Of a stretch of DNA of 64,000 nt, positions 1-64,000 are shown in pieces; positions within the stretch are counted from its first letter, which is position 1, and each line of letters starts with the position of its first letter. A program made the position numbers and the translations under genes. The DNA is from Apostichopus japonicus. Taxonomy: Eukaryota > Echinodermata > Holothuroidea > Aspidochirotida > Stichopodidae. Location: the NCBI RefSeq assembly GCF_037975245.1, contig NC_092568.1, forward strand, positions 36,361,001-36,425,000, read 5' to 3'. The notes under the pieces are model-generated. The model was given only the letters and a program-made list of their open reading frames with translations. It searched no databases and was not told where the DNA came from.

Positions 1-960
1 GCTAATACAGGTCACTGGAGGTCAACCTGAGGTCAAAGGTCACCCAAATGCAGGTCGACTATTAGATTACAATAACGTAACTCCCAACCGTGATGGACAT
101 TTGGTTCTCAAGTTTTTGCAAATATACTAGTTTTTGACCCCTAATTGATCTTTATTGACCTTGGATCACATGACTGTTATGTTTGGAAACGACCCTTTAC
201 CCCATTCACAACGAGTCAACAAAAATTAACCATGTCGGACCCTGTCAATGGTAGTTTCACAAGTTATTGCCAAAAAAAAAACACATTTTGACCCATAATT
301 GACCTTTGGTGACCTTGGATCACATCACGGTTATTTTGGAAATTGTGCCCCTACGTCATCCACAATTTGTCTCATATATCAGCCATGTCAGACTTCGTGA
401 CTAGAAGTTGTTGCAAAACGTAGCATAATTTGGCAGTTTTTTGCACATATAAAAGCAACCTTGAATGAGCTTGGATGACCTAATGATTTTTATCAAAAGT
501 GTTCCCCTTGATGATGTGCACTCTGTCCTAAAATCCCAACCTTGATGGACATTTGGTTCTCAAGTTATTGCAAAAATACTGGTTTTTGACCCCTAATTGA
601 CCTTTGTTGACCTTGGATTATATAACCGTTATGTTTGGAAACGATCCCTTACCCCATTTACAACTACTCCCAAAATATAAACCATGTCGGACCGTGTCAA
701 TGGGAGTTATTGCTAATTGTTTTAACATTTTAGCTTCTAACTTTTCGGCCTCCAACTGACCTTTGGTGACCTTCACAGGCACCAAAAACAATAGCGCACA
801 TCTACTCAATATGATACTCATATACACCAAATATTAGATTGGTCCAAGCTTCCCTACTTGAGATATCGTGTTTACAAGCGAGGCGTCACACACACACGTA
901 CACGCATACACACGTACACTCTCCGCCTGCATGAATGCATAGGTTACGATTATCATCGAA
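1..960. repeat. Degenerate dispersed repeat block, family R1
   Basis: The stretch is built from recurring phrases such as TTGACCTTTGGTGACCTTGG and GGAAACGATCCCTTACCCCA, seen near 130, 290, 450 and 590, so it is an old tandem or segmentally repeated non-coding element. It ends with GATATCGTGTTTACAAG followed by a CA-rich microsatellite (about 886-918). The same order of motifs recurs at 9840-10272 and 26570-26830. No convincing coding frame is present; the 70-codon minus-strand frame at 618-830 lacks any protein-like motif. Confidence 0.6.
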
Positions 961-3491
961 ACTAAAAATAGTGCTTTGACCTTGGATTGGAAATGGTTTG
1001 ACTTTTCGCTACGGGGTTAAACTTAATCTTAGAAACGGAAAGTTCAGAGTGAAGCTCTCCAGAGTGAAGTCCTAATGTAGTTCCTTCATACAAAGGAACT
1101 CTCGGTGGTTGGTCTATATACGGCTCTAGATCCTAGGTTTAACAGGGACTTATCTGAAACTGATTTAAAAATATCTGCAATTATTTGCAAAAACCTTACA
1201 TAAAATTGAGATACCTGAATTTAAATTTCAGATATCTGAAATTTATGCGAGAGATCTAAATTCGTTATCATACGCCACGGCTGCCAAACGTAACCGACAT
1301 GTATTATTATTATTTATGTGCATTTGGCTAGCCATAGGAGGGTGACGGTGTCACAGTATGTTAGCACCAATCAAAATAGATCTTAAAGAAGGTTTGGGGT
1401 TTCAGCCAATCGCTGCCAAGCACCCCAAATCAAGATGTCTGCGCCCATAGATGTAAACAAAGTGCAAAGCGTATACGAGAAGAATGGCGACTTCCAGCCC
1501 GACTTCAAGCGTGTATAGTCAAGGTGAAGGAGCATAGAAATAGAGAAATGGCGAGCGGTCGATTCGGGCGCTTTGGAAGTGATGGAGAAGTCCGAATTTC
1601 GATATAGCCTACCTATAACTAGTAGTAGGCATAGTATTAACTACTGTAGTTCTACTAGTACTACAGTAGTACTAGCATACTAGGCGTAACTGTATCTTAG
1701 GAATGTAACTGTGTTAGCCTTACTTAGGCCTGCAAACTGTACTGCCAGTGTCATGCACGGCAATTCACTCTGGTATTTTAATAATTATTAGTACCCTAGG
1801 GCCTAGGATCAATACTTAGCTTTGTACTGGTGGATCCAAGGGGAGGGGTGACGTGCTTTCCCAAAGGCGATTCACAATATGTCTATAATGCCCCATTGTT
1901 TGTCCTTTGTACACTGTATAACAATGTGCAGCGTATTGTCTGCAATTTTGAAAAATATATTATTACCAAGTACTCACTCCACATGTTCTTCAGCACTAGG
2001 CTATACTGTACGTATTTCGTGGACTTTTGTGGATGAAATTGGAAGCCCTCAGTTTGTAATGACTTTGTAAACTGCAGTGATTGAGATCCTTGTTTGGACA
2101 AGGTGTTGAGCTATTTTAATAAAATTGTGACAGGTGATAAGCATGAGATCCAAGAGAACTTGATATGTCATTCAAAAGCATGACTATACAGTCTGGCCTT
2201 AATTTCAAAAGATGGTTTACTGACAACACACCCTGGCAGAAGATGTCAGTGATCGTTAACATGCTGATAAAAAAGTATAGTATAGTCAGTATTGCGAAGT
2301 TCGGCATACTGCGAAGATCGGCCACCCTAAGAAATACACGATTTTAAAAAGACAACTGACAGGAAGAGCCAAATTTCACCAAAAAGTACGAAGCTACAGT
2401 TATTTTCTCTCCAAAATGGCCCGTGTGCAAGAAATTACTTACATATTAGTCAATAAAATGACGAAGTTCTATGAAGTCTGTTATAATTACTGAAAAAGCA
2501 ACTGCGCCACCAATTTTATCACCAGCGCCACACTGTGGGTTGCGTGTCCGAACTTCGCAATACTCTAGCAAGAAATACCAGTTCCACAATCACGAGGAAT
2601 CTTCTTGGAAAACAACGTGAAAACAGTTTGCAGGAAAGAAAGTTTGGCCGTGTATCGTACTATAACAAAATTCTCCCACCATATGAAGTATATTTTCAAA
2701 TGATTTATACCAGAAGATTTAGTTTTGGGGTGTTTTAAGTCTTAAGTGGCCGAACTTCGAAGTCACCATCCTACTAGCAGTATAGAAGCACAACAAAAAA
2801 AAACATTGGAAAGGAAAGTTAAGCTGCACTCAAAGACACACAAAATATTTTGCATGGTTCCATGACTGGTCTATGGAAGTTGCCATCATGGTATTGTATG
2901 AACGGAGACTCTGGAGCAAAATGTTGTTATTCCATATTTAATGGAGTGGCACCTGGTTAATGGAGATCAAGCACAGTGTATGTAAAATACTGGTGTAAGT
3001 CTGAGCAACTGGATATTCGAAAGACTCCCCCATATTGGAATGTTACTTTTAGCTCGAACAAGCTATGCCACTTGAACTATTGTGACTCAGAATCTTCACT
3101 CTGTCAATCTATCTAGCTGTTATCCATCTGTTATTCATCTTTCTACAGTACCTTTTTGAAGTAACTACTGAATGGGTGGTGTGAAAGCCCCTCATAGCAC
3201 TGGGACTGTATGACAGCCTTTGGCTTAGCCATCCTTTACCAACTTTAAACCGTGCAGTCTTGTGTTTGAGGCAAGTGGGATTGCTTGACAAAAGATTGAA
3301 CTATTAAGTTTATGTAGACAGCTCAAAATTGGCAAAATACAATTAGCTTCCTAGTTGTATTAACATGTAATAGATAACCATCAAGGTGGTAATTTTGTTC
3401 ACCATACATGTATCTGTGCTAGCAGCCTAGGATGTCATCATTTACAGTTTGTATTTAGGAATTCTATAAAAATTATGTCTATTTCTTTCAG
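961..3491. other. Non-coding stretch with two local structures
   Basis: No supported gene. Two things stand out. Positions 1345-1460 share a CCAAT-containing block with the region just upstream of RPS27A (listed separately). AGTATTGCGAAGTTCGG at 2288-2304 is inverted at 2548-2564, and a related GGCCGAACTTCG lies near 2750, which suggests a decayed inverted-repeat element. Short open frames at 1830-2101 and 2116-2347 overlap on both strands and look like chance. Confidence 0.4.
1345..1460 (+). promoter_or_regulatory. CCAAT-containing block shared with the RPS27A upstream region
   Basis: The block carries TGTCACAG, GTTAGCACCAATCAAAATAG, TTTCAGCCAATCGC, ATGTCTGCGCCC and TGTAAAC in this order. 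The same words occur in the same order on the minus strand at about 14590-14697, 80-190 bases before the putative RPS27A start. It could be a dispersed repeat or a duplicated promoter module. Two CCAAT cores are visible. No gene that it would drive is established here; the only nearby candidate is the possible exon at 3492. Confidence 0.35.
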
Positions 3492-3587
3492 GTTGACACA
3501 CGATATGGTCGAGTACTTATTTATGAATCAAGTAGAGCCTTGTTTACAGGAAATCTGCAGCATATCATACAACATGCCAGTTTCAGG
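3492..3587 (+). CDS. Possible internal coding exon, unrecognised
   Basis: A good acceptor (TATTTCTTTCAG) precedes a 96-base segment that is open in two forward frames and is followed by a weaker donor GTTTGC. In frame 1 it encodes 32 residues beginning VDTRYGRVLIYESS; in the frame entered with phase 2 it reads LTHDMVEYLFMNQVEPC. I do not recognise either product. Its length is a multiple of three. It could belong to the gene whose 3' end is proposed at 11093-12481, but no intermediate exon was found. Chance is a real alternative. Confidence 0.2.
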
Positions 3588-5084
3588 GTTTGCAAATCAC
3601 TCAATCTTTTGGTATATATGACCAGTTTACAGCACGTGGTAACTTATCAGTAGTATTAAAAAAGCTATATAAATTTAGGGTTAAAATTTCACAACTTGAG
3701 TGTGGTATTACATTTATCTATGGTTGTTTAAGTGCTCTGGAAACTCTTTTTGTGATGGATTTTTGTGAAAGTTGGATGCAATTTCCTCTGCAATGTCACA
3801 ATTGCAACCACAAGCATTCCTCTGGCAACTAGAAATGTTCATCCTCTCAGTTTAGTCACTGAGCCGGTGTTCGTTCAATCATCTGTTGGCAAAATTTTCA
3901 GACATAGAATGAGAAGAAATTCAATAATTTCACCTATGGCAGTTTGCAAAACTTTTGCCAAAAGTGGGCAAAACTGGCAAATACTCTACACAAAATACCA
4001 GACATCACACTCATATTTTCATGCATATTGTGTTGAAACTTTTTATCTTTTCATTCTATTTATGTCAAGAGACATGCTGAAGGGCATAAGAAGCCTCATA
4101 GAGAAAGTTTCATGAGTGCAAGTAGTAGCAGAAAGACATGACAGTAATCACATAGAGACTGATTTGGCTGGACATAACTGAAAATTATATGTTCTATGTC
4201 TTTCACCAGCCATGATTGCTAATAATGAAGGCATACTGTGCATACCTGAAAAGGCAATGGGTTGGGAGGAGGCATATTTCTTGGTTTTGCAGGTTTATGT
4301 GTATGTAGTTGTTTAAAGCTGCAGTATGGTATAATGAACCTCATATTGTGATAAGTTAAATACTGTCCCTGGATACAGTTAGTATTTTACCTTTGCAGAC
4401 ATTCTTAGATGTTTACTCATTTAGGTACTGTAAAACTTCATAGGATCAAGCAAATGATCCAAATAACTATGATTGATCACAATTCAAGTCAATTGAGAAA
4501 GCACTGTATGCAAGCAGAATAACAATTAGAATGGTTGTTCAGTGATGATAAAAAAGGGGGTGTGGCAGCAAAGGTTTGTAGGTATATTTGCTCAAGTTAC
4601 TATCATAATTATCATATTTCTGCCACCTAATCATACAGTTAATCAAGAAGAATTTTATACTAGTGTCTAATAATTAGTAAGCAATGTTAAAATAAATAAC
4701 AATTCTCAACATTAAAATGCTATAGAAATATGCCCTTTGCAAATCACAGGTGATATATGTTCTGTTCCTTTATTGACAGATCTATTTAGTCTAAAAAGGT
4801 TCTTTTCACTGTGAAAAGGTATTTTTTGTGGCATGAAATAGTTATCCTTCAGCAGGGTTCATATTATGTTATTTTCTGAACATTGCAGTAAATGAACCCA
4901 CCCATTGTATGTTAAGCATTCTGTGGTTTCAGTCAGTCTTTTCAGTCAATTAACATTTCCTTGCTGTCAAGGTAGTATGCAATTACCTCTTTGTTTAATT
5001 AACAAGACATATCATGTTGCATTGTGCCTGGATCAAAAACAACAGTTAACTTAAATTTATGTGCATTTTGTGTACGGCATTTTG
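3588..5084. other. No supported feature
   Basis: AT-rich sequence with short open frames only, the longest about 116 codons at 3765-4115 on the plus strand. That frame has no recognisable motif and no clean splice context. I see no repeat array or RNA gene. Confidence 0.4.
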
Positions 5085-5260
5085 TAGTTTTGGTTCCTTG
5101 CTGAAAGCAAAGGAACCTTTGTAATCAGGTCGGTGTGGGTGTGTGTATATGTGTATGTGTGTGACACTTAAGTTTTTATGCACGATAACTCAACAAGGGC
5201 TATGATTGATCAATGCTATATTTGGTGGTGGGTGGGTGGGTGGTCCATAATTTGTTGATA
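5085..5260 (-). repeat. R1-related repeat end with hairpin and TG tract
   Basis: GGTTCCTTGCTGAAAGCAAAGGAACC (split here: GGTTCCTTGCTG / AAAGCAAAGGAACC) forms a hairpin at about 5093-5118. It is followed by a TG-rich microsatellite and, in reverse complement, by GAGTTATCGTGCAT. On the minus strand this reproduces the architecture of the R1 repeat ends at 10090-10220 and 26720-26825: a TATCGTG-like word, a CA tract, then a hairpin containing CCTTT and AAGGAA. Confidence 0.4.
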
Positions 5261-6737
5261 AAATATTGATTTTGGTGCTCATATCATGAATATTAATGAG
5301 GTCACAGGGTTAAACCTACAGTAGACAACCATAAGTCACAGTCCCATCAAAAGTGAGTGTGTTATTGATAGGTAGCTTACACATGGTGATGTGTGTTACA
5401 ATTGATAACGTGTGCATTTATGAGGAGGTGTGGCTTTGTAAGGCAATTATTGATCTTCCTTCATCATTACATACTTGGAGTGTTCCCTGTTAATCAATGA
5501 GCAGCAGCAGGAACCATGAAATGTTTTCATTCTGGTTGACAGTACCTTGCTATGCCAAATGTATCTTGGAAATACCATAGCTGGTTGTGTTTCATATGTA
5601 AATTAGTATGTGTGCTTTGTGCTTGCTTATTTATACTTACGATCTAGTTGCTGGAAAAAAGCAGTCATTTGTTTTGTTATTCAAGTGATATCAAAGCATA
5701 TTTGTGGTGAGTAAAGGCAATACTTTAATCTGGTGACATTGCAACAAGAGGACTGTACTTGGTGATTTCAATAAACTCAAGTCTCAATTGATAATGGTAT
5801 TTGGTTGTTTATTTCATTAACTATTATTGACAGATGGATAAAAATCCACATTCTTGACATTTTTATTATTACGGAAGGGACTGAAATCTTGTCAAGGTGC
5901 TCTCTAGCATAAAATAATTTAAAATTATTAGATGAACCCAATTACCTATGATGCTACATCATTTGATGTTGTGACAACTATCTCACATGCAACCAGCCTT
6001 CACACTAACTCCGTCAGCATGTCTACAGCACATACTGAGCAGAACATTTTGGATGTGTCTCCCTTGGGGATACTGAGCAGAACATTTTGGGTGTGTCTCC
6101 CCTGGCCCCCCTCCCCACCTATCTGTCATACCCTCACACTGGATGTGAATGACTTTGCAAGTGTGAGGGTCCATGTTTAATGTTACCACAAAAAACATGA
6201 CTCTCTAGGGAGGCTGATTTATTTATAACATTTCCACTTTGCCCCCTCCCCCATACCCAAGTGTTTTCGTAGGGAAAACTCGGAAAGTTGCACCTACAAC
6301 AGCACTCCTATAATGCTAACAACAGCCCGATCGTTTAAGTTTGGAAAAGGCAATGGTCAGGCAAAACTCTTCTTCGCACCAACATCATGCAGTATACTAC
6401 TGCCAAGGGGAGTGGGGGGGGGATCAATAACCTCTCATAGGTTGGTCTGATCGGATGAAGAATCTCAACACTTTAAGGCTTATAGATTTGAAATATGACA
6501 GGTTATGTATCTTACATTAATGTAAACAAAAAGGTATACATGGCTCTGAATGTAAGTAGAACATAAATTAGCTCTAAATGTAAGCTAACAAGAGCGCCCT
6601 CTACAAATATTTACTTGTTCCTTGGCCACATTTGCATGCCATTTTAATCACGGGACATTTTAAATCGGGCAAGACTATAAACAATAGTGAGTCCCATCTG
6701 TGGTCTTGTACCAACAACAGAAGTTCTAAGTCAACGT
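5261..6737. other. No supported feature
   Basis: Contains GT-rich and GGGT-rich low complexity near 5222-5245 and an 82-codon open frame at 5932-6180 that includes a local duplication of a phrase containing GAGCAGAACATTTTGG (near 6037 and 6074). No gene, RNA or bounded element recognised. Confidence 0.35.
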
Positions 6738-6895
6738 GGCCTCCCACTGTGGCGTAGCCAACATTCAATTGTTAGGGGGCAAGATTTTTCTTAAGAGGGG
6801 TTGATGGTAGGAATTACCAAGAAATATATGTATTAACGGGCACCTCGTCTGCACAAATACACATCTAATGGTTCAGTGGAACATGACACACTTTC

Positions 6896-7971
6896 CAGTG
6901 GCGGCGGAACCGGGGGGCTCAGCCCCCCAATAAAAAAGTTGAGGGGGCAAATGCATGATAAGCCCCCCCCCCCCAATATTTACCAAGGCTCCGAAACGTG
7001 CATCTGCCCATTTTTCAATGCATACTTGTCGATCTGTCCGATGCACACGTATACTCGATAGGTGTAATAATTTTAGTAATTGCTGGGGGACCCTCGGCCC
7101 GTCCCCTGGCTATAGACCACATTGTCACCCCAACCGCGTCTTCACGCCTCGTGAAAAGTGGAAGCAGTGAGTGTGAGTACCGGTAAGCGTAGCACAACTT
7201 TGTGTTAGGCCAATGACTTGCCTCATTTCAGCCAGTTCTCCAACATCCCCTTACTAAGTGGCGGAGCGTCCATATATACAGTCAGGGGGCGGATGCCCCC
7301 CCCCCCCGACAGACTCAAATGGACTGCTGGCACCCTTTTCAGCTTTTCACTACTTTTTACTCATTATGGCTTTTGACTATTTTATTGCGCTCTCATATAC
7401 CTATTGACATTTGTCATATTCTGTTGGTGTAATTTTCCGACAAAATGGCGACGACACCTATTTATTCTCCGTTTATCTGCAAATTAGCAAGGCCCGGAAA
7501 GGGTCATTTCCTGCAATCTAGGGAGTATATTTACTCAAAAATTTTCTGTACGCTCCGCGCCAACCTGTGGTGGCGCTCCGCTTAGATAGTGTCGAAAGCG
7601 TCCCTACAGATCATTCTTGCCCTCCCCCTCACCAATACCCCTAGTTCCGCCACTGCCCTTACTACACTAAAAACGTCTATGCGAGTACACTACGAGTAAT
7701 AGCTACTCTCTTAAAACACCATGGAATATACAAATTACAATGTTTTTACAGATTTTTACGCGCAATCTGAGAAATTGCAGACTGGAGACCTATATTTTAG
7801 GGCTAGGTATTCGCAGCATAAAACACTCGGGAAGTGCCGTTTCCGGCCATCTGGGGGTTTGAAGAAACCCCAAATTTTATTGTACGCTCCACGCCAACCG
7901 ATGGTGGCGCTCCGCTTAGATAGTCTCCACACATTAGCCCCTCCAATAATTTTTCCGTTCCGCCGCGCCTG
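6896..7971. mobile_element. hAT-like element, middle of the nested trio
   Basis: It begins CAGTGGCGGCGGAAC and ends GTTCCGCCGCGCCTG, and is flanked on both sides by the exact 8-bp duplication ACACTTTC (6888-6895 and 7972-7979). It is interrupted by the element at 7256-7655. Its 3' part, with GCGCTCCGCTTAGATAG, resembles the inner element, so the two are related families. No transposase frame is seen. Confidence 0.8.
7256..7655. mobile_element. hAT-like MITE, innermost of the nested trio
   Basis: A 400-bp element with ends AAGTGGCGGAGC and TTCCGCCACTG, flanked by exact CCCTTACT duplications at 7248-7255 and 7656-7663. It includes a C run and CAAAATGGCGACGACACC. A second copy, inverted, lies at 42840-43240 with its own target duplication, which independently confirms the boundaries. 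Confidence 0.85.
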
Positions 7972-8526
7972 ACACTTTCACTTAATTTACCTCTATTGCG
8001 GAGACAGTCGTCGTGGTTTCTGCATAATTCCGCACAATATGAAAAGGATACAGTGAATAAATTTGCTACTCTAATTCACAACATGCCCAGATTCCCACAG
8101 AAACAAGTTTCACTAGGCCTATAGGACCTATACGTGCAGTGAATATTCTCCACAAGTGGCATCATTGGTCGCTGAAAATAAACATGGGTTGCCAGCGTTA
8201 GTTTGTAACGGTTATACAACTGGCCAAATTATTGGCGCTTATTCTGTAGGACGATATTGATCAACGGTCTCCGTATGTGGGTAAGATGAAGGCCCAAAAT
8301 GTATAATATTTCGGTCTAATTACCAAGTTCTGACCTTACATGAAGTATGAACATGAGCCCTGAGGTATGAATACTTGTGATCAGAACTCGAAGAAATGTT
8401 AAAAAAAAGTATAATTTTGAATACATCACTGGATCTCATTTGGGGGGGGGGGGGCAAGACTGAGCACAAAGCAAATTTGAAGAAGAAAAAAACCTGGCTC
8501 CCTCTGGCTACGCCACTGGCCTCCCC

Positions 8527-9839
8527 TGGCTGTATAGACTCGGAATGATATCATAATTATCTACCCTTTCATTCTCCTCTCAATCCCTACAATAATGCAT
8601 TTGATCGTCCTGATCATTGCATCAATGGACCCAGCGAGTCCAATTCTATCACAAACAGTATTTTTATCGATTTTTAAGACGTTATATTGTGGAGCGGTAT
8701 TTTGCGCCAATGTAAACTTTGCCCGACTGGCTTGAAATTTTATATTTAAATAATAAAGACAAAGCTCAGTTTTGCAATGTCATATCGATTGCCTCCGACC
8801 TCTGGTAATTTTTTTATTATATTTTTTAAATTTTTGTATGTCTTTTTTAACATGCCGCCTTTTATTCAAGTATAAGAAAAGATGTGAAACTTAAGAAGTA
8901 AGAGAAACTGTCATGCTGTATATACGCCACAAATTATCATGCCATTGAATGTTGCATTTCCGACTTATTGACGTACACGACTACGTCACATCCGCTTGGA
9001 GTTAAAAGACGGGAAAATCGGGATTTAATTTACAAAACGTACCTTTCCAATTAGCTTTCAAGGTAATTATAAGTTTCAAGTTCACAGATCTTTCCAGTGC
9101 TGTGGGGTTTGCCTTAGAAAGTATTCTTATGAAGCGCCCTCACATGGAGAGCAACTTCCAATGAGCTTATACATGGATATCACGTGAAAGCATCGGTCTG
9201 CCATAATATGCATTCGGAGGTTCAGCTTCCTATAGACCTAATTCATTTAGACACCATAATTAATCAGGCTCATCCTAATGGTAAACCTATAGGGTGTGGG
9301 TTAACGCCATAACTGTTTCGAAAATTCTTTTCGGGCCCATAGGAGAAATTTTGTTAGGGCTTTGATTTCAACTAGAGATTTGGATATACCATGTTTGTAG
9401 GTCATTCACAGTTTGGGCTGTATTGACCTTCACCAAAACAATAGGGTTATTTAATTGATATGGATCATCGACATACCAAGTACATATCAAAATCTTATTG
9501 CTTACTTCAAAGATACTGGCCAGAGAGAACCTACAGGAACTCAGCAACTTACGCGAAATGCAGCTCGTACACCGGTTTCGTTGCGACAGTTTTGTACGGA
9601 TGCCTGATCCGGACGACGAAATGATATAGGCTTGTGCATCATGATCGTAATGCAGAAACATGTATGTGATGACAGTATGGTCGATGTTGGGTACCGTAGA
9701 TTGGGTTTTCTGAAAACTGCTTCTCTTGACCTCAAAGGAAATTTGACACGCATGAAATTCCACAGCGATTTTGTTCTCACCAAAGGCAATCTACGTGCTT
9801 TGTTTGTACATTAACGCAATTTCACTTTTAGAGTAATTT
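8527..9839. other. No supported gene
   Basis: Overlapping open frames on both strands at about 9368-9814 (131 codons on minus, 60 on plus) have no recognised motif. The rest is AT-rich with nothing identified. Confidence 0.35.
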
Positions 9840-10272
9840 CTCACAAGATTTTCAGACTTTCACCTCAGATCTGCTGACCTCACATGACTGTTGACCCGTG
9901 TCCAATATAATAGGGATCTCCTACACAATATGGGCCATCTACATACTAAGTATGAAATCCTTCCAAGTTACCCCTTCCTACAAGATATTGTGTTTACAAG
10001 CAGTTTAAGAGGTTTTTTAGTTTGACCTCTGGTGACCTCAAATGACCTTTGACCCATATGAAGAGTATGAGTTACATACAAGCTTCAATTGTTGAGATAT
10101 CGTGTTTACAAGAAAGTGTCTCATACACACACACACACACCCACGCACGCGCGCACACGCACTAACCCACACAATCACCATCGCATTGATTTCTTCAGTC
10201 TTTGGCAAGGAATCAAAAGAGGCCTCTTTCTGGATATAATGCCCCAGAGAACTACAGCAACTGAAATACAAT
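9840..10272 (+). repeat. Dispersed repeat R1, copy 2
   Basis: It shares GACCTCAAATGACCTTTGACC, GAGATATCGTGTTTACAAG, a CA microsatellite (about 10124-10163) and the terminal hairpin GATTTCTTCAGTC / TTTGGCAAGGAATC with the block at 26570-26830. Parts are shared with 1-960. It is non-coding. Confidence 0.6.
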
Positions 10273-10469
10273 GACTCAGACTATTCTATTTTATTCTTTT
10301 TATTTCAAACCAAAAATATAGTATAAATGTAAAAATACACGAGGTACACAAAATATGAATATATAGGGTAAGAGAAAAGATGTGATAAGGAGCTTGAAAT
10401 AAACTTGATTGAAATGTACTGTAAAAGTCATTACAATCCCAGTTACCTATACCACTCCACCCCCTCCGA

Positions 10470-10725
10470 AGACTTAATAATAGAAATAATGATGATAATG
10501 ACGATAATAATAGTAACAACAACAATAATAATAAGAATGATGATGATAAAGATAACAATAGTAATCATAGTTTCAACAACAACAAAAATAATAATAGCAA
10601 TAAGAATGATGAGGATGACAATGACGATAATCATAATAAAAGTAATAATAGTAAAAACAACAACAATAATAATAATAACAACAATAAGAATGACGATGAA
10701 TAATAATAATAATAATAAAAGGCAT
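10470..10725 (+). repeat. AAT/GAT-rich compound microsatellite
   Basis: About 250 bases consist almost only of AAT, AAC, GAT and AAG triplets. This leaves long open frames on both strands (10405-10761 plus, 10443-10901 minus) whose translations are runs of I, M, T and V. These are repeat by-products, not genes. Confidence 0.85.
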
Positions 10726-11092
10726 TTATACATTAAGTTGCCCATGGATTGGTGTACCTGAAACTCTCGACCCGCCCACCCTCCCCACCTCACCCCTCCG
10801 CTTTTCTTAGTGGATGTGTGCAAGTTATCATGGTTCACTATTTCACTCAACAAATGCAGCAACATGCTTGGACCACAGAAACACTGAGTGCTCCAAACCA
10901 CCGTACTTCAGATGTTGTCAGCAACTGTTTCCATCGTCGAGGCATCTCAAGTAACACACTTTGCATTGAATTGGTGCCTTCATGAATAAATTGTAGTAAA
11001 ATAAACGAATAGTTAGGAAGCAATACAATATATTTCATAGATTTCAGGAAGTTAAGAAAACAAACTTAACAACTGTTCATAACTTTCTGCAG

Positions 11093-12481
11093 ATCATTTC
11101 TCATGTTTTTGCTTTGTTGTGGCTCCTGCTTCAAGGTGTCCTTGTTATTACAGGGTATTAAACAAAGTCATTGCCCACGAAACCATGAGTATGATGCATT
11201 GAATTCAATGAATTTTTAATTATTTCTAGAAGTATAGAACAAATTAAAACCATGGGCTAAACACAATCATTTCACATACTGAAAAGGTGCCTTGTACTTA
11301 CTGCATTGGTCAGGAGAGAAAACCCATAGGTTACCTTCATGTTTAAAGTTAAGCCTCTATTATTCCTTTTCTTCTTTTTTATAAGTGATTTGCTTGTAAT
11401 CCTATCAAGAATATTGTTTCCCAGAAGACATAATGTGTTTATGCTTCTAATTGGCAACACCTCTCAGTTTTAGTCAGATACCTCCAGCCCCTCAACCTCC
11501 ACCCTAAAGTACTACAAAGTGCTTACTGGCAGGTGATGGTTCCCAGTGTCAGCCACTATAGTATAACAATACTTGTTCATACTTTTGGGGGTATTTTGGA
11601 ACAGAGATTAGTCGAACTTTTGGCTTTAAAGGTAGTCAGTATAGGCCCCAAATTCTAGCATGCTATAACAGCTAGAAGTTTTCAAAAAGTACTTTCCTGG
11701 AGGTCTTTACTATACAAACTGTTCTCAGAAATTTTTAAGGAACACACAAGATGACTAAATGTCCCAGTTAGGAATTTTCCTCAAAGTTTGTAATAAAAAA
11801 AAGTTTAAGAATATTGACCAAAGGTGACCATATTTGAATATCTAGCATAGTTAGCCAATAAAGTACACCTTTAAGAGGAACCCCACCTGGAATTAGTGAT
11901 TTACTTGAAACACTCTCAATGCATATCTACTTTCTTTTAACCGGGCCTCTATATTGCACAAAACATTTTTCTCATTAACTTTTTCCTTGCAAGAATATAA
12001 AGAAATTACAAGAGACCTTTACATAGCCACAGGAACAGTGACACCAATTTATGTGTTCATTATGCTGTCCCCAATTCTCCATAGGCTTATGTATGCTGTG
12101 TCCACCACTTTCCATTTACCAGTTTCAGTATTAAACACTTCTAGGGTGGTACAGTGCCCTAAAATGGACAAAAACTAGACAGATAATATATGTGATTCAG
12201 TGACTAATGCATGTCCTTAATGGAAAACTGGGGAACACAGAATAGCAAATACGAAGGGAGAATTTATGGAGAACACTATACAAGATGAACATTGTTCATG
12301 ATAACTTTATCTGGGGTGGTTAGGTGCAAAGTTAAGCACAAATGGATTACATACAAGTGAAAATGTCGGTTTTTTTTTCCAGTCATCTAATGGTGCTTAT
12401 GAACACATTGGCTTTACAAGAGGTGCTCAAAATCATCCAATGTTAGCTCAGCCATGCCAACATGCTGTAATATTTGCATAG
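11093..12481 (+). CDS. Partial gene, 3' coding exons of an unrecognised membrane-like protein
   Basis: Three segments have splice signals and matching phases: 11093-11135 (acceptor CTTTCTGCAG, donor GTGTCC), 11994-12145 (acceptor TTTTTCCTTGCAAG, donor GTGGTA) and 12383-12481 (acceptor TTTTTTTTCCAG, ending TAG). Joined, they encode about 97 residues. The first part is hydrophobic (IISHVFALLWLLLQ) and the second contains YIATGTVTPIYVFIMLSPIL, so one or two membrane segments are likely. The tail ends QPCQHAVIFA. I do not recognise the family. Upstream exons were not found; 3492-3587 is one candidate. The TTAA element at 11626-11874 lies in the first intron. It is the next gene upstream of RPS27A on the same strand. 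Chance agreement of three short exons cannot be excluded. Confidence 0.35.
11626..11874. mobile_element. TTAA-bounded inverted-repeat element, family D
   Basis: It starts TTAAAGGTAGTCAGTATAGG and ends with a degenerate inverse that finishes CACCTTTAA. Family members share GGCCCCAAAT, CTAGCAT, AGAAGTTTTCAAAAAGTAC and GGTGACCATATTTGAATATC. Copies are at 20163-20403, 24881-25461 (interrupted) and 52060-52312 (inverted), with a fragment at 21661-21880. TTAA at both ends is compatible with a piggyBac-type target site, but the class is an inference. Confidence 0.65.
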
Positions 12482-13660
12482 TTCAACAATTTGTTTCGCT
12501 GATGAGAAATGTATGCCCATGTGTGTAACAAAAATTTCTTTTGTTTAAACATATGGGCCTACACAGCATCCCGGTGGGAAACTTCCGGTCCACTAACTAC
12601 AGACATTTCCATACACATGGCGTATGGTGGATAACCAGTTTGCTGAAAGCTGTTCTTCTCTATAATAGTTATCTGTTCCAGTAGTTCCAAAGTCTGAGAT
12701 GGCAACATCCAAACATATTTTCTTTAAACAGTTTTTGTTGTTGTTTAATCTGAAGTTAGCTGCCGAGCTAACAACTCAGTTTGAGCCTTTCATTGGAACA
12801 CCAGTGGATGGTCTATAATGAAGTCATGATAACTTTAAAATTACCCCTACTGTTCGCATTTGCTATGTAGAGTGATTGACACTAGAAAGCTAGATTACTG
12901 TATCACAAAGAAAATTCCTATGTAGACAATGTGAGGAAATTCAACGAGAGCTTTGCCATTGAAAAATCCTGTAATTCCTTTTGTTACAAGTCTCATGATG
13001 GTGCCGAATACTTGACCTTCTTTTTGGAAACTGTATGGCTGTATGATATCTGTTGATGGAATTGAACCATCTGCTGAATGACTTCTGCATCACCAGAACA
13101 GATTATATAATGGCCTAACAAGTTCCAAAAAGAAAAAAATCAATTTGGTCTATGTTTCTAGCACCTGGAACTTTAAAACTGAAGTCCAATTTTGGAGTTG
13201 AATGTCAAAGAACAAATCATACCTCAATACAATTGCCACACATACTGTAGGGAATGAAACTTTGGAGAACCATCAGCAGGGATATGAATGTATGAATATT
13301 ATGAATCAGTCATGGATGTGGAGTAAGTCTCCACTATATGGAAAATACATTGCATTACACACAGCCCACCTATTTTGAGAAGACTTCATCAGGGGAAGAA
13401 TAATCTTGTGCAACCTGTAAAAATGTTTTTTTTTGCAGACAATGTTATTAATGGCACAATCAATTTACAACGAATATCATAACATGTACAGGCCTATTGA
13501 AGTTCAATGAGTTTACACAGTTGGAGACCAATGCATTTCAATATCTCAATCAGACCTTTGTTTGTCTTCAAATCTATCATATTTCTGAAATATCATGGGG
13601 AAGTAGGAATAATATCTTCTTGTTTGAACAAATGTAGGACTGGAGAACAAACATTATATA
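12482..13660. other. No supported feature
   Basis: Apart from the possible 3' untranslated region of the preceding partial gene I see nothing I can name. An acceptor-like TTTTTTTTTGCAG at about 13439 is followed by a short open frame, with no donor or continuation. Confidence 0.35.
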
Positions 13661-13668
13661 GCCTAGAC

Positions 13669-14161
13669 CAGGGTTGTCCAACCTACGGCCCGCGGGCCAC
13701 AGTCCGACCGGCCTCAGGGCTGCGTCCAGCCCGCCAGAGATTATCTACGGTGCGAAATTTTAGTGAGTAGATATATTGATAATAATTTGAAGCTATATAA
13801 TCATCATCCGAACCTTCTGCATCCAAAAAACTGCATACAGGTCAGTTTTTGTGACACTCTCTCAGTGGAGGGGGGGGGGGAGGGGCGGGCGGCTGAACTT
13901 TATTCATCCGTTTTATCAGGACGGAAAATAAATCAGTACCATCAGGGCCTGACTTTAGAATCCGTACCATATGAATGTGAAAGCTTACTTCGAATCGGCA
14001 GAATAACAACTGTATAATCAGTGCGCTCTGCTCGCAGTGCTCACATTTTGTTGCCTTGGGCTTCGGGCAAAAAATCGAGCGTAGGCTAGGGTCCATGTGG
14101 CCCCCTCCTTCATCATAATCATTCCATGTGGCCCTCCTCTGCAAAAGGTTGGACAACCCTG
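13669..14161. mobile_element. hAT-like MITE, 493 bp
   Basis: The terminal inverted repeats are CAGGGTTGTCCAACCT and AGGTTGGACAACCCTG, followed inward by GGCCCGCGGGCC. Exact 8-bp target duplications GCCTAGAC flank it at 13661-13668 and 14162-14169. There is no transposase. It lies about 620 bases before the putative RPS27A start. A G run lies near 13870. Confidence 0.88.
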
Positions 14162-14169
14162 GCCTAGAC

Positions 14170-14589
14170 CTACCTGCCTGGAAGATCCACATGAATCTTC
14201 AACACGTCCCTCATCATGAGTTTGGTTTTCAGATAAATAGGTACAGGTGCCATACGAGCTGTAAACGTTAGGCCTTTGCCTATTTAATTATTAGGGCCTA
14301 GCCTACTCCAGTCTCACGTCTCAGTGTGTAACTGACTCATATGGACGAATTGTCAATTTGTCAAGTAACGCAATAACGTTATTTTGTGAAAATCCGACCA
14401 CTTTTACCTGCTAGTCCTCAGCACAGTCACCGGGCACACATGCATTGCGTTCATATCAAAAATAGGACCTGAAGCCTTCACGTACTTTGGTTGTTCAGCG
14501 TAATAAAGTGACTGTAACTAGTATAGGCCTTGGCTATTAGTACGTAATTCCATGTACACTACTGAAACCGGGATCGGCATAAGTTTACA
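14170..14589. other. No supported feature
   Basis: Short intergenic sequence between the hAT-like element and the RPS27A upstream block. Nothing recognised. Confidence 0.3.
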
Positions 14590-14812
14590 CAAGGGCGCAG
14601 ACATGTTGTTTATCCAGGAAATGCCTGCGATTGGCTGAAACCCTAAATCTTTTCTGAGATCTATTTTGATTGGTGCTAACACTCTGTGACAACGTCGTAG
14701 TGATAGGACGTACATCGGGAGACGAACCTTTCTGTGAACGGCTGAACCAGAACTTCTACGTTGAATGTAACCCTTTCACCCTCTTTTACCATCCCGACTT
14801 GCCATGCGTGAA
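14590..14812 (+). promoter_or_regulatory. RPS27A: Putative RPS27A promoter and non-coding first exon
   Basis: Two inverted CCAAT cores (ATTGGCTGAAA at about 14630, GATTGGTGCTAAC at about 14669) lie in a block shared with 1345-1460. A pyrimidine-rich start CACCCTCTTTTACC at 14778-14790 resembles the 5' TOP start of ribosomal-protein genes, so transcription probably begins near 14781. The first exon would then end at 14812 with donor GTAAGT, and the 108-base intron ends at ATTAAG (14920). No TATA box is obvious. The start is inferred from sequence style, not observed. Confidence 0.5.
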
Positions 14813-14929
14813 GTAAGTAATATAAAATTGCTAGAAATTGAATAAATTCATCATATCCCCCATACTAAATAAATGATTTTAAAATTGCTTTACATCTATC
14901 GTGTGTTTTCTTTCATTAAGGTGGGATAA
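14804..14929 (+). other. Five-codon upstream reading frame across the first intron
   Basis: If the first exon ends at 14812 and the next begins at 14921, splicing creates ATGCGTGAAGTGGGATAA, a five-codon frame ending 12 bases before the ubiquitin ATG. This depends on the transcription start lying upstream of 14804. Confidence 0.3.
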
Positions 14930-14941
14930 CAATCCTTCACG

Positions 14942-20743
<5,802 letters not shown>

Positions 20744-20804
20744 ATGATGATGATGATGATGATGATGAATTGAGAATCGTTTTGTTTAATTCCTCTATGG
20801 ATGG

Positions 20805-20810
20805 AATAAA
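20805..20810 (+). terminator. Poly(A) signal AATAAA of RPS27A
   Basis: AATAAA lies 62 bases after the stop codon and is followed by A-rich and T-rich sequence. The 3' untranslated region is therefore very short, as is common for ribosomal-protein genes. Confidence 0.8.
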
Positions 20811-22637
20811 ATTGAAAAAGTGAAAAGTTACTTTGATGCTTTCTGTCTTCATTTTGTTCAATTGTTAAATGGGTTTATTAACTTTATTTCATGAAGTATA
20901 ACCAAGCATTGTGGAAGGGGAAAAGGGGGTTGTGGAACCAATTTCATTGTGAAATGTTATAGACCATTAAGAACAACTCTATATCCTCAATCACTTAGTT
21001 TAAAAGGGGGGGGGGGATACAAATACCCTCTAAGACATCAGTCTCATGATCCACCTTAACCTAGAACTATTTGGGCAGCTCTTCAGAAACAACACAAAAG
21101 TGAACCAAGAAACTGACCTCATAACAAGCAATGGATTTGTGTTCATAATTAGGACTATTGAAAATTGGTCTCCTCATCCATTTTGAAGGTGTACATCTTC
21201 AACATTGGAATGGAATTTTAATGGAACTATGACCTACGACAAATGTCTGCCTTAAATCGTCCCTCCGGTTGGCAAATTATGTGCATAGCAAATGTTCAGC
21301 ACTCCCATCTCCCTCCATGCGGGGGTGTTGCTTCACCTGTACATAGTCATAGATGATAACATTGTCCTCCCACCCCACCATTCCCAACATCCCACGTTCC
21401 TTATATTGTGTACACAAGTCAACGAGCCAAATAAATGAATATTCAGTTTGTTTCAACTTTCGACCATTCTCACAGACTTATGGTCTATGTTTTGATGACC
21501 TTACATAAAATGTTCTGTGGAAACGACCAGAAAGCAGCAAGTTTTGGAGGGTTTGGGTTTTCTTCACTCCAGGCCTATAGAGAAATAGTGTATTATACAG
21601 AGAGTTGCAATGTCCGGTATGATGCCTTACCATACAAAAGGTTCTGCTTGGTTTGCTATCACTGCCTAGGTCATTGTCATATTATTGGATCCAAATTCTA
21701 GCATGTTAAAGACTTCAAAAGTATGTTCTTGGTGGTGAGGACTTTCAAAAATTATTCCCAGATATTGAGGAGTATTATAAGAGATGATTACATACACAAG
21801 TGTGGGGAAGTACAATAAAAGGTGGATTTGAGGATGCACGATCACTATTCAAGCATGGCTATTCTAATATATTTGAGTAATATGGAATTTAACACATATT
21901 AAGTATGTCCTGGCTAAATGCCTTTGGATCTTGCCATTTGCCAGTAGAGAAGGAAAAAAACACCAGCAATTTTCAACCAGTAGACAAGAATATAAATACA
22001 TAAGTCACTCAACAATCATCAGTCACAGAAAGGCATGTTTTCCGTCCCTAACGTAAGCCCTGTATACTAATACTTCTTATCATCAGCAAATATTAATTGG
22101 CTACTCTCGTAAGCTGTCTACACAGTAAATGATGCTTGTCTTAATTCAGGTGAACACCAACCAATTAGAACTCGATTTGAGCCAGTAGATTTTAAAATGA
22201 ACAGGCATATTTTAGAAAGTGGATAAAATTGTGGGTTTCTAGGTCTGTGCAGATCAGTTGTGTATTACATTTAATGAACAGAGATTGGTTCCATGCACTT
22301 AGCAAGAGGATTAACAGGATCCTTTATGACTGCACATAACGTGTACGGAGTCTTGTTAATAGAAATGTGATAAGAAAAGTTATATTTATTCAAAAGTATG
22401 TACTAAGAATTTGCACAAGTGAATAGAAATATCTCCATGCAGCAAATCTGTACGGAAGATAGAGAAGCATTCACCTTTAAACATGGCAACATATTCAAGC
22501 AAATTAATCCTATTAGGTTCTATTCAAGAATAAACCCAAACTGTTTCTGATTCAAGTAATAATCCACTTATCTTTGTAAACATCAATAAGTGGAATAACT
22601 CCAGTATGAAAGTATTTGGTGAAATTCCACAGGTAAC
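20811..22637. other. Intergenic, no gene seen
   Basis: The stretch holds a G run at 21006, a degraded family D fragment at about 21661-21880 (ATCCAAATTCTAGCATG), and an 88-codon frame at 21435-21701 without recognisable features. Confidence 0.4.
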
Positions 22638-23889
22638 TTAAAAGGATTGTCTGGTGGCCCAAAGAAGTTACCTTAAAAAATAGTAAATAATTTTCCAAAT
22701 ATGTTGTCAAAGTATGAGAACGCTAATGTTGCGTTTGACAGAGAAACGATTTTTTAATCGTTATGGATAGACATTTCAAATATGATTTGAACAGTACAAT
22801 ACGTGACGTCAGCTCTGCCATAGCAGATTGCGTCATAACCCACCCTCCGCACAGTACCTATACGGTAATCACAACAAAAACAGCGTGTGTATACAGATAA
22901 ATTTCTTCCTTAATTTCCGGTGAAATTTCTTAAAAATTTGATATGTTTTCAAAAACTCCTTAAGCCACCATGTACTTGAGCGGTGGTTCCGTGGTCTTTG
23001 TGTAACACAAGGTAAATTTTAACAGCAGACTCTGAGTTGTTCAGGCTATACATCGCGCTATCCAGCTCCAACGCGAAAAATGTTCGCATGTAGGCTGTAC
23101 TCAAACGTTGACAATCGGACAGTTCTGCGAAGCCTAAGCTTTTCAGCGCTATATTCTGCTCTGACAACGATTCGATCAATTTCTTCAATAATTTCCGGTG
23201 AAATTTCTTATAAATTAGATAAAATTTAAAAAACTCCTTAAGCCGCAATATATTTAGTAGATCGGTGGTTTCGTGTAACACAAGATAAGTTTTAACAGCA
23301 GGCTCTTCGTTGTTTACACATCGCGGTATCCAGCTCCAGCGCGAAGAATGTTCGCGTGTATAGGCTACTATAACGTTTACAATCGGACAGTTCTGCGATG
23401 ACATCGATCCCGCCAAGTTTCATCTTTCGGTTTAACGAATACTTTATAAGTTTCCTTTTACTGTTAATTTGATCCGTGAATTTTATTTCAGCGAGTTCGA
23501 AGAACAGTTAATGAACTGTGGTTTGAGTGTGAGTGTACTATGTGTAACGCTATACAAGTACACCAACTGAGCATCGTAGTATATACGTTCGCGAGTATGT
23601 ACGTTATATATATGAGGCAATTCAATGTGCTTACACGTGAGTTAATTTGCTGCGGAATTGGGAGTGCTAACTTCAAGTCGCCTGTTTTGCCTATCTGCAA
23701 GCACTACGTCAAACACCATATTGAAGCGTTCGAACAAACGGTACTTTTGGTGAGAAACTAATGAATTTGAAAACCAGATTTCTACAAGAAGAAAATGTCG
23801 AATGGGGACAATTTTTACATGGTTAGAAAGAGAAAAATAATAACTACAAGGACAATGTATCAAAATCTTCCACCAGACAATTCCTTTAA
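22638..23889. mobile_element. TTAA-bounded element, family C, with internal duplication
   Basis: Ends TTAAAAGGATTGTCTGGTGG and CCACCAGACAATTCCTTTAA are inverted with small differences. Inside, about 22902-23133 and 23180-23400 are an imperfect tandem duplication sharing TTCCGGTGAAATTTCTTA, CCAGCTCCA.CGCGAA and CAATCGGACAGTTCTGCG. The 155-codon minus-strand frame at 22949-23416 spans both copies, so its product is internally repeated. I treat it as a by-product because it shows no transposase motif. Confidence 0.7.
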
Positions 23890-24880
23890 CACTGTTACAC
23901 ATATAAATAAGACCAAATCTACCTGCAAACACATCCATTTCAAACCAAGATAGAGTCTATAAACAGATATTCTAGTGGTAGAGCCTAGTTGCTAGGGAGT
24001 TGACACTAGAGTATTAAAGTCACCCTTTGATGAAATAAGAGAAATAATTCTTTTTTGTTGCTCTTGAGTCCAGACAATTAAGTTCAGTTACAATAACTGA
24101 TTGCAGTTAAAGCCTTTCCTCGATTCTCTCATCACCCCAACTGTCGAAATTACATTTTCACCTCTAAACTAGAAGCAGAGGGATTCTGTAAAAATTCTCC
24201 CTAAGATATGTATCACACCATGTGTGACTAGGACAACTCAAATGGAAGGGGGGTGGGAGTGTTAGAAAGATATTTCCTGGTAATTTTTCAGTCTACGAGG
24301 CTGCTCCTTTGAATAATGAGAGGGAGGTGAGTTGATTAAGTGGCATTATATTTTCTGTGCTCACATTATCATTCTGTACATAAATTAAACTTGAATGCTA
24401 ACATCACTTTGGTGCACCATTCTCAAAATTTCCTGCAGGCTGCTGAAAGTTTACACTTGGTTTGTTACAAACACTCATTAGTTTGAATACTTTATTATGT
24501 AGAGCTTTTAAACACATGCAAGAACACCAACACTGGTACTTAGATTTAAGTCTTTAGTATTTAAATTTATTTCCTCCAACACAGTCATGAAAGGAAACAG
24601 ACAGACAGGTACAGACTAAATTATGCAAATAATTGCTATCAATATGCAAATAACTCTTTAATTTAAAATGAAAAAATGTTTGCACCTAACCATGGTATTA
24701 AAATTGACCATCTTATTTGGTAATAAAATCCCATTACAACACAGGTCAATATTTTAAGGTGACCATAGTTTCACGGTATAGTAAAACTGTGGATTGTCCC
24801 CAGAAATAGGTGTGTCTAGTCACCTTACAATACTTTGACTTAAATGGTAAATGTTCATCTGTATATGGTCTCAATTTTTA
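23890..24880. other. Intergenic, no feature seen
   Basis: Only low-complexity G runs near 24247 and short chance frames are present. Confidence 0.35.
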
Positions 24881-25461
24881 AGATGCTCAAAATTGCTAGA
24901 AGTTTTCAAAGATGCTTTCCTACAGGTTCTGATACTTCCAGTTAGTCCCATCCTTTGAAGAACATTAAAATAGACAATTAAATGTCTCAGTATTGATAAC
25001 TGCTTTAAAGGCATTGAAGACTCGCCCCAAACCGCGTGCCGCCGTCTGAGAAAGTTAACTTTCCGTTGCTTGCTGGTGAAGTTTTTTTGTGTCAATACAA
25101 AATGCAGACAGTAATGAAACGTGATACCTTGTTATCTTTATCTGGACCTGAGATATCCATCGCTGCTATGTACACTGTGTTGTGGGTATTGATCGTATCT
25201 TCATGTATTGACTGTACACTAGTGTCTAATTACCGACGGTAGCAAGCTGTGTGTGTATTTTCTGGGATCGATGGTGGTGTCTAACACTTCTGTTAAACCT
25301 CATTCGGAACTAGGTCAGATTACCGTCATGAGACGTTTCTTTGTGCGCGAGTCTTCAATGCCTTTAAGAGTGACTGTTAAATGCCTGTAGATTAGGTGAT
25401 TACAGGTGACCATTATCTGACCTCCTAGCATATTTGAGGGAAACTTGCTGATGACCCTTAA
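24881..25461. mobile_element. Family D element interrupted by a family A element
   Basis: Left part AATTGCTAGAAGTTTTCAAA and right part CCTAGCATATTTGAGGG... CCCTTAA match family D. The family A element at 25005-25367 lies between them. The left terminus is eroded. Confidence 0.55.
25005..25367. mobile_element. TTAA-bounded MITE, family A
   Basis: Ends TTAAAGGCATTGAAGACTCG and CGAGTCTTCAATGCCTTTAA are perfect inverted repeats of 20 bases. The interior includes AATGCAGACAGTAATGAAA and GTGTCTAATTACCGACGGTAG. Copies lie at 41010-41642 and, inverted, at 53879-54242. The 363-bp size and the lack of a coding frame make it a MITE. Confidence 0.85.
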
Positions 25462-25709
25462 TGTTAAAGGAAGGAAGAGAAAGTTAAAAAAATAGCTGAA
25501 TGGTATTTTCGTTTAGCATGTAATAGGTATCGAACACACAAATACTTTGGAAAGAATGATTTCGACGACTTTTCATTTGGTGGAAAACCAGGACTTTGAT
25601 CAATTGCAATCTTATTAGTTTGTGTGATACTGAGACATTTTGGTAAAAATTGTAGAAAATGGATGACTAGCTATGCTAATAGTTTTTAAATGTTTATATA
25701 TTAAAATAT

Positions 25710-25715
25710 TTTAAT
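25710..25715 (-). terminator. Candidate poly(A) signal ATTAAA of MTIF2
   Basis: ATTAAA on the minus strand about 58 bases after the MTIF2 stop codon. No canonical AATAAA was noticed closer to the stop. Confidence 0.4.
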
Positions 25716-25772
25716 TTGGTGAATGTAGCAAGCTTCGTCATTTCCCCTATCTTCGTCATTTATAACAGTCTC

Positions 25773-28700
25773 TCAAAAGTCCAAATCCCAGTCGACTGTC
25801 TGCTGTTCCTGTCTTACTTCATAGCAGAGGATGGTGTCACCGGGCAAGTAGTCTAAAGGCTCCTGAAACATGACACCACACTCCATCTCCTTGGTTACCA
25901 TGGCGACATCATCTTTATGATGCTTCAAGGAATCTAGCATCCCTGGATTGAAGGGGAAAAAAATGCAAAAGTTGGAATAAATTCAGATCAGCTTTTATGC
26001 ATAGCTAGAGATAATCTAAATAGGGCGTGAACAGGTTGGAGACACAATTGGGGAAGGGAGGAAGGTTTTCCACTGCATTCTTTGATATTGATATTAGAGA
26101 CAATAGTGTCAAATAATTGCAGATAATAATATAATTTGAAAGAAATGCCCATAATATCAAATGGACATCCAGAAATAAGACATACCTTCATGTAAACTTT
26201 TATTATTTCTGAGCAATTTGAATCGTCCGTTTAGTACAAGTTGACCTTTGTTGACCCTGCAGCCAGCTACTGGGACCTTCTTCTTACCCACAGATATATC
26301 AAACGGTTGGATTACTGTCGCTTCACCTTGGAGAGAATGTAAACGTAAATATCGATCTATTACCAGTAACAGGTCAAACTTTGAAGGAGTTGAACCTACA
26401 AGTTTCTTGTATGTTGGGACAAGAATTCAAGTATTAAGTTAAAATTATAATGTGGTATGTAGATAGCCAAATAGGTTTGCATGGCCATAGCAATATAGGT
26501 CAACATGGCTATAGCCACAAAGGTTAACCTGCCACAGCCGTATGGGTCGCTGTAATTTTGCACTTCCTGCAACTTCTACTTCTTGAGATATTTTGTGAAC
26601 AATGTTTTCAGACTTTGATACGTGCTGACCTCAAATGACCTTTGACCAATACTAACAACAATCCCAACAAGTTCTACCTAAGGGAACCTACATACCAACT
26701 ATGAAATATACCCCAGTTATCCTTCTGAAGTTAGAGCTTTGACAAACTGTCACATACACACACACACATACACACGCCATCAACCATTGCATAGATTCCT
26801 TCTGCCTACGTCAAGGAATCGAAAAGCGGTAGGTAAAAATTTCTACATAACTGCATCTGTACATATCAATAATGCCATAGCCATAGACTTTGAAGATATG
26901 TCTATAGCCAACTTGGTTAAGTACATAAATGCGACATGGACAAATTTATTTTCTATTTCATCCACACTTTTCCAATTGACTACAAAATTCATTCAAAACT
27001 AGAAAATTACTTCAAAAGTGATTCTCATGCTTGGATGATACCTACCGACGACCTCCTGGACGTCCTTGGGAGGAATTCTGATGCTTAGTTCATCCTTTAA
27101 GTCTTCTACAAATTTATAGATGATACTGTGATGTTTTACAGGGACTTGATTCTCGTCTGCATACTGTTGACCTTCTCTGCTGACATCTACGTTGAAACCG
27201 TAGACGATACCTATCGTGACGAGAAATTATACCGACATGGGAAAAATAAGTTTCATATGTAAACAATAGCAAGGAAGGATTTGTGTAAATCAATGTTCTT
27301 TGCTCTTTATTTGGGGAAACCTCACCACACCCGCCCATCGGGGCATTCTTTATGAACCCACATTTACTTGTTTTTTTGATATGTCAACTGATTTTGATTC
27401 ACTCTGCCAGGCGCATAGCGAAGAGGGGGTTGGCGAAGAGGGCACCCCCCCCCTTGAGCAAATTTTGTTTTTATGTTTTTATGATATCGCTAGTACTTTC
27501 AAAATAGAAACTGCTTAGATGCAACTTACAAGGCCTGGGAAGTGCCATTTCCAGTGATTTGGGAGGCATTTTTGGCAAAAATTTTCTTGTACACTTCGCG
27601 CCAACTCATGGTGGAGCTACGCTTAGATAGTTTCCAGCGCCGAATCTACGGCTCTAATAGTTTGCCTACAGGTTCGCACCTCCCTTGGCAAATTCCTCAC
27701 TACCCGCCTGCACTGTGCAAAATAAACCCAAGTTCTTGGCGAATAGACTATCAGCGATGTCTTACACAAAATGAATCTGCAGTCATCCCTTCATGCCACA
27801 ATTTGTATAAAACTCGCATCAACACAAACCTTGAAAGCCGTGGGCCAGTTCTACGTCCTTATCTGATATCACCCCTACTCCGAACCTAAGAATCTCTAGT
27901 TTGCACTGGTGATGAGCACCGTAGGTCGACAGCACGTCAAGAATAGCTTCAACCGATCCATCGACATCACCTGAAGAGGAGAGATTGAAGGTAAGGGAGA
28001 ACAAATGCTTTAGGTATATATGTATCATTGACATATCACTTTTTCAATCATTCACCACAAATTCTGTACAAGATTTAGGACATTTGGTCAAGTATAACTA
28101 ATCTTGCAATCAATTATGTTATATTTTTGGTTTCACTTGTTTTATTAAATGCAGTTTTGTGCTACTGCTCATTCTCTACACTGCACCTGTCTGATATCAT
28201 TCCTGTCGTCCTTGAACAGCATTATCTATTCAGTATGGTTGTATTGTCTGGTTGTACTGTATGGTTGAACTGTATGGTTGTACTGTCCAGTTGTACAATA
28301 CCGTTGTACTGTACGATTGTACTGTACGATTGTACTGTACGGTTGTACCATACAGTTGTACTGTACAGTTGTACTGTCCAGTTGTACCGTACGGTTGTAC
28401 TGTCCTGTTGTACAATATGGTTGTACTGTACGGTTGTACTGTCATGTTGTACAAAATGGTTGTACTGTACGGTTGTACTGTACGGTTGTACTGTCCGGTT
28501 GTACAATATGGTTGTACTGTACGGTTGTACTGTCCGGTTGTACAATATGGTTGTACTGTACGGTTGTACTGTCATGTTGTACAAAATGGTTGTACTGTAC
28601 GGTTGTACGGTACGGTTGTACTGTCCGGTTGTACAATATGGTTGTACTGTACGGTTGTACTGTCCGGTTGTACAATATGGTTGTACTGTACGGTTGTACT

Positions 28701-31700
28701 GTCATGTTGTACAAAATGGTTGTACTGTACGGTTGTATTGTACGGTTGTACTGTCCGGTTGTACAATATGGTTGTACTGTACGGTTGTACTGTCATGTTG
28801 TACAAAATGGTTGTACTGTACGGTTGTACTGTACGGTTGTACTGTCCGGTTGTACAATATGGTTGTACTGTACGGTTGTACTGTCATGTTGTACAAAATG
28901 GTTGTACTGTACGGTTGTACTGTACGGTTGTACTGTCCGGTTGTACAATATGGTTGTACTGTACGGTTGTACTGTCCGGTTGTACAATATGGTTGTACTG
29001 TACGGTTGTACTGTCCGGTTGTACAATATGGTTGTACTGTACGGTTGTACTGTCCGGTTGTTCTGTCCGGTTGTACTGTCCGGTTGTACAATATGGTTGT
29101 ACTGTACGGTTGTACTGTCCGGTTGTACAATATGGTTGTACTGTACGGTTGTACTGTCCGGTTGTACAATATGGTTGTACTGTACGGTTGTACTGTCCGG
29201 TTGTTCTGTCCGGTTGTACTGTCCGGTTGTACAATATGGTTGTACTGTACGGTTGTACTGTCCGGTTGTTCTGTCCGGTTGTACTGTCCGGTTGTACAAT
29301 ATGGTTGTACTATACGGTTGTACTGTCCGGTTGTACTGTCCAGTTCTACCCTACAGTTGTACTGTACGGTTCTACAGTACGGTTGACAGCACGGTTGTTT
29401 GCTCACATCAAGGAAGCTTTGGCTCTGCTCATCTGGAGATACAAGTTATAACCATATGGGTTTTACAATAATTGATTTAGAAAAAGACACCAATACAATA
29501 GTATCTGGAACACATTCCCTAGAAGATGTCCAGTGTTACTCCTCCACATTTCCGGTAGTTTGATTTAAACAAACAACCATGTGTGCCATCACTTTTTCTC
29601 ATCAGCAAGTTTAGGTAGTAAATTGTAAGCACTTGTACATTCACATTGTGGGTAGCCCAAACCACACTTTGTTTCAATGTTACTTCTCATAATATAATAT
29701 TCAGTTGCATTGAAGTTATTCAATTATTTTCTTTAAATTTTGCTTTTATCCATGCTAACCATTTCATTCACTATCCCATAGCAATCCCTCCCTCAACCCT
29801 CACCCTCACCCCCCCCATCCCCTGTTCCACCACCCAGTACCTCCTAACCCTACCTCCCACTACTTGCATAAGTCAATCTCAATTAACCACCCTTGCTTAG
29901 TCAGCTACTCTTACCTTTGATGACAATGTTCAGTTCAGGATCACCACTTCTAAAGCTCTCTTTGACCCTGCTGTACCTCTCTTGCGCCCGCCTGACCCTC
30001 ACCTCTCTCCAGTTCATTGCTCTCTCCATCGCTTTCTTTGTTCTGTAAGCTAGTTGGTGTTCCTCTGCTTTCTTTGAGATAATTGTAGACTCTTCTTCTA
30101 GAGTCTGTTCCTTCTCAACCTCCTGTCTCCACTTCAAGACTTCCCTTGCTCTTTGCTGTTAAATGAAACAAGTTCAAAAAGTGTTTTGACTGAAAAGAGT
30201 TTGTAAACATTAATCTTGAGGTATAGTAGGATGAGGTGAAGGGTGGTCAATGTGGGGGGGGGGGGGGAAGGGTGGGGATAAGACTGAAAAAGAGTTTGTA
30301 AACATTCATCTTGAGGTGTAGTAGGATGAGGTGAAGGGGAAGGGTGGTCAGGGCTTTGTCTTAGTCAATTGTAGGTCTACTTTTTATAGTAATTAATTTT
30401 ACTGATAAAATTTTGTAAAAATTAATCAATTTTGTAGCTACAATTTATACAGGAAAAACAGCCCTCACAACACCAAAAAGAGCCCCCGTCACCAGTATAA
30501 CAGCCCCCTTAAAAAATTTGGTTTTGCTGAAAAGAGCCCTTGTCACCAAAAAATTATTTTGAGCCCTGAGGTGGTCAATGTTGGGGGGCGGGGATGAGAC
30601 TGAAAAAGAGTTTGTAAATGTTTACCTTAAAATTGAGGTATAGTTAGATGAAGTCAAGTGAAAGAGGGTGACGTTTGGAGGGGGGGTGGAAATATGGCTT
30701 CCAAAGTCTGTCCTGTGCATGTTTTAGATTATATGGTTGGCAGGAGTATGGTTATATATCAACCATTTCTAAGTCTATTTCTCATTTTTCTAGATTTTGG
30801 AACAAACATTGATAACGTAAATAAAACAACAATGAAGAACTCTGATTCAGGATGGATTAACTAACACAAGAAATTCGAATTCAAGATCATGGATAAGACC
30901 TTGAAAAGTGGTAGTTTAATATTGTTCCGATGATTGGTCGATTTCATGGCCGATTTCTATCGTCAGCAAAAACCCAAGGAAAGACAATGAAAACGTGAGA
31001 TAAAGAATACATGAACAAACAAACAGGTGAGTGAGAAATGGAATGAACTAAAAAATAAACTAACAATCAAGTACATACAACGAACAAACATACGATAAAA
31101 CAGTAAGGCAGATGTACTCATGTACAGGTATTTCTTTCTTAAAGCAGCATTTTGCATTTTGTCGCCGTTTTCCACTTTTTTGACAAGTCCATCAAGTTTT
31201 TTACATATATCAATCACAAAACAGCAAACTTAGATATTAACCAAGTTTTTACCTGCCAAAAGCGTTAATTGGCGAGTAATTAAGGACATTTGCAGATAAT
31301 GAGAAAAGTGTCCTCCGACAAATTACACATTTAATATTAATCGCATACAGTTCCCCTAACCCACTAGTTTGAATTCAACCAATCAGAGATGCAGGTTTAG
31401 TTATGAGATGTTGCTAAAAATAGATTCAAAATGTCGAGTTGGTAACTTGATACAACCAGCGAGCTGGACTCTAACAGCTCCCTGGTACAACTGCCATAGA
31501 CAATCTACACAAATCAATCATGGTGTTGTATTACGTATTGGCCAATTAGGATCGTAGCTTTTAAATAATCATATTATGGGCGGGGTTTATTTGGATCCCA
31601 ACGGAAAATATTTTCGAGAAAATAAAGTGGAAGGTTGTAAATTTTTCGACTTATATGCCATCATTTGAAGTAAGATTTGAATTGATAAGCCAGTTATGCA

Positions 31701-34700
31701 TGGCATCATGACATCGTGGAATCAGTGAAGTTGAGAAAAACCATAGAAAAAGGATGCAAAATGCTGCTTTAAGTAGTCTGACATACCTCTGATTCGACCT
31801 GAAGGACCACATCCCCAGCCGATGGATTCCCTTTCCAACCAGTTATCTCTACCGGTATTGACGGTCCAGCTGACTTCACCGTCTGGCCTCTCTCGTCGTG
31901 TAACGTACGTACCCTGCACATGACATCCCCAGCGACCAGTATGGCACCTTTCTCTAGGGTACCTCTCTGGATGATGGCAGTTGCTATTGATCTATCAATA
32001 AAAAATAAAAAATAAATCTTTGCTAATATTGACAAATTTTATTACCAATTGAACATTTTAGGTTTTAAAAAAATTTAGTTTTTAAATGCAAAATTCTTTC
32101 AAAACATATGCACAGAAAGCTGAAAAATTGAAAACCAAAAATTAAAAACATTTAAGTTTTTAAATTCAAAATTCTTTCAAAACATATGCACACAAAGCTG
32201 AAAAATTTAAACTTGTAGCAAAACTAGCCAAATATTGTCTGACAGAAAGCCATAATTTGCTGTTTTTGGGGCTTTTTTTTCCCCTTCGAACTTTCTTTTT
32301 TAGTTCCTGGGTGTCCTTTGCTGTATTGATAATGTCAATGCCATAAACAGAACATCAACCCAGGCCAGAGAAACGTAGATCCCTCTTTGCCCTGTCAGTT
32401 AAGTAAGATCTTAGTTTACACAGAGCTCTTGGTTTTTAACCCTTTCCTCTTCTTCTCACCTCCTCCTTCCACCCACTTCTAAGATAATACAAACTGTTCT
32501 GTACTTAGTAGTGTATTAGTGTCATGAAACAAGGGATAATGAAAATGAAAATCTGGAGAAAAAAAACAATTTTCTTTGTTCTTTTTATGAGTTTATATAT
32601 TCCAAAAGTCTTTCATAATCCCAACATGACTTTTTACTACTGATGAGAACAGTGTTTTTTTTTCACATTCAAATTCTGTCATGTAAAGACACTACGATAA
32701 AAAGTAAATATTCCTGCCAAAACACAGTGTTAAATTCAAGAGTCTCACTTTCATTTCCCCCCTCCTCCCCCCCCCCTCTTGCCGTCAACCCCGACTGTGA
32801 ACAGGGTCGAACTGGCTAATTGGCATGCAGCTGGACAAGTGGCATCAGGGGCATGCTGCCAGGTTGAGGCACAGAGTGCGCCAATGCCCTCTCGGTTGTG
32901 AGAGGTACTAGTTTCGTCTGAGGCACTACATGCGCCACTTGTATCGAGACCTCAGCACGACCGATTGCATCACTGACCCAGTAGTACCTTTGTGCCCCAT
33001 TCCATCAGTGACAGTGAAAAAAAAACAACAAGTACTGACAAAAGTCTGAAATTACCCTTTGCCTTTATCGACCCGTGATTCAACGATGACGGCTTCCACC
33101 GGTCCTGACCGGTCCGCCTTCAGCTCTTGAATCTCCGCCTGAGTGATGATGGCGTCCGTGAGGTCATCCAGATGAAGACTCTAAGGTGAAAACAGAGGTA
33201 GGTATCAAAGATATCAATTAAACAATTAAGAATCATTAACTGTAAAAACTGTAAAAAATCAGAGGAAGCATTCTAAGCTTCTGCTTTGGAAGTTTACAAG
33301 TTTTGCTGCTTACATTAGAGTAATTCTAACATGATCAAAGACGGGGGTCTAGATGACGAAATATATAACATTGATACAAAATTTATTTCTTACTCCCCAA
33401 TTTAACCTTTGCCAAATGTAATCTTACTTTACATTGTATTTGGATCTTGGTAGTTTGAAAAGGCAGTTTAGATCTCCACAACAACCCCCACCCCCCCTCA
33501 AAAGAATATTACTAGGTCTAACTCAGCCTTCCTCCACCTGCCCCCCCCACCCCAACTCTCCCTCCTCTTTTCCCATTCTGGACATTTCATGATGACTTGT
33601 CACTATGTCCACCAGTTTATCCTAAAGTCATAGGTCACAGAGAGTAAAACACTCTTGAAATGAAATTATCAAGCAAATCAATGAGCTGACTTTCATCATC
33701 AGAATGCAAAATCCAAATTTCTCTTAGAATCACTTCCCTTCTGCTTTCTTGGTCGCATAGAATATAATTGGGTTACACGATGTGCAAGATAATGTATTTT
33801 CTGACTGGAACCACCACACTCCCTGGGCCCACACCACTCTCATCCCCCCCCCCTCCCACTCCTCCAACCAAAGGAAGGAAATTGCTATACAGGGATCACC
33901 ACCAATGAAGGGCACCTTGAGGTCACTGGTTTCAATCCTGTCCTAAGCAAACATTTTCTTAGCTCTGTTCAAGATCAAAGTTGTGAGGATTACCTTGAGG
34001 GCTGATATTTCCACTGCTTGTACATTGCCACCAAATTCTTCCAAGATTATGTCATTGGATAGTAGGTCTCGTTTCGTAAAATCCTGTCGAAAGAGTGTAA
34101 ATGTTGGATGATTTTCTTTTTTTTGCAAAAACTGATGTATAGCTTTCTGCTGTTAAATTACTATGTATGTGTACCTTGTGCATAGCTTTTCTTGTTGCAT
34201 TTTTCCTCCTAGAAGGGTCAATGTAAATAAATGACAAAAATAATATTTTCAGAAATTTCTGAAATTTCATGTAATATTTTCCCATTAAATAACACAAGGC
34301 TGGTGTACTTACAGGATTATGTGTTTCATGTAATCTTTCCCCATCAATTATTTAACATGAAATAACACAAGGCTGGTGTACTTACAGGATTCTGTGTTCC
34401 ATGTAATATTTTACCATCAATTACTTAACATGAAAAAACACAAAGCTGGTGCAATTACAGGATTCTGTATTTCATGTAATATTTTCCCATCAATTATTTA
34501 ACATGAAATAACACAAGGCTGGTGTACTTACAGGATCCTGTGTGTCATGTAATATTTTCCCATCAATTTTTTAACATGAAATAACACAAGGTTGGTGTAA
34601 TTACAGAATTCTGTGTTTCATGTTATCTTTCCCCATCAATTATTTAACATGAAATAACACAAGGCTGGTGTAATTACAGGATTCTGTGTTTCATGTTATC

Positions 34701-37700
34701 TTTTCCCATCAATTATTTAACATGAAATAACACAAAGCTGGTGTTCTTACAGGATTCTGTGTTTCATGTAATATTTTCCCATCAATTATATAACATAAAA
34801 TAACACAAGGTTGGTGTAATTACAGGATTCTGTGTTTCATGTTATCTTTTCCCATCAATTATTTAACATGAAATAACACAAAGCTGGTGTTCTTACAGGA
34901 TTCTGTGTTTCATGTAATATTTTCCCATCAATTATATAACATAAAATAACACAAGTCTGGTGTACTTACAGGATCTGCATCTGGCTTGTCACATTTATTG
35001 ATTGCAACAATTAAAGGAACTAGAAACAAAAGAAGGAATGGAAAAGAGTGAATAAGAGAAAGAGAGAAAGGGAATTCACATACACAGATGCATTATGGGA
35101 TAAAAAAGAAAAAAAAATCACATTCTGAAAAGTTTGTAGAGTGAATATAAATATTCATTTATTTTATATGCATATTCATGATGGTGCTCATTGATTCATT
35201 AATATCATATGCATGTTCATGATGGTGCTCGTTGATGTACCATACATGACAACTTCAATGGTACCTAATACTGGAGCTATTCTACGTCAGCAATTAAATT
35301 TAGCAACAATAATAGTCATCTATGGAATTTTGTGTAATTTCTGTTTCTTGAAAGTCACATGCAAGAGAAAGAGAAAGGCTTGAAAGCAATTTTTTGGCAA
35401 AAAATGTCCTTTTTTGACTTTTGTTTTTCAAGCTAAGCTTTAGAGAGTTGCAAACAACCCATTTTACCAGTTCAACAGCACTGGCCAAATTCACCAAAAA
35501 GTACAGTAAAGAAGACATTTATAAGTTAGTTTTTTTTCGGGAAACAAAAGTTCCAAAGATCTCAGGTTCTTGTGTGCTATACAATTTTTTAATTGAGAAA
35601 ATTTATGAACGGAAAGTAGTGCCAAGTAACTCCACGCTGTGCACAGACCTGCCTACAGCTGTACATTGCCGAAGTTGACGACAGCTAACAAAAAAGTACT
35701 TGACCTAATTTTGACGACCTGTGACGGCAGTGCCTAGCAACAATGGTGACCCAACTCCCAAGTGACAATGATAACATAGAACATGTGACATCAAACATCT
35801 TCCAACAATGTAATGTTATACACCACGTGACATCATTGTGACTGATAGGATCAAATAACAGAATGCTCACCCATTTGAAATGAATTGTTTGCAATGGATC
35901 AAGACTCCAGGGTTTTGCACTTGTCCTATCCCAACCATCACCCCTACTCCCCCACCTCCCCCAATCACCCACCCAAAACTTGTCCCATCACTATGAAAAA
36001 CAAATCTGAACTACTGGACCCATGATGTGAACTGCACCACTAAGCATTTCCACACCAATTTTTTATCCATGAAGTTAAAGTTGAGTCTTTTGATGTCAGT
36101 TAAATTTAGAAAAATATCTTCCATCTTCCTGATAACAAACCTCTCCCACTCACCGTTGGCATTCTGTGCGTATTTAATAGATTCCTTGGTCTGTTCCATG
36201 ACACCGTCATCAGCTGCTACCACCAGTACCACAATGTCCGTGATGTTAGCGCCACGTTCCCTCATGGCTTTAAAGGCGGCATGTCCCGGTGTGTCCAGGA
36301 ATGTGATTTGCTTCCCTTGCACTTTCACTGGATAATAAAATATATATATCAAAATTCACTATAAACTTAAGAAGTGAACACCTTTTTATACAATGTAAGC
36401 AACTGTATGCATTTAGTCATCTTATTGTATGAAGTCTGTGGTTTATTACTCACATTTAAAATTGGAATGATCACACTCAGACAATATCCTGGATTTCTCA
36501 CCCATATATTACACTTTTTTTACCTACTCTTGTATGTATAATTAAACAGAACAGATTTTCTATGGAATACTGCTATTGTGTGTATTACTGAAAACCAGCA
36601 CAGAAGGATAATATAACTGTTGTGTGCATTACTTAACAGTACATAGAGTTTCCATGGAATAATACTGTTGTTACTTGTTTATTATTGCATGTATTACTAA
36701 ACAGCACAGAAAGGTATTCTATGGTCATATTACTATTGTGTGTATTACTAAACAGTACAGAGGATCCTCATAGCATATTACTGTTGTGTGTATTACTCAA
36801 CAATAAAGTGAGTGTCCATGGAATATTACTGCTGTGTGTATTACTATTAAACAATGCAAAAAGAGATTCCAAGGCATATTACTGTTGTGTGTATTACTAA
36901 ACAGTACAGAGGATCCTCAGGGCATATTACTGCTTTGTGTGTATTACTCAACAATAAAGTGAGTGTCCATGGAATATTACTGCTGTGTGTATTACTATTA
37001 AACAATGCAAAAAGAGATTCCAAGGCATATTACTGTTGTGTGTATTACTTAACAGTACAGAGGATCCTCAGGGCATATGACTGCTTTGTGTATAACTCAA
37101 CAATACAGAGTGTCCATGGAATATTACTCATGTGTAAAAGTAAGTTGGCCTGACGTTTGGATCCTAGCAGGATCTTCTTCAGAGGCTAAATGACAAGTGT
37201 CATTTAGCCTCTGAAGAAGATCCTGCTAGGATCCAAACGTCAGGCCAACTTTAATACTTTTACACATTCTCTTACACAGGCTCTTTAGTGGATAACCAGT
37301 TTGTTAACAGTTTTATTTTATTTTGAGTATTACTATTGTGTATATTTCTTAACAGTGCAGGGTATCCTCAGAGTATATGACTGTGTATTACTAAACAGTA
37401 CAGTGCAATATATTCCAAACATATTGACTACAAATTGCTAGCAACTGTAATGTGAAGGTAAAATACAAACATAACAGGTAGCAACTGCATGCCATGCACT
37501 TGGCCATTGCTTTTATCTGGGTTTATAATTCACTGTATTTTCTTATTTTGAAAATCGTGGAACTAAAAAGGATATCCAACTTTCATCGCATAATGTGAAA
37601 CATGACAGATCATGAACTATTGACAAACCTTGAAAAGCACCGATATGTTGAGTGATTCCACCAGCTTCTTGCGCTGCGACTGATGTTTTCCTTAACGAAT

Positions 37701-40700
37701 CAAGGAGTGTCGTCTTGCCATGGTCCACATGGCCCATGATGGTCACCACTGCTGGCCTTGGGACCAAGTTTGCTGCAATCGTTGGAGCTCTGTGTATCAT
37801 ATAGGTATTTATTTTAAAACACTCACATCCTTAAAAATTACACATGAAAAATTTAACTTTATAATTTGTCATATTATTCAATTTTACAAACAATGAAAGA
37901 AGGTAACTAAGCTACTGACTATTATGGAGATCTATCATAGATAAACAACAACACAAAGTCATTCACAGCCTTAAAATCACCCTGGAAAGATAATTATTTG
38001 AGAGTATATGGAATTTCCTGACCAAGTAGTTTGGTCTTCACCTCGTGGTTGGATCCATCATGAATAGTAAATTTTGATAAATTTCGATATTTTGATATTT
38101 TGTTCTCTACAACAGATGGCTATTTCTTACTTCCAGGTTTGTGATAGAACTAATAGTTCAGCTTTTGTGTATACAGTTATACCACTTTGGTGAAATTTTT
38201 TTGAAAAGGTGTTCATTTGTCAATAAGAACTTGAAACATGAGAAGAAGACAACAAGATGTAACTAAATGGGAGAAAGGCGAGTTAGGCTAACTAAAAATT
38301 TGTTGTTTCATCATTTGTACAGCTATCCTTACATGTTATATTCTTTGAGATACAGGAATGGATTCGATGGGAAATACTCACTGTCTGGAAACGTCTTTAC
38401 TGATTTTAGGAATTACCAATTTCTCTTTCCTGACGATGTAATCCATCAGTAATTCATCTAATATAGATTTTACCAGTGGTACCTTCAGGACTGCAAAATG
38501 TCAAAAGAGAAATTCAATCATATGTTAATTTCAAATGGCATGATGTTGTAGAGTCCTAAGACTTGTCACTTTACATTTATGAGAAAATAACACATATCAA
38601 ACAACAGATCTGACAATTGGCAAGAGAAAAAATTTGTACTGTGAAATAGCTCTGTACAAAATGTATGTTAAAGAAACCTCAATTCAAGAGACTACTTCAC
38701 AGATACTTTTGTGAGAATAAATTTTCTGATTCAGTTGAAGGCGACACAAACCCTACCACCTTTTATAGGCTCTGTGATAGAGATAACAGTCATGAACAAC
38801 TTTCGCAAATAGTTAATAAAAATGTTACTCCATTTAGCGAATATCACATATTTCTTGATCCATCTCAGACAACGCTGACGACTGGATCAAAGCTATAATA
38901 CTACAATTAACACAAGTCACATGTGTTTCAATTTCTTATGTCTTTCTGTATCTATTACAGTGTGTACTTTCTGTAATGCATTGCAAATGCTGACTCTGAA
39001 ATACTGAAGCTATTAACATGACCCAATGGTGGCATTGGTTTCAATGTCAACCCTGATAGCATCTTACCTTGAAAATATGAAACGAAAACCAAAGAGAAAA
39101 TTAAACAAACATTCCGTGATCTTAGTGGCTCCATTACATCACAGATTTACAAAATATTAGCCCCCCCTCTTCTCCCCCAACCCCAGATATGACTTTTAAA
39201 CTAGCATATCTCCCAACTGAAGCAAGATTTTTCTTAGCTGTTTGGGGGAGTATCTCATCTCAAAGAACCCTCTCATCTTAATATTTAAAAGCTAAATAAA
39301 TAGCGGTTAGGTTTGTGTTAACCTTTACTACTCAAATTGATGGGGCAGTCAGTATTACTCAATTTGCTACAAAAATTCTTCCAAACTACTGTTTGAGCAC
39401 CCTTCTGGGTGGATATGCGCATTATAAATTTATTCATTATTATTATTATTATTGAGTTGACTTTTAATAAAATAAGAACTTTTCAAATGATACGGTCCAT
39501 TAGTTTGATGGACCATTTTCATTTAAAAAATGTAACAGACAACTTTCCAGAATCTGTATATATTGTATAGATCTGACATGTGATTATTGTCACTGAAATG
39601 AAAAGCTTTCCTGGCACCAAACTTCTTTGAATCAAATGAAATCATAACATAATCCCAAAGTAAAAAGTATTTCATCATTGACCTACCTGTGTCAGGCTCC
39701 AGCTTCAAATTCAACTCTCTTTCTAATATTAGTTCATAAATACTGTCTGAAATTTAACAAAACACAACAGCGGTATTTCAGGTTAGTTGAAATGTATGTC
39801 AAAGTTAAATTGAAGGTTCTTTTTATAGCAGACTAAATTCTCAGTTTTAAGAATTTGATATGTGATAATTCAGCCATTTTGGTTTGCGACTTCCTAAATT
39901 AAATTGCTTCCCACAAGCTCAAGATAGTACGCTGTGTATACCTACCAATCATGATCCCAAACCACACTCCCTACCCACTCCCATCTCCCTACCCCCTCTC
40001 CCTACCTCCTCCCTCAATGGGACATATTTACCACATAATTACAAGATTTACAGGCTAATATCATTCAAAGTTCTTGATAGAATTATTAATATCTTAACTT
40101 TTCACATATATCCAAACCACTACTAGTTTCATTTTTTCCTGATAACTGTAGTTTTACCATAGCTTAAAAGTTTTATGTAGCTTAAGTTTGGCTGGCTACT
40201 TTGCGGTTTGTGGAGGCTCGACCATGGATGTTACCCCCCACCCCTCCCCCCCCCACCCTGTCTATCACTAGATACTACAAGTTTTTATTATTATTTGACC
40301 TACTTAGTGAGTACAGTACTTAAAAATGAACTCACTGTATGGAAAACTTGAGAGTTCAAATCATTAATAATCATAAATTAATATAGTTATAGTAAAACCT
40401 ACCTTGGGGAATCCCCGCAGCAGAGGCAAGTTCTCGCACTGACATCGGACCTCTGATCTGGACTTTCACACTTTTCTGTTTTTTCTTTGTCCAGGATTTA
40501 CTAGATTTTGAGCGAGAATTGTCCTGAGCGTAGTTTCTCACAACTGCAGGCATTAAATTTGAATATCCCAGGAAGTTTCTTTGCGATTGTAATGTTCCTC
40601 CCTTTGTGGGGACAAATATGTGAGAAGAATTTGAACGTTGACATGAATATTCATGACTGGATAAACAATGCGTGGTACTAGCAACTTCATTGATCCAGTT

Positions 40701-40769
40701 ATGACTGTACCTCCGAGGATGGTAGCAGAGGGACTGTGAAACTCGGACACACTGCCTGAATGCCATCAT
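25773..40769 (-). CDS. MTIF2: Mitochondrial translation initiation factor IF-2
   Basis: A GTPase that brings formyl-Met-tRNA to the mitochondrial small ribosomal subunit. Fourteen coding exons, in transcript order: 40769-40403, 39746-39687, 38490-38382, 37789-37629, 36327-36154, 35019-34970, 34083-33994, 33180-33056, 31991-31787, 30155-29915, 27970-27830, 27210-27046, 26326-26186, 25942-25773. Phases agree throughout, giving 732 aa (human about 727). The Arg/Ser-rich start [14 protein letters not shown] fits a mitochondrial presequence. GTPase motifs are G1 GHVDHGKT (198-205), DTPGH (244-248), NKCD (298-301) and SALK (334-337). EF-Tu-like domain 2, a charged helical linker (about 448-520), the GDVDGSVEA domain and a C-terminal fMet-tRNA-binding-type domain follow. 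An in-frame stop and an acceptor (CATTCCCTTTAG) precede the ATG, so an untranslated exon lies upstream. Introns hold several repeat arrays. Confidence 0.97.
26570..26830 (+). repeat. Dispersed repeat R1, copy 3, in MTIF2 intron
   Basis: Shares CTCAAATGACCTTTGACC, the CA microsatellite (about 26755-26775) and the end hairpin GATTCCTTCTGCC / ACGTCAAGGAATC with 9840-10272. Confidence 0.6.
27410..27720 (+). mobile_element. Fragment related to the nested hAT-like elements
   Basis: GGGAAGTGCCATTTCC, CGCGCCAACTCATGGTGG and GCTACGCTTAGATAG correspond to the 3' part of the element at 6896-7971. A C run and GGCGAAGAGGG precede it. Clear ends and target duplications were not found. Confidence 0.5.
28237..29398. 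repeat. 13-bp minisatellite of about 89 units in MTIF2 intron
   Basis: The unit is GGTTGTACTGTAC with recurring variants GGTTGTACTGTCC, GGTTGTACAATAT, GGTTGTACTGTCA, TGTTGTACAAAAT and GGTTGTTCTGTCC. Variants follow each other in repeated blocks of 39 and 91 bases, a higher-order structure. Edge units at both ends are more diverged. None of the common variants creates a stop in any frame, so all three forward frames stay open for about 400 codons and long reverse frames exist too. These are not genes. The array fills 60% of the intron between coding exons 10 and 11. Confidence 0.95.
30190..30640. repeat. Threefold tandem duplication in MTIF2 intron
   Basis: GAAAAGAGTTTGTAAACATT followed by CTTGAGGTATAGTAGGATGA and GGTGGTCAATG recurs at about 30190, 30285 and 30600. 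The second and third copies are separated by a hAT-like insertion. G runs lie in the units. Confidence 0.7.
30349..30568. mobile_element. Small hAT-like insertion, 220 bp
   Basis: It begins CAGGGCTTTG and ends TGAGCCCTG, with flanks AGGGTGGT (30341-30348) and AGGTGGT (30569-30575) that look like an imperfect 8-bp duplication. The uninterrupted sequence GGGTGGTCAATG in the neighbouring tandem copy at about 30241 shows the empty site. Confidence 0.6.
31139..31772. mobile_element. TTAA-bounded inverted-repeat element, family B
   Basis: Ends TTAAAGCAGCATTTTGCAT and GATGCAAAATGCTGCTTTAA are inverted. It is 634 bp without a transposase frame. It lies in the MTIF2 intron only 14 bases downstream (in transcript sense) of the exon ending at 31787. 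Confidence 0.78.
32075..32215. repeat. Two-copy AT-rich tandem duplication
   Basis: AAAATTCTTTCAAAACATAT followed by GCACA.AAAGCTGAAAAATT occurs twice, about 77 bases apart, in an MTIF2 intron. Confidence 0.7.
32760..33010. other. GC-richer unclassified island in MTIF2 intron
   Basis: This stretch differs sharply in composition from its AT-rich neighbours, starting with a C run and containing CATGCAGCTGGACAAGTGGC and CCTCTCGGTTGTGAGAGG, a possible stem-loop. It may be an old inserted repeat. I found no tRNA boxes, coding frame or target duplication. Confidence 0.4.
34305..34985 (-). repeat. Exact 73-bp tandem array that copies a splice donor
   Basis: Ten TTACAG.AT landmarks sit at 34311, 34384, 34457, 34530, 34603, 34676, 34749, 34822, 34895 and 34968, always 73 bases apart. 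On the minus strand each unit begins TCCTGTAAG or TCCTGTAAT. The last of these positions (34968-34970) is the real end of MTIF2 exon 6 with its donor GTAAGTAC. Units at 34311, 34384 and 34530 repeat the donor exactly; others read GTAATTAC or GTAAGAAC. The exon itself is not duplicated beyond its last bases. Confidence 0.92.
36540..37130. repeat. Roughly 50-bp repeat with higher-order unit of about 150 bp
   Basis: TATTACTGTTGTGTGTATTAC alternates with three kinds of spacer: AAACAGTACAGAGGATCCTC, AACAATAAAGTGAGTGTCCA and TTAAACAATGCAAAAAGAG. The trio recurs at about 36727, 36880 and 37029. It lies in an MTIF2 intron. Open frames here are by-products. Confidence 0.8.
37130..37262. repeat. Long palindrome of two inverted hammerhead-like motifs
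   Basis: Arms of about 60 bases are almost perfectly inverted around a short centre near 37195. Each arm, read outward from the centre, contains GCCT, CTGAAGA, the stem GATCCT-GCT-AGGATC, CAAAC, GTC and AGGC. This order matches a hammerhead ribozyme: stem I GCCT/AGGC, core CTGANGA, stem II, an AAAC side, and cleavage after GTC. Two departures are visible: the base expected to be G12 is C, and one extra A lies before stem II. Activity is therefore doubtful. Confidence 0.6.
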
Positions 40770-40790
40770 AGTGTTAAACAAGATGATGCT

Positions 40791-41009
40791 CTAAAGGGAA
40801 TGAGAGAAAGTAAGAGTTTAATACATATCAACTAATACAACCTGGCATAATACTGTACTTAAACAATGTTGATCAACTTTAAAATAGCAAAATATACTTG
40901 AAATTATTTCTAAGTAATACAAAATTTCCTTTTGACTTATCCCCCTCTCCATTCTCCAACCCATATTTACCTAACATAAAGCAATATTGAGGCCACAAAA
41001 ATGTCACAT
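40791..41009. other. Upstream intron of MTIF2
   Basis: The splice acceptor ending at 40791 (minus strand) indicates that an untranslated exon and the promoter lie at higher coordinates. I could not place them. Confidence 0.4.
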
Positions 41010-41642
41010 TTAAGGCATTGAAGACTCGCCCCAATGTCATGTGGCAAGACTTCCGGAGGACGCTCCAGCAAAGGTTGCTTAAAGAGAAGCACTGAGACAT
41101 ACTGCTAAACCAGTAGGAAGGCCCGTGACTACCTTGCTTGGAAAAATAAAGTGGCAATTTAAGGATGTTAATATTAACAATTTCGAGGAAGCAATGAACC
41201 TTGTGCATGATCGTGATACGTGGCGGAGGTTAATCACTGAGCATGTCGGATAGACGAGACTCAACTTACTACTACTACTACTAAGACTCGCCCAAAACCG
41301 TGTGCGGCCAACTGAAAAAGTTAACTATCTGTTGCTTGCAAGTGACGTTTTGTTCGTGTCACTTCAAAATGCAGACAGTAATGAAATGTGACACCTTAAT
41401 TGTTATCTTTAGCTGGACCTGAGATGTCCATCGCTGTATCGTTTGTATACTGTGCTGTGGGTATTGACTGCAGCTGTATGTACTGACCGTACACTAGTGT
41501 CTAATTACCGACGGTAGCGAGCTGTGTGTGCATTTTCTGGGATCGATGGCGGTGTTTAACACTTCTGTTACACCTCATTCGAAACTAGGTCAAATTACCG
41601 GCATTAGACATTTCTTTTTGCGCGAGTCTTCACACCCTTTAA
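41010..41642. mobile_element. Family A TTAA element carrying a LINE insertion
   Basis: The left end TTAAGGCATTGAAGACTCG and right end GTCTTCACACCCTTTAA match the 25005 copy. Internal AATGCAGACAGTAATGAAA and the CTAATTACCGACGGTAG word are present. A 251-bp segment at 41032-41282 interrupts it near the left end. Confidence 0.8.
41032..41282 (+). mobile_element. 5'-truncated LINE 3' end
   Basis: It is flanked by an 11-bp duplication AAGACTCGCCC (41021-41031 and 41283-41293) and ends in a TAC/CTA microsatellite tail (about 41266-41282), both signs of target-primed insertion. A plus-strand frame encodes GRPVTTLLGKIKWQF followed by EEAMNLVHDRDTWRRLI and a stop. GRP...EEA..L..DR..WR is the usual end of many LINE reverse-transcriptase polyproteins. 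Upstream stops show that it is dead. Confidence 0.75.
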
Positions 41643-42831
41643 GCATACAAAATTGCAATCCACTAATTGGGCTGGTTATTTAAGCAAATGTGGCAGGCAG
41701 TCTTTTAACAACAAAGTCATCAAACAGAGAGCCAACCTATGATTAGAAATTTCATAATGTTTCATTTCAATATTTCATTTCATTTGTTGTTGGCAGAACT
41801 GTATAAACATGACTTTCACTTCAGAAAATAGTGCTTTCGAAGAAATTATTTTTGATATGTTGAATCAGTACACCTTCCAAGTTACTAGGTATTTTCGCCA
41901 ACATCAAGGAAAGTAGTAATCTCTTCTCGTAGTCGTACATATGAATGAAGGCCTGGGCTATCTCTACTTTACGTATATACAGTACTAACTGGCTATCTAT
42001 ACTTACTGGCTATCTCTACTTGACGTATATATACTGTACTTACTACAGGAACGGTAGGTCAAAATATTTTTCGCGAAAAGCCTCCCTATGCAAAATGCCA
42101 TACATACAGATCCTTTAACTGAAAATTAAGCTTAAGCCAATATCTCGCCTGTCATCTTGAATGACTTTAGAAAAATCAAAGAACCAACTATGGAAACAAA
42201 TAATGCACTACGAGCTCACATTATCAGTTTCGATATTTCAGTGGCCAAACTGGGAAACTATCAGCAAATAATTGGTTAATATATTTTTCTCATGCGTTGA
42301 TCAAGTCGAGGTCGTATAATTAAAAAAATAAGACCATTCCGATTCTCAGTCCATCCTGACCGCTGGTTTATCGATATGTTGGTCGAAGTTACGCTCCACG
42401 AGCCTGCGTTGTTGGATTCTCTTCTGCATGCACTCAAGAGACGACCAGTGACGTTCGAAATGTCAGTTTTTAGCCACAGAAAGTAACTTTGCGAAACAAT
42501 TTGTTCGCTGACTTAATTATAGAGCAAACGGGTCATATTTTTCTTCTTTCTTTCAAAATTTATGGCTCAATAAAATATAACGTAAGGTTGTATACATGGA
42601 TTAAACCAATAAACCACCAAAACTACTGCCCAGTTTTTATCATTTTTATGGCCAAGGCCTACAATAGCCTAACTGTTTTAGTTTAAAATATAAATTTCCC
42701 TTCTGGCACATACAATTGGACAGTTTGCGATAAATCTGGTAATTATTATATAAGTTATGAGATAGGCCTAAGCAAAAATGTCGACAGGACGGGGAACTTC
42801 CTGCGTTGATGTGCCCCCCCCCCCGCCCCTC
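41643..42831. other. No supported gene; possible MTIF2 5' region
   Basis: There is a small tandem duplication (GGCTATCTCTACTT, 41957-42040) and a CpG-richer patch at about 42350-42460 that could hold the MTIF2 promoter. No first exon can be defined. Confidence 0.3.
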
Positions 42832-42839
42832 CTCCTCCC

Positions 42840-43240
42840 CAGTGGCGGAGCTAGGGGTATTGGTCAGGGGGGCGAGAATGGTCTATAGGGGCGCTTTCGT
42901 CACTATCTAAGCGGAGCACCACCACAGGTTGGCGCGGAGCGTACATAATTTTTTGGAGTAAAGATACTCCGTATAGATCACCGGAAATGACCCTTTCCGG
43001 GCCTTGCTAATTTGCAGATAAACGAATAAAAAATAGGTGTCATCGCCATTTTGTCAGAAAATTACACCAACAAAATGTGACAAATGTCAATAGGTATTTG
43101 AGAGCGCAATAAAAAAGTCAATAATCGCGAATGAGTAAAAAGTGATAAAAAGCTGAAAAGGGCGCCAGCAGTCCATTTGAGTCCGTCAGGGGGGGGGGGG
43201 GGGCATCCGCCCTCCTGACTGTATGGACGCTCCGCCACTG
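42840..43240. mobile_element. hAT-like MITE, inverted copy of the 7256 element
   Basis: Ends CAGTGGCGGAGCTAG and GCTCCGCCACTG, with exact flanking CTCCTCCC duplications (42832-42839 and 43241-43248). The body is the reverse complement of 7256-7655, including GGTGTCATCGCCATTTTGTC and a 14-base G run. Confidence 0.88.
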
Positions 43241-43328
43241 CTCCTCCCCAAAAATGATTACTCTGGTTATAGGGCCTGTCATATAGAACGCCGAAGGCTC
43301 ACCAGATGTTCCACACGGTAGAGTACAT

Positions 43329-43943
43329 GTGCGTGTTATAAAAGGTATACGCGTTCGTGTGAGTGATGTAAACGGATCCGTGGCTAATGTAAACACATAT
43401 ATTGCTGATATATTCAAGTGGTATCCACATGATATAAATAAAATTTATCACTTTAAAATAATCGTACACTTCAGAGCATCATCTCGATCATTCGGTGAGC
43501 GTTTGGAGGCTCATGTGACAACAGACTACGCAAAGTACTGTCCCCTATCTCAGGATAAGTATGAAGGAAAGAGCACACTTTTTCTTTCGAAGTGTTACCA
43601 AAGCATGATTTGCTTTGTAACACTGGTTGTTGAAGTGCATTAATTGAAGAATATGTGAAATATGCGAAAGTTGGAGGAGGTGAGACAATTTATGCTAATC
43701 CTATGCCATCAAAGAGAAGGATTTAGAATAAAAATAACAAAAATACTGGGGTGTAAAGAGTCTTATTTACAAGTGACCAGTATTATTGACTCTATAGTTA
43801 CTGAAAATCAACACGTTCATGATACAGAAATCTGCGAGTCTCAGGAACCGCCAACGTGTGTACTTTCTAAAGAGAGGGATAATTTTGACCTAGTGAAAAT
43901 GCTACAACGTCATATACTTGAGAGCAATATATTGAAAATTTAG
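43329..43943 (+). other. Possible decayed reading frame
   Basis: Two open stretches in the same frame (43329-43643 and 43662-43943) are separated by only two stop codons. The second has a mixed, protein-like composition (MRKLEEVRQFMLILCHQREG...). No family is recognised, no promoter or splice context is seen, and chance is possible. Confidence 0.2.
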
Positions 43944-44460
43944 CCTGTAAGTCAAAATGATATGTATGGGGAGTATGTTACAATTAGGTTCACACAACAG
44001 TTTATTGTGATAAGACCCTATACCTGCATGATATTACATATAACCTAGAAATTAAAAACTTCCCACACAAACAGTTCGATGGGTTATGAAAGTTCATAAA
44101 GTATATGAGGTGTATATACTAATCCGTCAAACGGAAGGAAAGCTGAAAACAAAGTCAGGAAGTTAATCTGCATGTAGCCATGTCTCAAAAACAAACATAA
44201 ATAGACTACGGTATATGACTAGGCACCGTATGTTGTATAGAGGTAGTGACGTGGTAGAGCTGATTATTGATGTCGTCGTGAAGGAACAAGGTAACATCAT
44301 GTCCAGGTGACCTGAAGAAACAAGAATCTATATGAATTGGAAGTCTCACTGGACGATCAGGTGAGACAATCATATAGGCAAAGAATGCTGTAACAACTGA
44401 AATTATTCTATTTTTCAAATTTATACTCGTATTATATAAGCTCGGTAATAGAGCTGTGCA

Positions 44461-44871
44461 CAGGGGGTAGGAGCCGGGGGGCACTGGGGGCACGTGCCCC
44501 TCACCTTTTTCCAAAAGAGAATATGTGCCCTACTGGCAAATGATATGTGCCCCTTTCATGAAGAACTTTTGGATATCTTAAGCATTTGTTAATTTTAATA
44601 TTTTATTGTAATTATTTATTTTTTGTCTGTACATGCTATTATTAAAATGGCATCCCATATCTTTTTGCAGCACGGTTAACAATAAACAATCTCAATAAAT
44701 AAAAAATAAATGTTGCAGCGCACAATAACATCATATCACGTATATTTAAGTGATAAGGCCGGTGTGTATCGGTTTATGAATAACGAGTGGTGGTAGTGGA
44801 ATGAGAAAGTGCCCCTCTGATGTTGTGCGAGCCCCCCCCCCCCCCACTTTTTGGAAGCTTCCTACCCCCTG
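44461..44871. mobile_element. hAT-like MITE, 411 bp
   Basis: Ends CAGGGGGTAGGAGCC and GGAAGCTTCCTACCCCCTG, with near-identical flanks GCTGTGCA (44453-44460) and GATGTGCA (44872-44879). GTGCCCCT words occur near both ends. No coding frame. Confidence 0.78.
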
Positions 44872-44879
44872 GATGTGCA

Positions 44880-47800
44880 ATGCTTTCTCAATTGGAGCTG
44901 AATAATATATGTTTCCGCATCCTGCAATGGCTTTCAGGGCTTAAAACTATCTACCGAAAAAGGGTTGGTATTTTCTAATATAGCCTACTATGGATTGGAT
45001 GAACCCTAGCCCCCCTCCCCCTCCCCGCTCCAAAGAACAGTCCCGCAGTTGTTAAAGGTTGATAGGATTTCATTTCAGAACCATCGGCCATGGCCGGACC
45101 TAAAATAAAACACCATAACATGAGGAGATTATATACTTGGATCTGTTCCCATGGGAAACCTTTCTAAATATTTGGCACGATAACCATGATAATTTCATTG
45201 TTCACCAAAAATGAGATTTTCAACGACCTTTCTTCCTGTTTCATGGTCACTGGCGCTGAAACGTGCATAACGCATTCAAGTACCTAAAATGTTGAGAAAG
45301 TCAAACATCAGCATCTGGTTTTACGTATATTAATGCAGACAATTTGCAGACTTGTCTTATAACAGTAAACTTTGACATATACTTTGAATATACCTTTAAG
45401 TAGGTCTATCATACCACAATTATATTAGAGTGTGCATGCGCAGCAGAATCTAAGGTAGGAGGGCGTCCTACCTAGATACAGGGTGGGGGGGGGTTCCCCC
45501 TTTCCGTTTGGTAGAAAACCTCAAAATTGTACTTTTCGCAGTTTGGGGCAGTACAAAGTATGCCGTTTTGTTCAAAAGCTAAAAGAATTTTCATTTTAAG
45601 GGCTTTTTGTGTATTAACATTCAGATACTGAGATTTTTGGGGGGTTCGTAATGCAGATGACTTTTTTTTACTTTCTTTTGGCAAAGATCTTGAGGTAGCA
45701 TTTCTAAATTTACCCGACTTATTTAGGTATACAGGAGCATGAAGCTTGATCGAAGTCCATCATGGAGTCATGTAGGAGTTATATAATTCGTTCCCAATTG
45801 AGGTTAAAAATCGCATGACTGAACATTTTACACCCAACTATAGTGATGTGGACGGGGTGGCCACAACCCTGACTTAACTATATAGGTTACGAATAGTTGC
45901 AGCCAAAGTTACGTCAATTTTTCTAAAATACTACAACCAGGCTTCCGATATGAACACTGACACCAAACAGAAATAGCGCCACTATTTTTAAACAGCGCCA
46001 TCGTTTCTAATTTGCGCCCATAAAATTCGAAACTTTATACTAGTTACTGTCAATTGTATGTATGTATCTATATGTGATCTTCCCGCAAGCAGGAACCCGC
46101 GAAAGAAGCCATGGAGGCTTATAGACTCGCAAGCTGACCGAAGCCAATCTCTCGGCACACATCCATTTAACGTCCATGTCGGGAAGTTGTTATTGAACAA
46201 CACCCTTGCCAGACGACACATTGCTGTCGGCGGGAATCGAACCGCCGCTAATTGTAATTATAAAGCTAATTGTAATTAGCTAGTTCGTGTTACCTTACTA
46301 AATAGCACGTTTCAGGGATAGCGACATACGCTTTAGATGTTTATCATTTAAGCTACTGTGATTCTTAATTTACGTCTTAATCCATAGCACCCAGACCATA
46401 AGATCATGCCGCTGGTCAGACAACGCAAGATATCACAAAACATGCACAACATACGATACTATACCTATAAATGCCCCATTGACTTACACACTAAATCGTC
46501 AAGTCCTTGTAGAAAACGATACTCCTCGCTGGATAGCTGACATAGTGGCCATTTGTGGCACCTTTAGTTTTCCTTATAATTTCATCACTTGTAAAACAAA
46601 ACTGGATCGGAACTTCCTGCAAACAATTTTTCCACACTCTTTAAAAAAAAAACTGCCTCTGTTCCCTTTATTTACTTCCATAGTGCATTTCCATATTGAA
46701 GCCCCCCCCCCCCGCCCCCACCTCCAACTTAACCAACACTTTTCCTAAAGTAACAGATTTAAGGGAATTTATAGATTCTTTATGAAGTATACAACCATAG
46801 AGGGGTTTATTGCTTCAAATAGTTTATTTTTAATGCAACATTTAAAGAAATAGTGCTTGAAATTGAATGTTACAGAACGTTTTATCCTAGACAATTATTA
46901 GAATATAGTTGCAAGACAATGAATTAATGTAAACAATGAAACCAGGGCTGAGACCTCGTGTATCTTATCACATGTAATCTTTATGCATATGCATTACACA
47001 CCAAGTAACATATTTCAACTGTGAACTTATTGAACACCGGAAAAGACACATAATCATCACTGATTGCTACACAGATTGCACATTTCTCAAAATTGTGTTG
47101 CCAATGGGTTTTTTTTTAAATTTTATTTACCATGAAATCAAAAGCACGTAAACTACAATTAGAAAACACACAAATGTGCTTCATCGTTTTAATAGAAACT
47201 TGCCTACATTGAAGCTTATGAACTTTATTGTTATGCGATTTTAATATCAGATAACATAGACAAGTTTATCAAAATCGATTCCAAATCCTGGTTTGAAGGC
47301 GGTCGTATAATACTGCATGAGTGTAAACTTTCAGAGCTGTATAGCCTTTACGGAGGTCCACTTCTAGAACACTCTACAAGCTGAATATCCCAACAGTATC
47401 GTACTGAAACTTTAGTGGAAAAAAGAGAAAGAAAAAAAAAAAGAAGCCAACAGCGGAAATGAAAGTGATTAATCGAACATTTATAAAGAGCCATAACAAG
47501 GTTAAATACAACGCGGTGTCTGAATTACTTCCGCGTTAATGCAACGATGCGTGTTTATCGTGAACATTTTTCAGTTTCAATTCCACTCAGGAAGCAGCAA
47601 CAACAAATGCAAGACAAACTAGAATTTGATTGCAAATAAGCAGTATTGTAGTACGCGTGGAGTGCTTGCAGTATAAGGAAGAACTTTTTTGGTTGTTCAT
47701 GGTGGGTTTTTTTAGGGGGGGGGGGACAACACGCCAGGGAGTATAGTCATGTAGGTACCTACAAAATGAGGGCGCGCTTGTGAGCGCCGTGACAGGCTCA

Positions 47801-50159
47801 GCGGAATCATCGTTGGCTACGCAGCTAGTCTCTGAAACTGTAAATGTATACAGAGTCTATATGAAAAAAAGTTTAAACGTCCAGCCATGAAGGTATCGGT
47901 CACTTGGCCAGAAATGTCAATATTGTAGCGCGCACGCGAAATACTATAGTTACAAGACCAACAAGGGATTGGCAGGCCTGACGAGAGGGGGGGGGGGGTG
48001 GGGGAAGAAGGAAGATGAGGAGGGTAGGGCCGGGAAGCAGCACCAGAGTTCGTGGTCAATTAGCTTATATGCTTTATGGGATATATAATTCATTCACATT
48101 TCAAAATATTATTTTCCCGGGACCTCGACAATCTGTCTCTCGACGCTAGTATGCAGGGGACTGGAAGCGGACGAAAGCAGAGAGCTTCTGCAAGCCTCCC
48201 CCCTCCCGCACCCCACCTCCCTAATGGCCGGCCATTCCCCTTCCACTGTTCCTCTTCAACATTACAACTGATAACATACTAAAGGATATAGAGGAGAACA
48301 ACAGGCGTGAAAGAAATGACAAATGATACAAAATAGAAGCGATATATCCAGAATAAAAATCAAATGTCGGCTCCCAACTCGATTTGAAGTTGGTCCCTAA
48401 ATTGGAGACGAATTCATGCAGTCTACGTGGTCTTACATCTATGAAAGTAAGACTAACAATCTTTGCAAAATTCAACGGTACAAAATCGTTCTCTTTATTT
48501 CTCCCTTACGTCTACATTTAACCGGGATAACATTAGGCTAACCAGGGGTCCATAACAACTCCCTGGGCTAACAAACTTGTACAGCTTCCGCGGACTAAGC
48601 CTCGACTGAACCCCAACGGGGCTGCAGTGTAAGATATCCCACTGAGATTTAATTCCTCTCAGAAAGCATGTCTGTACTTCCATACTTAAAGATCGCTTCA
48701 AGAGAACGAGAAATATATGTAAACGCTGCAGTTGAATTCCCCAGGGTCCTAACAAGAACTTAGAATTCATTTCAGAGAATTGTAGTTCCTCTTTCTGATA
48801 ATGTGTTTTAGTGTTTTGAAATCGCTACGAAAAAGCAGGAAACATCACCAAAATGCTACATATTCCGGGGGCTTCGCACGTGGACCGCTGATAGAGTTGA
48901 TACATACATCACAGAGAAATTAAATTTTAATTGATTGAAAGGGTAGTGGCTTGAACCTTTATGGGAGGGTCAGAGGAGCATGGAGGGTCTAATAATGAAG
49001 GGGGTGCTACCCTGGGGTCACTGAAGCCACCTCCGTATTGAGAGACTTGGCGCCCTCCGCAAAATGAAAAAATAATGTACATGTCACATTCTGCATTCTG
49101 AAGCATATTTAGCCTATAAATTAGGTTTATATAAGTAGTCCTATAACCGCATGAGTTTGTGCCAGGTTTAATAGGGATAGGGGTGGGGGTCCATCAGCAG
49201 TCAGCAGTAATAGTTTAATTATCCAGGGCTGAATGTAAGAAGTCACAGGACTTAACCATTTTCACCCAATTGACGAAGGGAGGTGGGGTGCCGGGGCAAC
49301 CCCTCCCCCCTGGATGCACACTAGGGCTTTGAAAGACATTCCTGAGATATAATTTAGGCTCTCCGCTAATATCATTTTTGTGCTTTCAACTATCTATGAG
49401 AAAAAAAGAAATTTCTAAAAATGTTGCAGCTTCCGGGGACTTTTCCCCACCCCACCTAAGCTTTTACACCAAGCCAATAACACCGTGCAGTTGCAATTAT
49501 AAAACAGTTGCCCTTTTATTGCTTTACTTTTAGAACATTATTCGGCCAGTAAATGGAGTCGATCTCCAAAGAGCAAGTCGGTCTCGAAATCGCCCTGTGA
49601 TCCTCTTTCCCCTTCCCTTGAAAAATGGTGAAACTATGCCCCAACCCCTGCCGCAATCGAGTCGCACTAGGTGGAAGTCTGAGTTTGTTGCATTGCAATC
49701 ACACCACATGAAAGAAATGTAAGGTTTATGCGAGTAGTTGATAACAGCTGTCCATTCACTTTCTTTTCGCATGCATCTATTCCATGCTACCGAAAGGTTG
49801 AATAATTTTGTACAGCACACAAGACCTTCATTTGTAAAGCAACGATCAAAGCTACGTCATACTACTGGGAAGAGCTGGCGGGAATATGTATGCACTAGTT
49901 CATTCATAACGTAAGTTTCCAAATAAGGCTTTATCCATATTCATATTTCAAATATTTTTATTTTCGTAGTTATTGCAATTGTGATGTCAATTGTACCTTC
50001 CAAAATTATTAAACTTCTAAATGTTTAAGAAAATGCACAATTAATAGCATAAAATGCACTGAAACTCCATAAATTGTTTTTTCGTCGCAATCATGTCATG
50101 CATATTTATATCTTTCCCCGAATCCAACCAGTAAACTCTTTGTTTACATACATTGGACT
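44880..50159. other. Long stretch without a supported gene
   Basis: It holds homopolymer-rich patches (C run at 46701, G runs at 47716 and 47987) and, at 46180-46250, a degraded hairpin of the 16115 type next to a minus-strand GGTTCGATTCCCGCC that looks like a tRNA B box, possibly a decayed SINE. Open frames are short, overlap on both strands and carry no recognised motif. Confidence 0.4.
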
Positions 50160-50573
50160 TGTGCCATGCAACCATGCTGCCGTAGTAAATATTTCAATGA
50201 GATCGATCGTACGTTCTAGTGCCAAGGCGTGGCGGTAAATATACATTGGTGCAGTAGTAGTACACATCACACAAACGAACAAGTCATCGAGCGGAAAAAT
50301 TTGTGAAATTTTGTAAGGAATTTTCGCGATAACAACAACCTGACACGTTTGTGTTCAAAATTAATCAGCTTATTCGGTCTAACTGCTTTAGTCTCTCGAG
50401 GAAGAGTATTTTTGGTTAACAATATTCTTTGAAAACAAACTTTACCAGATCAGATTCGCCGGCTGGCCAGGGGTGTAGCACGTCGAGTTGGGTAACCGTC
50501 TGTTATTGCTAATCCCACTTACTAGTGATAGTTGGATAAGGATTAATGAAAGTGCAAAGAGATAATTTTCTAG
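50160..50573 (+). promoter_or_regulatory. Candidate promoter and untranslated first exon
   Basis: A patch relatively rich in CpG ends in TTTTCTAG followed by GTAAGTTTG, a strong donor, at 50574. It could be the first exon of the gene whose start codon is at 60941, whose coding exon is preceded by an acceptor. The link is an inference across 10 kb. Confidence 0.2.
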
Positions 50574-52059
50574 GTAAGTTTGTTACTTATTTATATTTAT
50601 TTACAAACTGAATCGACTGCTCACTAGTAGAACTGATGAAATAAGACATTTGCTTTAGCGTAAGCAGTTCAATGAATTGTAAATTTATTTTCCAATGGTG
50701 TTACGTTAATTTGATGTAGTCCTATGGGATGAATTGTACTATTAGTAGCCTAGCCTGCAGTCAGGAGCAGCTAGGGTGAAAATATTGAGACGCCAAAACT
50801 GAAACACTTATCTATTCTAAGACTAAGAGGTAACTCATCCAGGATATTGACTTGAGATATAGATATAAATAACGAATAGGCTATGTACAGGCATAAATTT
50901 TGGTTACATACATATTTGCATTGTCCCATGAGGGTTAAATATGACTAACAGCTAGTGTATCATTATTATCTCTATCATTATTAACAATAAACATGTATTT
51001 ATGTCACTCTTTTGTAGCTAAGCAGATATGACCCTAAGCCAGTTTATGTAATCTGCATGGGAAAATAGCCTTAGACCTAATTAATTGCAAAAGAGAAGTT
51101 TTAGCCTACTATTGTTATGATGCCTGTTCTCATGTTTTCTTAATAAATGTCAAAATTTCTCATATTTGTGAAACTTTTTTAGGTAATACATGTGTGTGAT
51201 AGACAACTTTAACCTCTGTTTGGAATGATTGCACTGTAAACAGTAAAAAATAAAACTGATTCTGCTGTACACAAGAATAAATCAAGATAACCAGTGTTTT
51301 ATACACAGTATTACAGATCAAGTCTTACTATAGATATTCTAATGAGGTAACCTTCTGCCATCTCATATCTTGTGGTAGTAAGCTTCTAGCTATACACATG
51401 GCATATTGATTTGCTAGAAATTAGTTGCTTAGAAATACTTGTCTGTTGGACAATAATTAGCCACTTGATAAACATTCCATTTGGTGGAATACTTCTAAGT
51501 GGCCTAGATACTAATTCCTCATCAGTGGCCTCTAAAAAGATCCATCTTTTAGGGCTCTGCCTCAGTCAAAATTCCAGTTTAGTATCAGGTCACACTCGCA
51601 TACCCTGGGTATAGCTGGAGACTTGTTTCATCCTACATTCTGAAGTAAAACATTCCCATTACACTTTCTCTTTTTGTACTACCAACCTTATAACCACTGC
51701 CGCGCAGAACATTGATATTAAAGGAATCATTCATTTTATTGGTGTTATACAGCCCTACCACAATCAAGCACATTATGTTGTCAATTATAGATTTTGTTAT
51801 AAACACAAACTGACTGATCTCTCAATCTACAATGACAAGCATGCCTCTGATACATGCATTCATCTCGACCAAAACAATAACTAAGAATGGGACACCTTTG
51901 AGTTGGTTTGAATTCTTCATTGGGTGCCGGATCACTGCGAATGGGCCAACATTTCTGGGAAAGAAGTACATAAGCGTGATTATGTGATGATTTATTGCAC
52001 AAAATTACTAAAAAATTATGATTTAGACCATCAAGATTGAATGCATGCATGATGGGAAT
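50574..52059. other. No supported feature
   Basis: AT-rich sequence with short frames only, possibly intronic for the gene at 60941. Confidence 0.3.
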
Positions 52060-52312
52060 TTAAAGGCATGCTGTATTGGCCCCAAATATGCTAGATATTC
52101 AAATATGGTCACCTTTGGTAAAATTCTTAAACTGTTTTTATTACAACCTTCGAAGAAATTTTCCTCACTGGATGGGACTTTCAGTTATCTTGTGTGTTCC
52201 TTAAAAATGTCTGAGAACAATGTGGAGAGTGAAGACCTCTACGAAGGTACTTTTTAAAACTTCTAGCAATTATAGTGTGCTATAATTTGGGGCCTATACT
52301 GATTACCTTTAA
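52060..52312. mobile_element. Family D TTAA element, inverted copy
   Basis: It starts TTAAAGGCATGCTGTATTGG and ends GCCTATACTGATTACCTTTAA (last 20: CCTATACTGATTACCTTTAA). The body is the reverse complement of 11626-11874, including GGTCACCTTTGG and CTTGTGTGTTCC. Confidence 0.75.
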
Positions 52313-53878
52313 ATTGACAATTTTATAATAATAAATTTAGGTTTTGCTCATTTTTTAGGATGCAGGTTACAAATCGAGTGGGTCTTTATAGCCACCATTT
52401 GGATTACCACAGTCACAGTATTAGTCAACAATAAAGAGAGATTGCTTTACCAACAAATCCTCATTTGACCCTGCCTGTGGACAGTAAACTAAGTACATCC
52501 ACAATTTAATCAATAATTCCACGAAAATAGGCTGTAAGCTCTTCAACCACCAGTAAACTGACCGTTCAATGGGGCTCCCTTTTGTGTGAGACAGTTTCGC
52601 TGAATTTAACAGTTCTTCCTGTGAACTCTTTGAGGTGACCAAAGGACTGTTGGGATTTGGATTGTGAGGCCCTTCTAAACGTTTTATGGATTACTTTTCA
52701 TTCAAGAAATAGTAGAAGAACTTAACACTAGTTAACACCACATATGTCATACTGTAAGACTAGAATTCCCAGTATCGCTGTTACCTATTAGAAAATGTAG
52801 GAGGAAGACAAAATAGAAACAAATTATGGCATATTTTTTAGTATTTACTATTCAGATATTAAAAAATATGTTTAGGCTATTAATGAACATAATGAATAAT
52901 TTTTATCACTTTACCTAACTCCCTCCCATCTAAACAATTTATTTTTGTAAGTTTCTTTCACATTGTCATTTGTTTTACTTTTATAAGAAATAAATTTCTA
53001 ATAGGCTCTGAAATGGCTGCTGTGTACATAAATTAAGTGTTTATTCAGTTATAAATCCTTTTTTAAATAAGATTGTCTTGTTTAATTTAAATTATTGAAA
53101 GAAGAACTTTGAACTTCTGACAGGCATGTTAAATCCATAAACTAAACTTTTAACCAATATATGGGTTTCCAGTCAGGACTGTCAAATAAGATTTTTTTTT
53201 TTTTTTCAATTATTGAGTACACCATAATTTAATATTACATGCTGGCCTGCATGTAACTATGACAGGCAAGGTAGGCCTAGTCATCCACTGTGAGTTAATT
53301 TTCCAGAATAGTAAGGAAGTATAGGTGGTAGATTCCTAACATTCTTTGTATCCAATTCTCCTATGGTGCTGTGCAATGACCACACAACAAACCAGATCAG
53401 TTTAGCAAACAAACTCCACCTTGCTAAGTTTTTAACCCAGGCATTGTTACATTGTAATGCAGGGTTTGTTGATATTTGAACAAGCTCCACAGTTTGGCAC
53501 ACTGTGATAGCTACAGTGATATAGATGTAAGATTGATGTGATCACAATTGGCTGGCTATGTGCATGTACAGTGTCAACACACGGCCAAGGTATAGCAGTC
53601 ATCTTGAGTTTCCTAAAAGTTTCTTAGATCTGAGTGCAATTTAAAGATCATCATTTTGACTCAAAATGATTATAAAGTTGGAGGAGTTTTTCACATATAA
53701 GTGATCATCACTAGACTTTAGCATTTTTGGGATAGATGGGGTGGGGAGGGGGGGGTAGGGAAGGGTGGTGGGATGGGGAGTGGAGTGAGGGTAGAGAGGC
53801 TGATGACCAAAGGTTAATAAATACACCAAGTTCTCCTGGTTAGAGACTATGTAGAAAGTTTCTCTTCCATTCGGTCTG
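52313..53878. other. No supported feature
   Basis: AT-rich, with a T run at 53191 and a G-rich patch at 53735-53785. Minus-strand frames of about 73 and 116 codons carry nothing recognisable. Confidence 0.3.
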
Positions 53879-54242
53879 AAAGGGTGTGAAGACTCATGCA
53901 AAAAGAAACGTCTAATGCCGGTAATTTGACCTAGTTTCGAATGAGGTGTAAGAGAAGTGTTAAACACCACCATCGATCCCAGAAAATACACACACAGCTT
54001 GCTACCGTCAGTAATGAAACACTAGTGTACATTCAGTACATACAGCTGCGGTCAATACCACAGTATACAAACGATACAGCGATGGACATCTCAGGTCCAG
54101 CTAAAGATAACAATTAAGGTATCACGTTTCATTACTGTCTGCATTTTGTAGCGACACAAACAAAACGTCACTTGCAAGCAACAGAAAGTTAACTTTTTCA
54201 GATGGCCGCACGCGGTTTGGGACGAGTCTTCAATGCCTTTAA
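53879..54242. mobile_element. Family A TTAA MITE, inverted copy
   Basis: The right end GAGTCTTCAATGCCTTTAA is intact and the left end AAAGGGTGTGAAGACTC is eroded. The body is the reverse complement of 25005-25367 (CTACCGTCAGTAATGAAAC, CATTACTGTCTGCATTTTG). Confidence 0.82.
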
Positions 54243-57200
54243 GGTAGCTTACCCCTTCTAAAACCCCCATTGACTTATTCACATAAGAAAGAAATGTGGT
54301 CTCTAAGTCTAGACAGAATTTCTCACTAGCTAATCGCTACCCGTCACTGGATAGCTGACACTGTCAAGTTTCTGTATGTGACCATGCAGATTTTTTGCTA
54401 TGAGAGCCTGAAGTTTTCGTCATTTGTAAACAAACCTTGTTACACAGAAGTAAAACAATTTCGGGTACAGTTGCTCTAAGCCTGAAGGGGTCTAAAATTG
54501 CCTCAGTTGACCCAATTTTTTGCACCACAGGTACTTCCATACATGCTCTCCAACATGCAAGCCACAAAACAAAACAAAGATCCTGATTGATAACATATCA
54601 ATAAAGATGTTCACCTACTTCTTTTTGGCACTTTTCATAAAGGAAAACAACCAGGCGGATAAATATAGAATCTAATAGGAGTATGCCACCTTCAGTCTGA
54701 TCAGTCAATGTGTTGGGTTTTAAGTGTAGCCAATGTTGTTGCTATTAAAATTGTATATTATGTGAAATTTTATCCATCCCTGTTTTGAATGATGCATATA
54801 CAGTCTGTGTTGACATTTCAATCCCCCTTTTTTTTAGATCTTAGAGCTTCCTGTATAATACCGGTATAATGTATAAAACACTCTTGAAAATTATTGACCC
54901 ATAGAAACCCATATGTTTATTATTAAAGTTAGTCTGGAATTTTCCACTTCCTTTACAGTAATACAGTCCTTCAGGTAGGCGGTGACATTTCCGCTGCACC
55001 CTACCACATACTTGTACAACCTTTATTATTACATCCAGACTCAATTGTCACACTTCTTGGTAGTCACATATATTGTAGCGTTGGGAAAGGAATTCTATAT
55101 GTTATTGTGTTACCAAGTGGTAAGGAATTGTGATTCATTACACCAAATGTTCATGTTACGGGTCATTTACCTTGAATAGTTGGATCGATAGAATACATGC
55201 ATAATTCTCATAGAGTTTTTCAAATTGGGTGTGACCATTCAGGTTATATTCACTAGCAAAATGCAAATGGATTCTGCCTTTTACCAACTTTAAAAAAAAA
55301 GGCACTAGCATTTTTCTACCAGTAGACACTTAGGTCATAAAAATTGTCAGCAACTAATGTATGGAATTAGAAGTATAGGAACATGACTTTGACAAGTAGA
55401 TTTTGCAACCACTCGGCTTGTTTTATAATTTTATTTATTATTTTTATTTAGTAATTAAAGTGTGTAAAATGATGAAATTCCAGGCCTGTTTTACTATGCA
55501 TTGTATAATTTTACTGTATTCTATAAGGGTATATCTACAGAAGGTATTGAAAAAGAAAACCCTTAATGTTACACACTCTGACCGTAATTAGGTATACCTT
55601 CAATAAAAAAAAAATCTGGACTGTTTCAATGACCCAAAACTTTTGGAAACATCACTAGACATCCCCACTAGGCAAAGGAATAGTTCTCCCAAAAATGTGG
55701 TTGAAACTCACCATGTCAATTACTCATGGCCCTAATACCCTCCTTACCCCTCTACTTATTCAAGCTATCCATATATGTATACTCTGGCTCCTATTGTGCC
55801 CATCTTTGTACTTTCCCATATGCTACTTCATTTGACTCTGAATCTAAGCCTCATATTGGAACACATGTGTCCCTCAGTAACACATGTACAGGAACAATAT
55901 CGAAAAGGTTTACAAACGAGATCATTAAATACAGTACATGTATGCTAAGGTGCTACATACAGTATGTATGTGTAAACACGTGTACAGTGTGTATAGACAG
56001 TCTTGTCTCCGATTCTGAACTTCTGTGTGCAGTTCAAGGACCCTTCCGGTATTTAATAAGGGCTGGACGCTATGAAGTGGAATAATTAACTGGTCACCTC
56101 CGTAGGTGTGATCATTCCCAGCGTACTACTATACAGATCTAGTGTACCTGCAGGACCTTGCTGTATACATAGATACTGAACCATGTATTTTAATTGTTGT
56201 CAGGGTTTTCCTGTGGGTATATATTAGATCACTAACTTATAAGAATGGTTATATCAGGGAGTTGTTATGGAACAACTCCCTGGTTATATGTAAACATTGT
56301 TTGTATTGTTTGTAAACATTGTTCCAAGCATCATATTGTGCCATCTCAGTAACCAACATAATGTGAAGTGACCGTTCTAGAGTAGTCGTGAAAGAGGGTG
56401 AAGGAGGGGGGTGGGGAGGGGAGGGGGATGTTTGATATACTTTTTTTCACTTTTGTCTAACATATCTCCTTTAAAGTCCATCCATTCTCTGTTCTCACAA
56501 TGGAGAAGGACAATTGCAAGATGGCCCTTTTCAGTTTTTCAGTTTTTTTGCAATTTGAATTAAGGTTTGTTGCACACTTCAGTTCAGCTTCAATTACTGT
56601 GAAATCATAATTATTAAAGTTAATTGTACCTTATAAATGTTGACATAGGTACCTGGTAACTAAGGAAAAACTACCCATAAACACTTGTGTGCCTGTTAAC
56701 ATCAACAATGGGAGGATTTAAGATAAAACAGTAGTCTATATAGAGGCAGAACTGATTTGTAATTAAAAGTATTGTATTCAGTGATTGTTTTTATGGCCAA
56801 TCTGTTAATTAAAAGGCGCAAAAATTCTAAGAGAAAAATTGACATCTTCAAATATCTTTTGCAATAAAACAAATGTTAAATATGTTATGGGGGTGCCTTT
56901 GATGGTAAACATGAGAAGTTGAGAACATACATGCAAATTAAGCAACCTTGTATTGATTTTGTTGCCATTGGTTTCAAATATTGATCCAAAACTTCTTCTC
57001 CTGAGAACAATAAAACTATTTATGATAAAACGATACAAATCAATGTCTGTATTCAACTAAATCCACCTATACATGCAGTGAAATAGTCTTTGTTAAATTT
57101 GGAGATTCATGTTCTAAAGACAGAGCCATGAGTCTCAACGAATCGGCAAAATATCAGATATCGTGATCACAGTATCCGTCTATTACATTAATGTACTGTA

Positions 57201-58592
57201 CTACACTCTGAGATCTTAAGGCATATACTTGTTCTCTCCCCCTCCCCTCTCCCCCTCCCCTCTCCCTCCCAACCCTACCACTGACATGTCTTAAAGTACG
57301 TGGTCAGAGATCCCTTCACTTTGGGGGCCGACCCTTGAACTTAGGGATCCCTAAGCAACTTGCCTATATACTACAGTATCAGAGAATCGGGTGTTGGTCT
57401 TGTTTATTGATTGTTGCCAACTGTGCATGGGGTCAAATTCACCAGCATTGTACACTAAGCATGTAACTCATGTGATCATTGTTCTCACATATACAATGAA
57501 AGTGCACCTGTTGTCGGAATTGCTGTAAAACTGTCATTTCCAATATCGGTGTAGGCCTACACCAGCTGTAGGCATACAGTTTATACAGATATGGTGGACA
57601 CAGTAAATAATTTTTCTGTTTTATTCGCAGATCTGTAAAATGCTATGCAATGCTAACATGGTCAAATTGCCATACACAAATTGTAACAGCTGTATCCCTA
57701 AGCAGTTTCGGTACAGAGTAACCCACACATGTCGGTCTTTTGTAATTAGACAAACTTCAAAACTGCTACACAAACTTTGCACTCTAACTTATTCCCTGAT
57801 AAATATATGCGATGTCCATGGTACCTATACCTGTTCAGCTAAAACCACCTTACATAATATACAGTACTAGCTTTCAGTATGGACTGTCTGTAAGAGTCCC
57901 AAGTTTGGTCATATTTCAGTTCACGGTTTGTGACATATATGACAAGTTTGTAAAATGATGCATTTTTTTGTATTAAAATCTAAAGTTTTTCCATAATGTC
58001 AGTGTCTTTAGATAGCTTCATTAATTAGCAATCATTGTCTTAGCTGGGCCAATCGTGAAAACAGATTTATTCGATAAAATTGCTGTGAAGTAGTTATGCA
58101 TCAAATTGTCCTAATGCAATGCTTAGGTTATACAGTATTTGCTTTCCTTAGTTGTTTACCTTTCTCATCACAACCAAATTGTTTCAATTATTCTGTCATT
58201 AAAGATAATATAATTAGAGCCAAGGTTCTGAGGAGACAGGTAAGAATTGTTTGCTTTTAAGTATCCAGTAAGTTTTGCAGTAACCAATGTCTTTACTTGA
58301 GAAATATCAGATACCTCAGTATAGTAATTGTAATTGAATGACAACATAAAGATTATATGAATATTAAGCGAGAAGCAACTCATCCCTAGTTTTGAAGGAG
58401 AAGTGTTACAGTTTCTGAAAGTTCATAGGTGTTTATAGTGACTCAAAACTTGTCATTGTCTTTTTAACATGTTTATGAGAGGTACTGAAATCCCAGAACT
58501 ATCCTGTTGTGAAAAATTGCTCTGTGAACATATGAATCACACATCCTCTTACACAAGAAAAAATAATATGGAAAAGATCAAAGAAATTTATG
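54243..58592. other. No supported gene
   Basis: It contains a perfect copy of the CAGGGAGTTGTT hairpin at 56255-56282, a G-rich tract at 56400-56430 and a CCCCTCTCC repeat at 57236-57272. The longest frames (119 codons at 55726, 76 at 57640) have no recognised motif. Confidence 0.35.
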
Positions 58593-58672
58593 GCTAGAAC
58601 AGACTGATTCAAACCAGTGACGTCTAGATTACAAGGCCTGTCTGTCCTCTACCAACTGAGTAATATCCAGCC
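58593..58672 (-). repeat. tRNA-derived SINE-like unit, copy 1
   Basis: On the minus strand GGGCTGGATATTACTCAGTT continues as GGTAGAGGACAG, an A-box-like segment, and GGTTTGAATCAGTC is a B-box-like segment at tRNA spacing. It is too degenerate for a working tRNA. The sequence before it (CGATCC...GTTTCTTT on plus) is shared with copy 2, so this is a dispersed family. Confidence 0.6.
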
Positions 58673-59067
58673 CATAGTTGGTGGCGATCCCTATATGACC
58701 GTTTCTTTACTGAGGGCGCCAGTCATAAGCCACAGTACCTTGCATACCTTGTAACCATGGTCCCATGCCCCAGTTTCATTTAGAAGGCGGCAGGGAAGGG
58801 ATTTCATGAGAATTTTGGCTCTTTAAATGTTTTTTATAAGTAAATGAAATATCCGTTTTGTAGACGGGCCCCAGTGATGTTAATTTGCCTTCCCAATGGA
58901 CATTCCCTTTGATAAGTCTGAAAAGTGTATGACCTGAATTTTATTCTGCCAAATTTCTATCAGTAACAATGTACATGTTTCAAAATAAATTTTTATATTT
59001 AAGTATTAATGGATAACTGAAAACTGACTGAAGTTATAGAGAATGTAAAGGAACCAATGACATAGTA

Positions 59068-59170
59068 GGCTAGAACAAAACATAATAGGCTAGAACAGAA
59101 TAGGCTAGAACAGAACATAATAGGCTAGAACAGAACATAAAAGGCTAGAACAGAACATAATAGGCTAGAA
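59068..59170. repeat. 20-bp tandem repeat next to a SINE-like unit
   Basis: Units of TAGGCTAGAACAGAACATAA occur about five times with small deletions. The unit resembles the 3' end of the adjacent SINE-like copy (minus strand ATTCTAGCCTATTATG). Confidence 0.8.
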
Positions 59171-59247
59171 TGGGATTTGAACTAGTGAGAAGCTTAGGGT
59201 TATCTCAGGGTTACAAGCACTGCCCTCTACAAGCTCATCCAGCCCTT
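59171..59247 (-). repeat. tRNA-derived SINE-like unit, copy 2
   Basis: On the minus strand GGGCTGGATGAGCTTGTAGA (A-box-like) and AGTTCAAATCCCA (B-box-like) are separated by about 36 bases. The flank CGATCCCGTCATTGTTTCTTT on plus is shared with copy 1. Confidence 0.6.
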
Positions 59248-60780
59248 AGTGACGATCCCGTCATTGTTTCTTTGCCTCTTTCTTTTCTCTCTTTGGATTA
59301 ATTGCTTTTAAGGAGCAATCCTGACCGAGCACTCTAGAGGTGAACCAAGCCCTGCTGGGTTTGGTTTTCTAAACATACTCTTGAAAATGATGTAAATTTG
59401 TCCTGTTAAATTCCAAGAAAGAAAATGCTAGTGTTCCCTCACAACATTTGGAGATGCTCGAGAGACACAGCATTGCTAGGAATTTGAAAACCTGAGCAAG
59501 AGAAAAAGACATCCAATTAGGAGCAAGTATGTAAAAAAACAGCAATTTAGCCACTTGTCTGTGAACAAGAGGTTCAACTTATATATATATATTTCATGGA
59601 AAACTACTTGTTTATTATAGCAAGTGATACTTCAATTATAAAGAAAATTGTACTCGGTAGTTGGAAATTTAAGTGCAATCCTATCGAAAGGCATTCCTGG
59701 TTTCCTAAATTGAAAACAACAGCAACAAGATTATTGTGCGTTATTTCTGTTTGGCGATCAAGATGACACACCGACGTAGAATGTGAGTCACAACGGCACG
59801 ACTGATGAAAGCTCAGCAGTTCTCCTAAGTTGCTAATTTTAGAAAATCCAAGGAGCTGAGATGCAGTCTGTCTTCATCACTTAATCATCAATTTTCTTGA
59901 GTCATATTTTACCTGCCAAGGTGATACATGTATATACTAAAGAAATAACAAATAAAGAGAGAATGAGGGAGTTGTATATTTTTCCATCTTGTTGTTGTCG
60001 TTGTTGTTGTTGTTTTTTATTGTTATTGCATTTTTTCAATCATTCAAGACAATTCTGTAAAATAAATTGACATTCATATCAACACAATAGTTTTTTTACT
60101 TTTTTTTTATGTGTGCATGACCATTTTCTTTAATGACCTAATTGTTCAAAAATGGCTGTGAACGAAAAACCTGTTTTGAGTTTTAACAACCGTCAGTTGT
60201 TACAGCGCTAACTTGTATATCATGTGTGTGGGACTTACAGTAATTGTTTCTTTTACATTTGTCCATTTACAAAACTTGTGAGGCATTTTTGATATTCAAG
60301 GAAAACTGTTTTATCCCCAAATTGATTCATTTTTGCCTGAACCTATAACTCTCAATTGTACCGATTTACAGACTTTCTTGAAAAAGGCATGAGTCATAAA
60401 TTTAACAAAAGTAACATTATCCTGCAGGTGGGAATTAGCACCAATTTTCTCGCCAACAATTACTTATTCCCCAGAGGTAATTTTGTCAAATATCTTGATT
60501 TTCTGACATCTCCTTGTCAAACCTTTCTTTCTTACTATTTTCCATCCCAATGTTTATGTTAGGAAGTAATACAGTCTAATGTATTTGAATTGATTCAGTA
60601 TTGTATGTATTATCAGTAATGTTCCCCCAGCATGGCAACATTCCAGGAACCTGTCAGTATTGTTGTTCAGTCGGTTAAACAGGTATATCCCCTGTAGGAT
60701 CAATGGAATCTCTTCTAACTCCATGGTAGGATACAGGAAAGATGATATCTCCTTTAACCTGCATTGTGTTTATCTTACAG
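59248..60780. other. No supported gene
   Basis: It holds a GTT microsatellite at 59993-60020 and short frames only. An acceptor at its right edge belongs to the next gene. Confidence 0.35.
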
Positions 60781-60940
60781 CTTGAACACTCATATCCTGG
60801 CAAACAACAGTACCCTATCTTGGCTTGAGGTCAGTTCCAAAGGTTGCTAGGCAGGAGAGTGCCTCTCTCCATCAGAGGTGGTATAGAACTGTTCCAATAA
60901 TCAAACCCAGTTGGAAGCTTGAAGCAATTTTGCTGTTGTC

Positions 60941-61666
60941 ATGCCAGCGGTAGAGGGCATACTATTGATCGATATACCAAGTAACACAAGGATTGTACCA
61001 GGACAGAAATTTCAGAGTCATGGTCCCATGATGAGGCCATCCAACCATACCGGATTTACCTTATTGCCATTGGACCCACCTCCACCTACCCCTCCTCGGG
61101 CTATTCCAAATGGTGGAAGGACATTCTATGGATCAAGTGAGTACACAGTAGATTCCATATAGATGACGGTATACTGTAGTATGCAGTGGCGATGTTTAAT
61201 AACTACTTGTGTCACTGTATAAGGGTAATGGGTGGTACACTTAGTAGGATATGACAAGTTTGTGTGAGGGGTGGCTTGTGAACAATAGTTTGGTGGGGGA
61301 GGGGGGGGGGAAGGGGATATGTGGGAGGTTGGATGAGGGAGGACAGTTTATGACCCATCTCAAAACATCTATTGATGCCCTTGGGATAGTAGCTAAAGAA
61401 ACTTGTAAAGATATCTGCTAGATTTGATGAAATGGCCACAACTTTCAAACAATTACAACATCCTTTTCTTTCAGTTAAATATTTTTAATGTCTTTGTACG
61501 CATGGTATTCGAAATTTCGTGACAATCGTCGCAAGTACAGAACTTTTTAATGGTAACATAAACAGAATACTGAATTTATTGAATGTACAGTCGTCCGTTT
61601 AAACCTTGCAGCTGTACCTCCAAAGGACAGTATCATAAGTATGGGCTATCTGTATGGTGATTCAAG
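60941..61666 (+). CDS. 5' coding exons of an unrecognised gene
   Basis: An acceptor GTGTTTATCTTACAG ends at 60780. The exon carries an untranslated leader, ATG at 60941 and 65 codons, and ends at 61136 with donor GTGAGT. A second exon, 61612-61666 (acceptor TAAACCTTGCAG, donor GTTTGT), continues in the matching phase. The protein starts MPAVEGILLIDIPSNTRIVP and has a proline stretch (LDPPPPTPPRAIPNG), then FYGSTVPPKDSIISMGYLYG; 83 residues are readable. There is no signal peptide or membrane segment. I do not recognise the family. It probably continues beyond the window. Confidence 0.5.
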
Positions 61667-64000
61667 GTTTGTCACAAGGAAACTTTATACTAAATATTTG
61701 AAGAAAAATGTGGTGTATTAGTTAAAAACAGAATTCAGGATTAGATTTCCATATTAGCATACTGGACTTTTTGCAAGGGTTACAACTGTTAAGACTACAA
61801 TATAGGTAAACCTAACAACCTAACTTAAAGTCCTCATTAAGTGTGTAGCCTACATAATAACCTGTAAAAGATGTTTTGGTCTTGAAATAGTCTGGCATTT
61901 TATTTGCTTAAAAGCTAAGGAAACCATGTGTATTAGCTGGACTGAAATGTTTGTAATTTCCCACTTTAAAGATTTTGCAGAAAGTTATACTAAATGAACA
62001 GAATTTGTACCCATTTGATTAGTTTAACTGACAAGGCAAGACTGTACAGTACAGTACAGTATATGTGGTTCATCCACAGGATCCACACACATGTATCTAT
62101 CATGTTCACACACATGGTTGAGCAATTATTGCTATTTAAGTTTAGCTTGGTGATCTGACCTATTGACCCTTTTGTGTGCCCTCTCAATTCTATAAAAGTT
62201 TCGTCCAAAGAAATTTGTCGTCCACGCTACACACATTTAATATTTTGGATATCATCGTACCGTATCGAGAGAGATAACGTCTGTTATGAAATACCGACGT
62301 TGGGCAGAGTTATATCACACTGTAGAAGTGCAAGCCGTTCTACAATTACAACGTTTTGAATATCGCATATTAAGCAGCAGCAAGTGAGCACGCTCCACTG
62401 GTCATCCCTTGATACTAACAGTATCAGTGATGAAGATGAGGAAGAGAGGAAGATGCCTGCATTTTCTTCTTCCCAGCTCATTGAGAGATGATGATCGTTA
62501 TGATGTCATTATATCCCAGACGGGATGAAAGTGCATTACAGCAATGACAACATCACGCTATTTATAAAACTTACTGGTACGAGGTTCTCATCGATACCGT
62601 CAAGCTTGCTTGTCAGTAAATTGCAGTCGCTGAGGCCGACACTGGTAGCGACTGCTTCTGATTGGCTCGTAGCCAAATCGGTATTTTTTGTAATTACATT
62701 GATACCGGCGCTGTATTAAGAGGGGAAGCAGCAACTTGGAGAGGATCGACGCTCCTTGAAATCAAAATGAAGATATGCAACTACTTCTTGGCACTTTGAT
62801 TCGACTACGTGAAAGGTCAAAGGTTGAGATGGCAAGGTGGCAACAAGAGTGACCTGTGAATAAATTTCTGAATGGTTAACTTTTGAAAATCAGCACTCAC
62901 TGCAATAATGAAATATATTGAAAGCGGAACATTGTGTTGTTACTATGCCGTATTGTCATTTTTTTCTTGTATTTTTAGTGGGTTGGTAATTTAAACGAAA
63001 TTCTAGGTAGTAGACATTAACTATAATCAGTATGTAGAGCCTTACACTGAGGGTTGTAGCTAAACTCAGCACTGCACGTAGCATAGGGCAGGTCAAATTG
63101 GTACAAATAGATAAAATCAGGGACGATGGCTATTTGGCCTCAGGTGGCAAAACTAATTGAAATGTCTTTCAGAATATATTGGATATTATTTATCAGCGTT
63201 GACAGGTAAACTTAAATTGCAGTCTTGAGAGCAATCAAAGAGGGAAAGAAAACAACAGAAATTTTATCTCCTGTTTTGAGATTTAGATATTGTGATTAGA
63301 AGTAGATTCATTGCAATTTACAAGTAAACAAGGATAGGCTATGATTGGTCAGCTGTTACTAACAGCATCACCAGTGAATGTTTTCAGCAATCGTGGGTCA
63401 AATTGCTGTTTGTGATTATTGTTACCGTACAGTAGCTACACCTCTTCTTTGTACAGCCACCTGCATTTTGGTCATTGGAAGGAATTAATGTTTACCTTTG
63501 AGCATATATGTGAATAGAGTTATGTTGGTTAATATCTTTAGGAACATACAAAGAAAAACGTGATAGTTAAGTCAAATTGAAAATTGTCATAAATGCTGCC
63601 AAAATGTTGGTCACATCAAAGTCAATTTTTATGTTCATTATAAGCAGCACAGATTGGTTGAAAGTAATTTAGGCAATGACCATGCAGGCACCATTGGATC
63701 CCATGCTGTTGAGGTTTGTTCATCTGTGGTTGCAGCCTTTATCAAGCAGTTTAGCGAACAAACTAATAATCGCTAATAAGTTAAGCATTGGACAATTTGG
63801 GGCCAATTTTTTTATATAATTTCTATCAAGGTAAGTACCCAAAAAGAAAATAAAGGTTGACCTCGAGTCCTCGATGTAATTTAAGTTAAACAAGTTTTTC
63901 TTTAAAGTTACTTCACTAGACTGGTTTTCTATTATTTGTTTGAGAACTCAAAGAACTTCCCAGAAAGCTAAACGAAAGAAAGAAATAGTCCGTCTGCTGA
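61667..64000. other. Probable intron or flank, nothing recognised
   Basis: A G-rich tract lies just before this interval (61294-61320). No further exon in the phase needed by the upstream gene was found. Confidence 0.3.

What the first reader, a model, noticed from the sequence alone, without database searches (positions are those of the whole stretch)
34305..34985. Tandem array that multiplies an authentic 5' splice site
The MTIF2 exon 6 donor is the first of ten donor-like sites at an exact 73-base period. Three decoys match the real donor over CCTGTAAGTAC and the others are close. Use of any decoy would add a segment with an early in-frame stop. The array could be a decoy cluster affecting U1 binding or splice choice, or a neutral expansion that captured the exon edge.
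Basis: partly seen in the sequence, partly recalled or inferred. Interest (0 to 1): 0.75.

Follow-up and report, generated by a model that had tools for sequence, protein, structure and literature searches.

The report
Tandem repeat grown from splice site
In a genome that resembles a sea cucumber's, the spot where one exon of a mitochondrial translation gene ends has been copied ten times in a row into the intron, and similar arrays at other genes suggest that this happens repeatedly there and could show how cells pick the right splice site among look-alikes.

Summary
The array is real. MTIF2 coding exon 6 (35019-34970, minus strand, 50 nt) ends CCT|GTAAGTAC, and this donor is copy 1 of ten at an exact 73-base step (the tenth is internally deleted). 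Three decoys match it from -3 to +8; two are GTAAGA and four GTAATT. Decoy use would meet a TGA after 13 codons. A genome search found the unit only here. Nothing points to a function: no excess folding, and donor columns vary no more than others. The wider point is that it is not alone. Of 25 fetched loci with AGGTAAGT arrays, 10 begin at an exon with homology or paralogy support (KRI1, serine palmitoyltransferase, a glycosyltransferase, phosphatases and others), and the unit holds about 7-54 nt of exon tail. SPT16 is another. Arrays at acceptors occur too (Rabin8; weaker support for tetraspanin and SDR). Whether real donors are over-represented at such arrays is unsettled (p 0.03 to 0.18 by threshold). 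MTIF2 thus looks like one case of a recurrent class. No RNA was available, so which donor is used is untested.

The parts
34970..35019 (-). MTIF2 coding exon 6 (50 nt), ending ...GCAGATCCT
   Evidence: gene model with AG and GT at its borders and an open frame; protein matches mitochondrial IF-2
34962..34972 (-). authentic 5' splice site CCT|GTAAGTAC (copy 1)
34283..34974 (-). 73-base tandem array, ten copies, beginning 5 nt inside exon 6 and filling most of intron 6
34524..34534 (-). decoy donor identical to the authentic one from -3 to +8 (copy 7)
34378..34388 (-). decoy donor identical to the authentic one from -3 to +8 (copy 9)
34305..34315 (-). decoy donor identical to the authentic one from -3 to +8 (copy 10, the internally deleted copy)
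34889..34899 (-). weaker decoy GTAAGA (copy 2; copy 4 at 34743-34753 is identical)
34816..34826 (-). weak decoy GTAATT (copy 3; likewise copies 5, 6 and 8)
34928..34930 (-). in-frame TGA reached by any decoy use
   Evidence: stop ends at +42
34084..34969 (-). intron 6 (886 nt); its acceptor (CGACAG, ending at 34084) lies outside the array
33994..34083 (-). coding exon 7, joined in frame through the copy-1 donor

Best explanation
A short segment straddling the exon 6/intron 6 border of MTIF2 was tandemly duplicated and then expanded, by slippage or unequal exchange, into a 73-base minisatellite. Each copy carries the last few exon bases plus a donor, so the real donor became copy 1 of ten. Splicing most likely keeps using the exon-proximal copy, chosen by its pairing with the exon's own acceptor across the 50-nt exon (exon definition); the other copies are removed with the intron and are nearly neutral. 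MTIF2 is one of a recurrent class in this genome: minisatellites founded on exon edges, at donors and at acceptors. Shown: anatomy, frame, register, and homology-supported exons at the edge of arrays in other genes. Inferred: the duplication mechanism, use of copy 1 alone, exon definition, neutrality.
For: Exact register starting inside the exon. The protein frame runs to exon 7 through copy 1, and decoy use meets a stop. A whole-genome DNA search found no match outside the array (the tool skips very common words). MTIF2 matches one locus, apart from one 40%-identity hit on C14. Copies 2 and 4 are identical, and copies two apart are most alike (92.4%; neighbours 89.7%), as unequal exchange would leave. 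Elsewhere, of 25 AGGTAAGT-array loci, 7 start at an exon with a Pfam hit under E 0.01: five over Pfam's curated cut-off (Kri1_C 7.9e-29, Aa_trans 1.2e-8, Glyco_transf_21 1.3e-10, Y_phosphatase 6.2e-10, GDA1_CD39 7.2e-7) and two under it (Y_phosphatase 0.0027, TSP1_ADAMTS 0.0063); one has a PDB hit (serine palmitoyltransferase, 1.1e-5); two are paralogs of these. SPT16 (4.2e-18) is a further case, found with AGGTGAGT. The unit holds about 7 to 54 nt of exon tail in the eight distinct genes, 6 in MTIF2. Arrays also adjoin the acceptors of Rabin8 (6.7e-15), tetraspanin and SDR exons.
Against: No RNA: use of copy 1 alone is not shown. In MTIF2 the copied exon part is only 5-6 nt, so birth rather than capture rests largely on the other genes. 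I expected acceptor-side arrays to be rare and they are not. Over-representation of real donors among array-starting sites is unsettled: 8 of 25 against 4 of 40 single sites (one-sided p 0.030), 7 of 23 without paralogs (0.045), 6 of 25 at curated cut-offs (0.12), 5 of 23 at cut-offs without paralogs (0.18). The single sites come from 2.3 Mb of one chromosome. Donor motifs are not clearly enriched in arrays: 288 against 447 for the reversed motif, 469 against 433, 402 against 250 for AGGTGAGT. Seven of the 25 loci showed no exon at the array start.
Confidence: 0.72

Rival explanations
1. Leaky decoys: downstream copies are sometimes used, giving transcripts with the TGA that are removed by nonsense-mediated decay, so longer arrays lower MTIF2 expression a little without a selected function.
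For: Three decoys equal the donor from -3 to +8 with the same predicted U1 pairing; exon 6 is only 50 nt. In human IFI6 two downstream repeat units are reported as used donors (passage in PMC4526556).
Against: Other genes here carry far more decoys at least as strong as the donor (26 in KRI1, 34 in SPTLC1), though that sample was found by searching for perfect motifs, and I do not know that those genes are spliced normally.
Confidence: 0.18
2. Functional decoy cluster: repeated U1 sites are kept because they tune splicing, U1 recruitment or premature polyadenylation in this intron.
For: Ten donor-like sites in one 886-nt intron.
Against: Donor columns are not conserved beyond the rest and six of nine decoys are weakened; no excess folding; no other copy of the unit was found.
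Confidence: 0.06
3. Capture: an unrelated intronic minisatellite expanded up to the exon and replaced the old donor by conversion.
For: MTIF2 introns hold other arrays; 2,530 of 12,798 intronic bases lie in arrays of period 10 or more and score 80 or more; the exon part of the unit is short.
Against: At other genes the unit holds tens of bases of conserved coding sequence, which is hard to explain by capture; the D-P residues are shared with mammalian IF-2.
Confidence: 0.08
4. Assembly artefact.
For: Tandem arrays are error-prone in general.
Against: The published assembly that fits in size was built from PacBio HiFi reads (PMC10344927, passages); copies carry distinct variants; the array spans only 692 bases.
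Confidence: 0.02

Closest known systems
[quoted passage not shown] 1995; not held, seen only as a citation and one citing sentence)
   Same: A minisatellite at an exon end whose repeats supply donor sites.
   Different: The human unit is short (12 nt, recalled) and downstream repeats are reported as used donors. Here the unit is 73 nt, decoy use would bring in a stop, and use is unknown; several genes of one genome show it, at both exon edges.
Intron gain by tandem duplication (Rogers model, ATP2A1, potato RdRp, fission yeast 24-bp duplicates; PMC4974935, abstract and introduction)
   Same: Tandem duplication in or across an exon-intron border multiplies splice signals.
   Different: In MTIF2 no intron is bounded by two copies; the array lies in one intron whose acceptor is outside it.
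Intronic repeats tied to splicing: CeRep25B in C. elegans (PMC4039745) and LHX3 intron 5 in dogs (PMC3223203), abstracts only
   Same: Intronic tandem repeats near splice decisions.
   Different: The abstracts do not describe those repeats as copies of the splice site.

Membership tests
Minisatellite that multiplies an authentic splice donor (IFI6 type) | repeat unit contains a donor sequence | tested here: met
   4 of 10 copies GTAAGT, 2 GTAAGA, 4 GTAATT
Minisatellite that multiplies an authentic splice donor (IFI6 type) | first repeat is the real exon border | tested here: met
   gene model and frame, homology
Minisatellite that multiplies an authentic splice donor (IFI6 type) | downstream repeats serve as donors in transcripts | not testable with these tools
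   no RNA data
Minisatellite that multiplies an authentic splice donor (IFI6 type) | copy number varies between individuals (recalled as usual for minisatellites) | not testable with these tools
   one assembly only
Intron gain by tandem duplication | new intron bounded by splice sites lying in two copies | tested here: not met
   the acceptor, ending at 34084, lies outside the array
Dispersed satellite or transposon-derived tandem repeat | unit found elsewhere in the genome | tested here: not met
   DNA search of the genome matched only this array; that search skips very common words
Structured RNA element | more stable than shuffled sequence | tested here: not met
   one unit z 0.11, two units z 0.17; the hairpin within the unit alone z -1.5, 42 of 500 shuffles as stable

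The most novel reading that the evidence does not exclude
In this genome exon edges repeatedly seed minisatellites that carry the splice site and part of the exon into the intron, at donors and acceptors alike. For an intact protein the copy next to the exon must be used: the first transcribed at donors, the last at acceptors. If RNA shows that it is, simple first-come order cannot explain both sides, while pairing across the exon can. The arrays would be natural, replicated experiments on splice-site choice among near-identical sites, with MTIF2 as one small and partly decayed example.
Probability: 0.5. Interest if true: 0.65.

Novelty: new variant of a known kind. Interest (0 to 1): 0.47.

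Why it matters
How the spliceosome chooses one of several equal sites is mostly studied with built reporters (general knowledge). A genome in which exon edges have been copied many times in matched context, on both sides of exons, would let RNA reads address this at native genes. It would also show one way introns grow and, if decoys are used, one way expression is lowered. For MTIF2 alone the array is a modest curiosity.

Tried and rejected
RNA structure hiding the decoys. The real donor was more accessible than every decoy at three of four window settings (for example 0.10 against 0.001-0.04), but not at the shortest. Ordinary intronic GTAA sites span 0.002-0.24 (5th to 95th percentile, n 68), and 9 of the 12 other real MTIF2 donors are below 0.04, so low values are no bar to use. 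The unit folds no better than shuffles. Left as weak.

Selection on decoys. Column +5 ties for most variable, but the donor 9-mer ranks 18th of 73 windows. No support either way.

Enrichment of donor motifs in arrays. 288 against 447 for the reversed motif, 469 against 433, 402 against 250 for AGGTGAGT. These count matches, which a few long arrays dominate; the reversed AGGTAAGT motif also falls in tetranucleotide repeats. Not settled.

Absence of acceptor-side arrays. I predicted it and was wrong. TTTGCAG was swamped by one dispersed family. TCTTTCAG gave 114 matches against 45 reversed. I fetched 16 of the 26 clusters printed, picking by eye those whose unit looked like an acceptor, so the 7 I judge to end at an exon are not an unbiased share; 3 have Pfam support, only Rabin8 over the curated cut-off.

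Donor loci: what was sampled and dropped. The 25 AGGTAAGT loci are all but one (C5:7512445) of the 26 distinct clusters printed, each printing its first 100 places. For AGGTGAGT I fetched 6 of the clusters printed and left out five G-rich low-complexity ones and C6:2576616. Of the reversed-motif clusters I left out three made of tetranucleotide repeats.

Exons without database support. At L033, L036, L039, L042, L044, L048, L049 and L053 an exon looks likely from sequence only and Pfam found nothing. At L034, L035, L038, L051, L052, L054 and L055 I saw no exon at the array start. A peptide was scanned for 20 of 25 loci; L047's was too short, L057's is the same as L041's, and L038, L051 and L054 were not scanned. 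Of 40 single sites, 28 had a frame of 20 or more residues scanned: four hits under 0.01 (AIG1, Ldh_1_N, Fringe, Dynein_C) and a Ras-like one at 0.087. The 40 are among the first 44 non-array sites printed. Serine palmitoyltransferase came from a PDB search that I did not run for single sites. The seven reversed-motif arrays were scored for coding only; I saw no convincing exon, though one strand of L083 scored 10.9. Heparanase for L125 and SLC35F6 for L113 are guesses from memory; searches found nothing.

The coding score separates poorly. MTIF2 donors score 2.9 to 31 (exon 6: 4.8), intronic controls reach 6.9 and the other strand of the window 32; 7 of 25 array loci and 4 of the first 20 single sites exceed 6.9. 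I did not rest on it.

A pooled figure used wrong counts for the AGGTGAGT loci; one search replaces it (9 of 31 against 4 of 40, one-sided p 0.041).
Full report
OBSERVATION. MTIF2 lies on the minus strand. The model has 14 coding exons, AG and GT at the internal junctions and one open frame to a stop. The protein matches mitochondrial IF-2 in the PDB (best E 8.6e-191) and its G domain matches GTP_EFTU. Exon 6 is 50 nt (35019-34970). Its donor CCT|GTAAGTAC is the first of ten copies at an exact 73-base step. The array takes most of the 886-nt intron; exon 7 starts at 34083. Three decoys equal the donor from -3 to +8, two have GTAAGA, four GTAATT. Reading on past the donor meets TGA at +40 to +42. 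The range given, 34305-34985, is close to the 34283-34974 of TRF.

WHAT THE ARRAY IS MADE OF. The nine full copies differ from their consensus 36 times, in 21 of 73 columns; copies 2 and 4 are identical and copies two apart are most alike, as unequal exchange would leave. The unit begins with the last exon bases, ATCCT, in register in nine of ten copies. They encode D-P, also present in mammalian mitochondrial IF-2, so the exon sequence is probably older than the copies. A genome search matched only this array. MTIF2 matched one locus apart from a 40%-identity hit.

IS IT UNUSUAL FOR THE GENE? MTIF2 introns hold five arrays of TRF score 80 or more, 2,530 of 12,798 bases. Placed uniformly, at least one of five would touch an exon edge about one time in five. 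Alone, the case needs no special cause.

OTHER GENES, DONOR SIDE. Pattern searches for three AGGTAAGT in a row found many arrays. I fetched 25 of the 26 distinct clusters in the printed parts. Ten start at an exon supported by homology or paralogy: L037 (Kri1_C), L041 and L057 (Aa_trans, same peptide), L043 (Glyco_transf_21), L045 and L046 (Y_phosphatase; L046 under the curated cut-off), L047 (by likeness to L046; its own donor there reads GTAGGT), L050 (TSP1_ADAMTS, under the cut-off), L056 (GDA1_CD39), L040 (serine palmitoyltransferase by PDB). In the eight distinct genes the unit carries about 7 to 54 nt of exon tail. Eight more loci look likely but lack database support; at seven I saw no exon. 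In KRI1 26 further donors as strong as the first follow within the stretch read. In 14 of 15 tabulated cases (MTIF2, the eight, and six of the likely ones) an in-frame stop comes before the second donor found; the exception is SPTLC1. Decoy strength in this sample is partly a product of searching for perfect motifs; MTIF2 was not found that way and has 3 of 9 intact. With AGGTGAGT, six loci gave one confirmed case, SPT16 (4.2e-18), and two likely, L123 and L125.

CONTROLS. Forty single AGGTAAGT sites from the first 2.3 Mb of C1 gave four Pfam hits under 0.01, against 8 of 25 array loci (L057 counted with L041). One-sided Fisher p is 0.030; 0.045 without paralogs; 0.12 and 0.18 if only hits over curated cut-offs count. 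So it is unsettled whether arrays favour real donors. Seven reversed-motif arrays showed no convincing exon by coding score.

ACCEPTOR SIDE. I expected acceptor-side arrays to be rare. Of 16 TCTTTCAG-array loci, picked by eye from 26 printed clusters, I judge 7 to end at an exon whose first 7 to 37 nt or so are in the unit. Three have Pfam hits: RAB3A-like_C 6.7e-15 (over the cut-off), Tetraspanin 0.00046 and adh_short 0.0061 (both under it). So the class seems to cover both exon edges. For intact protein the exon-proximal copy must be used: the first at donors, the last at acceptors. First-come order would explain donors but not acceptors; pairing across the exon explains both. This step is inference.

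FUNCTION TESTS. Folding gives no support, and the donor columns show neither unusual conservation nor unusual decay. I found no evidence that the array is a regulator.

SPECIES. The genome has 671,581,487 bases in 35 contigs; hits fall on C1 to C23, and the contig lengths I saw run from 18.2 to 43.0 Mb. The published Apostichopus japonicus assembly has 671.6 Mb, 23 chromosomes of 18.21 to 46.02 Mb and 34 scaffolds (PMC10344927, passages). The fit is close but not exact; the identification is an inference.

LITERATURE. The nearest precedent is the IFI6 minisatellite (Turri 1995), seen only through papers that cite it. Searches on repeats at exon-intron borders, donor sites in minisatellites, tandem duplication and sea cucumber minisatellites listed no paper that I recognised as describing such a class; I judged most from the listing. 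Only open-licence papers are held, so absence in print is not shown.

VERDICT. MTIF2 by itself is a small, probably neutral array. The class it seems to belong to is the point of interest.

Noticed in passing
28233-29398: Large minisatellite built on a 13-base motif (GTACGGTTGTACT) in MTIF2 intron 10.
   Followed up: no
36690-37135: Another MTIF2 intronic array (48- and 151-base periods) in intron 4.
   Followed up: no
about 37140-37245: Long, seemingly near-perfect inverted repeat in MTIF2 intron 4, read by eye.
   Followed up: no
L126 (G000:C6:203100-204200): 72-base unit that seems to hold an acceptor, about 26 nt and a donor, as if a micro-exon were repeated in tandem.
   Followed up: no
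L036: 33-base array that stays open in one frame after an exon-like stretch; it may be coding, or an in-frame multi-donor array.
   Followed up: partly
G000, many places printed: Dispersed repeat family with ...AACATTTTGCAG... units on C1 and C2.
   Followed up: no
41983-42021: Short 17-base repeat with GTAAGTA on the minus strand, upstream of the MTIF2 start codon.
   Followed up: no
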